From assembly GCF_034259105.1 (NCBI RefSeq), contig NZ_CP139478.1, forward strand, positions 1 to 64,000: a DNA stretch of 64,000 nucleotides, read 5' to 3'. Position 1 is the first letter of the stretch. Every line of letters starts with the position of its first letter. Below are positions 1 through 64,000 of the stretch, in pieces. The notes beneath the pieces were generated by a model. That model had not been told where the DNA came from, did not search any database, and saw nothing but the letters and a program-made list of their open reading frames with translations. Both the position numbers and the translations under genes were made by a program. Source of the stretch: Limosilactobacillus reuteri (GTDB lineage Bacteria; Bacillota; Bacilli; Lactobacillales; Lactobacillaceae).

Positions 1-100
1 TTGTGTAAACTTTTTTATTATTATCCACTTGGTTGTGGAAAACTTCTCCATGTAATGATAAAATACCGTTTGTAATTTAATACTTTAGGAGGAAATTATT
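1..100 (+). promoter_or_regulatory. dnaA upstream region with degenerate DnaA boxes
   Basis: This is the left edge of the window, before dnaA. It holds a near-consensus DnaA box, TTATCCACT at 21-29, and a partial inverse box (TGTGGAAAA) from 35. The strong ribosome binding site AGGAGG at 87-92 precedes the TTG start of dnaA. DnaA boxes upstream of dnaA usually mediate autoregulation and form part of a bipartite origin. The rest of any upstream box cluster lies outside the window. Confidence 0.6.
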
Positions 101-1423
101 TTGACTGAGCTCGATTCTCTGTGGGAAGCGATCCAAAATTCATTTCGTCAGGATACCACTCCGGTTACCTTTGACACTTTGATTGCTCCGGCAAAAGCAA
201 TTTCTCTCTCTCAAAATCAACTGGAAATCGAGGTGCCCACTCCGGTGCACCGCGATTTTTGGCGCAAAAATTTAAATACGCAGCTTAAAGAATTCGCTCA
301 ACGGGAACTGGGACGAAATATTGAGCCGCATTATATTTTAGAGGGAGAGTTTACCTATACAAATAAAAAAACAGAAGATGATCCAACTCCTTCTTTTGAG
401 ATGGATACTCCTCTTAATCCTCATTACAACTTTGGAACATTCGTTGTTGGAGAAGGAAATAAAATGGCACACGCTGCAGCATTTGCCGTTGCCGAAAGCC
501 CCGGCAGCCTTTACAACCCACTCTTTATTTATGGGGGGGTTGGTTTAGGAAAGACCCACTTAATGGAAGCGATCGGTAACCATATGCTTCAAGTTAATCC
601 AAATTCGCGTGTCAAATATGTGACGAGTGAGGATTTTACCAACGATTATATCAATGCTATTCGTAATAATACCACTGAACAACTAAGAGAAGAATACCGG
701 AACCTCGATCTCCTATTAATTGATGATATTCAATTTTTAGCTAACAAAGAGGGGACTCAACTAGAATTTTTCAATACTTTTAATGCCCTTCATGATCGTA
801 AAAAACAAATCGTTATGACATCTGATCGAATTCCAAATGAGATTCCTGAACTGCAAGACCGGCTTGTATCACGTTTCAGGTGGGGACTTACTGTCGAAAT
901 TACCCCTCCTGACTTAGAAACGCGAATTGCCATTTTACGGAGCAAAGTTGAGGAAGATCATATTGATATTGGAAACGACACCCTTAACTATATTGCCGGT
1001 CAAATTGATACAAACATTCGTGAATTAGAAGGAGCCTTAACAAAGGTTCAAGCATTTGCTAATTTAAGCGGTGAGCGAATCACGCCGAGTCTGGCATCTC
1101 AAGCATTAAAAGGGCTTCACCGCGTTGCCAAAAACGAAATATCAATCGCTACAATTCAAAAACAAGTTGCTGATTTTTATAATATAACTCAGGGAGATAT
1201 CCTCGGTAAAAAGCGAGTTAAACAAATCGTTATGCCTCGTCAAATCGCCATGTACCTTTCTCGAGAACTCACCAATTCCTCTTTGCCAAAAATTGGCAAC
1301 GAATTCGGCGGCAAAGACCACACCACCGTTTTACATGCTATCGATAAAATCGAGGCAGAACTAAAAAAGGATACTGACTTACAAAACGATATTACAAAAT
1401 TAAAAGCTAAACTAAGATCATAA
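101..1423 (+). CDS. dnaA: chromosomal replication initiator DnaA
   Basis: DnaA is the AAA+ initiator that binds DnaA boxes and opens oriC. The 440-residue length is normal. The N-terminal helicase-loading domain (about 1-80) is followed by a variable linker and the ATPase core with Walker A GGVGLGKTH at about 145 and a Walker B LLIDDIQFL. The C-terminal box-binding helix-turn-helix contains GGKDHTTVLHA at about 403. The start is TTG, chosen because AGGAGG lies 8 bases upstream and the protein then begins MTELDSLWE, as in other lactobacilli. Box clusters on both sides suggest autoregulation. Confidence 0.98.
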   Translation: MTELDSLWEAIQNSFRQDTTPVTFDTLIAPAKAISLSQNQLEIEVPTPVHRDFWRKNLNTQLKEFAQRELGRNIEPHYILEGEFTYTNKKTEDDPTPSFEMDTPLNPHYNFGTFVVGEGNKMAHAAAFAVAESPGSLYNPLFIYGGVGLGKTHLMEAIGNHMLQVNPNSRVKYVTSEDFTNDYINAIRNNTTEQLREEYRNLDLLLIDDIQFLANKEGTQLEFFNTFNALHDRKKQIVMTSDRIPNEIPELQDRLVSRFRWGLTVEITPPDLETRIAILRSKVEEDHIDIGNDTLNYIAGQIDTNIRELEGALTKVQAFANLSGERITPSLASQALKGLHRVAKNEISIATIQKQVADFYNITQGDILGKKRVKQIVMPRQIAMYLSRELTNSSLPKIGNEFGGKDHTTVLHAIDKIEAELKKDTDLQNDITKLKAKLRS

Positions 1424-1598
1424 GCTGTGGATAAGTATAATAATTATCCTCAAACTTATCCACAAGTTATCAACAGGTGGATAACTCGCAATAAAAGGCG
1501 TTTAAATAGTTTTCCACAGTATTAACAGGCCCTACTACTACGACTATATTTTAAACTATTAAATATATTTATATACTTACACAAAAGGACTGAAACCT
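1424..1598. other. oriC: oriC between dnaA and dnaN
   Basis: DnaA boxes seen: TGTGGATAA at 1426-1434 and TTATCCACA at 1456-1464 (both perfect), with degenerate boxes at 1467-1475, 1476-1484 and 1510-1518 (TTTTCCACA). After the last box comes a short GC-rich stretch (GGCCC) and a run of trinucleotides CTA CTA CTA CGA CTA at 1532-1546. A very AT-rich stretch at 1547-1585 follows. This order (boxes, GC cluster, DnaA-trios, AT-rich unwinding element) matches the basal unwinding system described for Bacillus subtilis. The function is inferred from that architecture. Confidence 0.9.
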
Positions 1599-2741
1599 AT
1601 GAATTTTACAATTAACCGATCTACATTCATTAGTCAACTAAATAATGTTTTACGTGCTATTTCATCTAAAACCACAATTCCAATTCTTACTGGATTAAAG
1701 ATGGTCGTAAACGAAGACAACATTGTGTTAACTGGTAGCAATTCTGACATCACTATCGAAAGTGTTATTAATGCTAATGATGCTGATAACGATTTAACAA
1801 TTGAAGACACTGGCGCTATTGTATTACCAGCCCGCTTCTTCAGTGATATTGTTAAAAAGCTGCCAGACAAAAAAGTAACTATTGAAGTTACAAGCGGTTT
1901 TCAAGCAGATATTACTTCCGGTTCAGCTAAGTTCCAAATTAATGGCCAAGATGCTGAAAACTTTCCCCATTTACCAGAAATTGAAACTAACAAATCAGTA
2001 ACCCTTCCTAACGACATCCTTAAAGAAGTAATTCGTCAAACTGTTATTGCGGTATCTAAACAAGAAAGTCGCCCAATCCTTGCCGGGGTGCATATGACGT
2101 TAAAAGATGGCATTCTAACAGCTGTTGCAACAGATAGTCACCGACTTGCACAACGGAAAGTGGTCCTTGAAAATATCGATAACGGCATAGATTTTGATGT
2201 GATTATTCCCGGAAAGAGCATGGAAGAACTTTCTGGAATGATTAGCGATGTCCATGAAGATGTACAAATGCAAGTAACTGAAAATCAAGTATTGTTTATC
2301 TTTGGTAATACTCATTTCTATTCTCGATTACTAGACGGAAACTACCCTGAAACTAGTCAGTTAATTCCACAAACTGCTGATACGACAGTTGAACTAGAAG
2401 CTGGGACATTTTTATCATCAATTGAGCGTGCTTCACTTTTATCTCATGAAAGCCGTAACGATGTGGTTAAGTTAAGTCTAAAGCCATCAGAAAATCTTGT
2501 CCGAATTAGTGGTGATTCTCCAGATATCGGTACCGTTGAAGAAGAGGTAGTCACGTCTGCTCTTGATGGTAATGATCTTGAAATCTCGTTCAATCCTAAC
2601 TACATGAAAGATGCCTTGCGTTCTTTTGGTCAAGCGACGATCAAGATTTCATTTACTTCACCATTGCGACCATTTACCTTGGTGCCAACAGAAGATCAAG
2701 AAAATTTTGTCCACTTAATTACGCCAGTACGGACATTCTAA
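1599..2741 (+). CDS. dnaN: DNA polymerase III beta sliding clamp
   Basis: This is the beta clamp that tethers the replicative polymerase. At 380 residues it is full length, with the usual three-fold repeat of clamp domains. It has the typical N-terminus (MNFTINRSTFISQLNNVLRAIS) and C-terminus (ITPVRTF). AAAAGGA precedes the ATG. It lies directly after oriC, as in nearly all Firmicutes, and is followed by a strong terminator into which a group II intron has been placed. The S4-domain gene and recF downstream therefore need their own promoter. Confidence 0.98.
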   Translation: MNFTINRSTFISQLNNVLRAISSKTTIPILTGLKMVVNEDNIVLTGSNSDITIESVINANDADNDLTIEDTGAIVLPARFFSDIVKKLPDKKVTIEVTSGFQADITSGSAKFQINGQDAENFPHLPEIETNKSVTLPNDILKEVIRQTVIAVSKQESRPILAGVHMTLKDGILTAVATDSHRLAQRKVVLENIDNGIDFDVIIPGKSMEELSGMISDVHEDVQMQVTENQVLFIFGNTHFYSRLLDGNYPETSQLIPQTADTTVELEAGTFLSSIERASLLSHESRNDVVKLSLKPSENLVRISGDSPDIGTVEEEVVTSALDGNDLEISFNPNYMKDALRSFGQATIKISFTSPLRPFTLVPTEDQENFVHLITPVRTF

Positions 2742-2765
2742 GAAAGGTCTTATATAAGTTTTATA

Positions 2766-2807
2766 AAAAAGAGGCTACAGAACGTTTTGTTTTGTAGCCT
2801 CTTTTCT
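2766..2807 (+). terminator. intrinsic terminator of dnaN
   Basis: The stem GAGGCTACA (2771-2779) pairs with TGTAGCCTC (2793-2801), flanked by A-rich and TTTT tracts. The group II intron begins immediately after the T-tract. Confidence 0.9.
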
Positions 2808-2808
2808 A

Positions 2809-4718
2809 GTGCGCCCGGCATGGGTATTAGCTAGGTGGTGAAAGTCCGCTATGGGCCGTAGTAGTCGGAACCATGAGCTGAGGACAAGGGTGTCCACCGT
2901 GAGGTGGAATCTGAAGGAAGTCTAAGGCAAAGTACTGCATCGATGAACAAGAAGTAGCTATAAGGCTGGAATTAACTGGATAAGGCTGCTAGACAAGTTG
3001 AAGTCCAATACTACTCGAAGTTGGTCTCAGTAAAGCTAACGATGACATGGTACGAAAGCTAATATTCTTACCCGGGGAGATCTGGCCTACACGTTTCCGA
3101 CAAGAGGAATAAGTTTAATTTCCACAGAAACAAGCGGTGCAGTGATGCAGTGTTGAGTAAGCCAGAAGTCAGCCGAGGTCATAGTAGTTTGAATAATCAG
3201 ATGAAGGACTGAACGACAATAACTTGTAACTTATATCGGAGGTGTAATCAGGTGCGACAATCGCAGAAAACAGAACAACAAGCTGACCGCTTGTCGAGGA
3301 TAGGTTTGGAAAACCGAAAGTACACAAGGGCGCGTAGTACCGGTTATGGTGAAGGTAAAGGTATGAGTGTCACTATCCAAGACCTGGTCTTGGATCGCAA
3401 TAACCTTAATCAGGCTTATTTGCGAGTTAAGAGAAATAAAGGAGCAGCAGGCGTTGACGATATGACAGTCAATGACCTTCTGCCATATCTCAGAGAAAAT
3501 AAGACGGAACTGATCGCTAGTTTGCGTGAGGGCAAGTATAAACCAGCTCCAGTCAAACGGGTAGAAATTCCGAAGCCTAATGGTGGAGTAAGAAGACTTG
3601 GAATACCAACGGTGGTGGACCGAATGGTTCAACAAGCTGTAGCCCAAATTCTTACGCCTATCTTTGAGCGTATTTTCTCTGATAATAGCTTTGGCTTCCG
3701 TCCCCACCGTGGGGCCCATGACGCTATTTCAAAAGTAGTAGATCTTTATAATCAAGGTTATCGAAGAGTTGTCGACTTAGACCTAAAAGCCTATTTTGAT
3801 AACGTTAATCATGACTTGATGATTAAGTATCTCCAACAATATATTGATGACCCATGGACACTAAGACTCATTCGTAAGTTTCTAACTAGCGGAGTCTTAG
3901 ACCATGGGCTTTTCGCTAAGAGTGAAAAAGGAACCCCACAAGGAGGGCCATTGTCACCACTACTGGCGAACATCTATCTAAATGAGTTGGACGAAGAGTT
4001 GACTAGACGTGGTCACCACTTTGTGCGCTATGCGGATGATTGTAACATCTATGTTAAAAGTCAACGAGCCGGAGAACGAGTAATGCGAAGCATTACCCAG
4101 TTTCTAGAAAAGCGCTTGAAAGTTAAAGTGAACCCAGATAAAACCAAAGTCGGTAGCCCGCTACGGTTGAAGTTTCTTGGCTTTTCGTTGGGTGTAGACC
4201 ACAATGGGGCCTACGCCCGTCCAGCTAAACAATCGCAACAACGAGTAAAGAAAGCACTGAAGTTATTAACTAAACGTAATCGTGGAATATCTCTGACAAG
4301 AATGTTTGAAGAAATTCATCGAAAAATGCGTGGGTGGCTTCAGTACTACTCAATTGGGAAACTAACTAACTTTATTCAACGCCTTGACAAGTGGTTGAGG
4401 GTCCGAATAAGGCAGTATATTTGGAAGCAATGGAAAAAGTTTAAAACTAAGGTAACTAACTTACAGAAGTTGGGGCTGCCCCAGCATGATGCATATGTCT
4501 TCGCTAGTACCCGAAAGGGCTACTGGCGAACTGCACATAGTAAGACCTTGAGCTATTCTCTAACTAATAGAAAACTGGAACAACTCGGACTTATGAATAT
4601 GTCCAAGACGCTCCAGTCAATTCAATGTGATTAAGTTGTCGAACCGCCGTATACGGAACCGTACGTACGGTGGTGTGAGAGGTCGATAATTGAACTAATC
4701 AATTATCTCCTACTCGAT
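2809..4718 (+). mobile_element. group II intron, IIC-like, inserted behind the dnaN terminator
   Basis: The RNA begins GTGCGCCCGGCATGGGT, close to the 5' end of the well-studied IIC intron of Oceanobacillus iheyensis, including the later GTGTCC and GGAATCTGAAGGAAG segments of domain I. A reverse transcriptase/maturase is encoded at 3252-4634. Domain V is visible as a hairpin at 4640-4682 (CCGCCGTATACG / CGTACGTACGGTGG) and domain VI as TCGATAATTGA with a matching 3' arm. The 3' end is placed at about 4718 (CTACTCGAT). IIC introns are known to insert just downstream of intrinsic terminator hairpins, exactly the position here. The 2742-3251 stretch is terminator plus intron RNA with no other gene. 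Confidence 0.9.
3252..4634 (+). CDS. ltrA: group II intron reverse transcriptase/maturase
   Basis: This protein splices and mobilises its host intron. The 460 residues carry the reverse-transcriptase fingers/palm with GTPQGGPLSPLLANIYLNEL and the catalytic YADD box. A maturase (X/GIIM) domain follows, with the motif RGWLQYYSIG. No C-terminal HNH endonuclease domain is visible, which fits the class C type. The GTG start at 3252 has GGAGGTG 7-8 bases upstream. The reading frame is intact, so the intron may be active. It lies within the intron RNA, in domain IV as usual. Confidence 0.95.
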   Translation: MRQSQKTEQQADRLSRIGLENRKYTRARSTGYGEGKGMSVTIQDLVLDRNNLNQAYLRVKRNKGAAGVDDMTVNDLLPYLRENKTELIASLREGKYKPAPVKRVEIPKPNGGVRRLGIPTVVDRMVQQAVAQILTPIFERIFSDNSFGFRPHRGAHDAISKVVDLYNQGYRRVVDLDLKAYFDNVNHDLMIKYLQQYIDDPWTLRLIRKFLTSGVLDHGLFAKSEKGTPQGGPLSPLLANIYLNELDEELTRRGHHFVRYADDCNIYVKSQRAGERVMRSITQFLEKRLKVKVNPDKTKVGSPLRLKFLGFSLGVDHNGAYARPAKQSQQRVKKALKLLTKRNRGISLTRMFEEIHRKMRGWLQYYSIGKLTNFIQRLDKWLRVRIRQYIWKQWKKFKTKVTNLQKLGLPQHDAYVFASTRKGYWRTAHSKTLSYSLTNRKLEQLGLMNMSKTLQSIQCD

Positions 4719-4865
4719 TTTGGCATAGATTAAATTTAATAAGTATTGCTAGTTTATATTCAGATTTTTGACCATAGAGCAAATTTAACCGAATTTTGAT
4801 AAAAAAGGCTAAAATAAGTTAATGCGCTCAGAAAGGCTAATAACGCAAAATTAGGCCGAATAATG

Positions 4866-4874
4866 TGGTATAAT
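4866..4874 (+). promoter_or_regulatory. extended -10 promoter of the yaaA-recF-gyrB unit
   Basis: TGGTATAAT is a perfect -10 with an upstream TG dinucleotide, about 25 bases before the start codon of the S4-domain gene. No good -35 is visible, which is common with extended -10 promoters. Confidence 0.6.
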
Positions 4875-4898
4875 AGAATTCAAAAGTAGGTGAAAAAA

Positions 4899-5120
4899 AT
4901 GGAAGAAAAGTCAGTGTTGATTGATAGTCCATTTATTACACTCGGCCAGTTACTCAAAGAAGAGGGGATTATTCCTACTGGCGGAGCAGCTAAATGGTTT
5001 CTAAAAGAAAATACTGTATTAGTAAATGATGAGCCGTATGATCGGCGGGGACGCAAATTGTATCCCGAAGATAAGATTCAAATTCCTGACCACCAATTAC
5101 TTGTTATTAAGAGTAAGTAG
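4899..5120 (+). CDS. yaaA: S4-domain RNA-binding protein YaaA
   Basis: This is a small 73-residue protein of the S4-like family found between dnaN and recF in many Firmicutes. The S4 fold is visible as TLGQLLKEEGIIPTGGAAKWFL, then VLVNDEPYDRRGRKLYPEDKI. The ATG at 4899 is preferred over an in-frame GTG at 4890 because TAGGTG at 4887-4892 is then correctly spaced. The family is thought to bind RNA or ribosomal particles, but its exact role is not settled. It is co-transcribed with recF, with a gap of 8 bases. Confidence 0.9.
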   Translation: MEEKSVLIDSPFITLGQLLKEEGIIPTGGAAKWFLKENTVLVNDEPYDRRGRKLYPEDKIQIPDHQLLVIKSK

Positions 5121-5128
5121 GGATAAGC

Positions 5129-6253
5129 ATGATTCTGACGGAATTGCATTTACATCACTTTCGAAATTATCAGGATCTAAACGTTCACTTCAACCCTGGA
5201 GTGAACGTTTTAATTGGTCATAATGCACAGGGTAAAACGAATATGCTAGAGGCAATCTATGTTCTTTCCCTGACTAAGAGTCATCGAACAAGCAATGACC
5301 ATGAACTTATTAATTGGCAAGAAAAATCGGCCCTAATAAGTGGCACGGTAGAGAAAAGTATTGGCAAGATTCCACTTGAATTACAATTCTCAAGTAAAGG
5401 AAAAAAGGCAAAGGTAAATCATTTAGAACAGGCGCGATTATCACAGTATGTTGGTCAACTAAATGCAATATTATTTGCCCCTGAGGACTTGTCGTTGGTA
5501 AAAGGCTCCCCAGCTTTACGCCGCCACTTTATGGATCGAGAGTTTAGCCAGATGAGTAGCAAATACCTCTACAATGCAGGCCAATATCGCACACTCTTAC
5601 GACAAAAAAACAAATATTTAAAGCAACTAAAATATAAGCAACAAACTGATCGCGTCCTTTTAGGAGTCCTATCTGATCAGCTTGCTGCTTTTGGTGCGGA
5701 AGTAATTATTGCCCGTCAACATTTTTTAAAGCACCTTGAAGGATGGGCAGCTGATTTGCATCAAGAAATTTCACTAAATAAGGAATCATTACGGCTTGAA
5801 TACGTTAATCAATTAAAGGTTAGTGATGATACTACTGTTGAAGAGGCTTATCAGGCACTTTTTAAGTTATATCAGGATAATGAACAGCGTGAAATCGAGC
5901 AAGGAACAACAATTTATGGTCCTCATCGGGATGATATCCGCTTTCTGGTAAATGATAAAAATGTGCAGGCGTTTGGATCGCAAGGGCAACAGCGAACGAC
6001 AGCACTATCAGTAAAACTAGCAGAGATTGATTTGATGAAAGAGCAAACAGGCGAGTATCCATTATTATTATTGGACGATGTGTTATCGGAACTAGATACG
6101 ATTCGACAAACACACCTGTTAACAGCCATTCAGAATAAAGTTCAAACATTTTTGACGACAACTAGTCTGAGTGATGTTGCTCGCCAGCTAATTAATGAAC
6201 CCACGATTTTTGAAATTGAACACGGCACTTTGAATAAGGAGGAAGTAAAGTGA
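5129..6253 (+). CDS. recF: DNA replication and repair protein RecF
   Basis: RecF is an SMC-like ATPase that loads RecA at gaps and stalled forks. At 374 residues the length is typical. The N-terminus [17 protein letters not shown] and Walker [12 protein letters not shown] (about 31-40) are clear. The ABC-type signature and Walker B ([12 protein letters not shown]) lie near residues 310-325. The stop overlaps the gyrB start by four bases (GTGA), which indicates translational coupling. AAGGAGG for gyrB lies inside the recF end. Confidence 0.97.
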
Positions 6254-8199
6254 GCAACGAACAACAAAAAGAAACCAAGATGGAATTGGCTAGCGAATAC
6301 GATGCTAGTCAAATTCAGGTTTTAAAGGGATTGGATGCAGTTCGAAAGCGTCCCGGAATGTACATTGGTTCCACTTCAGCCCAGGGACTTCATCACCTTG
6401 TTTGGGAAATTGTCGATAACGGAATTGATGAAGCCTTAGCAGGATTCTGTGATGAAATTAATGTTGTAGTTAATCCAGATAACAGTATTACTGTTAAGGA
6501 TAATGGTCGTGGAATTCCAGTTGATACGCAAAAAGAAACTGGAAAGTCAGCCTTAGAAACGGTCTTTACTGTTCTGCACGCCGGAGGAAAATTTGGCGGC
6601 GGTGGATATAAGGTTTCTGGAGGTCTTCACGGGGTAGGAGCTTCTGTTGTAAATGCCTTATCTACTGAATTAGATGTTAAAGTTGCTCGTCAAGGTAAAC
6701 GTTACTACATGGATTTTGATCATGGTCACGTTAAGTCTGCAATGAAGGTAATTGAAGAGGGACTTCCAGAAACTGAGCATGGTACAACCGTTCACTTTAA
6801 GCCGGATCCAGAAATTTTCCGTGAAACAACGACTTACAATATTAAAACTTTAACTGATCGTTTAAGAGAGTTAGCTTTCTTAAATAAGGGACTTAAAATC
6901 ACGATCGAAGACTTACGACAAGCAGATCATGAACGGAAAAAATTCCATTATGAAGGTGGTATTCGTCATTATGTTGAATACCTTAATGAAGATCAAAATG
7001 TTTTATTTGATCCACCAATTTACGTGGAAGGTAAAGAAAATGATATTACTGTTGAAGTTTCCTTACAATATACAGATTCATATAGTAGCAACTTACTAAC
7101 TTTTACTAACAATATTCATACTTATGAAGGTGGAACTCATGAGACCGGATTTAAGATGGCTCTTACACGCGTTATTAATGACTACGGCCACAAAGCAGGT
7201 GTCTTAAAGTCGAATGAGACCTTATCAGGAGATGACGTACGGGAAGGTTTAACTGCGGTTGTCTCCATTAAGCACCCTGATCCGCAATTCGAAGGACAGA
7301 CTAAGACTAAGTTAGGAAATTCAGATGCACGAACAGCGACTGACCATGTCTTTGCGGCAACATTTAACCGGTTCTTATTAGAACACCCAGACGAAGCGCG
7401 ACAAATTATTGAAAAAGGTCAACTCGCTTCCAAAGCACGAGTGGCTGCTAAACGGGCACGGGAAGTTACTCGTAAAAAGAGTGGTCTTGAGATTAGCAAT
7501 TTACCAGGTAAGTTAGCTGATAATACAAGTAAGGATCCGGAAATTTCAGAATTATTTATTGTCGAGGGTGATTCTGCTGGTGGTTCGGCAAAGCAAGGAC
7601 GTTCACGACTTACCCAGGCAATTCTTCCTATCCGAGGAAAGATCTTAAATGTTGAAAAAGCAACCCTTGACCGAGTTCTAGCTAATGACGAAATTCGTTC
7701 TTTATTTACCGCTCTTGGAACAGGTTTTGGGGATGACTTTGATATTACAAAGGCTAATTACCATAAATTAATTATCATGACTGATGCAGATGTCGATGGT
7801 GCCCATATTCGGACATTATTATTAACCTTATTCTATCGCTTTATGAAGCCAATGATTACGCATGGATATGTTTATATTGCCCAACCGCCGCTATATCAAG
7901 TTCGGCAAGGTAAATTTGTAAAATACATTGACTCTGATGAAGAACTAGAGCAGGTTGTAAGCTCACTGCAGCCAAGTCCTAAGCCAGTTATTCAACGTTA
8001 CAAAGGGCTAGGTGAAATGGATGCTGAGCAATTATGGGAAACAACAATGGACCCAGAAAATCGGCACCTATTACGAGTAAAACTAGACGACGCAGAACAG
8101 GCTGATAAGATTTTCCCAATGCTAATGGGAACCAAGGTCGGACCACGGCGCGACTTTATTGAGCAAAATGCTAAGTTCGTTGAAAACCTTGACCTGTAA
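6250..8199 (+). CDS. gyrB: DNA gyrase subunit B
   Basis: This is the ATPase subunit of gyrase, which introduces negative supercoils. The 649 residues include the GHKL ATPase ([20 protein letters not shown] near 37) and a transducer domain. The TOPRIM motifs are [12 protein letters not shown] at about 438 and DADVDGAHI at about 511. The GTG start overlaps the recF stop and follows AAGGAGG. It forms a unit with gyrA, 42 bases downstream. Confidence 0.98.
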
Positions 8200-8241
8200 T
8201 TAACTGTTGTTTACTGCTAACGCAAAAAAGGAGGAACGACA

Positions 8242-10746
8242 TTGGCTGAACAAGATATGCCTAATCGGATCACGGATGTAAATCTTACGAGTCAGATGAA
8301 AAACTCATTCTTGGATTATGCAATGAGTGTTATTGTTTCACGTGCGCTTCCAGACGTCCGTGATGGATTAAAACCGGTACAACGCCGGATTCTATATGGA
8401 ATGAATGAATTAGGGGTTACTCCCGATAAGCCTTACAAGAAGTCAGCCCGGATTGTCGGGGATGTAATGGGTAAGTTCCACCCACATGGTGACTCTTCAA
8501 TTTATGAAGGACTTGTGCGGATGGCTCAAGACTTTAGTTATCGTTACATGCTTGTTGATGGTCACGGTAACTTCGGGTCAGTTGATGGTGATGGAGCGGC
8601 CGCCATGCGTTATACCGAAGCAAAGATGAGCAAAATTGCAGTTGAAATGCTTCGGGATATCAATAAAAATACCGTTGATTTCCATGATAACTATGATGGT
8701 ACTGAAAAAGAACCGGATGTATTACCAGCTCGTTTTCCTAATTTATTAGTTAACGGTGCCTCAGGGATTGCCGTGGGGATGGCTACTAATATTCCAACCC
8801 ATAATTTAGGTGAGGTTATTAATGGCCTGCATATGTTAATGAATAACCCCGATATTACAACGGAAGGACTAATGAAGGCTATTCCTGGTCCCGACTTTCC
8901 AACTGGTGGAGTAGTAATGGGTAAGTCCGGTATTCGTAAAGCTTATGAAACTGGCCGGGGAACTATTATTGTTCGAGCAAAAGTTGATATTGAAGAACAG
9001 AAGAATGGTAAGCAACGGATCATTGTTCACGAAATTCCATACATGGTTAATAAGGCAAAGTTAATTGAACGAATTGCTGAATTAGCTCGAAATAAAGATA
9101 TCGATGGAATTACTGATGTTAATGACGAAACTGACCGTGACGGAATGCGAATCGTAATTGATGTTCGTCGTGATGCTAGTGCGGAAGTTATCTTGAATAA
9201 CCTTTACAAGATGACCTTGATGCAAACAACTTTTAACTTCAATATGCTAGCAATTGTTAATGGTGCTCCAAAGATTTTAAGCTTAAAACAAATTTTGCAA
9301 CATTATCTGGAACACCAAGAATCAGTTGTACGGCGACGGACAGAATTTGAATTAAAGAAAGCCCAGAATCGTGCGCACATTGTTGCCGGATTGCGGATCG
9401 CTTTAGACCATATTGATGAGATAATTAATATTATTCGTAATTCACAAACAAGTGAAGTAGCGAAAAATGAGTTGATGAATAATTATGGTTTATCAGATCG
9501 GCAGGCACAAGCTATTCTTGATATGCGGTTAGTTCGGTTGACTGGCCTAGAACGTGAAAAGATAGAGGATGAATATCAAAAATTAATGGCAGCAATTGCC
9601 GATTACAAGGATATTCTTGCTCATCGCGAACGGATTAATCAAATCATTTATGACGAATTGATGGAAATTCAAAAACGTTTTGGGGATGAACGACGGACTG
9701 AGCTTCAAGTTGGTGATATTACTAATATTGAAGATGAAGACCTAATTGAAGAAGAAGATATTATCGTTGCCTTGACCCACAATGGATACATTAAACGTCT
9801 TCCGGTTGATGAATTTAAGTCTCAGCATCGTGGCGGCCGTGGTGTTAAGGGAATGGGAGTTCATAAAGATGACTTTATTGAACAATTAATTTCTAGTTCA
9901 ACTCATGATATGTTACTCTTCTTCACTAATTCAGGAAAAGTATACTCAATGAAGGGGTATGAAGTTCCTGAATATGGTCGGGCTGCTCAAGGAATTCCAA
10001 TTATTAATCTTCTTGGCATTAATAATAAAGAGAAGATTAGCGCTGTTATTAATGTTTCACATGAAACTAACGATGATGATAAATACCTCTTCTTTACTAC
10101 CAAGCTAGGAACCGTTAAACGAACAGCAGTAACAGAATTTAAGAATATTCGAAGCAATGGATTGAAGGCGCTCAACCTTCATGAAAACGATGAATTGATC
10201 GATGTAGAAGTTATTAGTGAGGATCAGCCAATGATTATTGGTACTCATAATGGGTATGCGCTTAGCTTTAAATCATCGGTTGTTCGATCAATGGGACGAA
10301 GCGCAGCTGGAGTTCGTGGAATTCGCTTACGAGATGAAGACTACGTAATTGGTGCTGCCCCTCTTAATTCTGATAGCAAGGTTCTTGTAATTAGTGAAAA
10401 TGGTTTTGGAAAGCAAACGTCTGCTTCTGAATACCCAATTAAAGGACGAGGCGGACTAGGCGTTAAGACAGTTAATGTTACTGCAAAGAATGGTCCATTA
10501 GTTGGTTTAACGACTGTCAATGGTGATGAAGATATCATGTTAGTTACCGACCAGGGAGTAATTATTCGTTTTGGCATTGAAAGTGTATCGCAAACTGGAC
10601 GATCTGCTGTTGGTGTTCACTTAATTAAGATGGATAATGGTGCCCGTGTTGCTACGATTGCAAAGGTGGATAAAGAAGTCGATGAGGAGACTGAAGAAGT
10701 AACTAATAATTCCTCACAAGAAGAAAATCAACCAACAGAAAATTAA
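8242..10746 (+). CDS. gyrA: DNA gyrase subunit A
   Basis: This is the DNA-cleaving subunit of gyrase. The 834 residues begin with the breakage-reunion domain. The catalytic tyrosine lies in [12 protein letters not shown] at about 122, and the C-terminal beta-pinwheel carries a QRGGRGVKG-like box ([12 protein letters not shown]). The quinolone-determining segment reads [11 protein letters not shown], with the usual Ser and Glu, so no classic resistance change is present. The start is TTG, supported by AAGGAGG 7 bases upstream. The acidic C-terminal tail is typical of lactobacilli. Confidence 0.98.
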
Positions 10747-10758
10747 AAAAATAAAGTG

Positions 10759-10894
10759 GGAAAGTAGATATTTTACGTATATATAGTTATAGTGACCGCA
10801 ACATTTAGGATTTCTTGTTAGATGTTCCTTGTTTTAAATAGAATTTTATGCTATATTTTATGTCTGTGAGTATACGTAATGACGTCTACTTTCC
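10759..10894 (+). ncRNA. structured leader of rpsF-ssb-rpsR (S6:S18-type)
   Basis: The 200-base gap before rpsF folds into a long hairpin. GGAAAGTAGA (10759-10768) pairs with TCTACTTTCC (10885-10894), and TTACGTATA (10773-10781) pairs with TATACGTAA (10871-10879). Inside, ACCGC is followed by a small helix AACAT/ATGTT (10800-10826). In many bacteria the rpsF leader is an autoregulatory site bound by the S6:S18 complex, with a conserved unpaired CCG next to a helix. The position and CCG fit that family. The assignment is inference from structure and context. Confidence 0.65.
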
Positions 10895-10948
10895 TTGTTC
10901 TTCTCAAATAGCGAGAAGAGCCAGAGTCCATAAGGAGGTGTAACATTC

Positions 10949-11245
10949 ATGGAAACACGCAAATATGAAATTACTTACATCATTCGTCCTGATATCGAAG
11001 AATCTGCAAAGAGCGAATTGGTAGACCGATTCGACAAGATCTTGGCGGACAATGGTGCAACTATCGCTGATTCAAAGGATTGGTCAACTCGTCGTTTTGC
11101 TTACCCAATCGCTAAGTACACTGAAGGTACTTACCACGTGGTAAACTTAACTACTGATTCCGATCAAGCTTTAAACGAATTTGATCGTTTAGCTAAGTTC
11201 AGTGATGATATCCTACGTCACATGATTGTTAAGCTTGATGCTTAA
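10949..11245 (+). CDS. rpsF: 30S ribosomal protein S6
   Basis: This is a small-subunit platform protein that binds 16S rRNA together with S18. The 98 residues begin [24 protein letters not shown] and show the usual ferredoxin-like pattern. AAGGAGGTG precedes the ATG. It is first in the rpsF-ssb-rpsR operon, behind a structured leader that probably provides feedback control. Confidence 0.97.
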
Positions 11246-11282
11246 TTAATTTGTCAATAAAGTAAAGAGAGGAGAAAGATCT

Positions 11283-11846
11283 ATGCTTAATCGTGCAGTC
11301 TTAACTGGGCGTTTAACAAGAGATCCCGAGTTGCGGTACACAACCAGCGGGACAGCAGTTGTTTCATTTACGTTAGCTGTTGATCGGCAATTCCGAAACC
11401 AAAATGGTGATCGTGATGCTGATTTTATCAATTGCGTTATTTGGCGTAAATCCGCTGAAAACTTTAGTAACTTTACGCATAAGGGTTCACTTGTTGGAAT
11501 TGAAGGGCGTATTCAAACCCGGAATTATGAAAACCAACAGGGTAACCGTGTGTATGTTACCGAAGTTGTTGTAGATAACTTTGCATTGTTAGAACCTCGT
11601 CAAAATGGTGGCATGAACCAATCAGGCGTGCAACAACCATTTAATAATAACCAGCAATCGTTTGGTGCTCAGGCTCCACAATATGGCAGTCAACCACAAC
11701 CTGGAAATAATGCTCCTCAAAGTAATCCGTCACCAAGTATGGATAATGGTTTCGATTCCAATCAAAATGCTGGCAACCAGTTCCCTGGAAGCAGTGATGA
11801 TGGTGGTCAATCCATTGATTTAGCTGATGACGAATTACCATTCTAA
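11283..11846 (+). CDS. ssb: single-stranded DNA-binding protein
   Basis: SSB coats single-stranded DNA during replication and repair. The 187 residues comprise an N-terminal OB fold ([20 protein letters not shown] through about 105) and a long Gln/Asn/Gly-rich linker. The acidic C-terminal tip DDELPF recruits partner proteins. The ATG follows GAGAGGAG. It lies between rpsF and rpsR as in most Firmicutes. Confidence 0.98.
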
Positions 11847-11879
11847 ATAAATTTTTACTCAGAATAGGAGGGTAATTTC

Positions 11880-12116
11880 ATGGCACAACAACGTCGGGGC
11901 GGACGTCGTCGTCGTAAGGTCGACTTCATCGCCGCAAACCACATCGAATACATCGATTACAAAGACACTGATTTATTACGTCGGTTCATTTCTGAACGTG
12001 GTAAGATCTTACCACGTCGGGTTACTGGTACTAGTGCTAAGAACCAACGTAAATTAACTATCGCTATCAAGCGTGCACGGATCATGGGTCTTTTGCCATT
12101 CGTTGCAAAAGACTAG
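11880..12116 (+). CDS. rpsR: 30S ribosomal protein S18
   Basis: The 78-residue protein has the basic N-terminus [16 protein letters not shown] and the core [30 protein letters not shown] typical of S18, the S6 partner. AGGAGGG precedes the ATG. It is the last gene of the operon and is followed by a clear terminator. Confidence 0.98.
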
Positions 12117-12136
12117 TTTCCGCAAGAATAAAAAAT

Positions 12137-12175
12137 AATAAAGAGGCCGAGGTTTACTCAGCCTCTTTATTATTT
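12137..12175. terminator. terminator after rpsR
   Basis: TAATAAAGAGGC pairs with GCCTCTTTATTA around the loop CGAGGTTTACTCA. It ends about five bases before the left end of the ISL3 element, so the insertion spared the operon. Confidence 0.9.
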
Positions 12176-12249
12176 TAAATGGCTCTACAATATCTGGTGT
12201 TGATATAGAAATATCACTTTCTATACCAATACTAGATTTTTTGTTTTTA

Positions 12250-13328
12250 AACTCGCCGTTTGTAAAATTAAGTTAGAAAAATAGAAAAGCCATTTGTGGT
12301 AGACTTTTGAATACCCCTAAACAAAAGAAAGGAAACCACAAATGACTTACACCCATCTTACCACAAACGAGCTGACAATCATCGCCCATTCTTTCGTGCA
12401 AAAGCTTAAAGCGTACCGAGTGGCCCAAATGATCAAACGTTGCGCCGAAACCGTTTATCGCGTTTATCGTTACCTGGAAACCGGTGCCTCAATTGCTGAT
12501 TATCAAGATCACTATATGCGCAATAAGCAACGTTGTGGCCGAAAACGTACTCAGTTGTCACTGGCTGAACTCACTTATATCAACGACAAAATTGCCCAGG
12601 GGTGGACGCCTGATACCATTATTGGGCGCGCTGAGCGCCCAATTAGTTGTAACCGGCGAACTCTTTACCGGATGTTTGAACGTGGCCAGTTCGGCTTCGA
12701 TGTCCGTTCCTTGCCGATGCGAGGTAAGCGGCACCCGAATGGCTATGTCGAGCGCCGTGGGAAGGCTGGCCAATTGGGGCGAAGTATTCACGAGCGTGCC
12801 AAGGACTTTCCGCACTATGCCACTGAATTTGGGCCCCTTGAAGCTGATACCGTCCAAGGCAAAAAGCACCAAGGGGCGGTAATGACCCTGACCGAACGCC
12901 AATCGAAGGTCGAAATTGTACTCAATGTGCACGAAAAGACGGCTGATGCGATTAACCAACACTTAAGTCAGTGGCTTCGGAAATTCCCGCGGCACTTCTT
13001 CAAATCGATTACCTTTGACAACGGAAAAGAATTCGCCGGCTGGCGCGAGATTGCCAATCAATTTGACCTTCACACTTACTTTGCTGAGGTTGGTGCTCCC
13101 AATCAACGAGGGCTGAACGAAAACAACAACGGTCTTTTACGCCGGGATGGCTTAACGAAACAGCTAGATTTCCGCAATCTTCCTGATGAATTGGTAACCC
13201 AACTGATGAGTAAGCGAAATAACCTGCCCCGTAAATCACTAGGCTATCGAACTCCATATGAAGTATTCATGTCTTACGTCACTGATGAGCAACTATTTTC
13301 TTTCTAACTTAAATTGACATTTCGGGAC
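12250..13328 (+). mobile_element. IS30-family element type A, copy 1 (inside ISL3)
   Basis: The ends were set by comparison with the inverted copy at 24722-25798. The common core runs from AACTCGCCG to ATTTCGGG, about 1,077 bases. Imperfect terminal repeats are visible (TTAAGTTAGAAA inside both ends). TAA on both sides (12248-12250 and 13329-13331) may be a 3-base target duplication. It encodes one transposase. Confidence 0.9.
12342..13307 (+). CDS. IS30-family transposase (type A, copy 1)
   Basis: This is a 321-residue DDE transposase with an N-terminal helix-turn-helix (LTTNELTIIAHSFVQKLKAYRVAQMIKR). The catalytic core has LEADTVQG, FDNGKEF and a Glu in GLNENNNGLLR. Compared with the copy at 24741-25706 it differs at six residues. 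One is Pro for His just before LEAD, where the family normally has His, so activity may be reduced. The start codon is the 3' end of a 10-bp inverted repeat, CATTTGTGGT (12291-12300) with ACCACAAATG (12335-12344). A read-through RNA would therefore hide the start. Confidence 0.93.
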   Translation: MTYTHLTTNELTIIAHSFVQKLKAYRVAQMIKRCAETVYRVYRYLETGASIADYQDHYMRNKQRCGRKRTQLSLAELTYINDKIAQGWTPDTIIGRAERPISCNRRTLYRMFERGQFGFDVRSLPMRGKRHPNGYVERRGKAGQLGRSIHERAKDFPHYATEFGPLEADTVQGKKHQGAVMTLTERQSKVEIVLNVHEKTADAINQHLSQWLRKFPRHFFKSITFDNGKEFAGWREIANQFDLHTYFAEVGAPNQRGLNENNNGLLRRDGLTKQLDFRNLPDELVTQLMSKRNNLPRKSLGYRTPYEVFMSYVTDEQLFSF

Positions 13329-13394
13329 TAAAAAAGAGGCATGCCCTCTGATACAATGAAATCGCCAAATCACATAGTAAAGAAGGTAACCTCC

Positions 13395-14681
13395 ATGGAT
13401 AATGATACAAGGACTCTCCTCAATTTAACAGACCCTCATTTAAATTTTCCTCATCATTGGCTTAAATATAAATCAATTAAAAACGTTCGGGTGGCACAAA
13501 TATCCTGTACCCTTTCTTATATCCCGCGTGCTTGTCCAAATTGTGGCGTTATTAATCGTGGACAAATCTTAAAATATGGTTTTTATCAAGCTAAATACAA
13601 ATATGGACAATTTAGGGCTCAACCATTAATGTTGCTTGTTAATACTCAACGTTTTCAATGTCCTGACTGCCATACAACATTTAATGCGACTAGTTATCTT
13701 TTTGAAAAGCAACGAACAATTAGTCGTGATTTAAGGCGTGAAATTATTCTTCGGTTAACGCGAATTCAAACAATTAAAGATATTGCCCATGATTTGTTTA
13801 TCAGTGAAGCTTCGGTCCAGCGGGTCCTTTTGGACCTCGCTGATCAATACAAGCCGAATTTAAACTATCTACCGGAAACACTATGTATTGATGAATTTAA
13901 ATCAATGCGGAGCGCTAAAGGTAAGATGAGTTTCATCGCTGTTGATGGTGATCGGAGTTGCTTATTTGAACTCCTTGAAGATCGGCGATTACGTAGTTTA
14001 TTTAAGCATTATCAACAGTTTACACGTGCTGCCCGTTGCCGGGTAAAATATCTGGTAATGGATATGAACGCTGCTTATGATCAACTAGTTAAAACCGTTT
14101 TTCCTTGTGCTCAAATCATCTATGATCGCTTTCATATTGCCAAACACCTTAATGATACGATGAATCATGTGCGAATTCATGTCTTCAATCGTTTGCGAAA
14201 AGGTGATTCTGCGGAGCAGAAACAAGCTCGGCGCCTTAAACGTTATTGGCGGCTATTTCTTCAAGATCGGGAAAATTTAAGTACAAAAGTTTATTACGAA
14301 GGACGTTATTTTAATCGCGTTGTTAATTCCATTATGATCTTAGACTTAATGTTAGCGTATGACCAAGAGTTAAGAGCCACCTATAATTTTATTCAATCCT
14401 TGAAGCGTGCTTACAATCAACGTGATTTTACAACTTTCTTTCAATTACTTAAACTCCGGCCAGACAGTGTCAGCCATTATACAATCCACCGTTGTCAAGT
14501 TTTAGCGCGCTATAAAGAGGGAATTAAGCGTGGCTTTGAGACGAAGTTCTCAAATGGTCGAACCGAAGGGATTAATAATCGAATTAAAACTATCAAACGA
14601 GTTGCCTGTGGTTATCGTTACTTTACGGCATTTAAAACGCGGATTTATTTAATTATTGGCCACCAAATTCAAACTAACTAA
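13395..14681 (+). CDS. ISL3-family transposase
   Basis: The 428-residue transposase has an N-terminal zinc-binding region (CPNCGVINRG and CPDCHTTFN) and an HTH (IKDIAHDLFISEASVQRVL). The DDE core includes CIDEFKS, YLVMDMNAAYDQ and, near the C-terminus, NGRTEGINNRIKTIKR. The open frame begins at 13341, but the ATG at 13395 has AAGGT upstream and gives the usual length. It is intact and probably functional, although the nested IS30 element lies 66 bases upstream. Confidence 0.93.
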   Translation: MDNDTRTLLNLTDPHLNFPHHWLKYKSIKNVRVAQISCTLSYIPRACPNCGVINRGQILKYGFYQAKYKYGQFRAQPLMLLVNTQRFQCPDCHTTFNATSYLFEKQRTISRDLRREIILRLTRIQTIKDIAHDLFISEASVQRVLLDLADQYKPNLNYLPETLCIDEFKSMRSAKGKMSFIAVDGDRSCLFELLEDRRLRSLFKHYQQFTRAARCRVKYLVMDMNAAYDQLVKTVFPCAQIIYDRFHIAKHLNDTMNHVRIHVFNRLRKGDSAEQKQARRLKRYWRLFLQDRENLSTKVYYEGRYFNRVVNSIMILDLMLAYDQELRATYNFIQSLKRAYNQRDFTTFFQLLKLRPDSVSHYTIHRCQVLARYKEGIKRGFETKFSNGRTEGINNRIKTIKRVACGYRYFTAFKTRIYLIIGHQIQTN

Positions 14682-14930
14682 AAAGAACCGCCACGAATGA
14701 CGATTCTAACTAGACCAATTTAATTGGCGAAAATTCATATTTGCGTATCAACACTACTTGACGTAGAGCCGTTTAAATTACTGTTATCTTTTCTAGAATT
14801 TTTCGACTGCTATATTAATATTCTTATGTATTAATAGTCATTAGATGATATAATCTATTGACTAAGTATTTGATGTGATATGATAGATTTATCCAATTAA
14901 TAATTTAAAGCTATTTTTAGGAGGACTAGC

Positions 14931-16949
14931 ATGCGAAAAATTTTCAGTCGTGAGAACTGGGAGTTTTATTTTGAACACCCAGCCGTCCGCTGGAATGTCT
15001 GCTATATAGTGCTTTTAACAATCATTGGGCTTATTTTAGGGTTTATGGATAACTGGATTATTGGACTAATTGTTTTAGTAATTGCAGTTATTGGTGGAGC
15101 TATTAGTATTCGGTGGTTAAGAAATTTAGTAGTCGATGCTCATGAATATTTAAATGAATTAACGTATAAAGTCCAACGTGGGCAACAAGAAGCATTGCTG
15201 GAAATGCCCATAGGAATGATTATGTTAAATAAGCGTCATGAGGTTGAATGGATTAATCCATATATGGCGCGCTATTTTAATCTTGAAATTGTTGTAGGGA
15301 AGCCGATTGCAGATGTTGATGTAAAATTAGCGGAATTAATAAAAGATCATGCGGATGATAAGCAAACACAAGTAGTAACTTGGCGTGACCATCAATTTGA
15401 ATTTTTAGTTCAGCATCACGGACAGGTAGTTTATTTATTAGATATTACAAAATATGAACAGATTAGTGCACAATATAAGGACAAACAAATCTTCATTGGT
15501 AATATTTACCTAGATAATTATGATGAGCTGATTCAAGGAATGAGTGATTCTGATGTCTCTAATCTTCATAATTACGTAACTTCACAAATAAGCGATTGGG
15601 CAGTTGCTAATCACTTATTGATGAAGATCATTGATGATGATAATTACTTGATTATTGGACATCAAGCTTCATTAAAAGAACTTGAAAAACAAAAATTCAA
15701 GATCCTTGATGTTATCCGTGAAAATACATCCAAGCAAAATTCGCCAGTTACTCTTAGCGTAGGAATTGCTTATGGCGAAAATGATCTGATAAAACTTGCT
15801 GATACAGCACAAAATAACCTTGACCTCGCGTTAGGTCGTGGTGGAGACCAAGTTGTTGTTCGTGCTCAAGATCAGGAAGCACGTTTCTATGGTGGAAAGA
15901 CCAACCCGATGGAGAAACGAACCCGGGTACGAGCACGGATGATCAGTCAAGCATTACAAGAATTAATGGCCCAATCAGACCAATTATTTGTGATGGGCCA
16001 CACCAATCCAGATATGGATTCAATCGGTGCCTGTTTGGGGATTCGACGGATTGCGGAAATGAACGGTAAAGAATGTTGGATTGTGATTGATGACGAACAT
16101 CCACACTCTGATATTCAACGTTTGATGCATGAGATTGATAATTACCAGACGATTAAGGACCATATTATTTCACCAGTCGAAGCGTTAGAAAAAGTGACAA
16201 ATAACAGTTTGTTAGTAATGGTTGATCATGCTAAGCGGGGAATTACCATTGCCCCTGAATTATATGATAAAATGCAAAACAGACTTGTTATCATTGACCA
16301 CCATCGTCGCGGCGAGGACTTTCCTGAAAATCCATTGCTTGTTTATATCGAACCATATGCTTCATCAACTTGTGAGTTAATTACGGAAATGTTTGAGTAC
16401 CAACCACGTGAAGGAAAAGGACTTAACAAGCTTGAAGCAACGGCAATGCTAACAGGAATTCAGGTTGATACAAAATCATTCACCAAGAGTGCTGGTACGC
16501 GAACTTTTGATGCAGCTAGTTACTTGCGTTCTGCTGGTGCCGATGGTTTAATGATTCAATCATTTATGAAAGAAAATCCAGAAACTTTCATGATGCGTAA
16601 TCATTTGATTTCAAGAGCGGAAATAAATGATAAAATAGCATTATGTACGGGTGAAGAAGGACAGGTTTATGATCCTGTCACGGCTGCCCAGGCTGCTGAT
16701 ATGTTGCTCCAAATGAGTGGAATTGAAGCTTCATTTGTAATTTTTGAACGTGCTGATAACAAGATCGGAATTTCAGCACGCTCAATGGGAAACGTCAACG
16801 TTCAAGTAATCATGGAAAAAATGGGGGGTGGCGGTCACCTTGCAAATGCTGCTACACAAATCAGTGATAAAGATATTACGCAGGTTAAGCAAGAGTTAGT
16901 CGATATTCTAACTAAAACTGATAAAGAGCAAGACGATACAGAGGAGTGA
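14931..16949 (+). CDS. gdpP: cyclic-di-AMP phosphodiesterase GdpP
   Basis: This membrane enzyme hydrolyses c-di-AMP and so influences osmotic balance and beta-lactam tolerance. The 672 residues show two transmembrane helices (about 20-60), a PAS-like domain and a degenerate GGDEF domain. The DHH phosphoesterase follows with GHTNPDMDSIG (about 355) and DHHRRG. The C-terminal DHHA1 domain has GGGGHLANAATQ. GGAGG precedes the ATG. It sits directly before rplI and dnaB, the conserved Firmicute order. Confidence 0.97.
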   Translation: MRKIFSRENWEFYFEHPAVRWNVCYIVLLTIIGLILGFMDNWIIGLIVLVIAVIGGAISIRWLRNLVVDAHEYLNELTYKVQRGQQEALLEMPIGMIMLNKRHEVEWINPYMARYFNLEIVVGKPIADVDVKLAELIKDHADDKQTQVVTWRDHQFEFLVQHHGQVVYLLDITKYEQISAQYKDKQIFIGNIYLDNYDELIQGMSDSDVSNLHNYVTSQISDWAVANHLLMKIIDDDNYLIIGHQASLKELEKQKFKILDVIRENTSKQNSPVTLSVGIAYGENDLIKLADTAQNNLDLALGRGGDQVVVRAQDQEARFYGGKTNPMEKRTRVRARMISQALQELMAQSDQLFVMGHTNPDMDSIGACLGIRRIAEMNGKECWIVIDDEHPHSDIQRLMHEIDNYQTIKDHIISPVEALEKVTNNSLLVMVDHAKRGITIAPELYDKMQNRLVIIDHHRRGEDFPENPLLVYIEPYASSTCELITEMFEYQPREGKGLNKLEATAMLTGIQVDTKSFTKSAGTRTFDAASYLRSAGADGLMIQSFMKENPETFMMRNHLISRAEINDKIALCTGEEGQVYDPVTAAQAADMLLQMSGIEASFVIFERADNKIGISARSMGNVNVQVIMEKMGGGGHLANAATQISDKDITQVKQELVDILTKTDKEQDDTEE

Positions 16950-16954
16950 TCATA

Positions 16955-17407
16955 ATGAAAGTTATTTTTACACAAGATGTACGAGGCCGTGGTCAACGTG
17001 GTCAAATTAAGGAAGTTCCAGATGGCTATGCTCAAAACTACTTAATTAAGCGTGGATTGGCAAAACAAGCTACTAAAGCGGCGATGAGCCAACTAAAGGG
17101 TCAACAGCGTGCTGAAGAAAAACATGCTGCTGAAGAATTAGCTGATGCCAAGCGGATGAAGAAGATTCTTGAAGATGATAATACAGTTGTTGAATTAAGC
17201 GGAAAAGCCGGTACAGATGGCCGGATATTTGGTTCAATTTCAACAAAACAAATTGCAACTGCTTTACAAAAACAATTTGACCTTAAAATTGATAAGCGAA
17301 AGATTGAGCTGGCGGCTCCAATTAAGGCGCTTGGTTACGTAAATGTGCCAATCAAACTTCATCCAGAAGTCGAAGCTCAAATTCGTGTTCACATTGCTGA
17401 AAAGTAA
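16955..17407 (+). CDS. rplI: 50S ribosomal protein L9
   Basis: The 150-residue protein starts MKVIFTQDVRGRGQRGQIKEVPDGYAQNYL, with the L9 signature near residues 10-40, then a long helix and the C-terminal rRNA-binding lobe. The ATG at 16955 is chosen over an in-frame GTG at 16946 because GAGGAG (16941-16946) is then 8 bases upstream. That GAGGAG overlaps the end of gdpP, so the genes are tightly linked. Confidence 0.97.
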   Translation: MKVIFTQDVRGRGQRGQIKEVPDGYAQNYLIKRGLAKQATKAAMSQLKGQQRAEEKHAAEELADAKRMKKILEDDNTVVELSGKAGTDGRIFGSISTKQIATALQKQFDLKIDKRKIELAAPIKALGYVNVPIKLHPEVEAQIRVHIAEK

Positions 17408-17440
17408 TGAGGATTAATAGATTTAAGGAGCGGTATCGTC

Positions 17441-18832
17441 ATGGATAATGCACCAGTGCAAGAAGAGCCACGCGATATTGAAGCAGAAAAAGCAGTTCTT
17501 GGAGCTGCTTTTTTAAGTAAAAACGCGTTGGCTGATGCGATGGAATATCTTGAGCCGCAAGATTTTTATCGGAAGGCTCACCAAATTATTTTTGAAAAGA
17601 TGGTCCAACTAAATGATGCGGACCAGCCAATCGATCCGTTAACGATGAAAAATGTCCTTGATCAGGATAATCAAACGGAAAATATTGGTGGAGTTGCTTA
17701 TATTGCTGAACTTGCAACAGCGGTTCCGACGGCTGCTAACGTTGTCTATTACTCAAAAATTGTTCATGATAAGGCGATTTCACGACGGTTGATCAATACT
17801 GCAACCAAAATTATCAATGATAGTTATGCTGGAAATGACAAGATTGAAGATCAACTTGACCGGGCTGAGCAAGAAATTATGTCAGTTTCGGAAAATAGTC
17901 GTCAAACTGGTTTTAAAAGTATTAGTGACGTTTTACAAGAGTCAATTAACCATGTCAGTGAGCTCTCTAGTCAAGATTCAGAGATTACTGGACTCTCAAC
18001 TGGATATGCTCAATTAGATGAGATGACGACTGGCCTTCATAAAGACGAGTTGGTGATTATTGCGGCACGACCTGCTGTTGGGAAGACTGCCTTTGTTTTG
18101 AATATTGCTCAAAACGTTGCAACTAGAACCGATAATACAGTCGCAATTTTCAGTCTTGAAATGGGTGCGGAGTCTTTAGCAAACCGGATGCTCTGTGCTG
18201 AAGGAAACATTAACGCTAACCACTTACGGACCGGACAGCTTACGCAAGATGAATGGCAAAGTTTGTTTATTGCCACTGGTGCCTTGAGTAATGCTAGTAT
18301 CTATATTGACGATACACCGGGAATCAAGGTAGCAGAAATTCGGGCACGTTGTCGACGCTTAGCAAAGGAAAAAGGCAACTTAGGATTGATCGTAATTGAT
18401 TACCTTCAGTTGATTGAAGGGAGTAATCCTGATAACCGGCAACAAGAAGTTTCAGAAATTTCTCGACAACTAAAGAAACTGGCAAAGGAATTGGAAGTTC
18501 CAGTTATTGCCCTATCACAGTTGTCGCGGGGAGTTGAACAGCGACAAGACAAGCGCCCGGTTTTATCTGATATTCGTGAATCTGGATCGATTGAACAGGA
18601 TGCAGATATTGTTAGTTTCCTTTATCGTGATGACTATTATGAGCACGATGAAGATTCGGACGATAATAATAACCCGGGAAATAATCAGGATGACGATGGA
18701 TCAAATGCTAGTGAAGTTGAAGTCATCATCGAAAAGAATCGTAGTGGTCCGCGGGGGACAGTTAAATTATTATTTGCAAAGTCTTATAATAAGTTCACTT
18801 CGATTTCCTATATCCCTGAAGATAATAATTAA
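17441..18832 (+). CDS. dnaB: replicative DNA helicase
   Basis: This is the hexameric fork helicase, called DnaC in B. subtilis. The 463 residues have the N-terminal DnaB domain (about 10-115) and the RecA-like motor with Walker A ARPAVGKTAF (about 208) and LIVIDYLQLI. The C-terminal RSGPRGTVKLLF is also present. A short acidic/Asn-rich insert (EDSDDNNNPGNNQDDDG) near 400-420 is a typical lactobacillar variation. The ATG follows AAGGAG. An IS30-family element begins four bases after the stop and separates the gene from its likely terminator at 20141. Confidence 0.97.
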   Translation: MDNAPVQEEPRDIEAEKAVLGAAFLSKNALADAMEYLEPQDFYRKAHQIIFEKMVQLNDADQPIDPLTMKNVLDQDNQTENIGGVAYIAELATAVPTAANVVYYSKIVHDKAISRRLINTATKIINDSYAGNDKIEDQLDRAEQEIMSVSENSRQTGFKSISDVLQESINHVSELSSQDSEITGLSTGYAQLDEMTTGLHKDELVIIAARPAVGKTAFVLNIAQNVATRTDNTVAIFSLEMGAESLANRMLCAEGNINANHLRTGQLTQDEWQSLFIATGALSNASIYIDDTPGIKVAEIRARCRRLAKEKGNLGLIVIDYLQLIEGSNPDNRQQEVSEISRQLKKLAKELEVPVIALSQLSRGVEQRQDKRPVLSDIRESGSIEQDADIVSFLYRDDYYEHDEDSDDNNNPGNNQDDDGSNASEVEVIIEKNRSGPRGTVKLLFAKSYNKFTSISYIPEDNN

Positions 18833-18836
18833 AAAC

Positions 18837-20116
18837 GGTGGATTATAGAATGAAGTTAGCCACCCAGTTGGTGGTAAATAAAAAACGCCATTCGGCGTGA
18901 CATCAGGTATCATATTAAGTGAACCAAACCTATATGAAAGGATGTCCGTCAAATGACGCACTTAAATGATACCATGTCTACTAGTTTATTGACTACTCAT
19001 AAAAAGAATGCTCATCTTACTAAAGAAGAACGTGTGATGATTGCGACTTTAAAGTCGCAAGGACTTTCCAATCGCGCAATTGGTCGCCAATTAGGAGTTA
19101 ATCATCAAACAATTAATAACGAGCTCAACCGTGGTACGGTCCGCCAACTTCGTCGTCAAAAATCTAATGGTAAAATTTACGAATATTCTTACTACATCTA
19201 TAGTTATGAAGCTGGTCAGGCCACATATCTTGAACATCACCGCCATTCTGGTCGTCGTCGCTTATATTATTCTTCAAAGCAATTTTTACGATTAGCTGAT
19301 CAGCTAATGCTTGGTGAGTTTGACGACCACCATTACTCCCCACAAGCGGTTATTTATAAGGCTCGAGATTTAATGAATGATGGCACCCTGATCCCAAAGT
19401 CGGTTGTAACTTTATATCAATGGATTAATGAGGGTGTGCTTCGTACGTCCAATTTAGACCTCTTTGAAAAACCTAAACGTAAGCATCATCGAACTCATCC
19501 GCAAGCTAAAAGGTGCTTAGGGCCTAATATTGCTCAACGACCTCAAACTGCGGACCAACGGTCCGAAATTGGCCATTGGGAACTAGATACAGTTCAGGGA
19601 CAGAAAAACGGTAATGACAGTGTTGTACTAGTAATGACTGATCGCCTTTCACGAGTTAATATCACGAGTAAAATTGCTGGTAAAACTGCGCATGCAGTAA
19701 ATCAGTTCTTTATAAATTTACGCCAGAAAATGGGCACAGATGCTTACTATCGCATCTTTAAGACAATAACCTCTGACAACGGTTCAGAATTTAGTGAGTT
19801 AACACAAGTTCACGATCATGTTTTCTATGCTGATCCGTATTCCCCTTGGGAACGTGGATCCAATGAGATCAATAACCGGTTTCTCCGCAAGGAGATTACC
19901 AAAGGTGAAGCTATAAATAACTATAGTAGTGCTCAGATCATAGCGACTAATGATTGGATGAATCACTATCCACGAGCTATGTTTAATGGACATTCGTCAA
20001 TGGATATCTATCGTAAGGCCTTCTACCAAGAGATATCACAGCTCCATCAACCAATAATCAATTGGTCAGTATTATTTATTTGAGTCCAGTGGCTAACTTA
20101 TTCTTGAAATTTAGGA
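18837..20116 (+). mobile_element. IS30-family element type B, copy 1
   Basis: This 1,280-base element has a second, inverted copy at 38919-40198, which defines the ends GGTGGATTATAG and AATTTAGGA. Inner terminal repeats share AAGTTAGCCAC. No convincing target duplication is visible. It is inserted directly behind dnaB. Confidence 0.92.
18953..20083 (+). CDS. IS30-family transposase (type B, copy 1)
   Basis: The 376-residue DDE transposase has an HTH (LTKEERVMIATLKSQGLSNR) and a second one (IGRQLGVNHQTINNEL). The catalytic core includes HWELDTVQG, TSDNGSEF and a Glu in GSNEINNRFLRKE. It is identical in sequence to the copy at 38952-40082. The region around the start lies in an inverted repeat, GGTATCATATTAAGTG (18906-18921) with CACTTAAATGATACC (18959-18973). 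The ATG and its AAGGA sit in the loop, and codons 3-7 form the arm. Confidence 0.95.
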   Translation: MTHLNDTMSTSLLTTHKKNAHLTKEERVMIATLKSQGLSNRAIGRQLGVNHQTINNELNRGTVRQLRRQKSNGKIYEYSYYIYSYEAGQATYLEHHRHSGRRRLYYSSKQFLRLADQLMLGEFDDHHYSPQAVIYKARDLMNDGTLIPKSVVTLYQWINEGVLRTSNLDLFEKPKRKHHRTHPQAKRCLGPNIAQRPQTADQRSEIGHWELDTVQGQKNGNDSVVLVMTDRLSRVNITSKIAGKTAHAVNQFFINLRQKMGTDAYYRIFKTITSDNGSEFSELTQVHDHVFYADPYSPWERGSNEINNRFLRKEITKGEAINNYSSAQIIATNDWMNHYPRAMFNGHSSMDIYRKAFYQEISQLHQPIINWSVLFI

Positions 20117-20140
20117 ATAATTAAAAACTAAATTTCTAAG

Positions 20141-20174
20141 AGGGCATTTCAGTAAAAACTGAGGTAGCCCTTTT
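20141..20174 (+). terminator. probable original terminator of dnaB
   Basis: AGGGCATTTCAGT and ACTGAGGTAGCCCT form a stem followed by TTTT. It lies just outside the IS30 copy and probably once ended the gdpP-rplI-dnaB unit. Confidence 0.75.
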
Positions 20175-20244
20175 AGTGCGCTTAAGACATTAAAAATGTT
20201 TTAAAAAAATAAACGGTATAATAGTAATTGAGGAGGCGTAAACA

Positions 20245-21447
20245 ATGAACCGTCAAGGCGTAGAATTAAAATGGCTTTTGTTCGGAATGTTCCTTGGAAG
20301 TATTGGGAATAGTTTTGTCTGGCCATTAACAACAATTTATATTCATGATCAGTTGCATGAGTCATTAACTGTTTCAGGAATTGTTTTACTCTTTTATTCG
20401 GGAGCAAATGTCGTCGGAAGTTATATTAGTGGAATGCTATTTGATCGAGCTAACCCGCGAAAATTGATGATTGGCGGGACATTGCTTACGACAATCGTAA
20501 TGGCTATTATGATTTTCTTCAATGGCTGGCCGATATATGGAATTCTTTTAACAGTCATTGGGTTCTTTAATGGTTGGATCATTACAATGGTTAATTCTTT
20601 TGCGACTCGTTCAGGACGAGATGGTCGTTACGTCTTTAATATGTTGTATTTTGCCAATAACTTGGGAATGGTGATTGGAACTACTATTGTCGGTCCGCTT
20701 TATCAATATGCAGATGGCAATGTTTCACCAATGTTTTTGATTACCACAATCCTTTATACAATGTTCTCACTTGTTGTTATCTTTTTCTTTAAGGATAGTC
20801 AACAAACAGTTGCAAAGACCGAAGATATGGAAGCTGAAGAAGAGAACAAGACAGTTAATATTAAGATGCCTCAAGCTAACTTATGGATTAACTGGATCTT
20901 CTTCATTGCCTTAGTTGTAATATGGACAATGTATGAACAATGGGCAAGTAACTTATCAGTTTTCATGACTGATCAAGGAATCTCAATGACGAAATATAGT
21001 CTTTTGTGGACATTAAATGGGATCTTAATCGTTGTTTTCCAATTAGGAATTACTTGGCTTAATCGTTGGGTTAATCGGCCATATGCGCAAGTATTTATTG
21101 GAATGTTTACAATTGGCTTCTCATTTGTCCTCTTACTTTACGCCCACTCATATAGCTGGTTTGTTGCGGCAATGGTCGTTTTGACAATTGGTGAAGCCAC
21201 TGCTCTGCCAACGATGCCTGCCATTGTAAACAGCCTTTCACCGGTTGCTGTTAAGGGAAAGTACCAGGGGATTTTGAACGCATTTTCTTCTTTAGGAAAG
21301 GCAATTGGTCCTCTATTTGGTGGATTGATGATTGAAGCAACCTCTTATCATATCCTCTTTATTATTTGTGCGATTTCGATTTTTGTAATGGAAATAATAG
21401 TAGTCTTTGTTATTAAGATAAAACAGGCAAAAGCAGTTGAATATTAA
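20245..21447 (+). CDS. MFS family transporter
   Basis: The 400-residue protein is almost entirely hydrophobic, with about 12 predicted membrane segments. A charged central loop sits near 190-205 (KTEDMEAEEENKTVNIKM). A motif resembling MFS motif A, GMLFDRANPRKLMIGG, lies at about 66-80 between helices 2 and 3. The substrate cannot be read from the sequence. Drug or sugar efflux is possible. GAGGAGG precedes the ATG. The 108-residue zinc-ribbon gene follows 12 bases later and is probably co-transcribed. Confidence 0.85.
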   Translation: MNRQGVELKWLLFGMFLGSIGNSFVWPLTTIYIHDQLHESLTVSGIVLLFYSGANVVGSYISGMLFDRANPRKLMIGGTLLTTIVMAIMIFFNGWPIYGILLTVIGFFNGWIITMVNSFATRSGRDGRYVFNMLYFANNLGMVIGTTIVGPLYQYADGNVSPMFLITTILYTMFSLVVIFFFKDSQQTVAKTEDMEAEEENKTVNIKMPQANLWINWIFFIALVVIWTMYEQWASNLSVFMTDQGISMTKYSLLWTLNGILIVVFQLGITWLNRWVNRPYAQVFIGMFTIGFSFVLLLYAHSYSWFVAAMVVLTIGEATALPTMPAIVNSLSPVAVKGKYQGILNAFSSLGKAIGPLFGGLMIEATSYHILFIICAISIFVMEIIVVFVIKIKQAKAVEY

Positions 21448-21459
21448 AGAAGTGATTAG

Positions 21460-21786
21460 ATGTTTTACAATAATTTTGATAATGTACATGGTGAAGACCG
21501 TTATGGAATGGTAGGAAAAACAGGAGATCCTTTTAGGGAAGAATGTGAACTAGGAATTTCTTGTTATCAGTGCCATGAACAGCCGTTAGTAATTGCGGAA
21601 AGAAATTGGATGGATACGAATAATGATGACTCGCAACGATACCAAATTGTGGTAGTTTGTGAGCATTGTGGTGCCGTTGATGAATTCATTGTTAATAATG
21701 GTCGCGAGCATCAAATTAGTAAATTAAAACGTAGTAAATACCAGCCAACAGAAAAGAATATTATAAATAAGGGAACTGTGGACTAG
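21460..21786 (+). CDS. small protein with a CxxC...CxxC zinc-ribbon pattern
   Basis: This 108-residue protein is not recognised with confidence. It is acidic and soluble, with two cysteine pairs, CYQC near residue 35 and CEHC near 68. They are spaced as in a zinc ribbon, and a lysine-rich stretch follows. It has no signal peptide. It lies directly behind the MFS gene. A nucleic-acid or protein-binding role is possible but unproven. Confidence 0.7.
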   Translation: MFYNNFDNVHGEDRYGMVGKTGDPFREECELGISCYQCHEQPLVIAERNWMDTNNDDSQRYQIVVVCEHCGAVDEFIVNNGREHQISKLKRSKYQPTEKNIINKGTVD

Positions 21787-21829
21787 AATGTTCATGGTTC
21801 TTTTTTGGTATTATTACATTTAATTAAAT

Positions 21830-21873
21830 AAGCTGCTAAGACTGATATAGTGATCAGAGAGCCTTAGCAGCTT
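21830..21873. terminator. hairpin after the zinc-ribbon gene
   Basis: AAGCTGCTAAG pairs with CTTAGCAGCTT, with an inner CTGAT/ATCAG helix. The following T-tract is weak, so terminator strength is uncertain. Confidence 0.6.
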
Positions 21874-21968
21874 ATATATCTTTAAAAATTAGCTTTTATT
21901 AACCAAAGTTTGCCAGATTTGCTATGATGGTAGTTGAAATCAAACTAAAAGCAATGAGGTGAATGTTG

Positions 21969-22847
21969 ATGAAAACCAAGAAATATCGTTACACTGGAAA
22001 AGACTTTGATATTAAGGCGGCACCAACTAAGGTAAAAGATTCTGCTGATGACCTTAAGAAGATTAAAAAGAAGATCAAGAAAAATGTAAAGTCAATCAAA
22101 AATGCGCAAAAGATGATGTATGCCCGGCGTCATTATGGAGTTTTAGTAGTATTTCAAGCAATGGATGCGGCAGGAAAAGATAGTATGATTTCGCATATCT
22201 TTGCGGGCGTAAATCCAGTTGGGTTTAAGGTGGCTAATTTTAAACAACCAACAGGCCGCGAATTACGTCATGATTATCTATGGCGAATCAATCGTGAATT
22301 GCCAATGCGTGGTGATATTGGTGTTTTCAATCGATCTTATTATGAAGATGTTCTTGTTTCACGCGTTCATCCTGCTTTAATTTTGCAATCTAATATTCCA
22401 GGGATTGAGTCTATTCATGATGTTAATAACAAATTCTTTGATAGTCGCTATGAAGACATTCGCCAGTACGAAAGTTATCTAACACGGAACGGTTACTTAA
22501 TTGTAAAATTCTTTCTCCACGTATCAAAGGAAGAACAGAAGAAGCGTTTCTTAGCACGGATTGATACGCCAGAAAAGAATTGGAAGTTTTCTGCAGCTGA
22601 TATTCGCGAACGTCAATATTGGGACGATTACCAAAAGGCATATGAAAAGGCGATTAATGCTACCGCCACAAAGGAAAATCCATGGTATGTTATTCCGGCT
22701 GATGATAAGTGGTACTCGCGTTTAATTGTATCTGATATTTTGACAAAGAAGATTAATAGTTTGCCATTAGCTTATCCCGAGGTTTCACCAGAACAAGAAA
22801 TGAGCTTACGCCAAGCACGAAAAGAACTAATAGCAGAAGATAAGTAA
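21969..22847 (+). CDS. polyphosphate kinase 2 family protein
   Basis: PPK2 enzymes transfer phosphate between polyphosphate and nucleotides. The 292-residue protein has the P-loop AMDAAGKDSMI (about 64-74), the lid-type RSYYEDVLVSRVHP, and the basic RKELI-like tail usual for the family. The ATG at 21969 is chosen because GAGGTG at 21956-21961 is then 7 bases away. An earlier in-frame ATG at 21963 would be too close. It stands alone with its own terminator. Whether it makes ATP from ADP or from AMP cannot be told by eye. Confidence 0.92.
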   Translation: MKTKKYRYTGKDFDIKAAPTKVKDSADDLKKIKKKIKKNVKSIKNAQKMMYARRHYGVLVVFQAMDAAGKDSMISHIFAGVNPVGFKVANFKQPTGRELRHDYLWRINRELPMRGDIGVFNRSYYEDVLVSRVHPALILQSNIPGIESIHDVNNKFFDSRYEDIRQYESYLTRNGYLIVKFFLHVSKEEQKKRFLARIDTPEKNWKFSAADIRERQYWDDYQKAYEKAINATATKENPWYVIPADDKWYSRLIVSDILTKKINSLPLAYPEVSPEQEMSLRQARKELIAEDK

Positions 22848-22848
22848 T

Positions 22849-22879
22849 AAAAAGGACGTTTGAATGACGTCCTTTTTAT
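22849..22879. terminator. bidirectional terminator between the PPK2 and XRE genes
   Basis: AAAAAGGACGT pairs with ACGTCCTTTTT around a short loop. T-tracts on both strands let it serve the convergent genes. Confidence 0.9.
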
Positions 22880-23433
22880 TTACGTGGTTGGTATATATAT
22901 TGGTGGAAAAAGAAATATATTGCTAACATAAAACAATAGAGTAACATATTAAGATGCTTATTAATGAGCCCATAGATTACAATTATGATTATTAATGCTG
23001 TCCATATATACCCTAAAAGAGTATAGTGACTTTGCTTATACCAGTATTTTCCCAAGAAAAAACATTCTTTATAGGATAAATATTCTAGCAGAATACAAAA
23101 TAAAATAGGAATTAAAATGTTTGACCAATAATTAGAAGGACTCCAAAAATAAAATCCTATAAGCAACCAAAACAATCCACGAATAATATTAAACGTTTGT
23201 GAGGCTTTATCACGGTTTAGGAAACTAGTTAGGTCTTTATTCTCTCTAAGTAATGAATCAACAGAGACATGATATATCTCACTGAGAGCAAGAAGTAATT
23301 TTAAATCAGGGTAACTTTTGTTGTTTTCCCATTTGGAAAGGGTTTGTCGCGTGATGTGTAATTCATCTGCAACGTTTTGCTGAGTTAGTCCTAACTCTTT
23401 GCGTCGACTTAGAATTTGTTCGCCAAATGACAT
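22876..23433 (-). CDS. XRE-family regulator with membrane-spanning C-terminus
   Basis: The 185-residue protein has an N-terminal HTH (GEQILSRRKELGLTQQNVADELHITRQTLSKWE, about 4-40). The SYPDLKLLLALSEIYHVSVDSLL region follows. The C-terminal half contains about four hydrophobic segments (from residue 80), so it is probably a membrane-bound transcription factor. AAGGAGC lies 9 bases before the ATG. No partner gene is adjacent. The target is unknown. Confidence 0.85.
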   Translation of the reverse strand: MSFGEQILSRRKELGLTQQNVADELHITRQTLSKWENNKSYPDLKLLLALSEIYHVSVDSLLRENKDLTSFLNRDKASQTFNIIRGLFWLLIGFYFWSPSNYWSNILIPILFCILLEYLSYKECFFLGKYWYKQSHYTLLGYIWTALIIIIVIYGLINKHLNMLLYCFMLAIYFFFHQYIYQPRK

Positions 23434-23606
23434 ATTAATTTGCTCCTTATATTTTGGTATAAGAATACGAAAATAGTTGGAAAAAGTCTAGCAATGTTTT
23501 ATTGCAATGCCTATATAATAAGGGTTATGCTAAAGTAACTAAAAACATATTATTAATTAGATTGTTTATTAAAAATGCATTTTTTAGCATTTATATATGA
23601 ATTTCT

Positions 23607-23741
23607 AATGATAAGACGAATGACCTAGCAACAATCGAAAGTGAATCAAAGACTAAGGCAGCCATTGAAGAATTAGAAGCACTTGGCGCAATTGAAATTA
23701 TTTCCAAGCGTCCTAAACAACATGTAATTACAATTTTATAA
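23607..23741 (+). pseudogene. remnant: C-terminal fragment of an unrecognised gene
   Basis: A frame of 44 codons without a start encodes NDKTNDLATIESESKTKAAI and then EELEALGAIEIISKRPKQHV before TAA. It is bounded upstream by an in-frame stop and has no ribosome binding site. The sequence looks like the end of a winged-helix or replication-type protein, but the family is not recognised. The 23434-24005 interval otherwise holds only a terminator, one tRNA and the marR promoter. Confidence 0.45.
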
Positions 23742-23743
23742 CA

Positions 23744-23777
23744 AAAAAAGACCACCGATTACTCGGTGATCTTTTTT
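23744..23777. terminator. bidirectional terminator between remnant and tRNA-Lys
   Basis: AAAAAAGACCACCGA pairs with TCGGTGATCTTTTTT. On the minus strand it lies directly downstream of the tRNA gene and ends with a T-run. Confidence 0.85.
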
Positions 23778-23783
23778 ATATGA

Positions 23784-23856
23784 TGGGCAGTCAGGGGATC
23801 GAACCCTGGACCCACGGATTAAGAGTCCGTTGCTCTGCCAGCTGAGCTAACTGCCC
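23784..23856 (-). tRNA. tRNA-Lys (anticodon CTT)
   Basis: On the minus strand the acceptor GGGCAGT pairs with ACTGCCC, and the discriminator is A. The D arm begins TAGCTCAGC. The anticodon arm ACGGA-CTCTTAA-TCCGT gives CTT, and the T arm is CAGGG-TTCGATC-CCCTG. CCA is not encoded. It is identical to the copy at 27421-27493. Confidence 0.97.
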
Positions 23857-23961
23857 ATGTCTTTGACAACATAAATAATAATATCAACTTCCGATCATTT
23901 TCGCAAGTGTTTTTCTGAATTTATTTAATAAATTTTCAAATCCATATTTTAATTAGGTGTC

Positions 23962-23982
23962 TAACTGTTATAATTAACAATA
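23962..23982 (+). promoter_or_regulatory. marR promoter with candidate operator
   Basis: TAACTGTTATAAT combines an extended -10 (TGTTATAAT) with the 9-mer TAACTGTTA, followed by TTAAC. The 9-mer recurs before the ABC transporter gene. This suggests MarR autoregulation, by inference. Confidence 0.55.
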
Positions 23983-24005
23983 AAATTAAAATTGGGAGTA
24001 ATTTC

Positions 24006-24440
24006 ATGGCATTAAAAAAAGATAAATTTGAGCAAATGAACCGTTTATTGCGGAACTATATGATTAACATGAAGCATTTTTATACTGAACTTGCCCCTGA
24101 ATTAGATATAACTCCACAGCAAGCTCATACGCTTTTTTATATCGAAAAACACGTTGGTCTTATTCAACGAGAATTAGGTGACCATTTCCATTTACGGAAT
24201 GCTAGTGTTACCAGTATGGTGAAAAATCTTGAACGCGACGGGTATATTATCCGGAAGGCGGATCAAGAGTCAGCACGAATTAAGCGTATTTTTCTTACCA
24301 AAAAAGGTGAAGAAAAGACTAATGAAGTTAAAGAAATATTTGATAAAGCTTATTTGCAGATTATTAGCCGCCTCGATGAAAGAGATATTGATGCAATAGT
24401 TAAAGGGATGACTAATATTAATAACAATCTAAAAAAATAA
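24006..24440 (+). CDS. MarR-family transcriptional regulator
   Basis: The 144-residue winged-helix regulator has ELDITPQQAHTLFYIEKH, the recognition helix in LGDHFHLRNASVTSMVKNLERDGYIIRKAD, and wing residues followed by RIKRIFLTKKG. This order is typical of MarR repressors of drug efflux genes. It is followed 87 bases later by the multidrug ABC transporter gene, its presumed target, which is now disrupted. Candidate binding sites sharing TAACTGTTA or its inverse occur before both genes. Confidence 0.92.
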   Translation: MALKKDKFEQMNRLLRNYMINMKHFYTELAPELDITPQQAHTLFYIEKHVGLIQRELGDHFHLRNASVTSMVKNLERDGYIIRKADQESARIKRIFLTKKGEEKTNEVKEIFDKAYLQIISRLDERDIDAIVKGMTNINNNLKK

Positions 24441-24449
24441 GTTAGACTC

Positions 24450-24514
24450 TTGACAGTTAGATGCCTATGTGTTTAAATGTTCATCATCATTAAAAGTTAG
24501 ATATTTAACTGTTA
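24450..24514 (+). promoter_or_regulatory. ABC transporter promoter and MarR-type operators
   Basis: TTGACA at 24450-24455 begins a promoter-like segment with an AT-rich -10 around 24473. Half-sites CAGTTAG (24454) and the palindrome AGTTAGATATTTAACT (24495-24510), running on into TAACTGTTA (24506-24514), flank it. GGAGG of the transporter gene follows at once. Confidence 0.55.
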
Positions 24515-24721
24515 GGAGGCTTATGCTTTGAACAGAAATAAATTTAGTTTTCGAAGTTTCTTTAGTTTAATAAATCAATTACATCCGCAGTATATTAAGC
24601 TTTTTGTGGGAATCTTACTAGGCTTTATCTCCACGGGTGCTAACCTATTTGTTCCTCAACTAGCACAAAAGCTAATTAATAATTTTAAGAGTATTAGTCC
24701 AACGTTGGCAATTTTAACAGT

Positions 24722-25798
24722 CCCGAAATGTCAATTTAAGTTAGAAAGAAAATAGTTGCTCATCAGTGACGTAAGACACGAATACTTCATATGGAGTTCG
24801 ATAGCCTAGTGATTTACGGGGCAGGTTATTTTGCTTACTCATCAGTTGGGTTACCAATTCATCAGGAAGATTGCGGAAATCTAGCTGTTTCGTTAAGCCA
24901 TCCCGGCGTAAAAGACCGTTGTTGTTTTCGTTCAGCCCTCGTTGATTGGGAGCACCAACCTCGGCAAAGTAAGTGTGAAAGTCAAATTGATTGGCAATCT
25001 CGCGCCAGCCGGCGAATTCTTTTCCGTTGTCAAAGGTAATCGATTTGAAGAAGTGCCGCGGGAATTTCCGAAGCCACTGACTTAAGTGTTGGTTAATCGC
25101 ATCAGCCGTCTTTTCGTGCACATTGAGTACAATTTCGACCTTCGATTGGCGTTCGGTCAGGGTCATTACCGCCCCTTGGTGCTTTTTGCCTTGGACGGTA
25201 TCAGCTTCAAGGTGCCCAAATTCAGTGGCATAGTGCGGAAAGTCCTTGGCACGCTCGTGAATACTTCGCCCCAATTGGCCAGCCTTCCCACGGCGCTCGA
25301 CATAGCCATTCGGGTGCCGCTTACCTCGCATCGGCAAGGAACGGACATCGAAGCCGAACTGGCCACGTTCAAACATCCGGTAAAGAGTTCGCCGGTTACA
25401 ACTAATTGGGCGCTCAGCGCGCCCAATAATGGTATCAGGCGTCCACCACTGGGCAATTTTGTCGTTGATATAAGTGAGTTCAGCCAGTGACAACTGAGTA
25501 AGTTTTCGGCCACAACGTTGCTTATTGCGCATATAGTGATCTTGATAATCAGCAATTGAGGCACCGGTTTCCAGGTAACGATAAACGCGATAAACGGTTT
25601 CGGCGCAACGTTTGATCATTTGGGCCACTCGGTACGCTTTAAGCTTTTGCACGAAAGAATGGGCGATGATTGTCAGCTCGTTTGTGGTAAGATGGGTGTA
25701 AGTCATTTGTGGTTTCCTTTCTTTTGTTTAGGGGTATTCAAAAGTCTACCACAAATGGCTTTTCTATTTTTCTAACTTAATTTTACAAACGGCGAGTT
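24722..25798 (-). mobile_element. IS30-family element type A, copy 2 (inside the ABC transporter gene)
   Basis: This is an inverted copy of the element at 12250-13328, with the same terminal sequences (CCCGAAAT and CGGCGAGTT). GT on each side (24720-24721 and 25799-25800) would be a 2-base duplication that restores the host reading frame when removed. However, the end definition differs by a base or two from copy 1. Confidence 0.92.
24741..25706 (-). CDS. IS30-family transposase (type A, copy 2)
   Basis: The 321-residue DDE transposase is nearly identical to the product at 12342-13307, with six substitutions: Leu for Arg in GRKLTQ, Trp for Gly in AQWWTPD, His for Pro before LEADTV, Phe for Leu, Gln for Arg and Val for Met. 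The His restores the family pattern HLEAD, but the Trp replaces a conserved Gly. The start codon again lies in the arm of an inverted repeat (CATTTGTGGT with ACCACAAATG). Confidence 0.93.
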   Translation of the reverse strand: MTYTHLTTNELTIIAHSFVQKLKAYRVAQMIKRCAETVYRVYRYLETGASIADYQDHYMRNKQRCGRKLTQLSLAELTYINDKIAQWWTPDTIIGRAERPISCNRRTLYRMFERGQFGFDVRSLPMRGKRHPNGYVERRGKAGQLGRSIHERAKDFPHYATEFGHLEADTVQGKKHQGAVMTLTERQSKVEIVLNVHEKTADAINQHLSQWLRKFPRHFFKSITFDNGKEFAGWREIANQFDFHTYFAEVGAPNQRGLNENNNGLLRRDGLTKQLDFRNLPDELVTQLMSKQNNLPRKSLGYRTPYEVFVSYVTDEQLFSF

Positions 25799-27326
25799 GT
25801 AATTTTTATAGCAGGATTAATTACAAGTGCGTTATCGGGGTTATTATTAGGAATTTTTGGTGAAAATGTTGTTTCTAAATTACGGAAACAATTATGGCAA
25901 AAACTACTTAAAATGCCTGTAAAATATTTTGATGATGTTAAAACAGGTGAGATCAGTTCCCGGTTAGTTAATGATACGTCACAGGTGAAGGATTTACTTG
26001 CTTCAACATTACCAAATGCAATGACATCACTTTTACAATTTGTTGGTGCACTGGTTATTATGTTAGCAATGGATTGGCGGATGACATTGTTAATGTTTGT
26101 GGCAGTTCCTTTAGTGATTTTAGTCATGTTACCGGTGATGAATCAGTCGCGTAAGATTGGTCGGATTCGGCAAGATGAATTAGCAAAATTTGCTAGTGAT
26201 TCCACCGATGTATTGAGTGAGGTCCGATTAGTTAAGTCTTCAAACGGTGAAGAACATGAACTGGCAAAGGGAAATCGTCGTATCGACAATTTATATCATG
26301 TCGGGAGAAAAGAGGCATTGATTAACTCAGTAACGCAACCAATTACAAACATGCTTATGATGATAATGTTTCTTGGGATTCTTGGTTACGGAGCAATTCG
26401 CGTTATGAATGGTGCAATGACAATGGGCGCCTTAGTTTCGTTTTTAATGTATCTTTTCCAAATTATTAGTCCTGTTGTTGTAATTAGTCAGCTCTTTAAT
26501 AATATGGCAAAGACTAGCGGAGCCACGGAGCGTATCCAACAAATCTTAACTGAACCAGAAGAATTTGTTACTGATAAAGCTGAAAAAGATATTGCGAGCG
26601 CACCATTGAAATTTGAGAATGTTGATTTTGCATATGAGGAAGGTAAGCCAGTCTTACGAGATGTTAGTTTTGAAACTAAACCCAATGCAGTGGTAGCTTT
26701 TGCCGGCCCATCTGGTGGAGGAAAGTCAACTATTTTCTCATTGATTGAACGATTCTATCAGCCAACAGGTGGGAAAATTTTGATCGGTGAAGAGAATATC
26801 GAAAATGTAGACTTAGCCAAGTGGCGTGAACAAATTGGTCTCGTAAGCCAAGATGCCGCGGTAATGCCAGGAACTATTCGTGATAATTTAACTTATGGGT
26901 TACGAAGAGAAGTCTCAGATGAGGAACTTTGGGCCGCGTTAAGAATGGCTTATGCAGATGGTTTTGTCAGTGAAATGGAAGATCAGTTAGAAACTGAAAT
27001 TGGTGAACGAGGGATCAAACTTTCTGGGGGACAACGGCAACGAATAGCGATTGCGCGAGCTTTTCTCCGCGATCCAAAAATCTTAATGCTTGATGAAGCC
27101 ACTGCTAGCTTGGACGCTGAATCAGAGGCGATGGTTCAAAAAGCATTGGGAGACTTAATGCAAGGAAGAACGACGCTCGTAATTGCCCATCGCTTGAGTA
27201 CGATTGTTGATGCTGATAAAATCTACTTTATCGAAAATGGAACAGTATCCGGCGCAGGAACTCATCAGGAATTATTAAAGATAACACCACTATATGCACA
27301 GTATGTTAAGGATCAGTTTAAATAAA

Positions 27327-27370
27327 AATAAAGACTGCGAAAAGATAAGATTTTCGTAGCCTTTATTTTA
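27327..27370 (+). terminator. terminator of the ABC transporter gene
   Basis: AATAAAGACTGCGAAAA pairs with TTTTCGTAGCCTTTATT around the loop GATAAGA. Confidence 0.8.
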
Positions 27371-27374
27371 AGTA

Positions 27375-27408
27375 TGAAAAAAGCGACTGAGATAAAATCT
27401 CAATCGCT
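27375..27408 (-). terminator. terminator downstream of tRNA-Lys copy 2
   Basis: Read on the minus strand, AGCGATTGAGAT pairs with ATCTCAGTCGCT through one G-U pair and runs into TTTTTTC. It lies 12 bases after the tRNA. Confidence 0.8.
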
Positions 27409-27420
27409 GTAAACCTCTGA

Positions 27421-27493
27421 TGGGCAGTCAGGGGATCGAACCCTGGACCCACGGATTAAGAGTCCGTTGCTCTGCCAGCTGAGCTAACTGCCC
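27421..27493 (-). tRNA. tRNA-Lys (anticodon CTT), second copy
   Basis: All 73 bases and the adjacent TGA are identical to the copy at 23784-23856, in the same orientation. Acceptor, D, anticodon (CTCTTAA loop) and T arms are complete. Confidence 0.97.
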
Positions 27494-27593
27494 ATATCCT
27501 TTAACAGAATACTTAGATAGTTTAACCTGTTATTGATCAAATGTCAAATGTTTTTCATAAGTTTTTAGAAAATATTTATGGAACTTTTCCCTG

Positions 27594-27602
27594 TGCTATA
27601 AT
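27594..27602 (+). promoter_or_regulatory. extended -10 promoter of the wal operon
   Basis: TGCTATAAT is a perfect extended -10 placed about 67 bases before the walR start. Confidence 0.6.
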
Positions 27603-27668
27603 AGAGGCACTGATATATAGCAGATTTAAAGTAATTAATCAATTAACCCAATGGAGGGAATCATTGAT

Positions 27669-28376
27669 ATGGCAAAAAAAATTTTAGTTGTTGATGATGA
27701 AAAACCAATTTCTGATATCATCAAATTTAATCTTGAAAAAGAAGGATATGAAGTTGTCGTAGCCTATGATGGCGAAGCGGCTTTAGAACAAGTTGAAGCA
27801 GAAAATCCTGATTTAATTATTCTCGACCTAATGCTGCCGAAGATCGATGGACTTGAAGTGGCCAAGCGGGTTCGGGCTAAGCATACCATGCCGATTATTA
27901 TGGTAACCGCTAAAGATTCGGAACTAGATAAAGTGCTAGGGCTTGAACTTGGGGCCGATGATTATGTTACTAAGCCATTCTCCAACCGCGAACTAGTAGC
28001 ACGAGTAAAGGCTAATTTACGGCGTCAAGCAACTCTGAAGGCACCAGCAGAGGAAGAAAATAATACCGATATTCAAATTGGCGACCTTACGATTCATCCT
28101 GAAGCTTACACTGTAACTAAGCGGGGCGAAAATATCAATTTAACGCATCGTGAGTTTGAGCTTTTACACTATCTAGCTCAACATATTGGACAAGTTATTA
28201 ACCGTGAACATCTTCTTCAGACTGTATGGGGTTATGACTATTTTGGGGATGTTCGGACAGTTGATGTGACCGTTCGTCGGCTTCGTGAAAAGATTGAAGA
28301 TAACCCGAGTCACCCCCAATGGTTAATTACTCGGCGTGGTGTTGGCTATTACCTAGCAAATCCTGATCAGAATTAG
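27669..28376 (+). CDS. walR: response regulator WalR (YycF)
   Basis: This is the essential regulator of cell-wall metabolism. The 235 residues have a receiver domain starting [22 protein letters not shown] with the phospho-accepting Asp in [13 protein letters not shown] (about 52) and the conserved TAKDSE and KPFS. The C-terminal OmpR/PhoB winged helix has [19 protein letters not shown]. The ATG at 27669 is used because GGAGGG lies 8-9 bases upstream. The longer frame from 27651 would include the ribosome binding site. It leads the walRKHIJ operon. Confidence 0.97.
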
Positions 28377-28389
28377 AGGCTGAACCATT

Positions 28390-30255
28390 GTGAACAGCAA
28401 GTTAAAATTTTATCAATCGATTCGCTTTAAAATCGCTCTCGTATTCGTGTTAATTTTGATGTTAACACTTGAATGTGTTGGGGCGGTTTTTGTGCGTCAA
28501 TTAGAGCATCAAAACCTTAATACGTTTAAGCAAACCATTGAATTACCGTCTTACGTTGATAATTCTTTAGCAGAGCAACTATCACGATCAAATACTAAAA
28601 AAGCAAACAAACAAATTAACCAAATCCTTTCAGAAGTTAATAATAATAATATTTCTGAAATCCGGGTGGTTGATAGTAAGAGCATTGTGCGGGGAACAAG
28701 CAACGCTGATAATCGAGGAGCAATTGGTCAGAAAACAACGGACCAAGCCATTAAAGCAACCTTATTAAATAATAGGTCGCATACCGAAAATTTGTACGAT
28801 AATTCAAATCACACGCGCTACTATGTCAATGTGATTCCCCTTGTGGATAACAGTAATAATAACGTTGTGGGAGCTGTTTACCTGCGAGCTAGCCTGGAAA
28901 GTGTCTACTCTAATATTAATAATATTACGTTGGTATACTTATCCGCGGCAATGATTACTATTGTCTTGAGTTTGATCCTGGCAATTATTATTTCCCAGGA
29001 AATTACCCGCCCAATTGAAGAAATGAGGAAACAAACATTACGAATTGCCCGGGGAGACTATTCTGGTCAAGTAAAAGTATTGGGAAATGACGAGTTAGGA
29101 CAATTAGCAGGGGCAGTTAATAATCTTTCTGTCCGGGTTGAAGAGGCACAGGAGTCAAGCGATTCTGAACGACGACGGCTTGATAGCATTTTGTCTCATA
29201 TGTCTGATGGGGTTTTAGCCACTGATCGTCGAGGGAATGTGACAATTGTAAATAATATGGCGTTACAGTTACTAGGTGTCGAAAATGAAGATGATTTAAT
29301 TGGTAAATCAATTATTGATGTGTTGGATATTCGTCATGACTATACCGTTCGTCAACTAGTAAATGGTGAACAGCGTGAGATGATTATTGATATGTCAAAC
29401 TCTGGCAATAATTTGATCTTAAACGCCTACTTCTCACCAATTCAACGTGAATCTGGCTTTGTCAGTGGGCTTGTCTGTGTCCTTCATGATGTAACGAGCC
29501 AGCAAAAAGAAGAACGCGAACGGAAGCAATTCGTTTCAAACGTCTCGCATGAGTTACGGACTCCATTAACAAGTGTTAGAAGTTATGTCGAAGCATTAAG
29601 TGATGGTGCTTGGCAAGATAAAGAAATTGCCCCTAAGTTCTTAAAGGTTGTCCAGGATGAGACGGACCGGATGATTCGGATGATCAATGACTTGTTGAGT
29701 CTATCGCGGATGGATGCAGGGACAACGAAGCTCAATCTGGAATACGTAAATATCAATGAGTTATTTAACTATATCTTGGATCGTTTCGATATGATTATTA
29801 AAAAAGAAGAAGATCCAAAAAAGAAAAAATATACCATTGAACGATACTTTACTAAGAAAGATTTATGGGTTGAGATTGATACCGATAAGTTTACCCAGGT
29901 AATTGATAATATTATGAATAACGCGATTAAGTATTCTCCAGATGGTGGTGTAATTACAACCCGCTTACTGGAGACGCATAATCATGTTATTTTAAGCATT
30001 TCTGACCAAGGCCTAGGGATTCCACGAAAAGATCTTGGACGTATCTTTGATCGATTCTTCCGCGTTGATAAGGCAAGAAGTCGGAAGCAAGGTGGAACAG
30101 GTCTGGGACTAGCTATTTCCAAGGAAGTTATCAATATGCTTGGTGGACAAATTTGGGTTGATAGTGTAGAAGGCAAGGGTTCAACATTCTATATTTCCTT
30201 GCCATATGTACCTTATGAGGAGGAAGACTGGGATGATGAAGAAGCTGAAAAGTAA
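28390..30255 (+). CDS. walK: sensor histidine kinase WalK (YycG)
   Basis: This is the membrane kinase that phosphorylates WalR. The 621 residues start with a short cytoplasmic end and a helix at about 13-33. An extracellular sensor (to about 180) and a second helix (about 183-203) follow. HAMP (EITRPIEEMRKQTLRIARGDY), PAS and HisKA domains come next, with His in FVSNVSHELRTPLTSVRSY (about 388), then an HATPase with NAIKYSPDGG, DQGLGIPRKD and GGTGLGLAIS. The start is GTG. Its end overlaps walH. Confidence 0.97.
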   Translation: MNSKLKFYQSIRFKIALVFVLILMLTLECVGAVFVRQLEHQNLNTFKQTIELPSYVDNSLAEQLSRSNTKKANKQINQILSEVNNNNISEIRVVDSKSIVRGTSNADNRGAIGQKTTDQAIKATLLNNRSHTENLYDNSNHTRYYVNVIPLVDNSNNNVVGAVYLRASLESVYSNINNITLVYLSAAMITIVLSLILAIIISQEITRPIEEMRKQTLRIARGDYSGQVKVLGNDELGQLAGAVNNLSVRVEEAQESSDSERRRLDSILSHMSDGVLATDRRGNVTIVNNMALQLLGVENEDDLIGKSIIDVLDIRHDYTVRQLVNGEQREMIIDMSNSGNNLILNAYFSPIQRESGFVSGLVCVLHDVTSQQKEERERKQFVSNVSHELRTPLTSVRSYVEALSDGAWQDKEIAPKFLKVVQDETDRMIRMINDLLSLSRMDAGTTKLNLEYVNINELFNYILDRFDMIIKKEEDPKKKKYTIERYFTKKDLWVEIDTDKFTQVIDNIMNNAIKYSPDGGVITTRLLETHNHVILSISDQGLGIPRKDLGRIFDRFFRVDKARSRKQGGTGLGLAISKEVINMLGGQIWVDSVEGKGSTFYISLPYVPYEEEDWDDEEAEK

Positions 30256-31528
30256 TTGGCAAGCAATCGCCTTAACGGTTGTTGTGCTTCTTAGTTTATT
30301 CATTTCATGGATTGTCTGGACTAACCCATTTCCTTTTGAGGGAGCACGACACGAAAATTTCAATAATAGCCAATCACAACAATATACACCGCAATCAATG
30401 GGCGATGTTTATCTTCCAACTAAAGCAGTTGAGACAAGTGAAAAAGGAACTCAGAATCAACTTTATAGCCCCAAAGCTAATTTGATTCTGAGTGTGAAAA
30501 AAGAGTTAGAGGATTGGAAATTAGGTCGGACAAATGTTGTCAAACAAAATAATAGTGATGTTTACCTGAGTTATTTACGACGGCGGAACTCGTTAATGCT
30601 GACATATCCTGATGAGGTACCAAGCTCAGTCTTCAACGAAACATTTTCTCAGTCAATTGATACTGACCGGGTTAATCAGATTAACCATATTGTTATCCCA
30701 TTAAACGGGCAACATGAGATTTACTTACTTGGTGACCACTATTATAGTGTGTATCGAGTACGGGTAGAGAAAGGAAAATTTAACCGTATTCGGCAACTTT
30801 TAAAGTCAATGGATCGGATCCCGGTTGACCACAAAATTATTAACGGGGTAGCGGTAATGATGTATCCGCGATCCTTTGAATTACCAGCATTAGGATATCA
30901 AATCACTGCGCAAAACATTGATACCCCTAGTGCTAGTCTAATGAGTACTAACCAACACACAACAATTACGGCAAATCGGAATGGTAACGAGACTACCTAT
31001 ACGGATGGAACCAATCGTCGGCTGATATTTAATCGCCAAAATGGAACGCTTAAATACGAAAACTACCTTAGTAAGGACGATCGGGAATCAACAAGCCAGA
31101 TTTTCCCACACTTCTATAATAAGTTGACGACAATTGGAATTCCGCTTGATAATTTGCGCTATGATGAGGTGAGTGAGCATGGTCGTCGGTTAAACTATCG
31201 GGCTTATGTTAATAGCTTTCCAATTTTCAATAGTGATGGTTATGGGGAAGTAACGCTTGAATCCACAAGTGGCGGGAATGAACGCTTCTGGCTAAGTCTT
31301 TATAGTCTTCAAGTGCCATTGCCGATTGATCACCAGATGGTCAAGCTCCCATCAAGTGCAGATGTGATTAATCAATTACATGCAACCAACCGGATGCGTG
31401 ACATCAAGGACTTACGTGTCGGGTATATTTGGAAAACTGATAAAGATAGTCATGTTGTAAAGTTAGTGCCAACATATTTCATTAAGTATCGTGGCCACTG
31501 GGTTGAATATACCGAGTTAGAAAAGTAG
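30233..31528 (+). CDS. walH: WalK accessory protein WalH (YycH)
   Basis: YycH family proteins bind WalK in the membrane and modulate it. The 431 residues have one N-terminal transmembrane helix (WQAIALTVVVLLSLFISWIV) and a large extracellular domain. The ATG at 30233 has GAGGAGG 9 bases upstream, and the gene overlaps walK by 23 bases. The longer open frame from 30206 lacks a ribosome binding site. Confidence 0.93.
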   Translation: MMKKLKSNWQAIALTVVVLLSLFISWIVWTNPFPFEGARHENFNNSQSQQYTPQSMGDVYLPTKAVETSEKGTQNQLYSPKANLILSVKKELEDWKLGRTNVVKQNNSDVYLSYLRRRNSLMLTYPDEVPSSVFNETFSQSIDTDRVNQINHIVIPLNGQHEIYLLGDHYYSVYRVRVEKGKFNRIRQLLKSMDRIPVDHKIINGVAVMMYPRSFELPALGYQITAQNIDTPSASLMSTNQHTTITANRNGNETTYTDGTNRRLIFNRQNGTLKYENYLSKDDRESTSQIFPHFYNKLTTIGIPLDNLRYDEVSEHGRRLNYRAYVNSFPIFNSDGYGEVTLESTSGGNERFWLSLYSLQVPLPIDHQMVKLPSSADVINQLHATNRMRDIKDLRVGYIWKTDKDSHVVKLVPTYFIKYRGHWVEYTELEK

Positions 31529-31540
31529 GAGGGTTAAAGA

Positions 31541-32383
31541 ATGAATTTTAAACGTATTCAATGGATCTTTATCCTTGCCTTTTTGCTTTTTGATATTTTT
31601 GTTGGAAGTTCATTAATCTTAGAAACTAAATTTACAGTTTCTAATGGTCAGCAAAATCGCCAATCAACAGTGTTAAAAGAAATGCGTAATGACTCGATTA
31701 GTTATGGCAACCTTTCTAACAAGCAGCAAACCGGATATTATATTGCTGGGAAAAAATCATCGGATGGCGGAGTCCTAGAACAGGAAGCTGGGAAATTACG
31801 TAATCAAAATTTTCGCCTTTCGTCAGGAACACTGACTAGTGAGTTTGATAAGCCAATTAAAACGACTAAAAATAATGATATTCGGCGTGTCGACCAGCTG
31901 CTAAAAAATAAAAAGATGGTAAGTTTGGGAAATCATTATCGTTATAACAAGGAATTATCGGACAAAAATACCCTTGTTTATACGCAGATGCTAGAAGGAA
32001 AGCCGCTATTTTCAAATGATGGGCAAATTCGCTTTCGGATAAACTCTGACCATGAGATAACAGGTTATACGCAGACTTACTTGCAAGATGTTGAAATTCT
32101 CCGGCAACGGTCAAATACGATTAGCCAGCGCCGAGCAATTACCTGGTTGTATAAACATAATCAGATTCCTAATAACTCCCGCATTAGGTGGTCGGTGCTT
32201 AGTTATTCTAAGCTCCTTAACACTACTACTGATGATAAAGCAGTCTATGTGCCAACGTGGACTGTTGAAATCAAAACTAAAAACTCAGGAGCAATTCAAC
32301 AATTACAAGTTAACGCGTTTAATAGTACAGTTATGAAGGAAACGCCAGATAGTGTGAATACGAACTCGTTAAATAATAAGTAA
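31541..32383 (+). CDS. walI: WalK accessory protein WalI (YycI)
   Basis: The 280-residue protein has one N-terminal membrane helix (IQWIFILAFLLFDIFVGSSLIL) and an extracellular YycI domain. It pairs with WalH in the membrane. AGGAGG precedes the ATG, and the gene lies 12 bases after walH. Identification rests on the family pattern and the conserved walRKHIJ order. Confidence 0.93.
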   Translation: MNFKRIQWIFILAFLLFDIFVGSSLILETKFTVSNGQQNRQSTVLKEMRNDSISYGNLSNKQQTGYYIAGKKSSDGGVLEQEAGKLRNQNFRLSSGTLTSEFDKPIKTTKNNDIRRVDQLLKNKKMVSLGNHYRYNKELSDKNTLVYTQMLEGKPLFSNDGQIRFRINSDHEITGYTQTYLQDVEILRQRSNTISQRRAITWLYKHNQIPNNSRIRWSVLSYSKLLNTTTDDKAVYVPTWTVEIKTKNSGAIQQLQVNAFNSTVMKETPDSVNTNSLNNK

Positions 32384-32400
32384 TTGAGGAGGGACTTTAA

Positions 32401-33207
32401 GTGACAGAAACGGATCCATTACGTTATAGTGTACTTGCGAGCGGGAGTACTGGGAATGTAACTTATTTGGAAACGCGCAACCACCGGATCTTAATTGATG
32501 CCGGTTTAAGTGGGAAGCGGATTGAAAATTTAATGAAGAAGATTGATCGATCATTAAAAGACGTCAATGCAATTTTTGTAACGCATGAACACAGTGATCA
32601 TACGCATGGTGTTGGTGTATTGGCACGCCGTTATGGAATGGATGTATATGCCAATGAGGGTACCTGGCAGGCAATGGCCGATAAAGTTGGTAAAATCCCA
32701 TTAGCACAAAAGCATATTATTGCACCAAATACTGTTAAGGACTTGGGAGACATGGATATTGAAAGTTTTGCGGTATCTCATGATGCTGCGCAACCGCAAT
32801 TTTACCAAGTTCACCACAATAATAAGACCTTCTGTATTATTACGGATACTGGTTATGTTTCTGATCGAGTTGAGGGAACCATCCGAAATGCAGATGCCTA
32901 CGTAATGGAATGCAATCATGATACAGAAATGTTGCGGATGGGTCCTTATTCATGGCCATTAAAACAGCGGATATTAGGGGATGAGGGTCACCTTTCCAAT
33001 GAAGAAGGTGCCGATGCATTGATGAGTGTTGTTGGGCGGCGAACCAAAGAGATTTTCCTTGGTCACCGTAGTCAACATAACAACATGCGTTCGCTCGCCC
33101 ACTTAACAGTTGCAAGTTTGATGGAGCAGTATGACTTTGGCGTCGATCATGATTTTAAATTGCAAGATGCTGAACCAGAAGAACCAAGCAAGTTAATGAC
33201 GTTATAA
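32401..33207 (+). CDS. walJ: metallo-beta-lactamase fold protein WalJ (YycJ)
   Basis: This is a 268-residue MBL-fold hydrolase with the metal-binding THEHSDHTHGVG motif (about 61-72), CIITDTGYVS, and the later ECNHDTEML and HLSNEEGA. The family is linked to cell-wall or mismatch-repair related nuclease functions, and the substrate is not certain. The GTG start follows GAGGAGGG. It is the last wal gene. An IS30-family element separates it from htrA, which normally follows. Confidence 0.95.
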   Translation: MTETDPLRYSVLASGSTGNVTYLETRNHRILIDAGLSGKRIENLMKKIDRSLKDVNAIFVTHEHSDHTHGVGVLARRYGMDVYANEGTWQAMADKVGKIPLAQKHIIAPNTVKDLGDMDIESFAVSHDAAQPQFYQVHHNNKTFCIITDTGYVSDRVEGTIRNADAYVMECNHDTEMLRMGPYSWPLKQRILGDEGHLSNEEGADALMSVVGRRTKEIFLGHRSQHNNMRSLAHLTVASLMEQYDFGVDHDFKLQDAEPEEPSKLMTL

Positions 33208-33300
33208 TAAAGAGATCACGGTTTTTATCGACTTTATTCAATGATTTTTCATATTGGTAGATTGTAAAATTTAAGTTGAACATATTAGTGGACATAAAAA

Positions 33301-33372
33301 CCCATAAAGGTCCTTCTTTCTAATGGAATGGTGTCACCACAACATTCCATTAGAAAGAAGGACCTTTATGGG
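33301..33372 (+). repeat. perfect 30-bp inverted repeat hiding a transposase start
   Basis: The arm 33301-33330 (begins CCCATAAAGGTCC) is the exact reverse complement of 33343-33372, with a 12-base loop (GTGTCACCACAA). The right arm contains the AAGGA ribosome binding site (33358-33362) and the ATG (33368-33370) of the transposase. An RNA entering from walJ would fold this shut. Confidence 0.95.
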
Positions 33373-34291
33373 CACCACTATTTTATCATTTGAAGACCGT
33401 GTTGTCATCGAAACTCTTCGTTATGAAAACCGCTCCCTTAAATACATCGCTGATTACCTTGGCTTCAGTAAAACCACGATCTTTAATGAGGTTCATCGTT
33501 TGACTGGTGAATATCACGCAGTTAAAGTTCAAGCTGATCATGAAGCTAAACTTAGTCATCGTGGGCGTAAAACCATCTTAACGACTAACCTCAAGCGATT
33601 AATTGAAGAAAAGATTAAGATCCAAAAATGGTCGATTGAACAAGTGGCTCATGTAGTTAGAATCGCCTACAAGACCATCTACAACTGGATTGATCAAGGA
33701 GTATTGGATATTGGCGTGGCTGATTTACCTGACCATGGAATTCGCCGCCGACGAGCCATAGAAACCCGTGGGACTTTTAGCCATGGACGTTCCATTGAAG
33801 ATCGTCCCGCTGAAGTTATTGACCGTCATACCTCAGGTCACTTTGAAGCAGATACAGTTTTATCTGGAAAGCGTAAAGGTCAAGCAATAGCTACGTTTGT
33901 CGAGCGTAAGAGTCGTCTTACCATCGTTAAACGGCTTCAGGGACGAGATAGTACCTCAATGACCAAGGCCATTTTAGAATTAGCTAACCAGTTAGAAGAT
34001 AATCTCAAGACCCTTACTGTTGACCATGGGAAAGAATTCGCTAACTACAAGCTAATTGAAGAGCAGGCCAGGATTCCCCTCTACTTTGCGCATGCTTATT
34101 CTCCACATGAACGGGGCAGTAATGAGAATCGCAACCGAGTACTACGACGCTTTATCCCCAAAGGTCAACCGATTGAGGAAATCACTGATGATGAGTTAAT
34201 TCAAATTAACTGGTATTTGAACTCCAGGCCACTCAAATGTTTAAACTGGCGCACACCAATTGAGATCTTTTTGCGTAATCTGCGTCACTAA
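33368..34291 (+). CDS. IS30-family transposase (type C)
   Basis: The 307-residue DDE transposase has an HTH (LKYIADYLGFSKTTIFNEVHR) and a catalytic core with HFEADTVLSGKRKG, LTVDHGKEF and a Glu in GSNENRNRVLRRF. The ATG at 33368 (MGTTILSFEDRVVIE) is preferred to the earlier in-frame ATG at 33323, because it has a ribosome binding site and the earlier part is the inverted repeat. The frame is intact. Confidence 0.93.
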   Translation: MGTTILSFEDRVVIETLRYENRSLKYIADYLGFSKTTIFNEVHRLTGEYHAVKVQADHEAKLSHRGRKTILTTNLKRLIEEKIKIQKWSIEQVAHVVRIAYKTIYNWIDQGVLDIGVADLPDHGIRRRRAIETRGTFSHGRSIEDRPAEVIDRHTSGHFEADTVLSGKRKGQAIATFVERKSRLTIVKRLQGRDSTSMTKAILELANQLEDNLKTLTVDHGKEFANYKLIEEQARIPLYFAHAYSPHERGSNENRNRVLRRFIPKGQPIEEITDDELIQINWYLNSRPLKCLNWRTPIEIFLRNLRH

Positions 34292-34377
34292 CTTTGTTCA
34301 AGTTATTTCTTGCAATCTGCCTATTTAAATTGTAACTTGAAGATAGTGATTCTTTAACTTAGTGGAGGGTTTAATTG

Positions 34378-35655
34378 ATGAATAGGATAAAACAAGCTTT
34401 TAAAGATCGGTTGTGGCTAGGCGTAATTATTGTCGGCTTATTTGCTGGTCTTATTGGTGGTGGAATCGCATTAGGAATTAATAACCTAGTACAACATCAT
34501 GAAGAAGTAACAAGTACACGAGTCCCAGCTGGCTCTAATAAGTCTGGTGGTACGAAGGTTAATAAGAATAAGGCGGACTTAAACGGGGAAGCGTCCCAAG
34601 CTTATAAGTCCGTCCAAGGAGCCGTTGTTAGTGTTATTAATAAACAAAAAATTCAGCAATCAAGTGGGACGCTAGGAATTTTTGGTTATGGCAACAGTAG
34701 TAACGGCAGTAGCAGTGATTCGTCTAGCGATAATAAATTAGAAACCGCTAGTGAAGGATCAGGAGTTATTTACAAGAAGAGTGGCAATTCGGCTTATGTT
34801 GTAACTAATAACCACGTTGTCAAAGGTTCAAACGCGCTCCAAGTAATTCTAAGCAATGGTAAAAAAGTTAATGCTGATTTAGTTGGTGCTGATTCTGCAA
34901 CCGACTTAGCTGTATTGAAGATTAACGCTACAAATGTTAAGACAGTTGCATCCTTTGGTAACTCTAATTCGATTGTTCCAGGTCAGGATGTGCTAGCAAT
35001 TGGTTCACCAATGGGAAGTGAATATGCTAATACAGTAACGAAAGGAATTATTTCTGCAAAAGATCGGACATTAAAAGCCGGTACTGATGGAACTTTGACA
35101 TCGGTTATCCAAACGGACGCCGCTATTAACTCTGGTAATTCAGGTGGTCCATTAATTAATATGGCGGGTCAAGTTATCGGAATTAATTCGATGAAGCTTG
35201 CTTCTGATACACAAGGCTCTTCAGTTGAAGGAATTGGTTTTGCCATTCCAAGTAATGAAGTTGTGACAATTATTAACCAGTTGATTAAGAATGGTAAAAT
35301 AACTCGTCCATCACTTGGAATTAGTGTGGTGGATCTTAGTAATGTTACTTCTGATCAACAGCAATCAGTCTTAAAACTACCAACAAGCGTAAGCAAAGGG
35401 GTAGTGATTATGGATGTGAATAGTGGTTCAGTTGCTGATACTGCTGGATTGAAAAAGTATGATGTCATTATAAAGCTTGGTGATACCCAAGTTACAGATG
35501 CGGGTTCATTAAAGGCGGCCCTATATAAATACAAGGTTGGACAAACCGCTAAAGTCACTTACTACCGTGATGGTCAACAACATACCGCAACTTTGCATCT
35601 AACAAAGAGTGCTGATACAACGTCAACTGATGACTCGCAACAAGATAATAATTAA
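34378..35655 (+). CDS. htrA: HtrA-like serine protease
   Basis: This is a membrane-anchored protease for misfolded exported proteins. The 425 residues have an N-terminal helix (LWLGVIIVGLFAGLIGGGIAL) and a Ser/Asn/Gly-rich linker. The trypsin-like domain has His in VTNNHVVKG (about 145), Asp in DSATDLAVLK (about 174) and Ser in NSGNSGGPL (about 253). One PDZ domain follows (about 305-410). TGGAGGG lies 8 bases before the ATG at 34378. It usually follows walJ. Here the IS30 element replaces that junction, so transcription may now start inside or after the element. Confidence 0.96.
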   Translation: MNRIKQAFKDRLWLGVIIVGLFAGLIGGGIALGINNLVQHHEEVTSTRVPAGSNKSGGTKVNKNKADLNGEASQAYKSVQGAVVSVINKQKIQQSSGTLGIFGYGNSSNGSSSDSSSDNKLETASEGSGVIYKKSGNSAYVVTNNHVVKGSNALQVILSNGKKVNADLVGADSATDLAVLKINATNVKTVASFGNSNSIVPGQDVLAIGSPMGSEYANTVTKGIISAKDRTLKAGTDGTLTSVIQTDAAINSGNSGGPLINMAGQVIGINSMKLASDTQGSSVEGIGFAIPSNEVVTIINQLIKNGKITRPSLGISVVDLSNVTSDQQQSVLKLPTSVSKGVVIMDVNSGSVADTAGLKKYDVIIKLGDTQVTDAGSLKAALYKYKVGQTAKVTYYRDGQQHTATLHLTKSADTTSTDDSQQDNN

Positions 35656-35661
35656 TGAATT

Positions 35662-35693
35662 AAGATTAGGGATGGACATTCCTGATCTTTTTT
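35662..35693 (+). terminator. terminator of htrA
   Basis: AAGATTAGGGATG pairs imperfectly with CATTCCTGATCTT, followed by TTTTT. Confidence 0.8.
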
Positions 35694-35758
35694 CATTAAA
35701 AGCCTCTTAATTAAAAAGGGTATAATATTAGTTATCAATATAAAGGATGGTGGGTAAA

Positions 35759-36256
35759 ATGAATAATCCACGGTTTAAATACCCAGATACAAAAGCATAT
35801 GAATTTGTAGTACATCGTTTAGAAGAACGCGGAGTAAACTTAGAAGAGCTTGCGAAGATTGTGTATGAGACACAAAAGGGCTTTGAACCAGATTTGACGT
35901 TGGAAATATGTCAAAAATTTTTAATTGATACGATGCATAAGCGTGAATTATTAAATAGTGCAATGGTAGCACTTGAACTTGATCGGTTAACCGAAGAAGG
36001 AAAAGTAGATGAACCTTTAGCAGGTATTATAAGAAATGATGCTGGGGTGTTTGGGGTAGATGAAACCCTAGCTTTACAAATTGCTAATATTTATGGAACA
36101 ATTGGGACGACAAACTTTGGTTACTTTGACCGGGTTAAGAGCGGGATTATTGCCAAATTTGACCATGATAAGGTTCATGTAAATACATTTATTGACGATA
36201 TTCTCGCGGCGATTGTGGCGGCTGTTTGCGGAAAGATTGCCCACCAATACGCTTGA
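35759..36256 (+). CDS. phosphatidylglycerophosphatase A-like protein
   Basis: The 165-residue protein matches the PgpA/YutG-type family, with FEPDLTLEICQKFLIDTMHKRE near 40, EGKVDEPL and GVFGVDETLALQIANIYGTIGTTNFGYFD. The C-terminal hydrophobic helix is FIDDILAAIVAAVCGKIAHQ. Family members remove phosphate from phosphatidylglycerophosphate in phospholipid synthesis. The ATG at 35759 is chosen over 35747 because AAGGATGG is then well spaced. TATAAT at 35721 gives it its own promoter. Confidence 0.8.
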   Translation: MNNPRFKYPDTKAYEFVVHRLEERGVNLEELAKIVYETQKGFEPDLTLEICQKFLIDTMHKRELLNSAMVALELDRLTEEGKVDEPLAGIIRNDAGVFGVDETLALQIANIYGTIGTTNFGYFDRVKSGIIAKFDHDKVHVNTFIDDILAAIVAAVCGKIAHQYA

Positions 36257-36270
36257 TTAAAAAAATCTCA

Positions 36271-36299
36271 TTGACTTTTAAATGATTTATCATTAAAAT
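36271..36299 (+). promoter_or_regulatory. promoter of the Trp-codon leader and TrpX-like gene
   Basis: TTGACT (36271-36276), a 17-base spacer and TAAAAT (36294-36299) give a good vegetative promoter. The leader ORF starts about 25 bases after the predicted start of transcription. Confidence 0.7.
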
Positions 36300-36329
36300 G
36301 AACGTAATTCGTTTAGAGGAGTAAAACAA

Positions 36330-36377
36330 ATGAGCTATCAAACTTTACAATTAAATCATAGTTGGCAAAGCCGGTAA
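36330..36377 (+). CDS. 15-codon leader peptide with a Trp codon
   Basis: MSYQTLQLNHSWQSR, with AGAGGAG (36315-36321) 8 bases upstream, a TGG codon at position 12 and a TAA at 36375. It is followed immediately by pairing segments and an intrinsic terminator ahead of a TrpX-like gene. The arrangement fits a translated sensor for Trp supply. One Trp codon is fewer than in classic trp leaders, so this is a hypothesis. Confidence 0.6.
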   Translation: MSYQTLQLNHSWQSR

Positions 36378-36378
36378 C

Positions 36379-36492
36379 TCAGGGATAGCTGTAGTACAGA
36401 TATGACCTGGGTTTATTCACAGATTATATCTGTACTGGCTGCTTTATCATGTACAAATAAGGGCCTGTACGGATTCCACGTACGGGCTTTTT
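36379..36492 (+). promoter_or_regulatory. candidate transcription attenuator
   Basis: The hairpin AGTACAGATAT (36393-36403) with ATATCTGTACT (36426-36436) is followed by the terminator GCCTGTACG (36463-36471) with CGTACGGGC (36479-36487) and TTTTT. GTACAG at 36394-36399 can instead pair with CTGTAC at 36465-36470, which would break the terminator. CTCAGG (36379) can also pair with CCTGGG (36405), overlapping the first hairpin. No T-box core sequence is present. The 36257-36564 gap holds only this leader region. Confidence 0.65.
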
Positions 36493-36564
36493 CTATTCCA
36501 CTGGATAAATAGTGGGAGTTCCGAAACGTGGAGTTCCTTTTTATTTTGAAAGGTGGAGATAGGG

Positions 36565-37556
36565 ATGAAACGAATTATGGGCTATATTGTTATTGGAATT
36601 GTTGTGATTGGTGGTTATTTTGGACTTTTAAGGCTTCATCAACAGACAACAAAGCCAGTGGTAGGAATTTTAACGATGATGCATCATCCAACATTAGATC
36701 AGATTCAAAAGGGGGTCGTTGTCGGATTAGCAGAAGAAGGATACCGAAACGGCAAGAATATCAAAATTGAATACCAGAATGCCAATGGTGATCAGGGAAA
36801 TTTAAATACTATGGCAAATAAATTAGTGAATGATCATGCGAAAGTAGTCGTTGGTATTACCACCCCAGCTTGCCAAGCACTTGCTAATGCGACAAAGGAT
36901 ATTCCAATTGTAATGGGGGAATTGGTGATCCGGTTGGTGCCGGCTTAGTAAAGAATGAAAAACACCCAGAAGGAAACGTTACAGGGGTTCATGATGTAAA
37001 TCCAAGTGAACAGCAGATTGCCTTAGTAAAGAAATTTATACCAAACATAAAGACCCTGGGAGTAATCTACACATCGAGCGATACCTCTTCTGAAAGTCAG
37101 TACCGAACAATGGTAAAAGCAGCGCATAAATTACATGTAAACTTAAAAACTTATACAATTGCGAATGCTAATGCTAATGAACTTAATCAGACTTCACAAA
37201 CAATGTTGAGTAAAGTAGACGCGGTTATTGTTCCTAGTGACAATACAATTGCTGGATCAATGGGAGTATTGGTGAAAAATGCAGATGCGGTCAATAAACC
37301 TGTTTTCCCGAGTGCTGATACAATGGTAAAAGATGGTGGAGTAGCTTCGATTAGTCTTAGCCAGTACGGGCAAGGAAAAGTAGCCGGAAAAATGGCAGCA
37401 CGTATTTTGAAAGGTGAAAAACCAGGACAGATGGCAGTTAATAATTACCATCATGGAGAACCGGTTCTTAATTTAAAGCAGGCACGTAAGTTAGGAATAA
37501 AAGTTCCAGCAGATTTTCAACGAGAAGCAGAACAACATGGAACCGTCTTTAGGTAA
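36565..37556 (+). pseudogene. TrpX-like ABC transporter substrate-binding protein, frameshifted
   Basis: The ATG at 36565 follows AAGGTGG. The product begins MKRIMGYIVIGIVVIGGYFG (a membrane anchor without a lipobox Cys) and continues as an ABC_sub_bind-type protein (VVGILTMMHHPTLDQIQKGV). Near 36919 one base appears missing. The frame then ends at TAG 36948, whereas the next frame continues with GDPVGAGLVKNEKHPEGNVTG to 37556. This family includes tryptophan-type binding proteins. No permease or ATPase gene follows. It could be a real pseudogene or a sequencing error at a G-run. Confidence 0.8.
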
Positions 37557-37690
37557 GATAGTGGGAAAATTCCGAATAATAAGAAAAATTGAAGAAGCTA
37601 ACATTCGCTAGGTAACATTCCGTGGTATATTTACCACAGATTGTGTTGTAAATCGTTAGAAATACGTTAAAATAATAATGTGAAATTGCT

Positions 37691-38013
37691 TGTGGATAAG
37701 TCAGTGGATAACTAACAGTAAATTTAAAGTAATTTTATAAATGTTGGTATATCAATAAGATTTATTGTTCAAAACTTATCCACAAGTTGAATGTGTATTT
37801 GTGGATAAGTGGAATTCTTTGTATAATCACTGTAACAACGTTTACGGGCCCAAGGTATTACAGAATCATTACTGAACGATTGTTCCTGTAGATAACTGTG
37901 GATAAGTAATTTTTAAGAAAACGCTTTTTCAACAAAAAATTAACCGAACATTCGGGAAAAGTAAAAAAATCTACACTGGCCTGTGGATAACTTTGTGGAT
38001 AAACTGTGGAAGG
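37691..38013. other. DnaA-box cluster upstream of rlmH
   Basis: Perfect boxes (TTATCCACA or its inverse TGTGGATAA) lie at 37691, 37776, 37800, 37897, 37982 and 37994. Near-matches lie at 37703 (AGTGGATAA), 37887 (TGTAGATAA) and 38005 (TGTGGAAGG). Several are tandem with 10-12 base centre spacing, about one helical turn, and five of the six perfect boxes point the same way. The 37557-38024 interval has no gene and includes AT-rich stretches at 37720-37775 and 37906-37975. It contains more perfect boxes than the dnaA-dnaN gap itself. Confidence 0.9.
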
Positions 38014-38024
38014 TAGTGGATATC

Positions 38025-38504
38025 TTGAATATAAAAATTGTTGGTGTGGGTAAGTTAAAAGAAAAGTATTTTAAGGCGGGAATTGCCGAATATGCTAAAC
38101 GACTTGGACGTTATTGTAAATTTGAAATTGTTGAGGTTCCTGATGAAAAAGCGCCTGAATCTTTAAGCCAAGCAGAAATGGATGAAGTAATGGCAAAGGA
38201 GGGGGAACGAATTCTTGATAAAATCAAAGATCGCGAATATGTGTATGCTTTAGCGATTAAAGGCAAAGAACGTTCTTCTGAAGAGTTTGCAAAAGAGATC
38301 AATAAATTAACAACTTATGGTCACAGTGATATTACTTTTGTGATCGGCGGTTCGTTAGGCTTAAGTCCAGCAGTATTAAAACGGGCAGATGCTCAAATCT
38401 CGTTTGGGCGTTTTACCTTGCCTCATCAATTAATGCGTTTAGTTTTAAGCGAACAAATTTATCGTGCTTTTACCATCATCAATGGCCTTCCATATCATAA
38501 ATAA
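38025..38504 (+). CDS. rlmH: 23S rRNA pseudouridine1915 N3-methyltransferase RlmH
   Basis: This SPOUT-family enzyme methylates pseudouridine 1915 of 23S rRNA. The TTG at 38025 gives the standard 159 residues beginning [16 protein letters not shown]. The longer frame from 37983 would translate DnaA boxes. The SAM-binding knot shows [18 protein letters not shown] and the C-terminal [37 protein letters not shown] lies upstream. Expression could be influenced by DnaA bound next to its start. Confidence 0.97.
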
Positions 38505-38647
38505 AGAATTTCTTGAGTTTTGTTTAGATTATTATTTATCGTTGTTAACGATGGTATAGTAGTAAATATGAAGTGTAATGGCATAAGAATTAAAGGATTT
38601 GATTTAAGATAGGCATACGAGGTTATCAAGTAATTCTTTTAGGAGCA

Positions 38648-38866
38648 ATGGCAGGAATATGCATTTTAGTGATGCAAGGAAAAGCAAGTGCAAGGATAGT
38701 GAATGAAGCACGGCTGACATTGCCTAATGAAAAAAGAATTGAGCATGATGAATTTGAACGTTACCAGTTTCGGGCAAAACAGTTACGAACTTGGTGGCAG
38801 GTCAAGCGACCGAAATATAAAATTGATTGGTCATTTTATCATAAGAAACGAGGATACTGGGATTAG
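38648..38866 (+). CDS. small basic protein with N-terminal hydrophobic segment
   Basis: This 72-residue product is not recognised. A hydrophobic stretch (GAMAGICILVM) is followed by a basic, aromatic-rich tail (FRAKQLRTWWQVKRPKYKIDW and SFYHKKRGYWD). The open frame extends upstream to 38603 without a usual start codon and would add KIGIRGYQVILL. The true start is therefore uncertain. AGGAG at 38641 is rather close to the ATG. A terminator follows directly, which supports a real transcript. Confidence 0.5.
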   Translation: MAGICILVMQGKASARIVNEARLTLPNEKRIEHDEFERYQFRAKQLRTWWQVKRPKYKIDWSFYHKKRGYWD

Positions 38867-38886
38867 CTCAGGTCCTCGTTTTTCTT
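38847..38886 (+). terminator. terminator after the small basic protein
   Basis: AACGAGGA with an inner CTG/CAG helix pairs with TCCTCGTT, followed by a T-run. Confidence 0.8.
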
Positions 38887-38918
38887 TTAACTTTTCAAAA
38901 AAGCTATTAAAATGAAGA

Positions 38919-40198
38919 TCCTAAATTTCAAGAATAAGTTAGCCACTGGACTCAAATAAATAATACTGACCAATTGATTATTGGTTGATGGAGCTGTGAT
39001 ATCTCTTGGTAGAAGGCCTTACGATAGATATCCATTGACGAATGTCCATTAAACATAGCTCGTGGATAGTGATTCATCCAATCATTAGTCGCTATGATCT
39101 GAGCACTACTATAGTTATTTATAGCTTCACCTTTGGTAATCTCCTTGCGGAGAAACCGGTTATTGATCTCATTGGATCCACGTTCCCAAGGGGAATACGG
39201 ATCAGCATAGAAAACATGATCGTGAACTTGTGTTAACTCACTAAATTCTGAACCGTTGTCAGAGGTTATTGTCTTAAAGATGCGATAGTAAGCATCTGTG
39301 CCCATTTTCTGGCGTAAATTTATAAAGAACTGATTTACTGCATGCGCAGTTTTACCAGCAATTTTACTCGTGATATTAACTCGTGAAAGGCGATCAGTCA
39401 TTACTAGTACAACACTGTCATTACCGTTTTTCTGTCCCTGAACTGTATCTAGTTCCCAATGGCCAATTTCGGACCGTTGGTCCGCAGTTTGAGGTCGTTG
39501 AGCAATATTAGGCCCTAAGCACCTTTTAGCTTGCGGATGAGTTCGATGATGCTTACGTTTAGGTTTTTCAAAGAGGTCTAAATTGGACGTACGAAGCACA
39601 CCCTCATTAATCCATTGATATAAAGTTACAACCGACTTTGGGATCAGGGTGCCATCATTCATTAAATCTCGAGCCTTATAAATAACCGCTTGTGGGGAGT
39701 AATGGTGGTCGTCAAACTCACCAAGCATTAGCTGATCAGCTAATCGTAAAAATTGCTTTGAAGAATAATATAAGCGACGACGACCAGAATGGCGGTGATG
39801 TTCAAGATATGTGGCCTGACCAGCTTCATAACTATAGATGTAGTAAGAATATTCGTAAATCTTACCATTAGATTTTTGACGACGAAGTTGGCGGACCGTA
39901 CCACGGTTGAGCTCGTTATTAATTGTTTGATGATTAACTCCTAATTGGCGACCAATTGCGCGATTGGAAAGTCCTTGCGACTTTAAAGTCGCAATCATCA
40001 CACGTTCTTCTTTAGTAAGATGAGCATTCTTTTTATGAGTAGTCAATAAACTAGTAGACATGGTATCATTTAAGTGCGTCATTTGACGGACATCCTTTCA
40101 TATAGGTTTGGTTCACTTAATATGATACCTGATGTCACGCCGAATGGCGTTTTTTATTTACCACCAACTGGGTGGCTAACTTCATTCTATAATCCACC
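38919..40198 (-). mobile_element. IS30-family element type B, copy 2
   Basis: This is an inverted, same-length (1,280 bases) copy of the element at 18837-20116, with identical ends (TCCTAAATTT and AATCCACC in this orientation). The encoded transposases are identical, so the two copies are recent and could recombine. Confidence 0.93.
38952..40082 (-). CDS. IS30-family transposase (type B, copy 2)
   Basis: The 376-residue DDE transposase is identical to the product of 18953-20083, with the same two HTH segments, HWELDTVQG, TSDNGSEF and GSNEINNRFLRKE. The bulged 15-bp inverted repeat around its start codon is also preserved. The frame is intact. Confidence 0.95.
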   Translation of the reverse strand: MTHLNDTMSTSLLTTHKKNAHLTKEERVMIATLKSQGLSNRAIGRQLGVNHQTINNELNRGTVRQLRRQKSNGKIYEYSYYIYSYEAGQATYLEHHRHSGRRRLYYSSKQFLRLADQLMLGEFDDHHYSPQAVIYKARDLMNDGTLIPKSVVTLYQWINEGVLRTSNLDLFEKPKRKHHRTHPQAKRCLGPNIAQRPQTADQRSEIGHWELDTVQGQKNGNDSVVLVMTDRLSRVNITSKIAGKTAHAVNQFFINLRQKMGTDAYYRIFKTITSDNGSEFSELTQVHDHVFYADPYSPWERGSNEINNRFLRKEITKGEAINNYSSAQIIATNDWMNHYPRAMFNGHSSMDIYRKAFYQEISQLHQPIINWSVLFI

Positions 40199-40231
40199 AG
40201 TTAAAAGCATTAACCAATTTTCTTGAAAATA

Positions 40232-40275
40232 AATAGGAGTAGCTTAGACGAATGCCTAGAATACTCCTATTTTTT
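40232..40275 (+). terminator. strong terminator hairpin
   Basis: AATAGGAGTA pairs with TACTCCTATT, followed by TTTTT. The 40199-40566 gap contains this, the terminator at 40531 and no credible gene. Only an 11-codon frame lacking a correctly spaced ribosome binding site was seen. Confidence 0.8.
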
Positions 40276-40530
40276 GTGATTAAACTAGTAGAGAATGCAT
40301 GAATAGATTAGAAAGGCTCCACGGACTAAAAGGTCAATAGAGGAGATGAGAAAAGGAATGAAACAAACCACAGAATAATGGTAACTATTCAGAAATAAAA
40401 GTTTACGCTTTGATAGTATTTTCTGTTGAACTTATAAGATATAGAGACTACTCCTTTTACTCATGGTTATTATATTCTGATTTGTACTATTTTTAATAAT
40501 TTACAGAATTCGTATAGGTTGCCTATTTAG

Positions 40531-40564
40531 AAAAACGCCCTGGAAAAATCCAAGGCGTTTTTTT
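40531..40564. terminator. terminator of the aminotransferase-hydroxyacid dehydrogenase-osmC operon
   Basis: AAAAACGCCCTGGA pairs with TCCAAGGCGTTTTT, with T-runs on both strands. On the minus strand it lies just after the OsmC-like gene. Confidence 0.88.
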
Positions 40565-40566
40565 AA

Positions 40567-40995
40567 CTAATCAACTTTTACAAATCCATCTTGAACAAAT
40601 TTTGTTCCGTAAGTTAGGGTGTTTTCCACGGGACACTTTGCGGCAACGTCAGCGAGGAACTTCTTGATGTCTTCATCAGACTCGCTGCTGCGAAGGTGTG
40701 GTTGGTAACGGATCTCAGTAAATTTACGAACATTCTTACCATCAGCAACATCTTCACGACCAAGATCACCCTCGATTGTTACCCAAAAAGCTCGTAAATC
40801 AAAGTTACGTTTTTTAGCTAATGCTTGGGCAGTGATTGCCTGGCAGGCACCAAATGATGCAAGGAGAATTTCTACTGGATTCATCCCCGTATTTGTACTT
40901 TCTGGTTCATCAAATGTAATTTCAAAGCCACGCGTACTGGCTGAAACCTGCATTCCCGTTGTTGTCTTAGTTGCTGTTACTTTATATTTACTCAT
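40567..40995 (-). CDS. OsmC/Ohr-family protein
   Basis: The 142-residue protein begins MSKYKVTATKTTTGMQVSAS. It has the OsmC pattern with NPVEILLASFGACQAITAQALAKK (reactive Cys) and AAKCPVENTL (second Cys). Members reduce organic hydroperoxides. AAGGAGGG precedes this ATG, so the 18-residue N-terminal extension of the open frame is rejected. It is the third gene of the operon behind the aromatic leader. Confidence 0.88.
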   Translation of the reverse strand: MSKYKVTATKTTTGMQVSASTRGFEITFDEPESTNTGMNPVEILLASFGACQAITAQALAKKRNFDLRAFWVTIEGDLGREDVADGKNVRKFTEIRYQPHLRSSESDEDIKKFLADVAAKCPVENTLTYGTKFVQDGFVKVD

Positions 40996-41062
40996 AGCCG
41001 TTCCCTCCTTTAATACCCATAGTGTAATCGAGACGATACTTTTGGTCAATGAGGGTGCTCAA

Positions 41063-42058
41063 TTATAAGGTGATTTCATGTGGTGATTTTTCGCCATTAA
41101 GGATTGTCATCACATCATCAAGTGAAATATCCACCATGTTTTTGACAGCTAAATTAGTAAAGAAGGCAATGTGGGGAGTAAGAATGACATTATCCATTTC
41201 GTGTAATTCTTTAACAAGCGGCTGATCGTCAAGCCCTTTTTCTCGGCGATTTGTGGCCGCCACCGTTTCTTCACCTTCAAAAGTGTCAAGGGCGGCCGCT
41301 GCAATTGTTCCTTTTTTAAGGGCCGCAACTAAATCAGCTGTATTAACGACTGGACCACGGCTAGCATTAACCAAACCGGCAGTTGGTTTCATCATTGCAA
41401 AGTCGTTAGCAGTTAACAACCCTTTAGAAGTTGGGTTTAAATCGACATGGAGACTAACAATATCGGCTTGCTTTAGTAATTCTTCTTTAGAAACGAACTG
41501 GACAATTTCATCGAGGTCAGTGCGCGGATTCGTGTCATATCCTAGAACGGTAGCACCCAATGCATGAAGAAGTTTTGCCAGGGTTCCGCCAATGCGTCCA
41601 ACACCAATAATCCCAATCGTGGCAGTATGAATTTCAGTCGATTGTTCATCGCTAAACCAGCGGAAGTCATTTTCGGCGACTTGGTGGTCAAAGCGGTAAG
41701 TTTTCCTAAGTAACCGGAAAATCTGCATTAATGCAAACTCGGCGACACTCCGCGGTGAATATGCTGGTACATTGGTCACGACTAGGTCATTTTCGTTAGC
41801 TTTTTTGATGTCGACCATGTCAAATCCAGCTGTCCGCGTTGCAATCTGTTTGAGCCCATTGGTATGGAGCTTTTCATAAATATCAGCCGGAACTTTACTA
41901 CGTTGCTGAATCACGAGTCCATCAACATCGACCGTTAATTCAACAGCATCGTCAATCAATTTCGGCGTTGTGATGATTTCGATATTGTGTTCTTTTGCGT
42001 ATTCGTTAATGGCGGTTTGTTCATCGTCCCGCACACTAGTCATCAAGATTTTTGTCAT
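41063..42058 (-). CDS. D-2-hydroxyacid dehydrogenase (D-lactate/D-hydroxyisocaproate type)
   Basis: The 331-residue NAD-dependent enzyme has GIIGVGRIGG (about 152). The active-site Arg lies in NASRGPVV (about 235), Glu in TFEGEE (about 263) and His in TPHIAFF (about 296). Such enzymes reduce 2-keto acids to D-2-hydroxy acids. The start is one base after the aminotransferase stop, with AAGGAG at the junction. Together the pair could turn aromatic amino acids into aryl-lactates such as phenyllactate or indolelactate. That substrate assignment is inferred from the leader peptide, not from the enzyme sequence. Confidence 0.92.
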   Translation of the reverse strand: MTKILMTSVRDDEQTAINEYAKEHNIEIITTPKLIDDAVELTVDVDGLVIQQRSKVPADIYEKLHTNGLKQIATRTAGFDMVDIKKANENDLVVTNVPAYSPRSVAEFALMQIFRLLRKTYRFDHQVAENDFRWFSDEQSTEIHTATIGIIGVGRIGGTLAKLLHALGATVLGYDTNPRTDLDEIVQFVSKEELLKQADIVSLHVDLNPTSKGLLTANDFAMMKPTAGLVNASRGPVVNTADLVAALKKGTIAAAALDTFEGEETVAATNRREKGLDDQPLVKELHEMDNVILTPHIAFFTNLAVKNMVDISLDDVMTILNGEKSPHEITL

Positions 42059-42059
42059 G

Positions 42060-43247
42060 TTAATTCTCCTTGTTAATGAAGGATGCAATGTTATCAAGAG
42101 CTCCGGTTAGATTTTCCATACTGGTTGCGTAACTAATTCGAACATATCCTTGGCCGCCAGCTCCAAAGAAGGAACCAGGAATCACAGCAACTTTTCCTTC
42201 ATTGGCAAGATCTGTCGCAAATTTAAGGTCATCATTACCATATTGTTCAGGAATCTTGGCAAATACGTAGAAGGCTCCTTGGGGATTAATCAGCTCGAAC
42301 CCTAATTTTTGGAGGCTATTAACAACAAAATCTCGTCGTTGCTCATAGGCATTTTTCATTTCTTGAGTAGCTGTTTTTCCTTCGTTAGTACCAAATGCGG
42401 CTACTGCAGCGGCCATTGCTGGATTAGAAGCCGCGGTTACTAACATCGCGTGAATGGCACTGACTGATTTCATCAATTCTTGCGGCCCAGCGATAAAACC
42501 AATTCGGTAACCAGTCATTGCATGTGATTTTGAGGCACCATTTAAAATTAGCGTTTGTTCGGGGATGGAATTAGCAATTGAAGTATGAGTAGCCCCGTAA
42601 ACAAGTTCAGAGTAAATCTCATCGGCAATTACAATCAGGTTAGTTGATTTAACTGTATCGGCTAGTGCTTTAATTTGGTCTTGGGTGTAAGTAACACCAG
42701 TTGGGTTGGAGGGGTAGTTAAGAACTAGTCCTTTTGCGTTAGGATGTTCTTCTAGTACGCTTTGGAGTCTTGCGGGTGTGAGAACAAAATCATCGCTGCT
42801 TGTATCAACTTCGATCGGAATCCCACCCAGAATCTTTGTGACAGCCATGTAGAAGGGGAAAGTTGGGGTTGGAATGATAATTTCATCGCCAGGATTAATA
42901 ATAGTAGAAAGAGAAGCGAAAATTCCCTCTGTTGCACCAACTGTAACAGCAATTTCGTTTTCCGGATCGTATTCCAGCTCGTAACGATCTTGCATGAAGT
43001 GAGCGATTGCTTGGCGTAGTGCTAAGGTCCCATTTCCCGGAGCATAGTGTGAATCATTGGCATTGATGCTATCGATTGCGGCCTGCTTCATTGCGGCTGG
43101 CACATTAAAGTCTGGTTCACCTAATGTTAGTTTAATGATGCCAGGGATTGCGCTGACTTGGTAATCAAATTCGCGGATCCCGCCAGGAGTGAGTTTAGCG
43201 AAATTATTGTTAAGACGATTGAGAATTTCTTTTTTAGTAGTTGGCAT
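42060..43247 (-). CDS. class I PLP-dependent aminotransferase
   Basis: The 395-residue protein of the PatA/AraT-like fold-type I group has a PLP lysine in LNGASKSHAMTGYRIGF (about 238), YPSNPTGVT, and the C-terminal Arg in GQGYVRISYATS. It transfers an amino group to a keto acid. GGAGG precedes the ATG. The leader ORF with Tyr-Val-Phe-Trp-Phe and a terminator lie 165-235 bases upstream, so aromatic amino acids are the likely signals and possibly the substrates. A methionine or aspartate specificity cannot be excluded. Confidence 0.92.
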   Translation of the reverse strand: MPTTKKEILNRLNNNFAKLTPGGIREFDYQVSAIPGIIKLTLGEPDFNVPAAMKQAAIDSINANDSHYAPGNGTLALRQAIAHFMQDRYELEYDPENEIAVTVGATEGIFASLSTIINPGDEIIIPTPTFPFYMAVTKILGGIPIEVDTSSDDFVLTPARLQSVLEEHPNAKGLVLNYPSNPTGVTYTQDQIKALADTVKSTNLIVIADEIYSELVYGATHTSIANSIPEQTLILNGASKSHAMTGYRIGFIAGPQELMKSVSAIHAMLVTAASNPAMAAAVAAFGTNEGKTATQEMKNAYEQRRDFVVNSLQKLGFELINPQGAFYVFAKIPEQYGNDDLKFATDLANEGKVAVIPGSFFGAGGQGYVRISYATSMENLTGALDNIASFINKEN

Positions 43248-43284
43248 GATAAATTCCTCCTATATAATATGTAGATTTAGAAAA

Positions 43285-43326
43285 AAGAAGCCCTGAATGC
43301 TATAGGAAAAACATCCAGGGCTTCTT
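43285..43326 (-). terminator. attenuator terminator of the aminotransferase operon
   Basis: On the minus strand AAGAAGCCCTGGATG pairs with CATTCAGGGCTTCTT, followed by TTTT. It lies between the leader ORF and the aminotransferase gene, so transcription must pass it to express the operon. Confidence 0.9.
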
Positions 43327-43437
43327 GATCAGATTGGAATGAGTATAAAAGAGGCTCTCGGATGTTTGGGGGTCATCCGGGAACATCACAATGATAAAAT
43401 CACTGCTGGTTAGCGGACGGTAATCGCGCTAAACCAG
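43327..43437 (-). promoter_or_regulatory. chain of leader hairpins competing with the terminator
   Basis: On the minus strand CTGGTTTAGCG (43437-43427, covering the Trp-Phe-Ser-Ala codons) pairs with CGCTAACCAG (43415-43406, covering the last codon and stop). Next come CAGTGAT/ATCATTG (43405-43389) and CGGATG/CATCCG (43379-43359). CATCC of the last hairpin can alternatively pair with GGATG in the 5' arm of the terminator. A ribosome stalled on the aromatic codons would open the first helix. Confidence 0.65.
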
Positions 43438-43481
43438 AAGACATACGCTTGATTCAAGTGAATTGTCGCAGTGCACATCAT
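43410..43481 (-). CDS. leader peptide rich in aromatic codons
   Basis: The 23-codon ORF is MMCTATIHLNQAYVFWFSAI followed by TVR and TAA. AAGGAGG lies 5 bases before the first ATG (43487-43493 on the plus strand). The codons TAT, TTC, TGG and TTT at positions 13, 15, 16 and 17 lie just upstream of a helix and a terminator. This is the classic shape of a ribosome-mediated attenuator, here sensing Tyr, Phe and Trp. The 43248-43753 gap holds this leader, its promoter and the promoter of the HTH gene. Confidence 0.8.
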   Translation of the reverse strand: MMCTATIHLNQAYVFWFSAITVR

Positions 43482-43514
43482 TGTGTCCTCCTTTTGATTA
43501 ACTGATTATTAATT

Positions 43515-43542
43515 ATTCTAATTTTTTTTTAATTTTTGTCAA
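43515..43542 (-). promoter_or_regulatory. promoter of the aromatic leader
   Basis: On the minus strand TTGACA (43542-43537), a 16-base A/T spacer and TAGAAT (43520-43515) form a near-consensus promoter about 30 bases before the leader start codon. Confidence 0.8.
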
Positions 43543-43699
43543 GAGTTGATTGAGAAAAATTATTAATTACAAAATTATTTATTGATTACAAATGTAAATA
43601 TAAAAAAAGTGTGAAAATGTTTGTGATTATTAATTCGCCTTTAATTTAATATTAGATTTATATTCTACAATTTTTTTTATTTTTTTCGTGTCTTTTTTG

Positions 43700-43727
43700 T
43701 TGTCTTACTCCACAAATATGATATAAT
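43700..43727 (+). promoter_or_regulatory. promoter of the small HTH gene
   Basis: TTGTCT, a 16-base spacer and TATAAT, 26 bases before the start codon. Confidence 0.7.
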
Positions 43728-43753
43728 ATTAATTGTAAAGGAAGTGGGTAGCA

Positions 43754-43975
43754 ATGCGGATCGACATCAAACATTATTTGGAAGTTAACCACTTGACCAT
43801 TTATCAAGTTTCCAAGCGTTCCGGTTACGGCTACACGACTTTACACAAATCGTTTAACAAAACACAGTCTAGTTCGACCTCGCTTAACCTGCGTGATCTT
43901 GATGCCTTGGCTCGTGCTCAGGACAAGAGCATGTGGAAGGTCCTTAAAGAACTAGAAGAGCATTACCTCGAATGA
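43754..43975 (+). CDS. small HTH protein
   Basis: The 73-residue protein has an XRE-like helix-turn-helix (LTIYQVSKRSGYGYTTLHKSF) and a C-terminal helical tail (LRDLDALARAQDKSMWKVLKEL). It contains nothing else, so it is a stand-alone DNA-binding domain. GGAAGTGGG precedes the ATG. The gene is richer in GC than the very AT-rich 200 bases before it. It is divergent from the aromatic leader operon and upstream of clpL. It could regulate either, but this is a guess. Confidence 0.75.
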   Translation: MRIDIKHYLEVNHLTIYQVSKRSGYGYTTLHKSFNKTQSSSTSLNLRDLDALARAQDKSMWKVLKELEEHYLE

Positions 43976-44092
43976 GATTGTGGCTTTGCTGTAGCCACAG
44001 GAAGTTAAATGCGTTAACTTTTAACTTCTAGAATACTTAGACTACGAAACTTAGAAAACAAAATATTATATTTAATTGAGGAGGGATTGCAT

Positions 44093-46330
44093 ATGGCTCA
44101 AAACCCAATGAATCCATTTGATAACGACATGAATGACATCTTTAATCAATTAATGGGTGGCATGAATGGTTTCAATTCTGATAATCGGCGTTACCTAATC
44201 AATGGTCGTGAAGTAACACCAGAAGAATTTGCTGAATATCGTAGAACTGGTCAATTGCCAGGCGGTGCAAATCCTCAACAAGGTGGGCAACCTGGCCCTC
44301 AACCTAACGCAGGTAAGGACAGTATCTTACACAAGTTAGGTCGAAACTTAACTCAAGAAGCTCGTGAACATGAACTTGACCCTGTTATTGGTCGGAACAA
44401 GGAAATCCAAGAAACAGCTGAAATTTTAAGCCGGCGGACAAAGAACAATCCTGTATTAGTTGGGGACGCTGGTGTTGGTAAGACTGCTGTTGTTGAAGGA
44501 TTAGCACAAGCAATTGTTTCCGGCGATGTACCAGCTGCTATCAAGGACAAGGAAATTATCAGTATCGATATTTCTGGCCTTGAAGCAGGTACTCAATACC
44601 GTGGTAGCTTTGAAGAAAACATGCAAAAGTTGGTTGATGAAGTCAAGAAGGCTGGAAATATCATCCTCTTCTTCGATGAAATTCACCAAATTATCGGTGC
44701 CGGTTCAACTGGTGATTCTAGTGGTTCCAAGGGTATGTCTGACATTATTAAGCCAGCATTATCCCGTGGTGAACTAACGGTTATCGGTGCAACTACTCAA
44801 GATGAATACCGGAACACTATTATGAAGGATGCTGCATTAGCACGGCGGTTCAATCCTGTTACGGTTAATGCTCCAAGCAAAGCTGATACATTGGCCATCC
44901 TTAAAGGTATCCGTGACTTGTACGAACGTCACCACAATGTAAAGTTACCAGATGACGTTCTCCAAGCTGCTGTTGATTACTCTGTTCAATACATGCCACA
45001 ACGCGCATTACCTGACAAGGCTATCGACTTAATCGATATGACCGCTGCTCACTTAGCAGCAAAGCACCCAGCACGTGATGCTAAGGCAATTGAAAAAGAT
45101 ATCGAAGCAGAAGAAAAGAAGCAAAAAGCGGCTGCTAAGAAAGAAGATTACAAGGCTGCCCAAGATGCTAAGGAAAAGATTGCTGACTTGAAGAAGCAAT
45201 TGAGTGAAAACTCTGAATCTGAAAAGGTTACTGCTACTCCAGAAGACGTTGCTAAGGCTGTAGAACGAATGACTGGTATTCCAGTTTCCAAGATTGGTGC
45301 TAGTGACGTTGAACGTTTAAAGGACATGGAAAAGCGGCTTAAAGGCAAGGTTATTGGCCAAGACAAAGCTGTTGAAGCAGTTGCTCGTGCTATTCGTCGT
45401 AATCGTGCTGGATTTGACGAAGGCGATTCACCAATTGGTAGTTTCCTCTTCGTTGGACCTACTGGTGTTGGTAAGACTGAACTTGCTAAGCAACTAGCCC
45501 TTGATATGTTTGGTAGCAAGGATGACATTATTCGGTTAGATATGTCTGAATACTCTGACCGGACAGCCGTATCTAAGATGATCGGTGCTACTGCTGGTTA
45601 TGTTGGTTACGAAGACAACGGTAATACCTTGACTGAAAAGGTTCGTCGTCACCCTTATTCAATTATTCTTCTTGATGAAATTGAAAAGGCTAACCCACAA
45701 GTTATCACCCTCTTGCTTCAAGTGCTTGATGATGGTCGGTTAACTGATGGACAAGGTAACACTATTGACTTTAAGAATACTGTTATCATTGCTACATCAA
45801 ATGCCGGCTATTCCAACGATGCTCCAGTTAAGATGGGTCGGAACGAAGATGAAGAAGACTTGATTAAGAAGTTGACTACTTACTTCCGTCCTGAATTCTT
45901 AAACCGGTTCGACGCTATTGTTGAATTCCACAGCTTGACTAAGGAAGACTTGAAGCAAATCGTTGACTTAATGCTTGCTGAAGTTAACCGGACATTGGCT
46001 AAGAAGGGCATGAATGTTAGGGTTACTGATACTGCAAAGCAATACCTTATTGATGAAGGTTACGATGAAGCCATGGGTGCTCGTCCTCTTCGTCGGGTTA
46101 TCGAACGTGAAATCCGTGATAAGGTAACTGATTACTATCTTGACCACCTCGATGCAAAGAACCTTGTTGCTGAAATGAAGGATGGTCAACTCGTAATTGT
46201 TGATGCTAAGGATGCCGCAAAAGACGATAGTAAAGAATATACTTCACCATCTGAAAAGAAGGATGAAGAAAAAGACGATAAGAAGGAAGAAGACAAGAAC
46301 TCTGACGAAGATAAGAAAGACGAAAAGTAA
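44093..46330 (+). CDS. clpL: ATP-dependent chaperone ClpL
   Basis: This is a stress-induced Hsp100 protein of lactic acid bacteria. The 745 residues have the ClpL-type N-terminus ([16 protein letters not shown] and [20 protein letters not shown]). AAA1 has [10 protein letters not shown] (about 123), a coiled middle region lies at 340-400, and AAA2 has GPTGVGKTE (about 455). The tail is very acidic and Lys/Asp/Glu-rich. No ClpP-binding loop was assigned. The ATG at 44093 has GAGGAGG 8 bases upstream. An in-frame TTG at 44087 is too close. No CtsR box was seen upstream. Confidence 0.95.
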
Positions 46331-46350
46331 TTCTCCTTCATTAAATTAAT

Positions 46351-46396
46351 AAAAAACGCATGGATTAACTCAACGGGGTTAGTTCGTGCGTTTTTT
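46351..46396. terminator. bidirectional terminator between clpL and the enolase-superfamily gene
   Basis: AAAAAACGCATG pairs with CGTGCGTTTTTT with an inner AACTC/GGGTT helix. It serves the convergent genes. Confidence 0.85.
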
Positions 46397-46400
46397 ACAT

Positions 46401-47504
46401 TTAAAAACTTGTTTCTTCTATAGAGTAACGGTGAATAGTGCTCCAGTTTAATTCATAGCCAATACCAGGGATAGTTGGCACATTGATTTTACCATCGTTT
46501 AATTTAATTTCAGGATTAATAATGTCGTGAGCGAAGTAACGCTGTGAGGCAGAAATATCATTTGGCAGGGTATAACCTGGAAGTGTAGCTGCCGCAATAT
46601 CAACTGCACGCGCGACTCCTGATCCGAGCATTCCTCCGCACCAGCAGGCTATTTGATGAGCTTGCGCGAATGATTGAATTTTTTTAGCAATAATTAGCCC
46701 ACCAACCTTACTAATTTTGATATTTATTATTCGACCACTTCCTAGCTGCTCCATCGCCTGTGCATCAGCAAGACTATTGATGCTCTCATCCAAACAAATA
46801 GGAGTAATTAGCTGTTGTTGGAGTTGTGCATGATGGAGGAGATCATCGGCTTCGAGAGGTTGTTCAATCATTAAGAGGTTAAGTTCATCGAGACGTTTTA
46901 AGCAATCAATATCTCTTAAACGATAAGCTGAATTAGCATCAGCCATTAACATTAGATGAGGAAACTCATTACGGACTGATTTCAGATATTGGTAATCGGC
47001 ACCAGGTTTAATTTTGACTTTTACACGCTGATAACCAGCTTTCACTGCCTGACGTACTTTAGTAACTAAAAGCTCGGGAGAAGGTTGGATTCCGATACTA
47101 ATGCCTGCCAGTATCTCTTTTTTATTCCCACCAATTGATTTTGCGAGTGACTGATGGTTTCTTTTGGCGTATAAGTCCCACATAGCAGTATCGATTGCCG
47201 CTTTTGCCATACTATTTCTCCTAATACTCGTAAAGAGATCCTTCAATTCGGCAGGAGAAGTGAGTTCCTGATTAAGGATCATTGGAATAAGAGTGTTTTT
47301 GAGTAAAAGATAAGCACTATCTCTGAATTCTTCCGTATAAAAAGGAAAACTAAATGCGGAACATTCTCCGTATCCAGAATAACCATCTTCATCATTTAAT
47401 ACTAATAAGGTGAAATCTTTAGTTATCATTTGGCCGAAACTCGTTATAAATGGAGTCTGGAGTGGCAGATTTATCTTATAAAGGTGAGCAGTAGTGATTC
47501 TCAC
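46401..47504 (-). CDS. enolase-superfamily enzyme (MenC / N-acylamino acid racemase type)
   Basis: The 367-residue enzyme has the muconate-lactonizing/mandelate racemase fold. Catalytic residues are Lys in VKVKIKPG (about 165), Asp in LMADANSAY, Glu in MIEQPLEAD, Asp in CLDES and Lys in NIKISKVGG. These are shared by o-succinylbenzoate synthase and N-succinylamino acid racemase. No other menaquinone genes are in the window, so the racemase role is at least as likely. The start is GTG with AAGGAG upstream. Confidence 0.85.
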   Translation of the reverse strand: MRITTAHLYKINLPLQTPFITSFGQMITKDFTLLVLNDEDGYSGYGECSAFSFPFYTEEFRDSAYLLLKNTLIPMILNQELTSPAELKDLFTSIRRNSMAKAAIDTAMWDLYAKRNHQSLAKSIGGNKKEILAGISIGIQPSPELLVTKVRQAVKAGYQRVKVKIKPGADYQYLKSVRNEFPHLMLMADANSAYRLRDIDCLKRLDELNLLMIEQPLEADDLLHHAQLQQQLITPICLDESINSLADAQAMEQLGSGRIINIKISKVGGLIIAKKIQSFAQAHQIACWCGGMLGSGVARAVDIAAATLPGYTLPNDISASQRYFAHDIINPEIKLNDGKINVPTIPGIGYELNWSTIHRYSIEETSF

Positions 47505-48199
47505 TTAGAGTCAGCTCCTTAAATAGTTTTTACTCCCTAGTTTGGAGTAAAGGGTAGGAATTGTAAATAGTAATATGCATAAAATGCTCGTAAAAGTAGG
47601 TGTAGGATTTAAAGTAAAAATAGGCAAAAAAACTCCTAAAATAGGGTAAAAAATGGTTAGTGATAAAGTTGACTTATCATCTTATCTAAACATATGAAAA
47701 ATGGAGTCGATTAAAGGATGCTCTTGTTAAATGTAAGTGTTTTAAGTGTTGTTATATCAAAGGTTTAATAAATTACCACTTGTTAAATAATGGGACGAAA
47801 AGGACGCAAAAAGCTTAAAAATAGTTGTTGCATCTTCTGACGAATGTCTTTTGTTGCAACATTTGTATCAAAGTGTAAGGCGGAAATTGAAGATATTTAG
47901 GTGTTTGGGGTGATAAATAAAAGGCGATTTAATGGCCTATAATTATCACAGGAACGGTTTTAAAATTTTTTAAATTTTTTTGAAACTAGTTGTGGTGTTC
48001 AAATATATAAAAACAACTCCAATGATATTAGCTGTTGGCTGATTGCTTGATTAGTTTATAATCGTTGATATATAAGGAACTATTCCATACATTGATTTTT
48101 GTTCGAGTGATTAATGAACAGTTATTTCGCTGATAAGAAAAGCTATTTAACGGGTGAATAGCTAAAATATGAAAATAACCGTTTGAAAATTTGTGCTAC
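47505..48199. other. long AT-rich intergenic region without a recognised gene
   Basis: This is about 0.7 kb with many A-runs and no ORF of note. It contains the hairpins TTACTCC/GGAGTAA (47530-47550) and AGCTATT/AATAGCT (about 48149-48173), and a promoter-like TTGGCT-16-TATAAT at 48035-48062 pointing to the surface-protein gene. Nothing else could be assigned. Confidence 0.6.
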
Positions 48200-48227
48200 T
48201 TGTAATCCCTCAAAACCTTGATATAGT
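48200..48227 (+). promoter_or_regulatory. probable promoter of the surface-protein gene
   Basis: TTGTAA, a 16-base spacer and TATAGT, about 90 bases before the start codon. A second candidate lies at 48035-48062. Confidence 0.55.
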
Positions 48228-48314
48228 AGGAACTGTTAAGTCATTAAGCAATAAACCTTGCATGAATAATTTATTTTCTTTTGAATATTTTTTCATAAAC
48301 GGGGGTTTATTAAA

Positions 48315-51233
48315 ATGAGAAATTCGAATACAAATAATTGGCGTTCAACTGCTTTGGTTGCGGGGGCAATCTTGACAGCAGGTGTCGTTACCACCACTTC
48401 AACGACAGATGTACACGCTGATAATAGTCAAAACAATGCACAAGTAAGTAATGACCAAGTTACTTACGACCAAGTTCGAGCAACCGCTGATCAGCAACTT
48501 GCACAATTGTAATCAGCAAATGATAGTAAAGAAGCTCAACAAGCTACGGCTAACGAGCAATCAAATGCTGCGAATCTTGCACAAACCAACGCACAAATTG
48601 ATCAATTAAAAGCTAGTCATGCTGCTCTAGAACAAGAACAAGCCGGTGCTATCGCACAAGCACAAGCTTCCACTGCTGCTTCTATTGAGGCGCAAACTTC
48701 AGCTGCTAATGCTGAATACCAACAACAAATTAACGCACAACAACAAAACGAAGCCACTCAACGTGCAGCAAATGATCAACAGTACGCACAAGCTGTTAGT
48801 CAAGCTGCTGAAAATCAACAAGCTGTTGCTGATATCAATGCACAATATCAAAAGACTTTAAGTGATGCAGCTAATACGCAGACAAGCCAAGCACAGGCTG
48901 CGGCCAATAATTACAACTCAGCTGTTGCTAAGGAAAATGATACTTACCAAGGTAAGCTATCTGCTCAACAAGCAACTAATGCAGAAAATGTTAAAAATGC
49001 TGAAGCATCTCTTGCAACCGCAACTGCTAATGCTAACAAGCCTTATGAAGTCGCAACTACTAATGAGGTTGCTGTTACTGGCCGAGTTGCTAAACCACAA
49101 ACAGATGTTAAGGTTCCTGATTATGTAGCAAAATACGGAATTCATCTAGAAGTTCGTGGCTATAATGGTGCTATTCCTGTATCTGATTATACTTATCCTG
49201 AATTTGCTAATACTTACTATGGTGAATATCCTGATAGTGCAGTAATTACGAACAAGGCTGCTGACTCAACTCCACATGATATTTCAGAGATGCCATTAGA
49301 TTTTCAACCAGGTCTATTAAGTTACGATGCTAAAAATGATCATTCAGAAAAAGTTTCTGCTGATGGATTAACAGCTGCCCAAGTCCAAGTATTACGGGCA
49401 TTATCTCTTTCATGGGAAAATGGATTCCGTAACAATGTTTTCCAAAACTACCGTGAATTTTACAATGCGGTTAATAAGAATGATAGCTTTGTAAACGTTG
49501 CTCCAGTTGATTTAGTAAGTACTGACTTTACTGATAACATTGCTAACCAAGTTGTTGCTAACCGGACAAAGTACAATGTTAATAATAATAGCCATACTGT
49601 TAAAGACAGTGGAATGCCTACCGAAGCAACTTATAGTAGCATTATTAATAATGCCACCCAAAACTTGCAAAAGAGTTTAACAAGCGAATTTAATGGTAAG
49701 ACAGTTTACACTGACGTTAATGAAAACTTAACTACTATGCAAGCTGGAACGCCAACTCTTCTAAATTATGCTATTAATCTCTACAACTCAATGCAGGGTA
49801 TGTACTATGGTGAATTGGTAAACCCAACACACATCGGTGGACATGCAGTCAATCTTCTTCGCGCTGGTGTTCGCACTGTGGGAATTGGCTTCCAAAAGCT
49901 AACTGATGAAATGACTGCTAAGAATGGTTCAGGTGTTTCTGATCGCAAGAACCCATCATATGCTGTAACATTTGATCATGTCGGATTTAACATTGATCAC
50001 GATGCTAACTTAACTAAAGAAGTTCAAAATCGTAATGTATGGGGAACTTCAACTGTAGATGCACAATTAAATGCTATTAAGACTGCTCAATATCATGTTA
50101 ATAAAGTACCAGGGACAAAGACAGTTACACCAACTGCTACTGATGTGCAAAAAGCTACTGCTAGCGAACAACAAAAATTAGCTGATGTTAAGGCACAAGC
50201 ACAACAATCTCTTGATGCATTAGCTAGTGCCCACCAAGCTAACTTAAATAAGCTTGAACAACAATATAATGATGCGAAAGCTCAAGTAAAAGCTAACTAT
50301 GATGCTGCAGTTACTAAGGCAGCTAGTGTTCGTGATGCTGCTCTTAAGGCTACTGGAGCTGTTGATCTTCAAGCTTACAAGGCTCAATTAGACAGTGCCT
50401 ACCAAAACTTAGTAAAGGCTGATCAAGTAGCCGCACAAAAGCTTGCTACTGATCGTGACGCTAAGATCGCTAATATCAAGAAAACTGAAAATGCAAAGCT
50501 TGATGCTAAGATTAATGAACTTGTTCCAAGCATTGACCCACAAATCAAGCAATTGCAAGATCAACACCAAGCAGTTATTGCCCATGGTGATGCTGTTCTT
50601 GCTGAACTAAAGGCTGAAAACAAGGCTGCTTATAACAAACTTGCTGAACAATTCAACGTTCAATTAGCAGCTATTCAACAACGTGAAGATGCTAAGAGAG
50701 CTAATGAAGTTCGGTTAGCAAATAATACTGTTGTTCTTCCTTCAGCAGTGGAAGCAGCTAATGACGGCAATGTTGATACTGTTGCTTTCCCAACGGCTAC
50801 AAACCGTCTACAAGCTGAAACTACTGGACGCATTCAACCAGTTTCAGCACCATCGATTGTAAAGACAGCTACGCAAACGCCAATTGCAGTTGCACCAGTT
50901 GTCACTACAGGAAATCATTCTGCTGAAAACACTGTTAAGAGTAATGAAAGTTCAGCTCCAGTTGTAACACAAACAGCTGCAGTTGCTGCTGCTACAAATA
51001 GTGGTACACAAACACCGGTTGCTTCTACTGCTGATAATAAAGCCACTAAAGCAGACAACAATGAGAAGTCAGTTGTAAAAGCTGACACTGTTGCTAAGAA
51101 GCAAGCATCTGCTAAGAAGAGTGAATCATCACAAAAGGTAAATCAATCTTCTATGTCAATTGTTGCTTTAGCTGCCACTGCATTACTTGGTACACTTGGT
51201 ATCACTTACAGCTCAAAGAAGCGCCACAACTAA
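48315..51233 (+). pseudogene. SEC10/PgrA-type surface protein, interrupted by one nonsense codon
   Basis: The ATG at 48315 follows GGGGGT. Residues 1-36 form a signal peptide (STALVAGAILTAGVVTTTST, cleavage after VHA). TAA at codon 66 (48510-48512) stops translation. The same frame then stays open for 907 codons. It has a Gln/Ala-rich coiled region (to about 240) and the SEC10/PgrA surface-exclusion domain (about 270-600, LSLSWENGFRNNVFQNYREF). A second coiled region and a C-terminal hydrophobic helix with a KKRHN tail follow. CAA to TAA would explain the stop. The expected LPxTG motif before the helix is absent (SSQKVNQSSMSIVAL). Confidence 0.88.
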
Positions 51234-51254
51234 TCCAAAACGGTTAATAAATAC

Positions 51255-51292
51255 AAAAAGAGGCTGGGAACTCCCCAACCTCTTTATTGTTT
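51255..51292. terminator. bidirectional terminator after the surface-protein gene
   Basis: AAAAAGAGGCTGGG pairs with CCCAACCTCTTTAT around AACT. It serves both converging genes. Confidence 0.85.
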
Positions 51293-51316
51293 TAAACTGT
51301 CATTTTTTTGTGCGTC

Positions 51317-51901
51317 CTATAGCTTATCAATCAATGGTTGCATAAAATTATTATTGATTCGAGTAAGCTTATGATGGCTTCCTAAGTTTAGTTCATAGGC
51401 TAATCGCTCGGGATCATTTTGATCATTAACTTTAATCATTCCTCGTCTTTTAAAGTTGAAATTTTCGACAATGTGCTGCATCGCTTTATTATTGCGGTGA
51501 GTGTCAACCCGAAAATTCTTAATTCCTTGCATTTGACCAACTGTTAGCAAGTTAGAAAAGAGCAACTTACTAAGTCCTTGTCCGCGATAATTACTGCTGA
51601 TGGCGACCCGGTGAATGGTAGCGTAAGGTTCATCTGGTTGTTGCCACTTTCCCTGTGTAATGTTACGGTAGGTCGGTTCTGGGGTAAGCTGAAGAGTCGC
51701 AGTTGCCGCTACTTTATTACCATTAATTAATACCCAGTTTGTTTGCGTTGCAATATCTTGAGCAAAAGTTTCTCGATTTGGATAACCGTTTTGCCATTGC
51801 GGACTGCCATTTTTCTTTAGAAGGTCCTTTGCATCATCAATTATCTTCATGATCGCCGTTAAATCTTGGGTCTGGGCGCGGCGTAAATATATTTCTGCCA
51901 T
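51317..51901 (-). CDS. GNAT-family N-acetyltransferase
   Basis: The 194-residue protein has the acetyl-CoA binding motif in IHRVAISSNYRGQGLSKLLFSNLL (about 97-120, RxxGxG/A type) and NFRVDTHRNNKAMQHIVENFNFKRRG near the C-terminus. The substrate cannot be predicted. It has its own promoter region upstream (51902-52042) and is divergent from the cardiolipin synthase gene. Confidence 0.88.
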   Translation of the reverse strand: MAEIYLRRAQTQDLTAIMKIIDDAKDLLKKNGSPQWQNGYPNRETFAQDIATQTNWVLINGNKVAATATLQLTPEPTYRNITQGKWQQPDEPYATIHRVAISSNYRGQGLSKLLFSNLLTVGQMQGIKNFRVDTHRNNKAMQHIVENFNFKRRGMIKVNDQNDPERLAYELNLGSHHKLTRINNNFMQPLIDKL

Positions 51902-52042
51902 TAGTATCCTCCCTTGTGATTAATAATATTTCTATTGTACGACATTTAGCCTTATTCAGCGGAGAAAATAGGCGAGATTATATTTCAGAAAGAAGTAGTT
52001 TGCGTTAGAATGAAAAGCAATGAGATGAATGGAGGATAAGCG

Positions 52043-53506
52043 ATGGCATTAACGTGGACAATTATTTGGTGGTGTTTGCTACTGGTTATTCTCGTCAATG
52101 AAATTGCAGCCATTTATACTGTTTTCCGTGAAAAACGAGACATTGCTGCAACTTGGGCATGGCTGTTGGTGTTAATGCTGATTCCTGGGTTTGGTTTTAT
52201 TTTATATTCTTTCTTTGGGCGAAAATTACCGCATAAACAATTAGCCAGAATAAAATCACAAACGCAGCTAAAATTAAAACAAGCACTAGAAAAGCAAAAG
52301 CAGCAATTCATCAATATGCCGAAGCCTAAAGATCAAACCGTCCAGATTTATCGACGGACCATCATGCTTTTTCAAAGTATTGATGATTCGTTTTTGACGC
52401 GGCACAATACTGTTGATATTTTCACAAATGGTAATGTGCTTTTTAAGCAAATGTTTGATGATATTGCAGCAGCGAAAAAGAGTATCCATATTGAGTTTTA
52501 TACAATTTATAATGATCAAATTGGTAATGAATTACGGACTCTGCTTGAACAAAAGGCGGCTGAGGGAGTAGAAGTGCGAGTTCTTTACGATTCTTGGGGC
52601 TCGATGGGAGTCTGGCCAAGTTTCTATGATCATTTACGGGAAGTCGGTGGTTATGCAGCCCCATTCCTGATGTCCCGAAGTAATTTCTTTGATTTTCGGA
52701 TAAACTACCGGGACCACCGGAAAATTGTTGTTATTGATGGTGAGATTGGGTATGTTGGTGGTTTTAATGTTGGGGACCAATACTTAGGACGCGTTCCTAA
52801 ATTTGGTCCATGGCGTGATACCCACCTTCGAATTATCGGCGGTGGCGTTTATGGCCTTCAGCGACGGTTTATCGGCGACTGGAATGCATCAATGAAAAAG
52901 GGTAAAGATAAGATTGTGCATTACCATCCTTACTTCCAACCAATTAGAGTTCATGGGGATGTTGCATTGCAGACTGTCTCTAGCGGTCCGGAAGCGCCAT
53001 TGGAAAAAATTAAAATGGGATATTTACGTCTAATTAATGCAGCGCAAGATCATATTTGGATTCAAACTCCCTACTTGATCCCCGACGATAGTATTTTGGA
53101 TGCGTTAAAAGTAGCGGCTCATTCAGGAATTGATGTACGGATAATGATTCCTTCAATGCCTGACCATGCCTTTGTATATCGGGCAACGCAATATTATGCT
53201 CGTGAGCTTGCTAATCATGGTGTAACAATTTATTACTATCAAAAGGGTTTCCTTCACGCTAAGACAATGATGATTGATGGTCGAATGGCTTCTGTCGGCT
53301 CTGCTAACCTTGACTTTCGGAGTTTTAAATTAAACTTCGAAATTAATGCCTTTATTTATAATCAAAATACAGTAGACGATCTTGAGCGGATTTTTGTTAA
53401 TGATATTCGTGAATGCCGGGTAATTACACCTGCAATGTTTGCTGAGCAACCGCGCTGGTTAAGAGTTAAACAAACGGTGTCACGTCTGCTGTCCCCAATT
53501 TTGTAA
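52043..53506 (+). CDS. cls: cardiolipin synthase
   Basis: This is a membrane enzyme condensing two phosphatidylglycerols. The 487 residues have two N-terminal transmembrane helices (about 3-23 and 35-55) and two HxK(x)4D motifs. These are HRKIVVIDGEIGYVGGFN (about 223) and HAKTMMIDGRMASVGSANLD (about 404), the phospholipase D fold pair. GGAGG lies upstream. It is followed by a strong terminator. Confidence 0.95.
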   Translation: MALTWTIIWWCLLLVILVNEIAAIYTVFREKRDIAATWAWLLVLMLIPGFGFILYSFFGRKLPHKQLARIKSQTQLKLKQALEKQKQQFINMPKPKDQTVQIYRRTIMLFQSIDDSFLTRHNTVDIFTNGNVLFKQMFDDIAAAKKSIHIEFYTIYNDQIGNELRTLLEQKAAEGVEVRVLYDSWGSMGVWPSFYDHLREVGGYAAPFLMSRSNFFDFRINYRDHRKIVVIDGEIGYVGGFNVGDQYLGRVPKFGPWRDTHLRIIGGGVYGLQRRFIGDWNASMKKGKDKIVHYHPYFQPIRVHGDVALQTVSSGPEAPLEKIKMGYLRLINAAQDHIWIQTPYLIPDDSILDALKVAAHSGIDVRIMIPSMPDHAFVYRATQYYARELANHGVTIYYYQKGFLHAKTMMIDGRMASVGSANLDFRSFKLNFEINAFIYNQNTVDDLERIFVNDIRECRVITPAMFAEQPRWLRVKQTVSRLLSPIL

Positions 53507-53512
53507 TGATAG

Positions 53513-53566
53513 AACGGGATCGAGACAGAAGTCACTTATGACTTCTGTCTCGATCCCGTTTTTTAG
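53513..53566. terminator. perfect 22-bp stem terminator after cls
   Basis: The arm 53513-53534 (begins AACGGGATCGAG) is the exact reverse complement of 53539-53560, with a CTTA loop and a following T-run. Confidence 0.93.
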
Positions 53567-53636
53567 CTAAAGAATATATGTTCGTTTTATGATAAAATTA
53601 GAGGAGCAATTTAAGCGATAGAAAGGATTAAAGATT

Positions 53637-56600
53637 ATGAGAACACTGGGATTTGTTTTAGGGACAGCAGCGATGGATCATCAGCAAGTGTTGATTGATC
53701 AATTAGTTGACCAGATAAAGAATGCATCAGCTGATGAGAGCTTTTATTATTTGGTGCCTAACCATATTAAGTTTGAAACTGAAATTAATGTCCTTGCTGG
53801 TCTTCGTGATCGTCAAGGACTTAGCGGAAGTGACAGGTTCGCCTCTTCACGCGTACAGGTACTTTCGTTTAGCCGGCTTGCTTGGTACCTTTTACGAGAT
53901 ACTCCAGCATTTCAAAAACAACACCTTTCTAAAATTGGGATGGCGATGCTAACTTCCCAAGTTATTCAAGAACAGGCAAGTGAGCTCCGTTTATATGCGA
54001 GCGAAGTAAAACAAGCTGGATTTATTCAAAAGATGACAGCCCAGCTTGAAGAATTAAAAAATGCCAACATAACCGCTGATGACTTAACCGATATTATTTC
54101 CCGGGTGAAGTCAGCGAATGATCCAGCAGCTAATCAGGCGTGGCTCGCTAAAATGCATGATGTTGAAATTATATATCATGCTTATGAAGACCGGTTACGG
54201 GACCAGTACATTGGTAATAGTGAGTTATACCGGCAATTAGTGTCTTACCTTCAAAAATCACCAGAAGTTGCTAAGATGCACTTCTTTATTGACCGTTTTG
54301 CTCAGTTTACTGCAAATGAGCAACAGGTAGTAGATGCATTAATTACGAATGCCGCATCGACAACTATTTCTTTAACTCTTGATCGTGGATATCCAGATCA
54401 GAACCATCCAAATCCCCAAGAACTTCCTCCTAAAAATAACCTGTTTTATTCCTCAGCGATGCAATTTCACCGTTTGTGGAAATTTGGTCAAATGCATCAA
54501 AAAGAAGTAAAGGTTTTGCAAAATGTAGCGTTTGCGACGACTCCTCGTGTTGGTGCGGAATTACAACAAGTTGATTCGTATTTTAAGCGTTATGCAAGCG
54601 AGCCAATTGGCCCCAGCGAGCGGGAAGAGCTTTCTTGTCCCCAAAATATTCAATTTATGATAACTACCAATCGGATGACTGAATTGAATAATGTGGCCAC
54701 CCAGATTCGCCAATTAGTTGCTAGTGGTAAATATCGTTATCGTGACTTTCTTATTCTTAGTCGCCATCTTGACGGTTATCAGACAATGATTGAACCAGTT
54801 TTTGCGGCACATAATATTCCAATTTTTAATGACCATGAACGCTTGATGGATAACCATCCGCTAGTAACGCTTCTTACGACATTATTAGAATTACCGCAGC
54901 GGGGCTATCGAACAGCAGATATCATCCAATTGCTGAAGACATGGTTACTTGTTCCACGGGCAGGTACTGGCGATCTGATGGGGCTAAGTGATTTCCAAGC
55001 AGCTGTTTTCGCCACTGAGAATTGGTGCCTTAAGCAGGCAATTGAAGGAAAAAGTGCTTGGACAACTAATGATCCAGAAAAGATTAAGCAATTATGGCAG
55101 GCGCCAGGAACGAACCTGACAGATCCAAAGTATGAACAGTCACGTTTAAAAAAATTAAATGACCAATTAGCCCTTGTAAAAGATTTTGTTGCAAACCACT
55201 TACTGCCAGTTTTCGACCAGTTTAAACAAGCACAAACAGGACAAGAACTTGCCACTGCGTTATACCAGTTCTTGGCTGCCGTGGGAGTTACAGACCGGTT
55301 ATATGCTTGGCAGCAATACCAAAGTACCCGGGATTTAGACCTCGCGCGCCAACCACAACAAGTCTGGGCTACCTTTTGCCAAATTCTCCAAGAATATGTG
55401 GAAATCTTGGGCCAACAAGAACTACGGGATGGAACTAGTGAGGTCCTTGCAGATTTTAGTGAATTACTCCAGGCAGGGTTTGCGGCGGCCCAGTATTCCC
55501 AGATTCCGGCAACGTTAGATCAAGTGGTAGTCTCTGAAACGGGAATTGTCCAAAGCGAAAATCGAAAAGTAGTTTTTATGATTGGATCGACTGATGATGT
55601 GATGCCAGAAATGCAAGAAAGTGATGGTTTGCTAACGGACCAAGATAAGGATATTTTGAGTGCTTATCTTGATGAAGATTTCCAATACCTTCCTGGAACG
55701 GCAATTGACCAACTGATTGACGAGCCATTTGTTCACTATACTGGTTTTATGAATGCTAAGGAACAGTTGATTTTCTCGGCACCGCAAACTGATAGTGATG
55801 ATAAGGAACTCAGTGTATCGCCATATATGTATGATATGGCTCGTTACTTTGGTCAACCGGTTCGTGAATATCCATTAGCTACTAGCAAGGTCGGACAAGA
55901 GAATGCTATTGATTTTGTTAGTGCCCCGCTTGCGACAATAAACCGGTTAGTTGAAGTTAGCCGGCAAATTCGTGATGAGCAAGGGGTTGGCATTGATCGG
56001 CAACCGGTCATGCCCGTTGGATGGCAAACAGTTGCTGAATCGTTGGTTAAGTTAGCTAAGCAATGGCAACAATCAGCAGATACTAAAGTTCAAGCAGAAG
56101 GAATATCACTAGGTCAGCGTCTATCTTTAGTTGCTGCTGGTTTCCATTATCAAAACAAGATTGATTCCCTGGGAAATAAATTGGCTCAGGCACTTTATCT
56201 CCGAACGGCACCCGATGATGAGCGCGGGCGGGTATTATATGCCTCGATTTCGCAGTTGCAAGATTTTTATATTAATCAGTACGAATATTTCCTTAAGTAT
56301 GGCTTGAGGTTGCAAAAACGAGATGAGTTAACCTTATCTAATGATCGTATCGGCACCTTCTTCCATAAAGCGATGGAGACTTTTGTTACAACAATTCGAG
56401 AAAATAATTTGTTATTTGCAGACCTTGCCCACAAAGATAATCAGATGCAACGTGACCAGCTGATTGATCATGCATTAGTTACAGCTCAAGAGAATCAGCC
56501 AACTTTATTGCGTCTCATTAATTCTTCAGCCCAAGCTCAATTCCAATATCAACAATTAACCGCCATTGTTAAAACAATGTTAATTACATTATGCCGCCAA

Positions 56601-57419
56601 GCTGAATATACCGGCTCACAGCCAGTTAAAACCGAAGTTCAGTTTGGAAGAATTGGTAACCAGCAGTCGGGCAACCTTGGCTCTCTTGATTATCCGCTTA
56701 AAGATAATCATCATATTTATCTGCGGGGACGAATTGACCGAATCGATAATCTTAAGCAAGGAAACGATAATTTCTTGACGGTCGTTGACTATAAGTCGAG
56801 TAATCATCTTTTTGATCTCACTTCGGCTTATTATGGACTCTCTCTCCAACTTTTAACCTACCTTAACGGGTTACAGGCAAACTTAACTGAATTGGAAACG
56901 AGTAATCCACGACTGGCAGGGGCATTATATCTTCGTTTGAATAATCCGACAATTAAGGCTGCCGAGTTAAAGAAAAATTCCCTCGATGATTTGAAATTAA
57001 AAGAGCACCAATACAAAGGAATCCTCTTGAATGATCCACAATTATTGCGGGAGTTAGATAAGAGCTTAGATAAACAAGCATTCTTGTACCCCCTTAAAGA
57101 ATATAAGAATGGAAAAATTAAAGCTAATAAAGAAGCGCTTCTCGTTACGCCGCAGCAACTTGATTGGCTGCAAAACATGAATAAGGAACTTGTGATTAAT
57201 GCGGGTAATCAAATTTTGAGTGGTGACTTGAAACTGAATCCTTACCGGTTATTAACTGGAAGCAACCGTCGTACAGGACTTGATTATAGTGACTTTTTAG
57301 ACGTATTTCAGTTTGATAATATGCTTGACCAGCAAAACTACCGCGACCTAAATCCTAATTTAGCAAAAGAAGCATTTGATAATGTAATCCAAGACGATGA
57401 TGAGGAGGATAAGAAGTAA
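53637..57419 (+). CDS. rexB: ATP-dependent helicase/nuclease subunit RexB (AddB)
   Basis: This is one half of the RexAB (AddAB) complex that processes double-strand breaks up to Chi. The 1,260-residue protein begins [20 protein letters not shown], so the AddB Walker A motif is absent, as in the RexB branch. The C-terminal RecB-like nuclease shows LRGRIDRID and [10 protein letters not shown] (about 1050). The stop overlaps the rexA ATG by one base, indicating translational coupling. Confidence 0.95.
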
Positions 57420-60400
57420 TGGCTGGATTTAAACCAACGCCTGCTCAATCCAAGGCGATAAATGACCGTGGTGAAAATATTCTAGTTTCAGCTTCGGCGG
57501 GATCAGGAAAAACGGCTGTGCTAGTAAATCGGACAATTGAATTAATTAAAGAAGGGCAAAGCATTGATCGAATGCTGCTTGTAACATTTACGGACGCGGC
57601 AGCAAAGAATATGCGGGATAAAATCAGGACAGCCTTGCAGAAAATAGTACAAGATTCAGCTAATCCCAAAGATTTACGTGACCGGATGAGTAATCAAATC
57701 AACCGGCTTGCGGCTGCAGATATCAGTACAATTCATGCTTTTTGTTTAAAGTTAATAAAGCGCTACTACTACTTGATTGACCTTGATCCACAATTTCGGC
57801 TCTTAACTGATGAAACGGAGCGATTGTTACTTCAAGAAGATGTCTGGCATGAAGTTAGTGAAGAACTATATAAAAATGCTGAAGAAAAAGTTCCAGGAAG
57901 AGCTTCCTTTAGCGAACTAGTTCTCAACTTTTCTAGTGACCGTGATGACCAAGGACTCGATGACTTGATTTTACGGTTATATGAAATTGCTAATGCCCAG
58001 CCTGACCCCGAAAAGTGGCTCCAAAAACTACCAGATAATTATGATTTGGGGTCTGGCTCACTATTAGAATCTAATTTTTATCAACAACAGCTAAAGCCCC
58101 TGGTCATCGAAAAGCTCAATCAGTTTATTCAAGATTATCGTGAATTATCAACAAGAGCTAGCGATAACGGACTAGACCAAGCCGCTGAGGTTATTAAGAG
58201 CGATGAAGAGTTGATGCACCAACTTCTTTCGTCCCTAGGAGGTATTACCGTCAGTGATGTTTGCCAAATGATGGCGCAACAAAAGTTTGGTAGTTTTCGG
58301 GGGCGACCAGCGGCAGATGATCCACGGATTGATGTATTTAAAGACATTCAAAAGCAGCGTAATCAGCTAAAGAAGCAGTGGGAACAAACCGTAAGTATTT
58401 ACTTGGGAAGGCAGGAAGCACAGGAATCGATCGCAAAAGAAGAGCTGCTAACCGAGCTAACGACTTTCCGTGATCAATTTACAGACTTGTTAAGCAAAGC
58501 AACTGAAAGTCAATTAGATGCTAAAACTGTTGATTCATTGCAAAAAGACCAGCAGATGATGCAGGAGCTTTTAGACTTATTGCAACCACCTACTTGGAAT
58601 ACTATCCGGGACTTATTTGCTAATGCTAAATTTGCACGAATGGGTGGTAAACCGAAAGATGATGAGCTAGCTGAAGAAGTATATAAATCACTGGGAAGTG
58701 CTCGCACAGGGATAAAAAAGCAATTTGATCAGTTAGTTGATCGCTTCTTTAATTATCGTGAAGACCAATTTCGATTAATTTCAACGCATGCCCAGGAACT
58801 TTTACGAGAATTGAGCGCAGTAACGATTAATTTCCGTCGGCGGTACCAACAAACTAAGCTGAATCGGCATGTCCTTGAATTTAGTGATTTGGAGCACTAC
58901 GCGTACGCCATTTTAACGCCACCAGACGACCAGCCAAACTGGCAAACCCTTGTCAAAGATCTGCAAAGTCATTATCAGGAAATTATGATCGATGAATATC
59001 AGGATACGAACCGCCTTCAGGAAAGTATTTTGATGAAATTGACATCTCCTGAACGCAAAAACCTATTTATGGTGGGGGATGTTAAGCAATCGATTTACCG
59101 ATTCCGTGAAGCTGATCCAACATTATTTCTCGGGAAATATCAAAACTATCGTCAAGGCAACGACGGGGAGGCAATTGTTTTAGGGGAAAATTTCCGGTCG
59201 ATGACTAATGTGACGAATTTTACCAATGTCCTTTTCGAACAACTGATGGATAGAGAAGTCGGTGAAATTGATTACGACGAAGATGCCCATTTAAAATATG
59301 CGGCCACTTATTACGAAGAAAATCAAGATAATAAGGTTCAACCAACAGAAGTGTTATTGTATGACGCCAATGCCCTTGATCCAGAAAAAGAAGATATTGA
59401 ACACGAGGATGATAAATTAGCTGGAGAATTTCGGATGATTGGGATGCGAATTAAGCAGATGGTCGAAAATCAAGAGTTAATTTTTCATCCTGAAGATGGG
59501 CAGATGCATCCGATTCAGTACGGTGATATTGTTTTGCTTGAACGGACAAAGGCAATCAATAATTCACTGATGGAAGAGTTTAATAAACTTAATATTCCAT
59601 TGACGGTTCATGATGTTGAAAGTTATTTCCAAGCTACTGAAGTGCGAGTAATGATGTCCTTGTTAAAGATAATTGATAATCCGCAACAGGATATCCCATT
59701 AGCTGCAGTTCTGCGGTCACCGATTGTCGGGTTAACTAACCAAGAATTAGCTTTTATCCGTCTTCAGAATCGCTCTGTTGATTACTACGCTGCCCTGCAA
59801 TCATTTATGGGTAATTACCAGCGAAAAGCGCTTCGCCATCAATCGCTCCTTACTTCTGAACAGGTAAGTGCCCTCTATGAAAAAACAGATCACTTCTTAG
59901 GGTTGCTTCGTCTCTTTCGACAAACAGCCCAGCAACAAACCCTTGTTGACTTGATTTGGCAGATCTATGACCAAACAGGTTACCTTGATTACGTCGGGGC
60001 AATGCCAGGTGGCCACCAACGGCAAGCAAACCTCCATGCCCTTTATCAACGTGCGCACTCCTATGAACAAAGCAGTTTTAAGGGCCTTTATCAATTTATT
60101 CGTTTTATTGAGAAGATGCAGGAACATGATAAGGATTTAGGCGTAGCACCGACACAGTTAACCGCAAACACGGTTAATGTTATGACAATTCACGGAAGCA
60201 AAGGGCTGCAATTCCCCGTAGTCTTTCTAATTGATGCCACGCATGGTTTTAACAAAGGAGTAGTTCGTGAAAATGCAGTTGTCGATGCCGCTGCGGGGGT
60301 AGGGATTCGTTACATGGATGATCAACGGGTCATTTATGATACGCCACAACGGCAAGCAGTAATTGAAGAAATTCAGCGCAGCGAACGGGCAGAAGATCTT

Positions 60401-61597
60401 CGGGTTCTCTATGTTGCACTGACCCGTGCGGAACAGCGATTAGTTATTACGGGATCCTTTAATGAAGAAATGCGGACACAAAGCCTTGCTGGATCATGGC
60501 AGCGGTGGCAAAAAGCTTATCAGAGTAAGAATTTACTAATTGGCCCGCAGCCACGGATCACTGCAAATTCATTTATGGACTGGGTTGGCCTTGCCCTGGC
60601 TCGTTATCCAGAATTCAATGCGCAACAATTGAGTCGTGGAAATGTCACGTTAGAAGAAAGCACTCTCGCTGATACTAAAGTTACTGGTTTGGCGGCTGAT
60701 CCTCACTTTATTGCAAAAACATATACCGCGCTTGATGTTAGCGATGGATTAGTAAGAGTCGGGAAAAATGCTAGTGTTAATGTAACGGAAAAGAACAATA
60801 CAGTCGCAACTGATGCTTCTGAACAAAAGATTGAGCAAATTTTGCGCTATCGTTACCCCCATCTTGTCGCTACTAAAACAACTGCTTACCAATCTGTTAC
60901 AGATGTAAAACGGGTCTTTGAAGATCCTGATACACGTGATATGGCACGGTGGGATTATGATCAACAACAAAAGGTAAAGACGCAAGGGATTTACTTAAAT
61001 AATAACTTTGATGTTCCGGCTTTCATCCAACAGACTACTCATGAACCAGTGGCAACAGAAATCGGAACAGCAACGCACCTTGTTTTTCAAAAACTTCCAC
61101 TTGATGAAGGTCCAATTAATGTTGAATTTGTTGATCAAGAAATTCAAAAATTAGTAGGAGAAAAATTGATCAATCCGGTTGTGGCAGCACGAATCAATCG
61201 TGAGGGAATAGTGGCCTTTTATCAGACCGCTGTTGGTCAGAAGATCTTAAAGCATTCGGCAGATTATCATCGCGAAGTACCGTTCTCAATGATTATGAAT
61301 GGTCATGAATTATTTAAAGGGGTAAATGTTAGTGATGATGAACGTATTTTAATTCACGGAATCATTGATGGCTACTTAAGAACTGACGAGGGAATTATTC
61401 TAGTTGACTATAAGACCGATCACCTTAATAAAGATTACCGCGACTTTAATTTGGCACGGATAAAGGACCGATATCGGGGACAATTAGAGCTCTACAAAGA
61501 AGCTTTGAATCTAATGGAAGGGATTCCAGTTGTCCAAATGGGGCTTTACCTGTTAGAATTAGGAGAGTTCGTGTTATTTACAAAAGAGGGTGATTAG
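57419..61597 (+). CDS. rexA: ATP-dependent helicase/nuclease subunit RexA (AddA)
   Basis: This is the helicase-nuclease subunit of RexAB. The 1,392 residues have a UvrD-type motor: Walker [15 protein letters not shown] (about 24-33), [10 protein letters not shown] (about 523), [16 protein letters not shown], and [14 protein letters not shown]. The C-terminal nuclease has [23 protein letters not shown] (about 1320). AGGAGG lies in the rexB end. A LacI-type regulator gene starts directly after the stop, so the three may be one transcript. Confidence 0.97.
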
Positions 61598-62533
61598 TTG
61601 GCGACAATTAAAGATATTGCACAAAAAGCAGGGGTATCGGTTTCGACTGCTTCTCGAGCTTTAAACCATAATCCACGAATTAGTGAAAAAACACGACAAC
61701 GAATAGCGACGATTGCTAAAGAGTTGGGCTATCAACCAAATTACAATGCACAGAACCTAACACGGGGCGAATCGAACATGGTCGGAATTATTTTTCCAGT
61801 AACCAGTGATACTGCGCCTGCCAACCCGTTCCATATTGACTTATTACGGGGAATTAGCATGGCATTAAAGCCGATTCACTATGAAATGGTTGTGGCAATT
61901 GCGCCAACTACGACCGACCTTTTACAAAGCGTAAAATCGATGGTCGAACAGTCCAAGGTGCATAACTTTTTAGTACTTTATACGGTTAAAGATGACCCCA
62001 TTACTAATTACCTGCGCCAAAATAACCTTAATTTTGTGGTAATCGGTCACCCGGATAAGGCCCAAGATCGGTTTGTCGACAATGATAACGTAGCGGCAGG
62101 GCAAGCGGCGACTGATTATCTGATGGATCATCAGGAGGTCAGCCATCCAGTCTTTCTTCAATCTGCAAGTAATTGGGTATTTGAACAGGATAGACATCAA
62201 GGTTATGAGCAGAGTATGCAAAATCATCAACTTCCTGCTCTTAGCTGGCGATATTCGCCAACCGGACTTGCAGTTAAAGATTTTATTAAACAACATCCGC
62301 AAATCGATTCAATTGTTTGTGTTGATGACTTGTTGCTGGTACGATTAATACGGCAACTACAAGAATTTAATTTACCAACTATTTGTTTTAACAATAGTCG
62401 GTTGATGGGGATGTTAATTAATCAAGAAGAGAAAGTTGACTTACAACCCCGCAAATTGGGTCAGCAAGCGGTCAAATTGCTTTTTAATTTAGAAGAGCAG
62501 TATCGGATTGTTGATTTTAAAATAAATAGTTGA
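61598..62533 (+). CDS. LacI-family transcriptional regulator (MalR-like)
   Basis: The 311-residue regulator has the LacI HTH (TIKDIAQKAGVSVSTASRAL, then NHNPRISEKTRQRIATIAKELGYQPN) and a periplasmic-binding-protein-like effector domain. The C-terminus is slightly shorter than the usual 330 residues. The start is TTG with AGAGGG upstream, immediately after rexA. Two operators of the LacI/MalR type lie near the right edge at 63943-63982. The sugar it senses is not readable from the sequence. Confidence 0.9.
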   Translation: MATIKDIAQKAGVSVSTASRALNHNPRISEKTRQRIATIAKELGYQPNYNAQNLTRGESNMVGIIFPVTSDTAPANPFHIDLLRGISMALKPIHYEMVVAIAPTTTDLLQSVKSMVEQSKVHNFLVLYTVKDDPITNYLRQNNLNFVVIGHPDKAQDRFVDNDNVAAGQAATDYLMDHQEVSHPVFLQSASNWVFEQDRHQGYEQSMQNHQLPALSWRYSPTGLAVKDFIKQHPQIDSIVCVDDLLLVRLIRQLQEFNLPTICFNNSRLMGMLINQEEKVDLQPRKLGQQAVKLLFNLEEQYRIVDFKINS

Positions 62534-62596
62534 TAGAAAGGACCACGGAATTACTTGCCACGGTCCTCTCTTATTTTTACATGGAGGGAAATCGGA

Positions 62597-63775
62597 ATGG
62601 AGAAGGTTTACATTGTTGCTGCTCAGCGAACACCAATCGGTAAGTTTAACGGTCAGTTAGCTTCAAAGTCTGCAGTTGAATTAGGAGCGATTGCAATTAA
62701 AGCGGCTGTTGAAAAGGCAAAGCTCAGTGGAAATGATATTGACCAAGTGTTAATGGGGAATGTTATCCAAGCAGGGACTAGACAAAATCCAGCTCGCCAA
62801 GCATCAATGGCCGCTGGATTAGGTGAGCAGGTTCCGGCAATAACGATTAATGACGTCTGTGCGTCGGGAATGTCCAGTGTTGACCTGGCAGCAAGTTTGA
62901 TTCGCGCAGGACAGGCTAATGTAATTGTTGCCGGGGGGATGGAAAGTATGTCTCAAGCTCCTTATATCCTTCCTAAGGCACGGAATGGCTATCGATTTGG
63001 GAATGGGACCTTGCTTGATGCAATGCAAAGTGATGCTTTAAATGATGTTTATGGCGGTTATCCAATGGGAATTACTGCTGAAAATATCAATGATAAGTAT
63101 CAGATTACTCGTCACCAGCAAGACGAATTTGCTTTACTGAGTCACCAACGTGCAGTAAAGGCTCAAAAAGCAGGCTATTTCGATTCAGAAATTGTGCCAG
63201 TTGAAGTTAAGCAGAAACGAACCACCGTGACTGTAACGGTTGACGAAGCACCACGATCAGATACTTCACTAGCGGTTTTAGCGAAACTAAAACCAGCTTT
63301 TAAATCTGACGGAAGTGTGACTGCGGGAAACGCCTCGGGAATTAATGATGGGGGAGCTGCTCTGGTTCTTGCTTCTGAAAGTGCAGTCAACCGATTAGGG
63401 TTAACTCCATTAGCTGAGTGGCAAGGATCCGCAGTTGTTGGTCTGGATCCAGCATTAATGGGTCTGGGGCCATATTATGCAATCAATAAGCTCTTAAAAA
63501 AACAGCAGATGTCGGCAGATGACGTAGAAACTTACGAAATTAATGAAGCGTTTGCGACCCAAGCCCTTGTTTGTCAGGACTTGCTTCATCTTGATCCTAG
63601 TACTGTCAATCCTTGGGGTGGAGCAATTGCGTTAGGCCATCCAGTTGGGTGTTCAGGCGCGCGAATTATTGTCACGATGATTAATGAAATGCATAAGGAT
63701 AATCATGAACTTGGCATTGCTTCGCTGTGTGTTGGTGGCGGAATGGGTGAAGCGGTCCTGTTTAAGAAAATTTAG
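62597..63775 (+). CDS. thlA: acetyl-CoA C-acetyltransferase (thiolase)
   Basis: The 392-residue biosynthetic thiolase has the nucleophilic Cys in [15 protein letters not shown] (about 88), [11 protein letters not shown] (His about 348) and [10 protein letters not shown] (Cys about 378). It condenses two acetyl-CoA to acetoacetyl-CoA, the first step of the mevalonate pathway in lactobacilli. GGAGGG precedes the ATG at 62597. The longer frame from 62555 is rejected. A weak hairpin (GGACC/GGTCC, 62540-62564) lies between the regulator and this gene. Confidence 0.95.
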
Positions 63776-63800
63776 TACCAAGAATAACTTTCATTGTAAA

Positions 63801-63858
63801 AGGCAAGTAATTGAGGAAGCTTGAATTTTTTCTCAATTACTTGCCTGCTTTATTTTAT
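63801..63858 (+). terminator. terminator of the thiolase gene
   Basis: The 15-bp stem AGGCAAGTAATTGAG with CTCAATTACTTGCCT is followed by a T-rich stretch (GCTTTATTTTATT). Confidence 0.88.
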
Positions 63859-63942
63859 TAAGCTAAATGTATTTTAAATAATTAACTATAACGGGCCTGT
63901 TTTGCGGAAATTAAATAGTAATAACTTTAAATTACAAAAATC

Positions 63943-63982
63943 TGCAACCGTTTTCCGAAATTTTGCGCAAGCGGTTGCACAA
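63943..63982. promoter_or_regulatory. two LacI/MalR-type operators at the right edge
   Basis: TGCAACCGTTTTCCG (63943-63957) and CGCAAGCGGTTGCA (63966-63979) resemble the MalR consensus CGCAANCGNTTGCG, and the second is nearly perfect. They probably control a gene beyond the window and may be bound by the LacI-family regulator at 61598. Confidence 0.65.
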
Positions 63983-64000
63983 AAATTTTAAATTTGATAT

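Follow-up and report, generated by a model that had tools for sequence, protein, structure and literature searches.

A conserved aromatic leader peptide and a putative transcription attenuator ahead of an aminotransferase-hydroxyacid dehydrogenase operon in Limosilactobacillus reuteri and related Lactobacillaceae

The DNA analysed here (the window) is a stretch of 64,000 nucleotides from Limosilactobacillus reuteri (contig NZ_CP139478.1, positions 1 to 64,000). Its minus strand carries an araT-like aminotransferase gene and an fldH-like D-2-hydroxyacid dehydrogenase gene, which starts 2 bases past the aminotransferase gene; an OsmC-like gene comes next, here and in part of the relatives (Table 1). 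The region ahead of these genes had been described, in a sequence-only reading, as a promoter, a Shine-Dalgarno (SD) sequence, a short open reading frame (ORF) with a run of aromatic codons, several hairpins and a terminator, and all of these elements were recovered in place. Sites resembling the promoter are found 8 times in the surrounding 901-base region against 4.0 expected, which is weak evidence by itself. The intrinsic terminator (43326-43285, minus strand) has 17 pairs followed by a T run and lies ahead of the structural genes, with a further SD and the aminotransferase start at 43247 downstream of it; 2 terminator-like sites were found in the scanned region against 0.5 expected. One hairpin lies over the Phe-Trp-Phe codons and a second one after the leader ORF, and in the minimum free energy structures of the L. 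reuteri group the leader start region also pairs with the stretch past the first hairpin. The fold of the 258-nt leader is computed at -86.7 kcal/mol, against -53.8 kcal/mol for shuffled sequences (z -7.2, 0 of 200 shuffles as good).

Table 1. Leader elements and downstream genes of the window, with the evidence behind each assignment
Feature	Positions	Strand	Evidence
Promoter-like site TTGACA-16-TAGAAT	43515..43542	-	Consensus scan, 11/12 matches
Shine-Dalgarno AGGAGG of leader ORF	43487..43492	-	Sequence
Leader peptide ORF, 23 codons, MMCTATIHLNQAYVFWFSAITVR	43410..43481	-	Open frame and conservation
Aromatic codons Tyr-Val-Phe-Trp-Phe, putative stall site	43431..43445	-	Sequence and representatives
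Segment 1, pairs with 2, within the aromatic codons	43421..43439	-	Native versus cross-species pairing and column count
Segment 2, pairs with 1 or 3	43402..43417	-	Native versus cross-species pairing
Segment 3, pairs with 2 or 4	43372..43395	-	Native versus cross-species pairing and column count
Segment 4, antiterminator, pairs with 3 or 5	43351..43370	-	Fold profiles and native versus cross-species pairing
Segment 5, 5' arm of terminator, pairs with 6 or 4	43310..43326	-	Terminator scan and pairing test
Segment 6, 3' arm of terminator, then T run	43285..43301	-	Terminator scan and pairing test
Class I/II aminotransferase, araT-like	42060..43247	-	PF00155; NCBIfam matches under curated cut-offs
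D-2-hydroxyacid dehydrogenase, fldH-like	41063..42058	-	PF02826 and PF00389
OsmC-like protein, possible third gene	40567..41049	-	Weak NCBIfam match

The closest named relatives of the aminotransferase are those of Limosilactobacillus reuteri (95% identity), L. balticus (94%) and L. agrestis (91%). Of the 46 loci with a leader described below, 38 have the dehydrogenase gene next, in the same orientation; in the other eight it was not found on the available piece, one of these pieces ending inside the aminotransferase gene. Relatives with solved structures include chains named aromatic aminotransferase, D-lactate dehydrogenase and D-2-hydroxyisocaproate dehydrogenase, and the best such match of the aminotransferase is a 'putative amino acid aminotransferase'; aromatic substrates of the pair are putative. 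Adjacent araT and fldH genes of L. reuteri have been described as a likely operon and linked to indole metabolites that act on the host (PMC9685921), and we infer that this pair is the one in the window.

Homologous aminotransferases were collected from 56 genomes (30 loci listed) and from named GTDB contigs (80 of 377 confirmed relatives), giving 110 upstream regions, 94 of them non-identical. The sequence-only reading had named a lack of conservation of the ORF or its aromatic codons in related genomes as a reason to give it up; instead, a short ORF with an aromatic run including Trp is present in 46 of the 94 regions, with a marked dependence on aminotransferase identity (31 of 35 regions at 57.6% or more versus 15 of 59 below, where some regions belong to paralogues such as those at 51% and 47% in the window's own genome). 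The leaders come from Limosilactobacillus, Weissella, Periweissella, Leuconostoc and Furfurilactobacillus, and most relatives have an SD-like word ahead of the ORF. Counted from the first ATG of the frame, the 46 peptides hold 4 to 7 aromatic residues per 18 to 33 residues, and codons for Phe, Tyr and Trp are present in every one. Among 21 representatives, less than 80% identical to each other, the leader frame is open in all, against 5 and 5 for the other two frames. Trp occurs in 21/21, the pattern by which these leaders were picked up itself including Trp, and the position three codons before it is Tyr in 10 and Phe in 11; Phe/Tyr exchanges occur within the aromatic run.

Four regions at or above 57.6% identity lack a pattern leader (L004, L014, L055 and L062). 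For L014 only 116 bases were available. The first pattern scan required Trp and hence missed leaders with Lys at that place, which were later found by a covariance model (see below); this is the case of L055, where the model found one (L132). It should be noted that L132, L139 and L162 are Leuconostoc-type leaders in which Lys replaces Trp (NYYFKYFD, SYYFKYFG and NFYFKYFG, respectively), and they may have lost the sensing of Trp. In L004 (genome G018) the aminotransferase is 96% identical yet the leader is absent: the window's intergenic region is missing there and the aminotransferase gene abuts another ORF on the clp side.

To describe the RNA, six segments were defined from the leader alignment, which covers 40 of the 46 leaders (the near-copies L040, L042, L052, L054, L076 and L080 are absent from both alignments), together with the terminator positions; a terminator was found in 46/46 leaders, the choice in L051 being set by hand. 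Segments were then tested two at a time in the 21 representatives, by setting the duplex energy of partners from one species against that of partners from different species, with 5000 permutations. Native pairing is favoured for all neighbouring segments, with z values of -7.4 (1:2), -5.6 (2:3), -7.2 (3:4), -7.4 (4:5) and -11.4 (5:6), and 0 of 5000 permutations reached the native value in each case. Nine of the ten non-neighbouring pairs (all but 1:6) were tested as well and show no native advantage (z from -1.6 to +1.1), the lowest being 1:3 (z -1.6, 299 of 5000 permutations). As these controls share the same relatedness between species, the simplest reading of the sequence comparison is that of two exclusive folds, a terminator fold with 1:2, 3:4 and 5:6 and an antiterminator fold with 2:3 and 4:5.

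Column counts were applied only to helices 1:2 and 3:4, since the MAFFT alignment misaligns the Leuconostoc terminators and 2:3, 4:5 and 5:6 are thus judged by the native versus cross-species test only. Over 38 distinct rows, 95.3% of cells are paired versus 85.2% in shuffled alignments, covariation is 0.486 versus 0.280 (0 of 500 shuffles), and 55 cells are doubly changed versus 17.5; versions of the structure slid along the alignment give a covariation of at most 0.135, in a comparison that favours the native structure, which was derived from the same alignment. The number of pairs with a double change is not above chance (7 versus 6.1 in shuffles, 160 of 500). Since the ORF and its aromatic codons are conserved between genera, as are the helices, where compensatory changes occur, the leader elements are more than a chance assembly. 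The comparison across lactobacilli that had been proposed with the idea of ribosome-mediated attenuation hence gave both of the signs it was to look for, conserved Tyr/Phe/Trp codons and compensatory helix changes, and the idea itself gains support.

Strong conserved helices would also be expected from a small-molecule riboswitch or a protein-binding leader in which the ORF is incidental, and ORF-bearing motifs have earlier been listed among riboswitch candidates (PMC11109978). We consider this very improbable: no Rfam family reaches its gathering score in the leader, matches up to E 10 are chance-like, sub-threshold hits of unrelated families, and neither the preferential opening of the leader frame nor the Phe/Tyr exchanges in its run fit an incidental ORF. 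A T-box sensing uncharged tRNA directly deserves mention, since histidine genes of Lactobacillales are more often under T-boxes than under any other control (PMC9413887). Its probability is negligible here: the window has no T-box hit that reaches the gathering score, and a search of 43200-43700 at E up to 10 gave none either.

Concerning the direction of control, which the sequence-only reading had left open, folds were computed with each codon in turn in the A site, for a transcript reaching as far as the terminator loop; the bases under the ribosome and all RNA 5' of them were masked. This equilibrium model ignores kinetics and pausing. Profiles were computed first for the 46 leaders, where the automatic choice of segment 4 was off in L017, L072, L076, L077 and L080, and then for the 21 representatives, where segment 4 was set from the alignment columns. 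In the latter, the antiterminator helix has a mean probability, P(4:5), of 0.79 when the A site lies in the aromatic run; the means are 0.40 for the codons ahead of it, 0.29 for those past it and the stop, and 0.31 with no ribosome. The value on the run exceeds that on later codons in 19/21 leaders, on earlier codons in 17/21 and without ribosome in 19/21. Other footprints give similar numbers for run, before and after (0.79/0.39/0.34 at 10 nt; 0.75/0.41/0.27 at 16 nt). Some leaders switch sharply, such as L026 in the profiles of the 46, where P(4:5) goes from 0.00 to 0.95-0.97 and back to 0.03. Among the 21 profiles, L018 and L020 show only the fall after the run and L046, L015, L049 and L025 show no switch. 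For the window's leader P(4:5) is 0.87 on the run, 0.24 before it and 0.34 after it, and 0.73 without ribosome, so that, at that stage, efficient termination is not predicted for a leader that is not being translated. The folding model hence supplies a predicted direction: a ribosome on the aromatic codons would favour antitermination, and shortage of charged aromatic tRNA would turn the operon on. Fifteen leaders before genes other than araT (see below) were folded as well; P(4:5) rises on the run and falls after it in L156, L149 and L158, falls after the run in L127-L129, and shows no clear switch in the other nine, L159 being highest at the stop codon.

A covariance model built on segments 1-4 was run on 301 Lactobacillaceae genomes and gave matches at E up to 0.1 in 93 of them, from 25 of 40 genera; these are candidates, not all verified. 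Several sets of matches were inspected, which overlap each other and the 46 leaders (L161 = L053 and L133 = L144, for example) and are not additive. At chosen second sites and lower-scoring matches, 18 of 20 have an aromatic leader, located before aminotransferases (8), transketolase (5), shikimate dehydrogenase (1), amino acid permeases (3) and a PTS_EIIC_2 protein (1). Among further weak matches 16 of 20 have one, 15 before aminotransferases 46 to 51% identical to that of the window and the remaining one, L200, which has no clear SD, before a transketolase gene. For the top loci, all 18 inspected of 30 have a leader, 13 before aminotransferases and 5 before PTS_EIIC_2-like proteins. The transketolase of L163, the PTS_EIIC_2 protein of L165 and the permeases of L166 and L167 were scanned with Pfam, the other genes being named by likeness. 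In an order-wide run over 295 genomes, one of six inspected matches outside the family is genuine and precedes an aminotransferase. An alignment of 42 sequences across the leader types shares only segments 1 and 2.

In G252 the leader heads a complete tkt-aro operon: tkt, aroE, DAHP synthase, aroB, chorismate synthase, EPSP synthase and tyrA, followed by a shikimate kinase with a chorismate mutase domain, a 184-residue protein and aroD. G100 has, by likeness, the same gene order from aroE on. The 184-residue protein (L163:9542-10093, plus strand) looks PDT-like from its start by eye and has no NCBIfam match at 1e-20; within the window's genus 6 of 33 genomes have a relative of it, as does 1 other among 56 in all. 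Several leaders before transketolase or aroE (L149-L152, L158, L159 and L200) show, by eye, a second terminator-like hairpin with a T run, placed between the first terminator and the gene. PTS_EIIC_2 (PF13303) or similar proteins follow aromatic leaders in L165 (5394-6422, minus strand), L127, L128, L129, L134 and L135; this position suggests that these uncharacterised members of the predicted regulon transport an aromatic compound, making them candidate transporters.

Among the features by which an attenuator is recognised, the leader has a short ORF with an SD and regulatory codons, an intrinsic terminator before the structural genes, and terminator and antiterminator folds that exclude each other and show compensatory changes; the controlled genes (aminotransferase, tkt-aro operon, amino acid permease) belong to the metabolism of the amino acids that would be sensed. 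We therefore regard it, with a probability of roughly 0.85, as a ribosome-mediated transcription attenuator of six segments, which senses charged Tyr, Phe and Trp tRNAs jointly and turns its operon on at shortage. When all three charged tRNAs are plentiful, the ribosome would run through the leader, 1:2 would form or the ribosome would cover segment 2, and segment 3 would pair with 4, letting the terminator 5:6 form with the operon off. If one of the three is short, a ribosome stalled on the aromatic codons would cover segment 1, segment 2 would pair with 3 and segment 4, left free, would pair with 5, blocking the terminator and allowing transcription of the aminotransferase and the D-hydroxyacid dehydrogenase. 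Comparison of the genomes establishes the ORF, its codons, the alternative helices and the position of the codons relative to them, and leader translation, stalling and terminator read-through would be expected to follow. The occurrence of aromatic leaders ahead of the tkt-aro operon, permeases and aminotransferases supports induction by starvation, as this is the expected sign there. Against this explanation count the leaderless locus of G018, the representatives whose profiles lack a full switch, the mixed profiles of the non-araT leaders, the high P(4:5) of the window's leader with no ribosome, and the number of doubly changed pairs, which is at chance level.

A further result bears on the sign. 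In BHI medium, 1 mM Trp raised five of six araT mRNAs of L. reuteri (PMC9685921, which in the part consulted does not name the loci); if the window's locus is among them, the rise is opposite to the starvation model and speaks against it. Such Trp-responsive increases would fit a TnaC-type arrest peptide, where a free aromatic amino acid stalls the leader ribosome, as free Trp can in TnaC (PMC8429421), and a catabolic operon is induced when aromatics are abundant. The present operon can be read as catabolic, forming aryl-lactates. We nevertheless find an arrest peptide unlikely, since the residues ahead of the aromatic run seem by eye to vary between genera, which those of an arrest sequence would not, since in most predictions termination wins when the ribosome stays at the stop codon, and since the same leader type heads the biosynthetic aro operon.

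What the attenuated operon would do depends on the physiology of its host. The window's genome has no match to PF00793, PF00800, PF02153 or PF00218 (DAHP synthase, prephenate dehydratase, prephenate dehydrogenase and IGPS, respectively), nor to the short PDT-like protein, whereas the same searches gave matches in 11, 14, 14 and 14 of 14 reference genomes. Judging from these families it probably makes neither Phe, Tyr nor Trp, a divergent enzyme being possible. With such apparent auxotrophy, an aminotransferase induced by starvation helps only in the direction from keto acid to amino acid, which supports salvage. Genomes that encode prephenate dehydratase have the leader as well, and control of the final step of biosynthesis would suit it there. 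PF00800 is found in 2 of 33 genomes of the genus (G014 and G032, few genomes, with a best aminotransferase match of only 50%), and none of the 35 genomes that the model matches strongly (E <=1e-6, any target) has it. An exclusive link between the leader and loss of prephenate dehydratase was considered and rejected, as eleven genomes with weaker-score leaders have PF00800 (L153, L155, L197, L198, L201, L202, L203, L204, L208, L209 and L216).

The sequence-only reading had proposed that the target genes convert aromatic amino acids to aryl-lactates. The proposed direction fits less well, since the predicted induction by starvation together with the lack of detectable de novo synthesis makes transamination toward the amino acids more likely. 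During starvation keto acids, and perhaps hydroxy acids, would be turned into aromatic amino acids by these enzymes, as last biosynthetic step in prototrophs and as salvage in the window's apparent auxotroph; such salvage is a live, if unproven, possibility. In older work, lactic acid bacteria grew on keto and hydroxy acid analogues of amino acids. An alternative that is less likely than not accepts the leader as real and holds that the operon mainly drains aromatics to aryl-lactates for redox balance, starvation control being left over from a biosynthetic setting. PMC9685921 and PMC10040830 treat adjacent araT and fldH as an indolelactate operon, and such inheritance is plausible given that prototroph-like relatives have leaders; yet genomes in which no aromatic synthesis is detectable, e.g. 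that of the window, have kept the leader intact with its helices and terminator, and losing scarce amino acids would do harm. A possible reading, rather than a probable one, is a joint Tyr/Phe/Trp leader-peptide regulon common in Lactobacillaceae, whose operon in auxotrophic Limosilactobacillus mainly salvages aromatic amino acids from D-aryl-lactates and aryl-pyruvates. If salvage is its role, the supposed indolelactate operon would be a starvation-induced recycling loop, active when aromatic tRNAs are undercharged, in one regulon with the shikimate operon and transporters. If starvation turns the operon on, the expected effect of dietary Trp on it is reversed.

The enterobacterial his attenuator has a six-segment layout. 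The enterobacterial his, pheA and trp attenuators likewise combine a short leader ORF, runs of regulatory codons, exclusive folds and an intrinsic terminator that is read through on stalling (for the general his logic see PMC9413887). The present leader differs in phylum, in carrying codons for three aromatic amino acids in one peptide, and in targets that include an aminotransferase-hydroxyacid dehydrogenase operon. Among Gram-positive bacteria, the leucine-rich attenuator peptide of Staphylococcus aureus ilv-leu (PMC5794164) is also a case of leader-peptide attenuation in a Firmicute, for branched-chain amino acids and other genes; the Corynebacterium ilvB uORF (PMC10272879, PMC11109978) and the His leader peptides of the Bacillus cereus group (PMC9413887, PMC2965389) have the same layout of uORF with regulatory codons, terminator and antiterminator, in other lineages and for other amino acids. 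Leader peptides in Firmicutes were treated as new in 2010 (PMC2965389), and few cases have followed in the literature consulted, whereas the araT type recurs in several genera of Lactobacillaceae. We found no aromatic leader peptide of lactic acid bacteria in the open-licence literature; subscription papers (e.g. Panina et al. 2003, cited in PMC2494555) may describe one. The mechanism class is old; new are its host family, its set of targets and a single leader that would sense three aromatic amino acids.

The window contains another candidate element of Trp control, the Rfam RF04312 trpB motif before trpX (36393-36499, plus strand), a strong riboswitch candidate in PMC11109978. It differs from the araT leader in sequence and layout and has no match in 43200-43700. 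An ORF led by an SD, MSYQTLQLNHSWQSR, lies ahead of it (36330-36499, plus strand, with the motif). Of 31 RF04312 places inspected (L001, L002 and L168-L196), 29 show a short ORF in which Trp is encoded close to the end, often as ...WQSR or WQNWRR; motif and ORF may together form a Trp leader-peptide attenuator or an arrest peptide. The TrpX-like substrate-binding protein behind the motif is split into ORFs 36553-36948 and 37110-37556 (plus strand), each matching one part of the family. Finally, pieces of a group II intron (RF02001, RF01998 and RF00029) are present at 2893-4718 on the plus strand.
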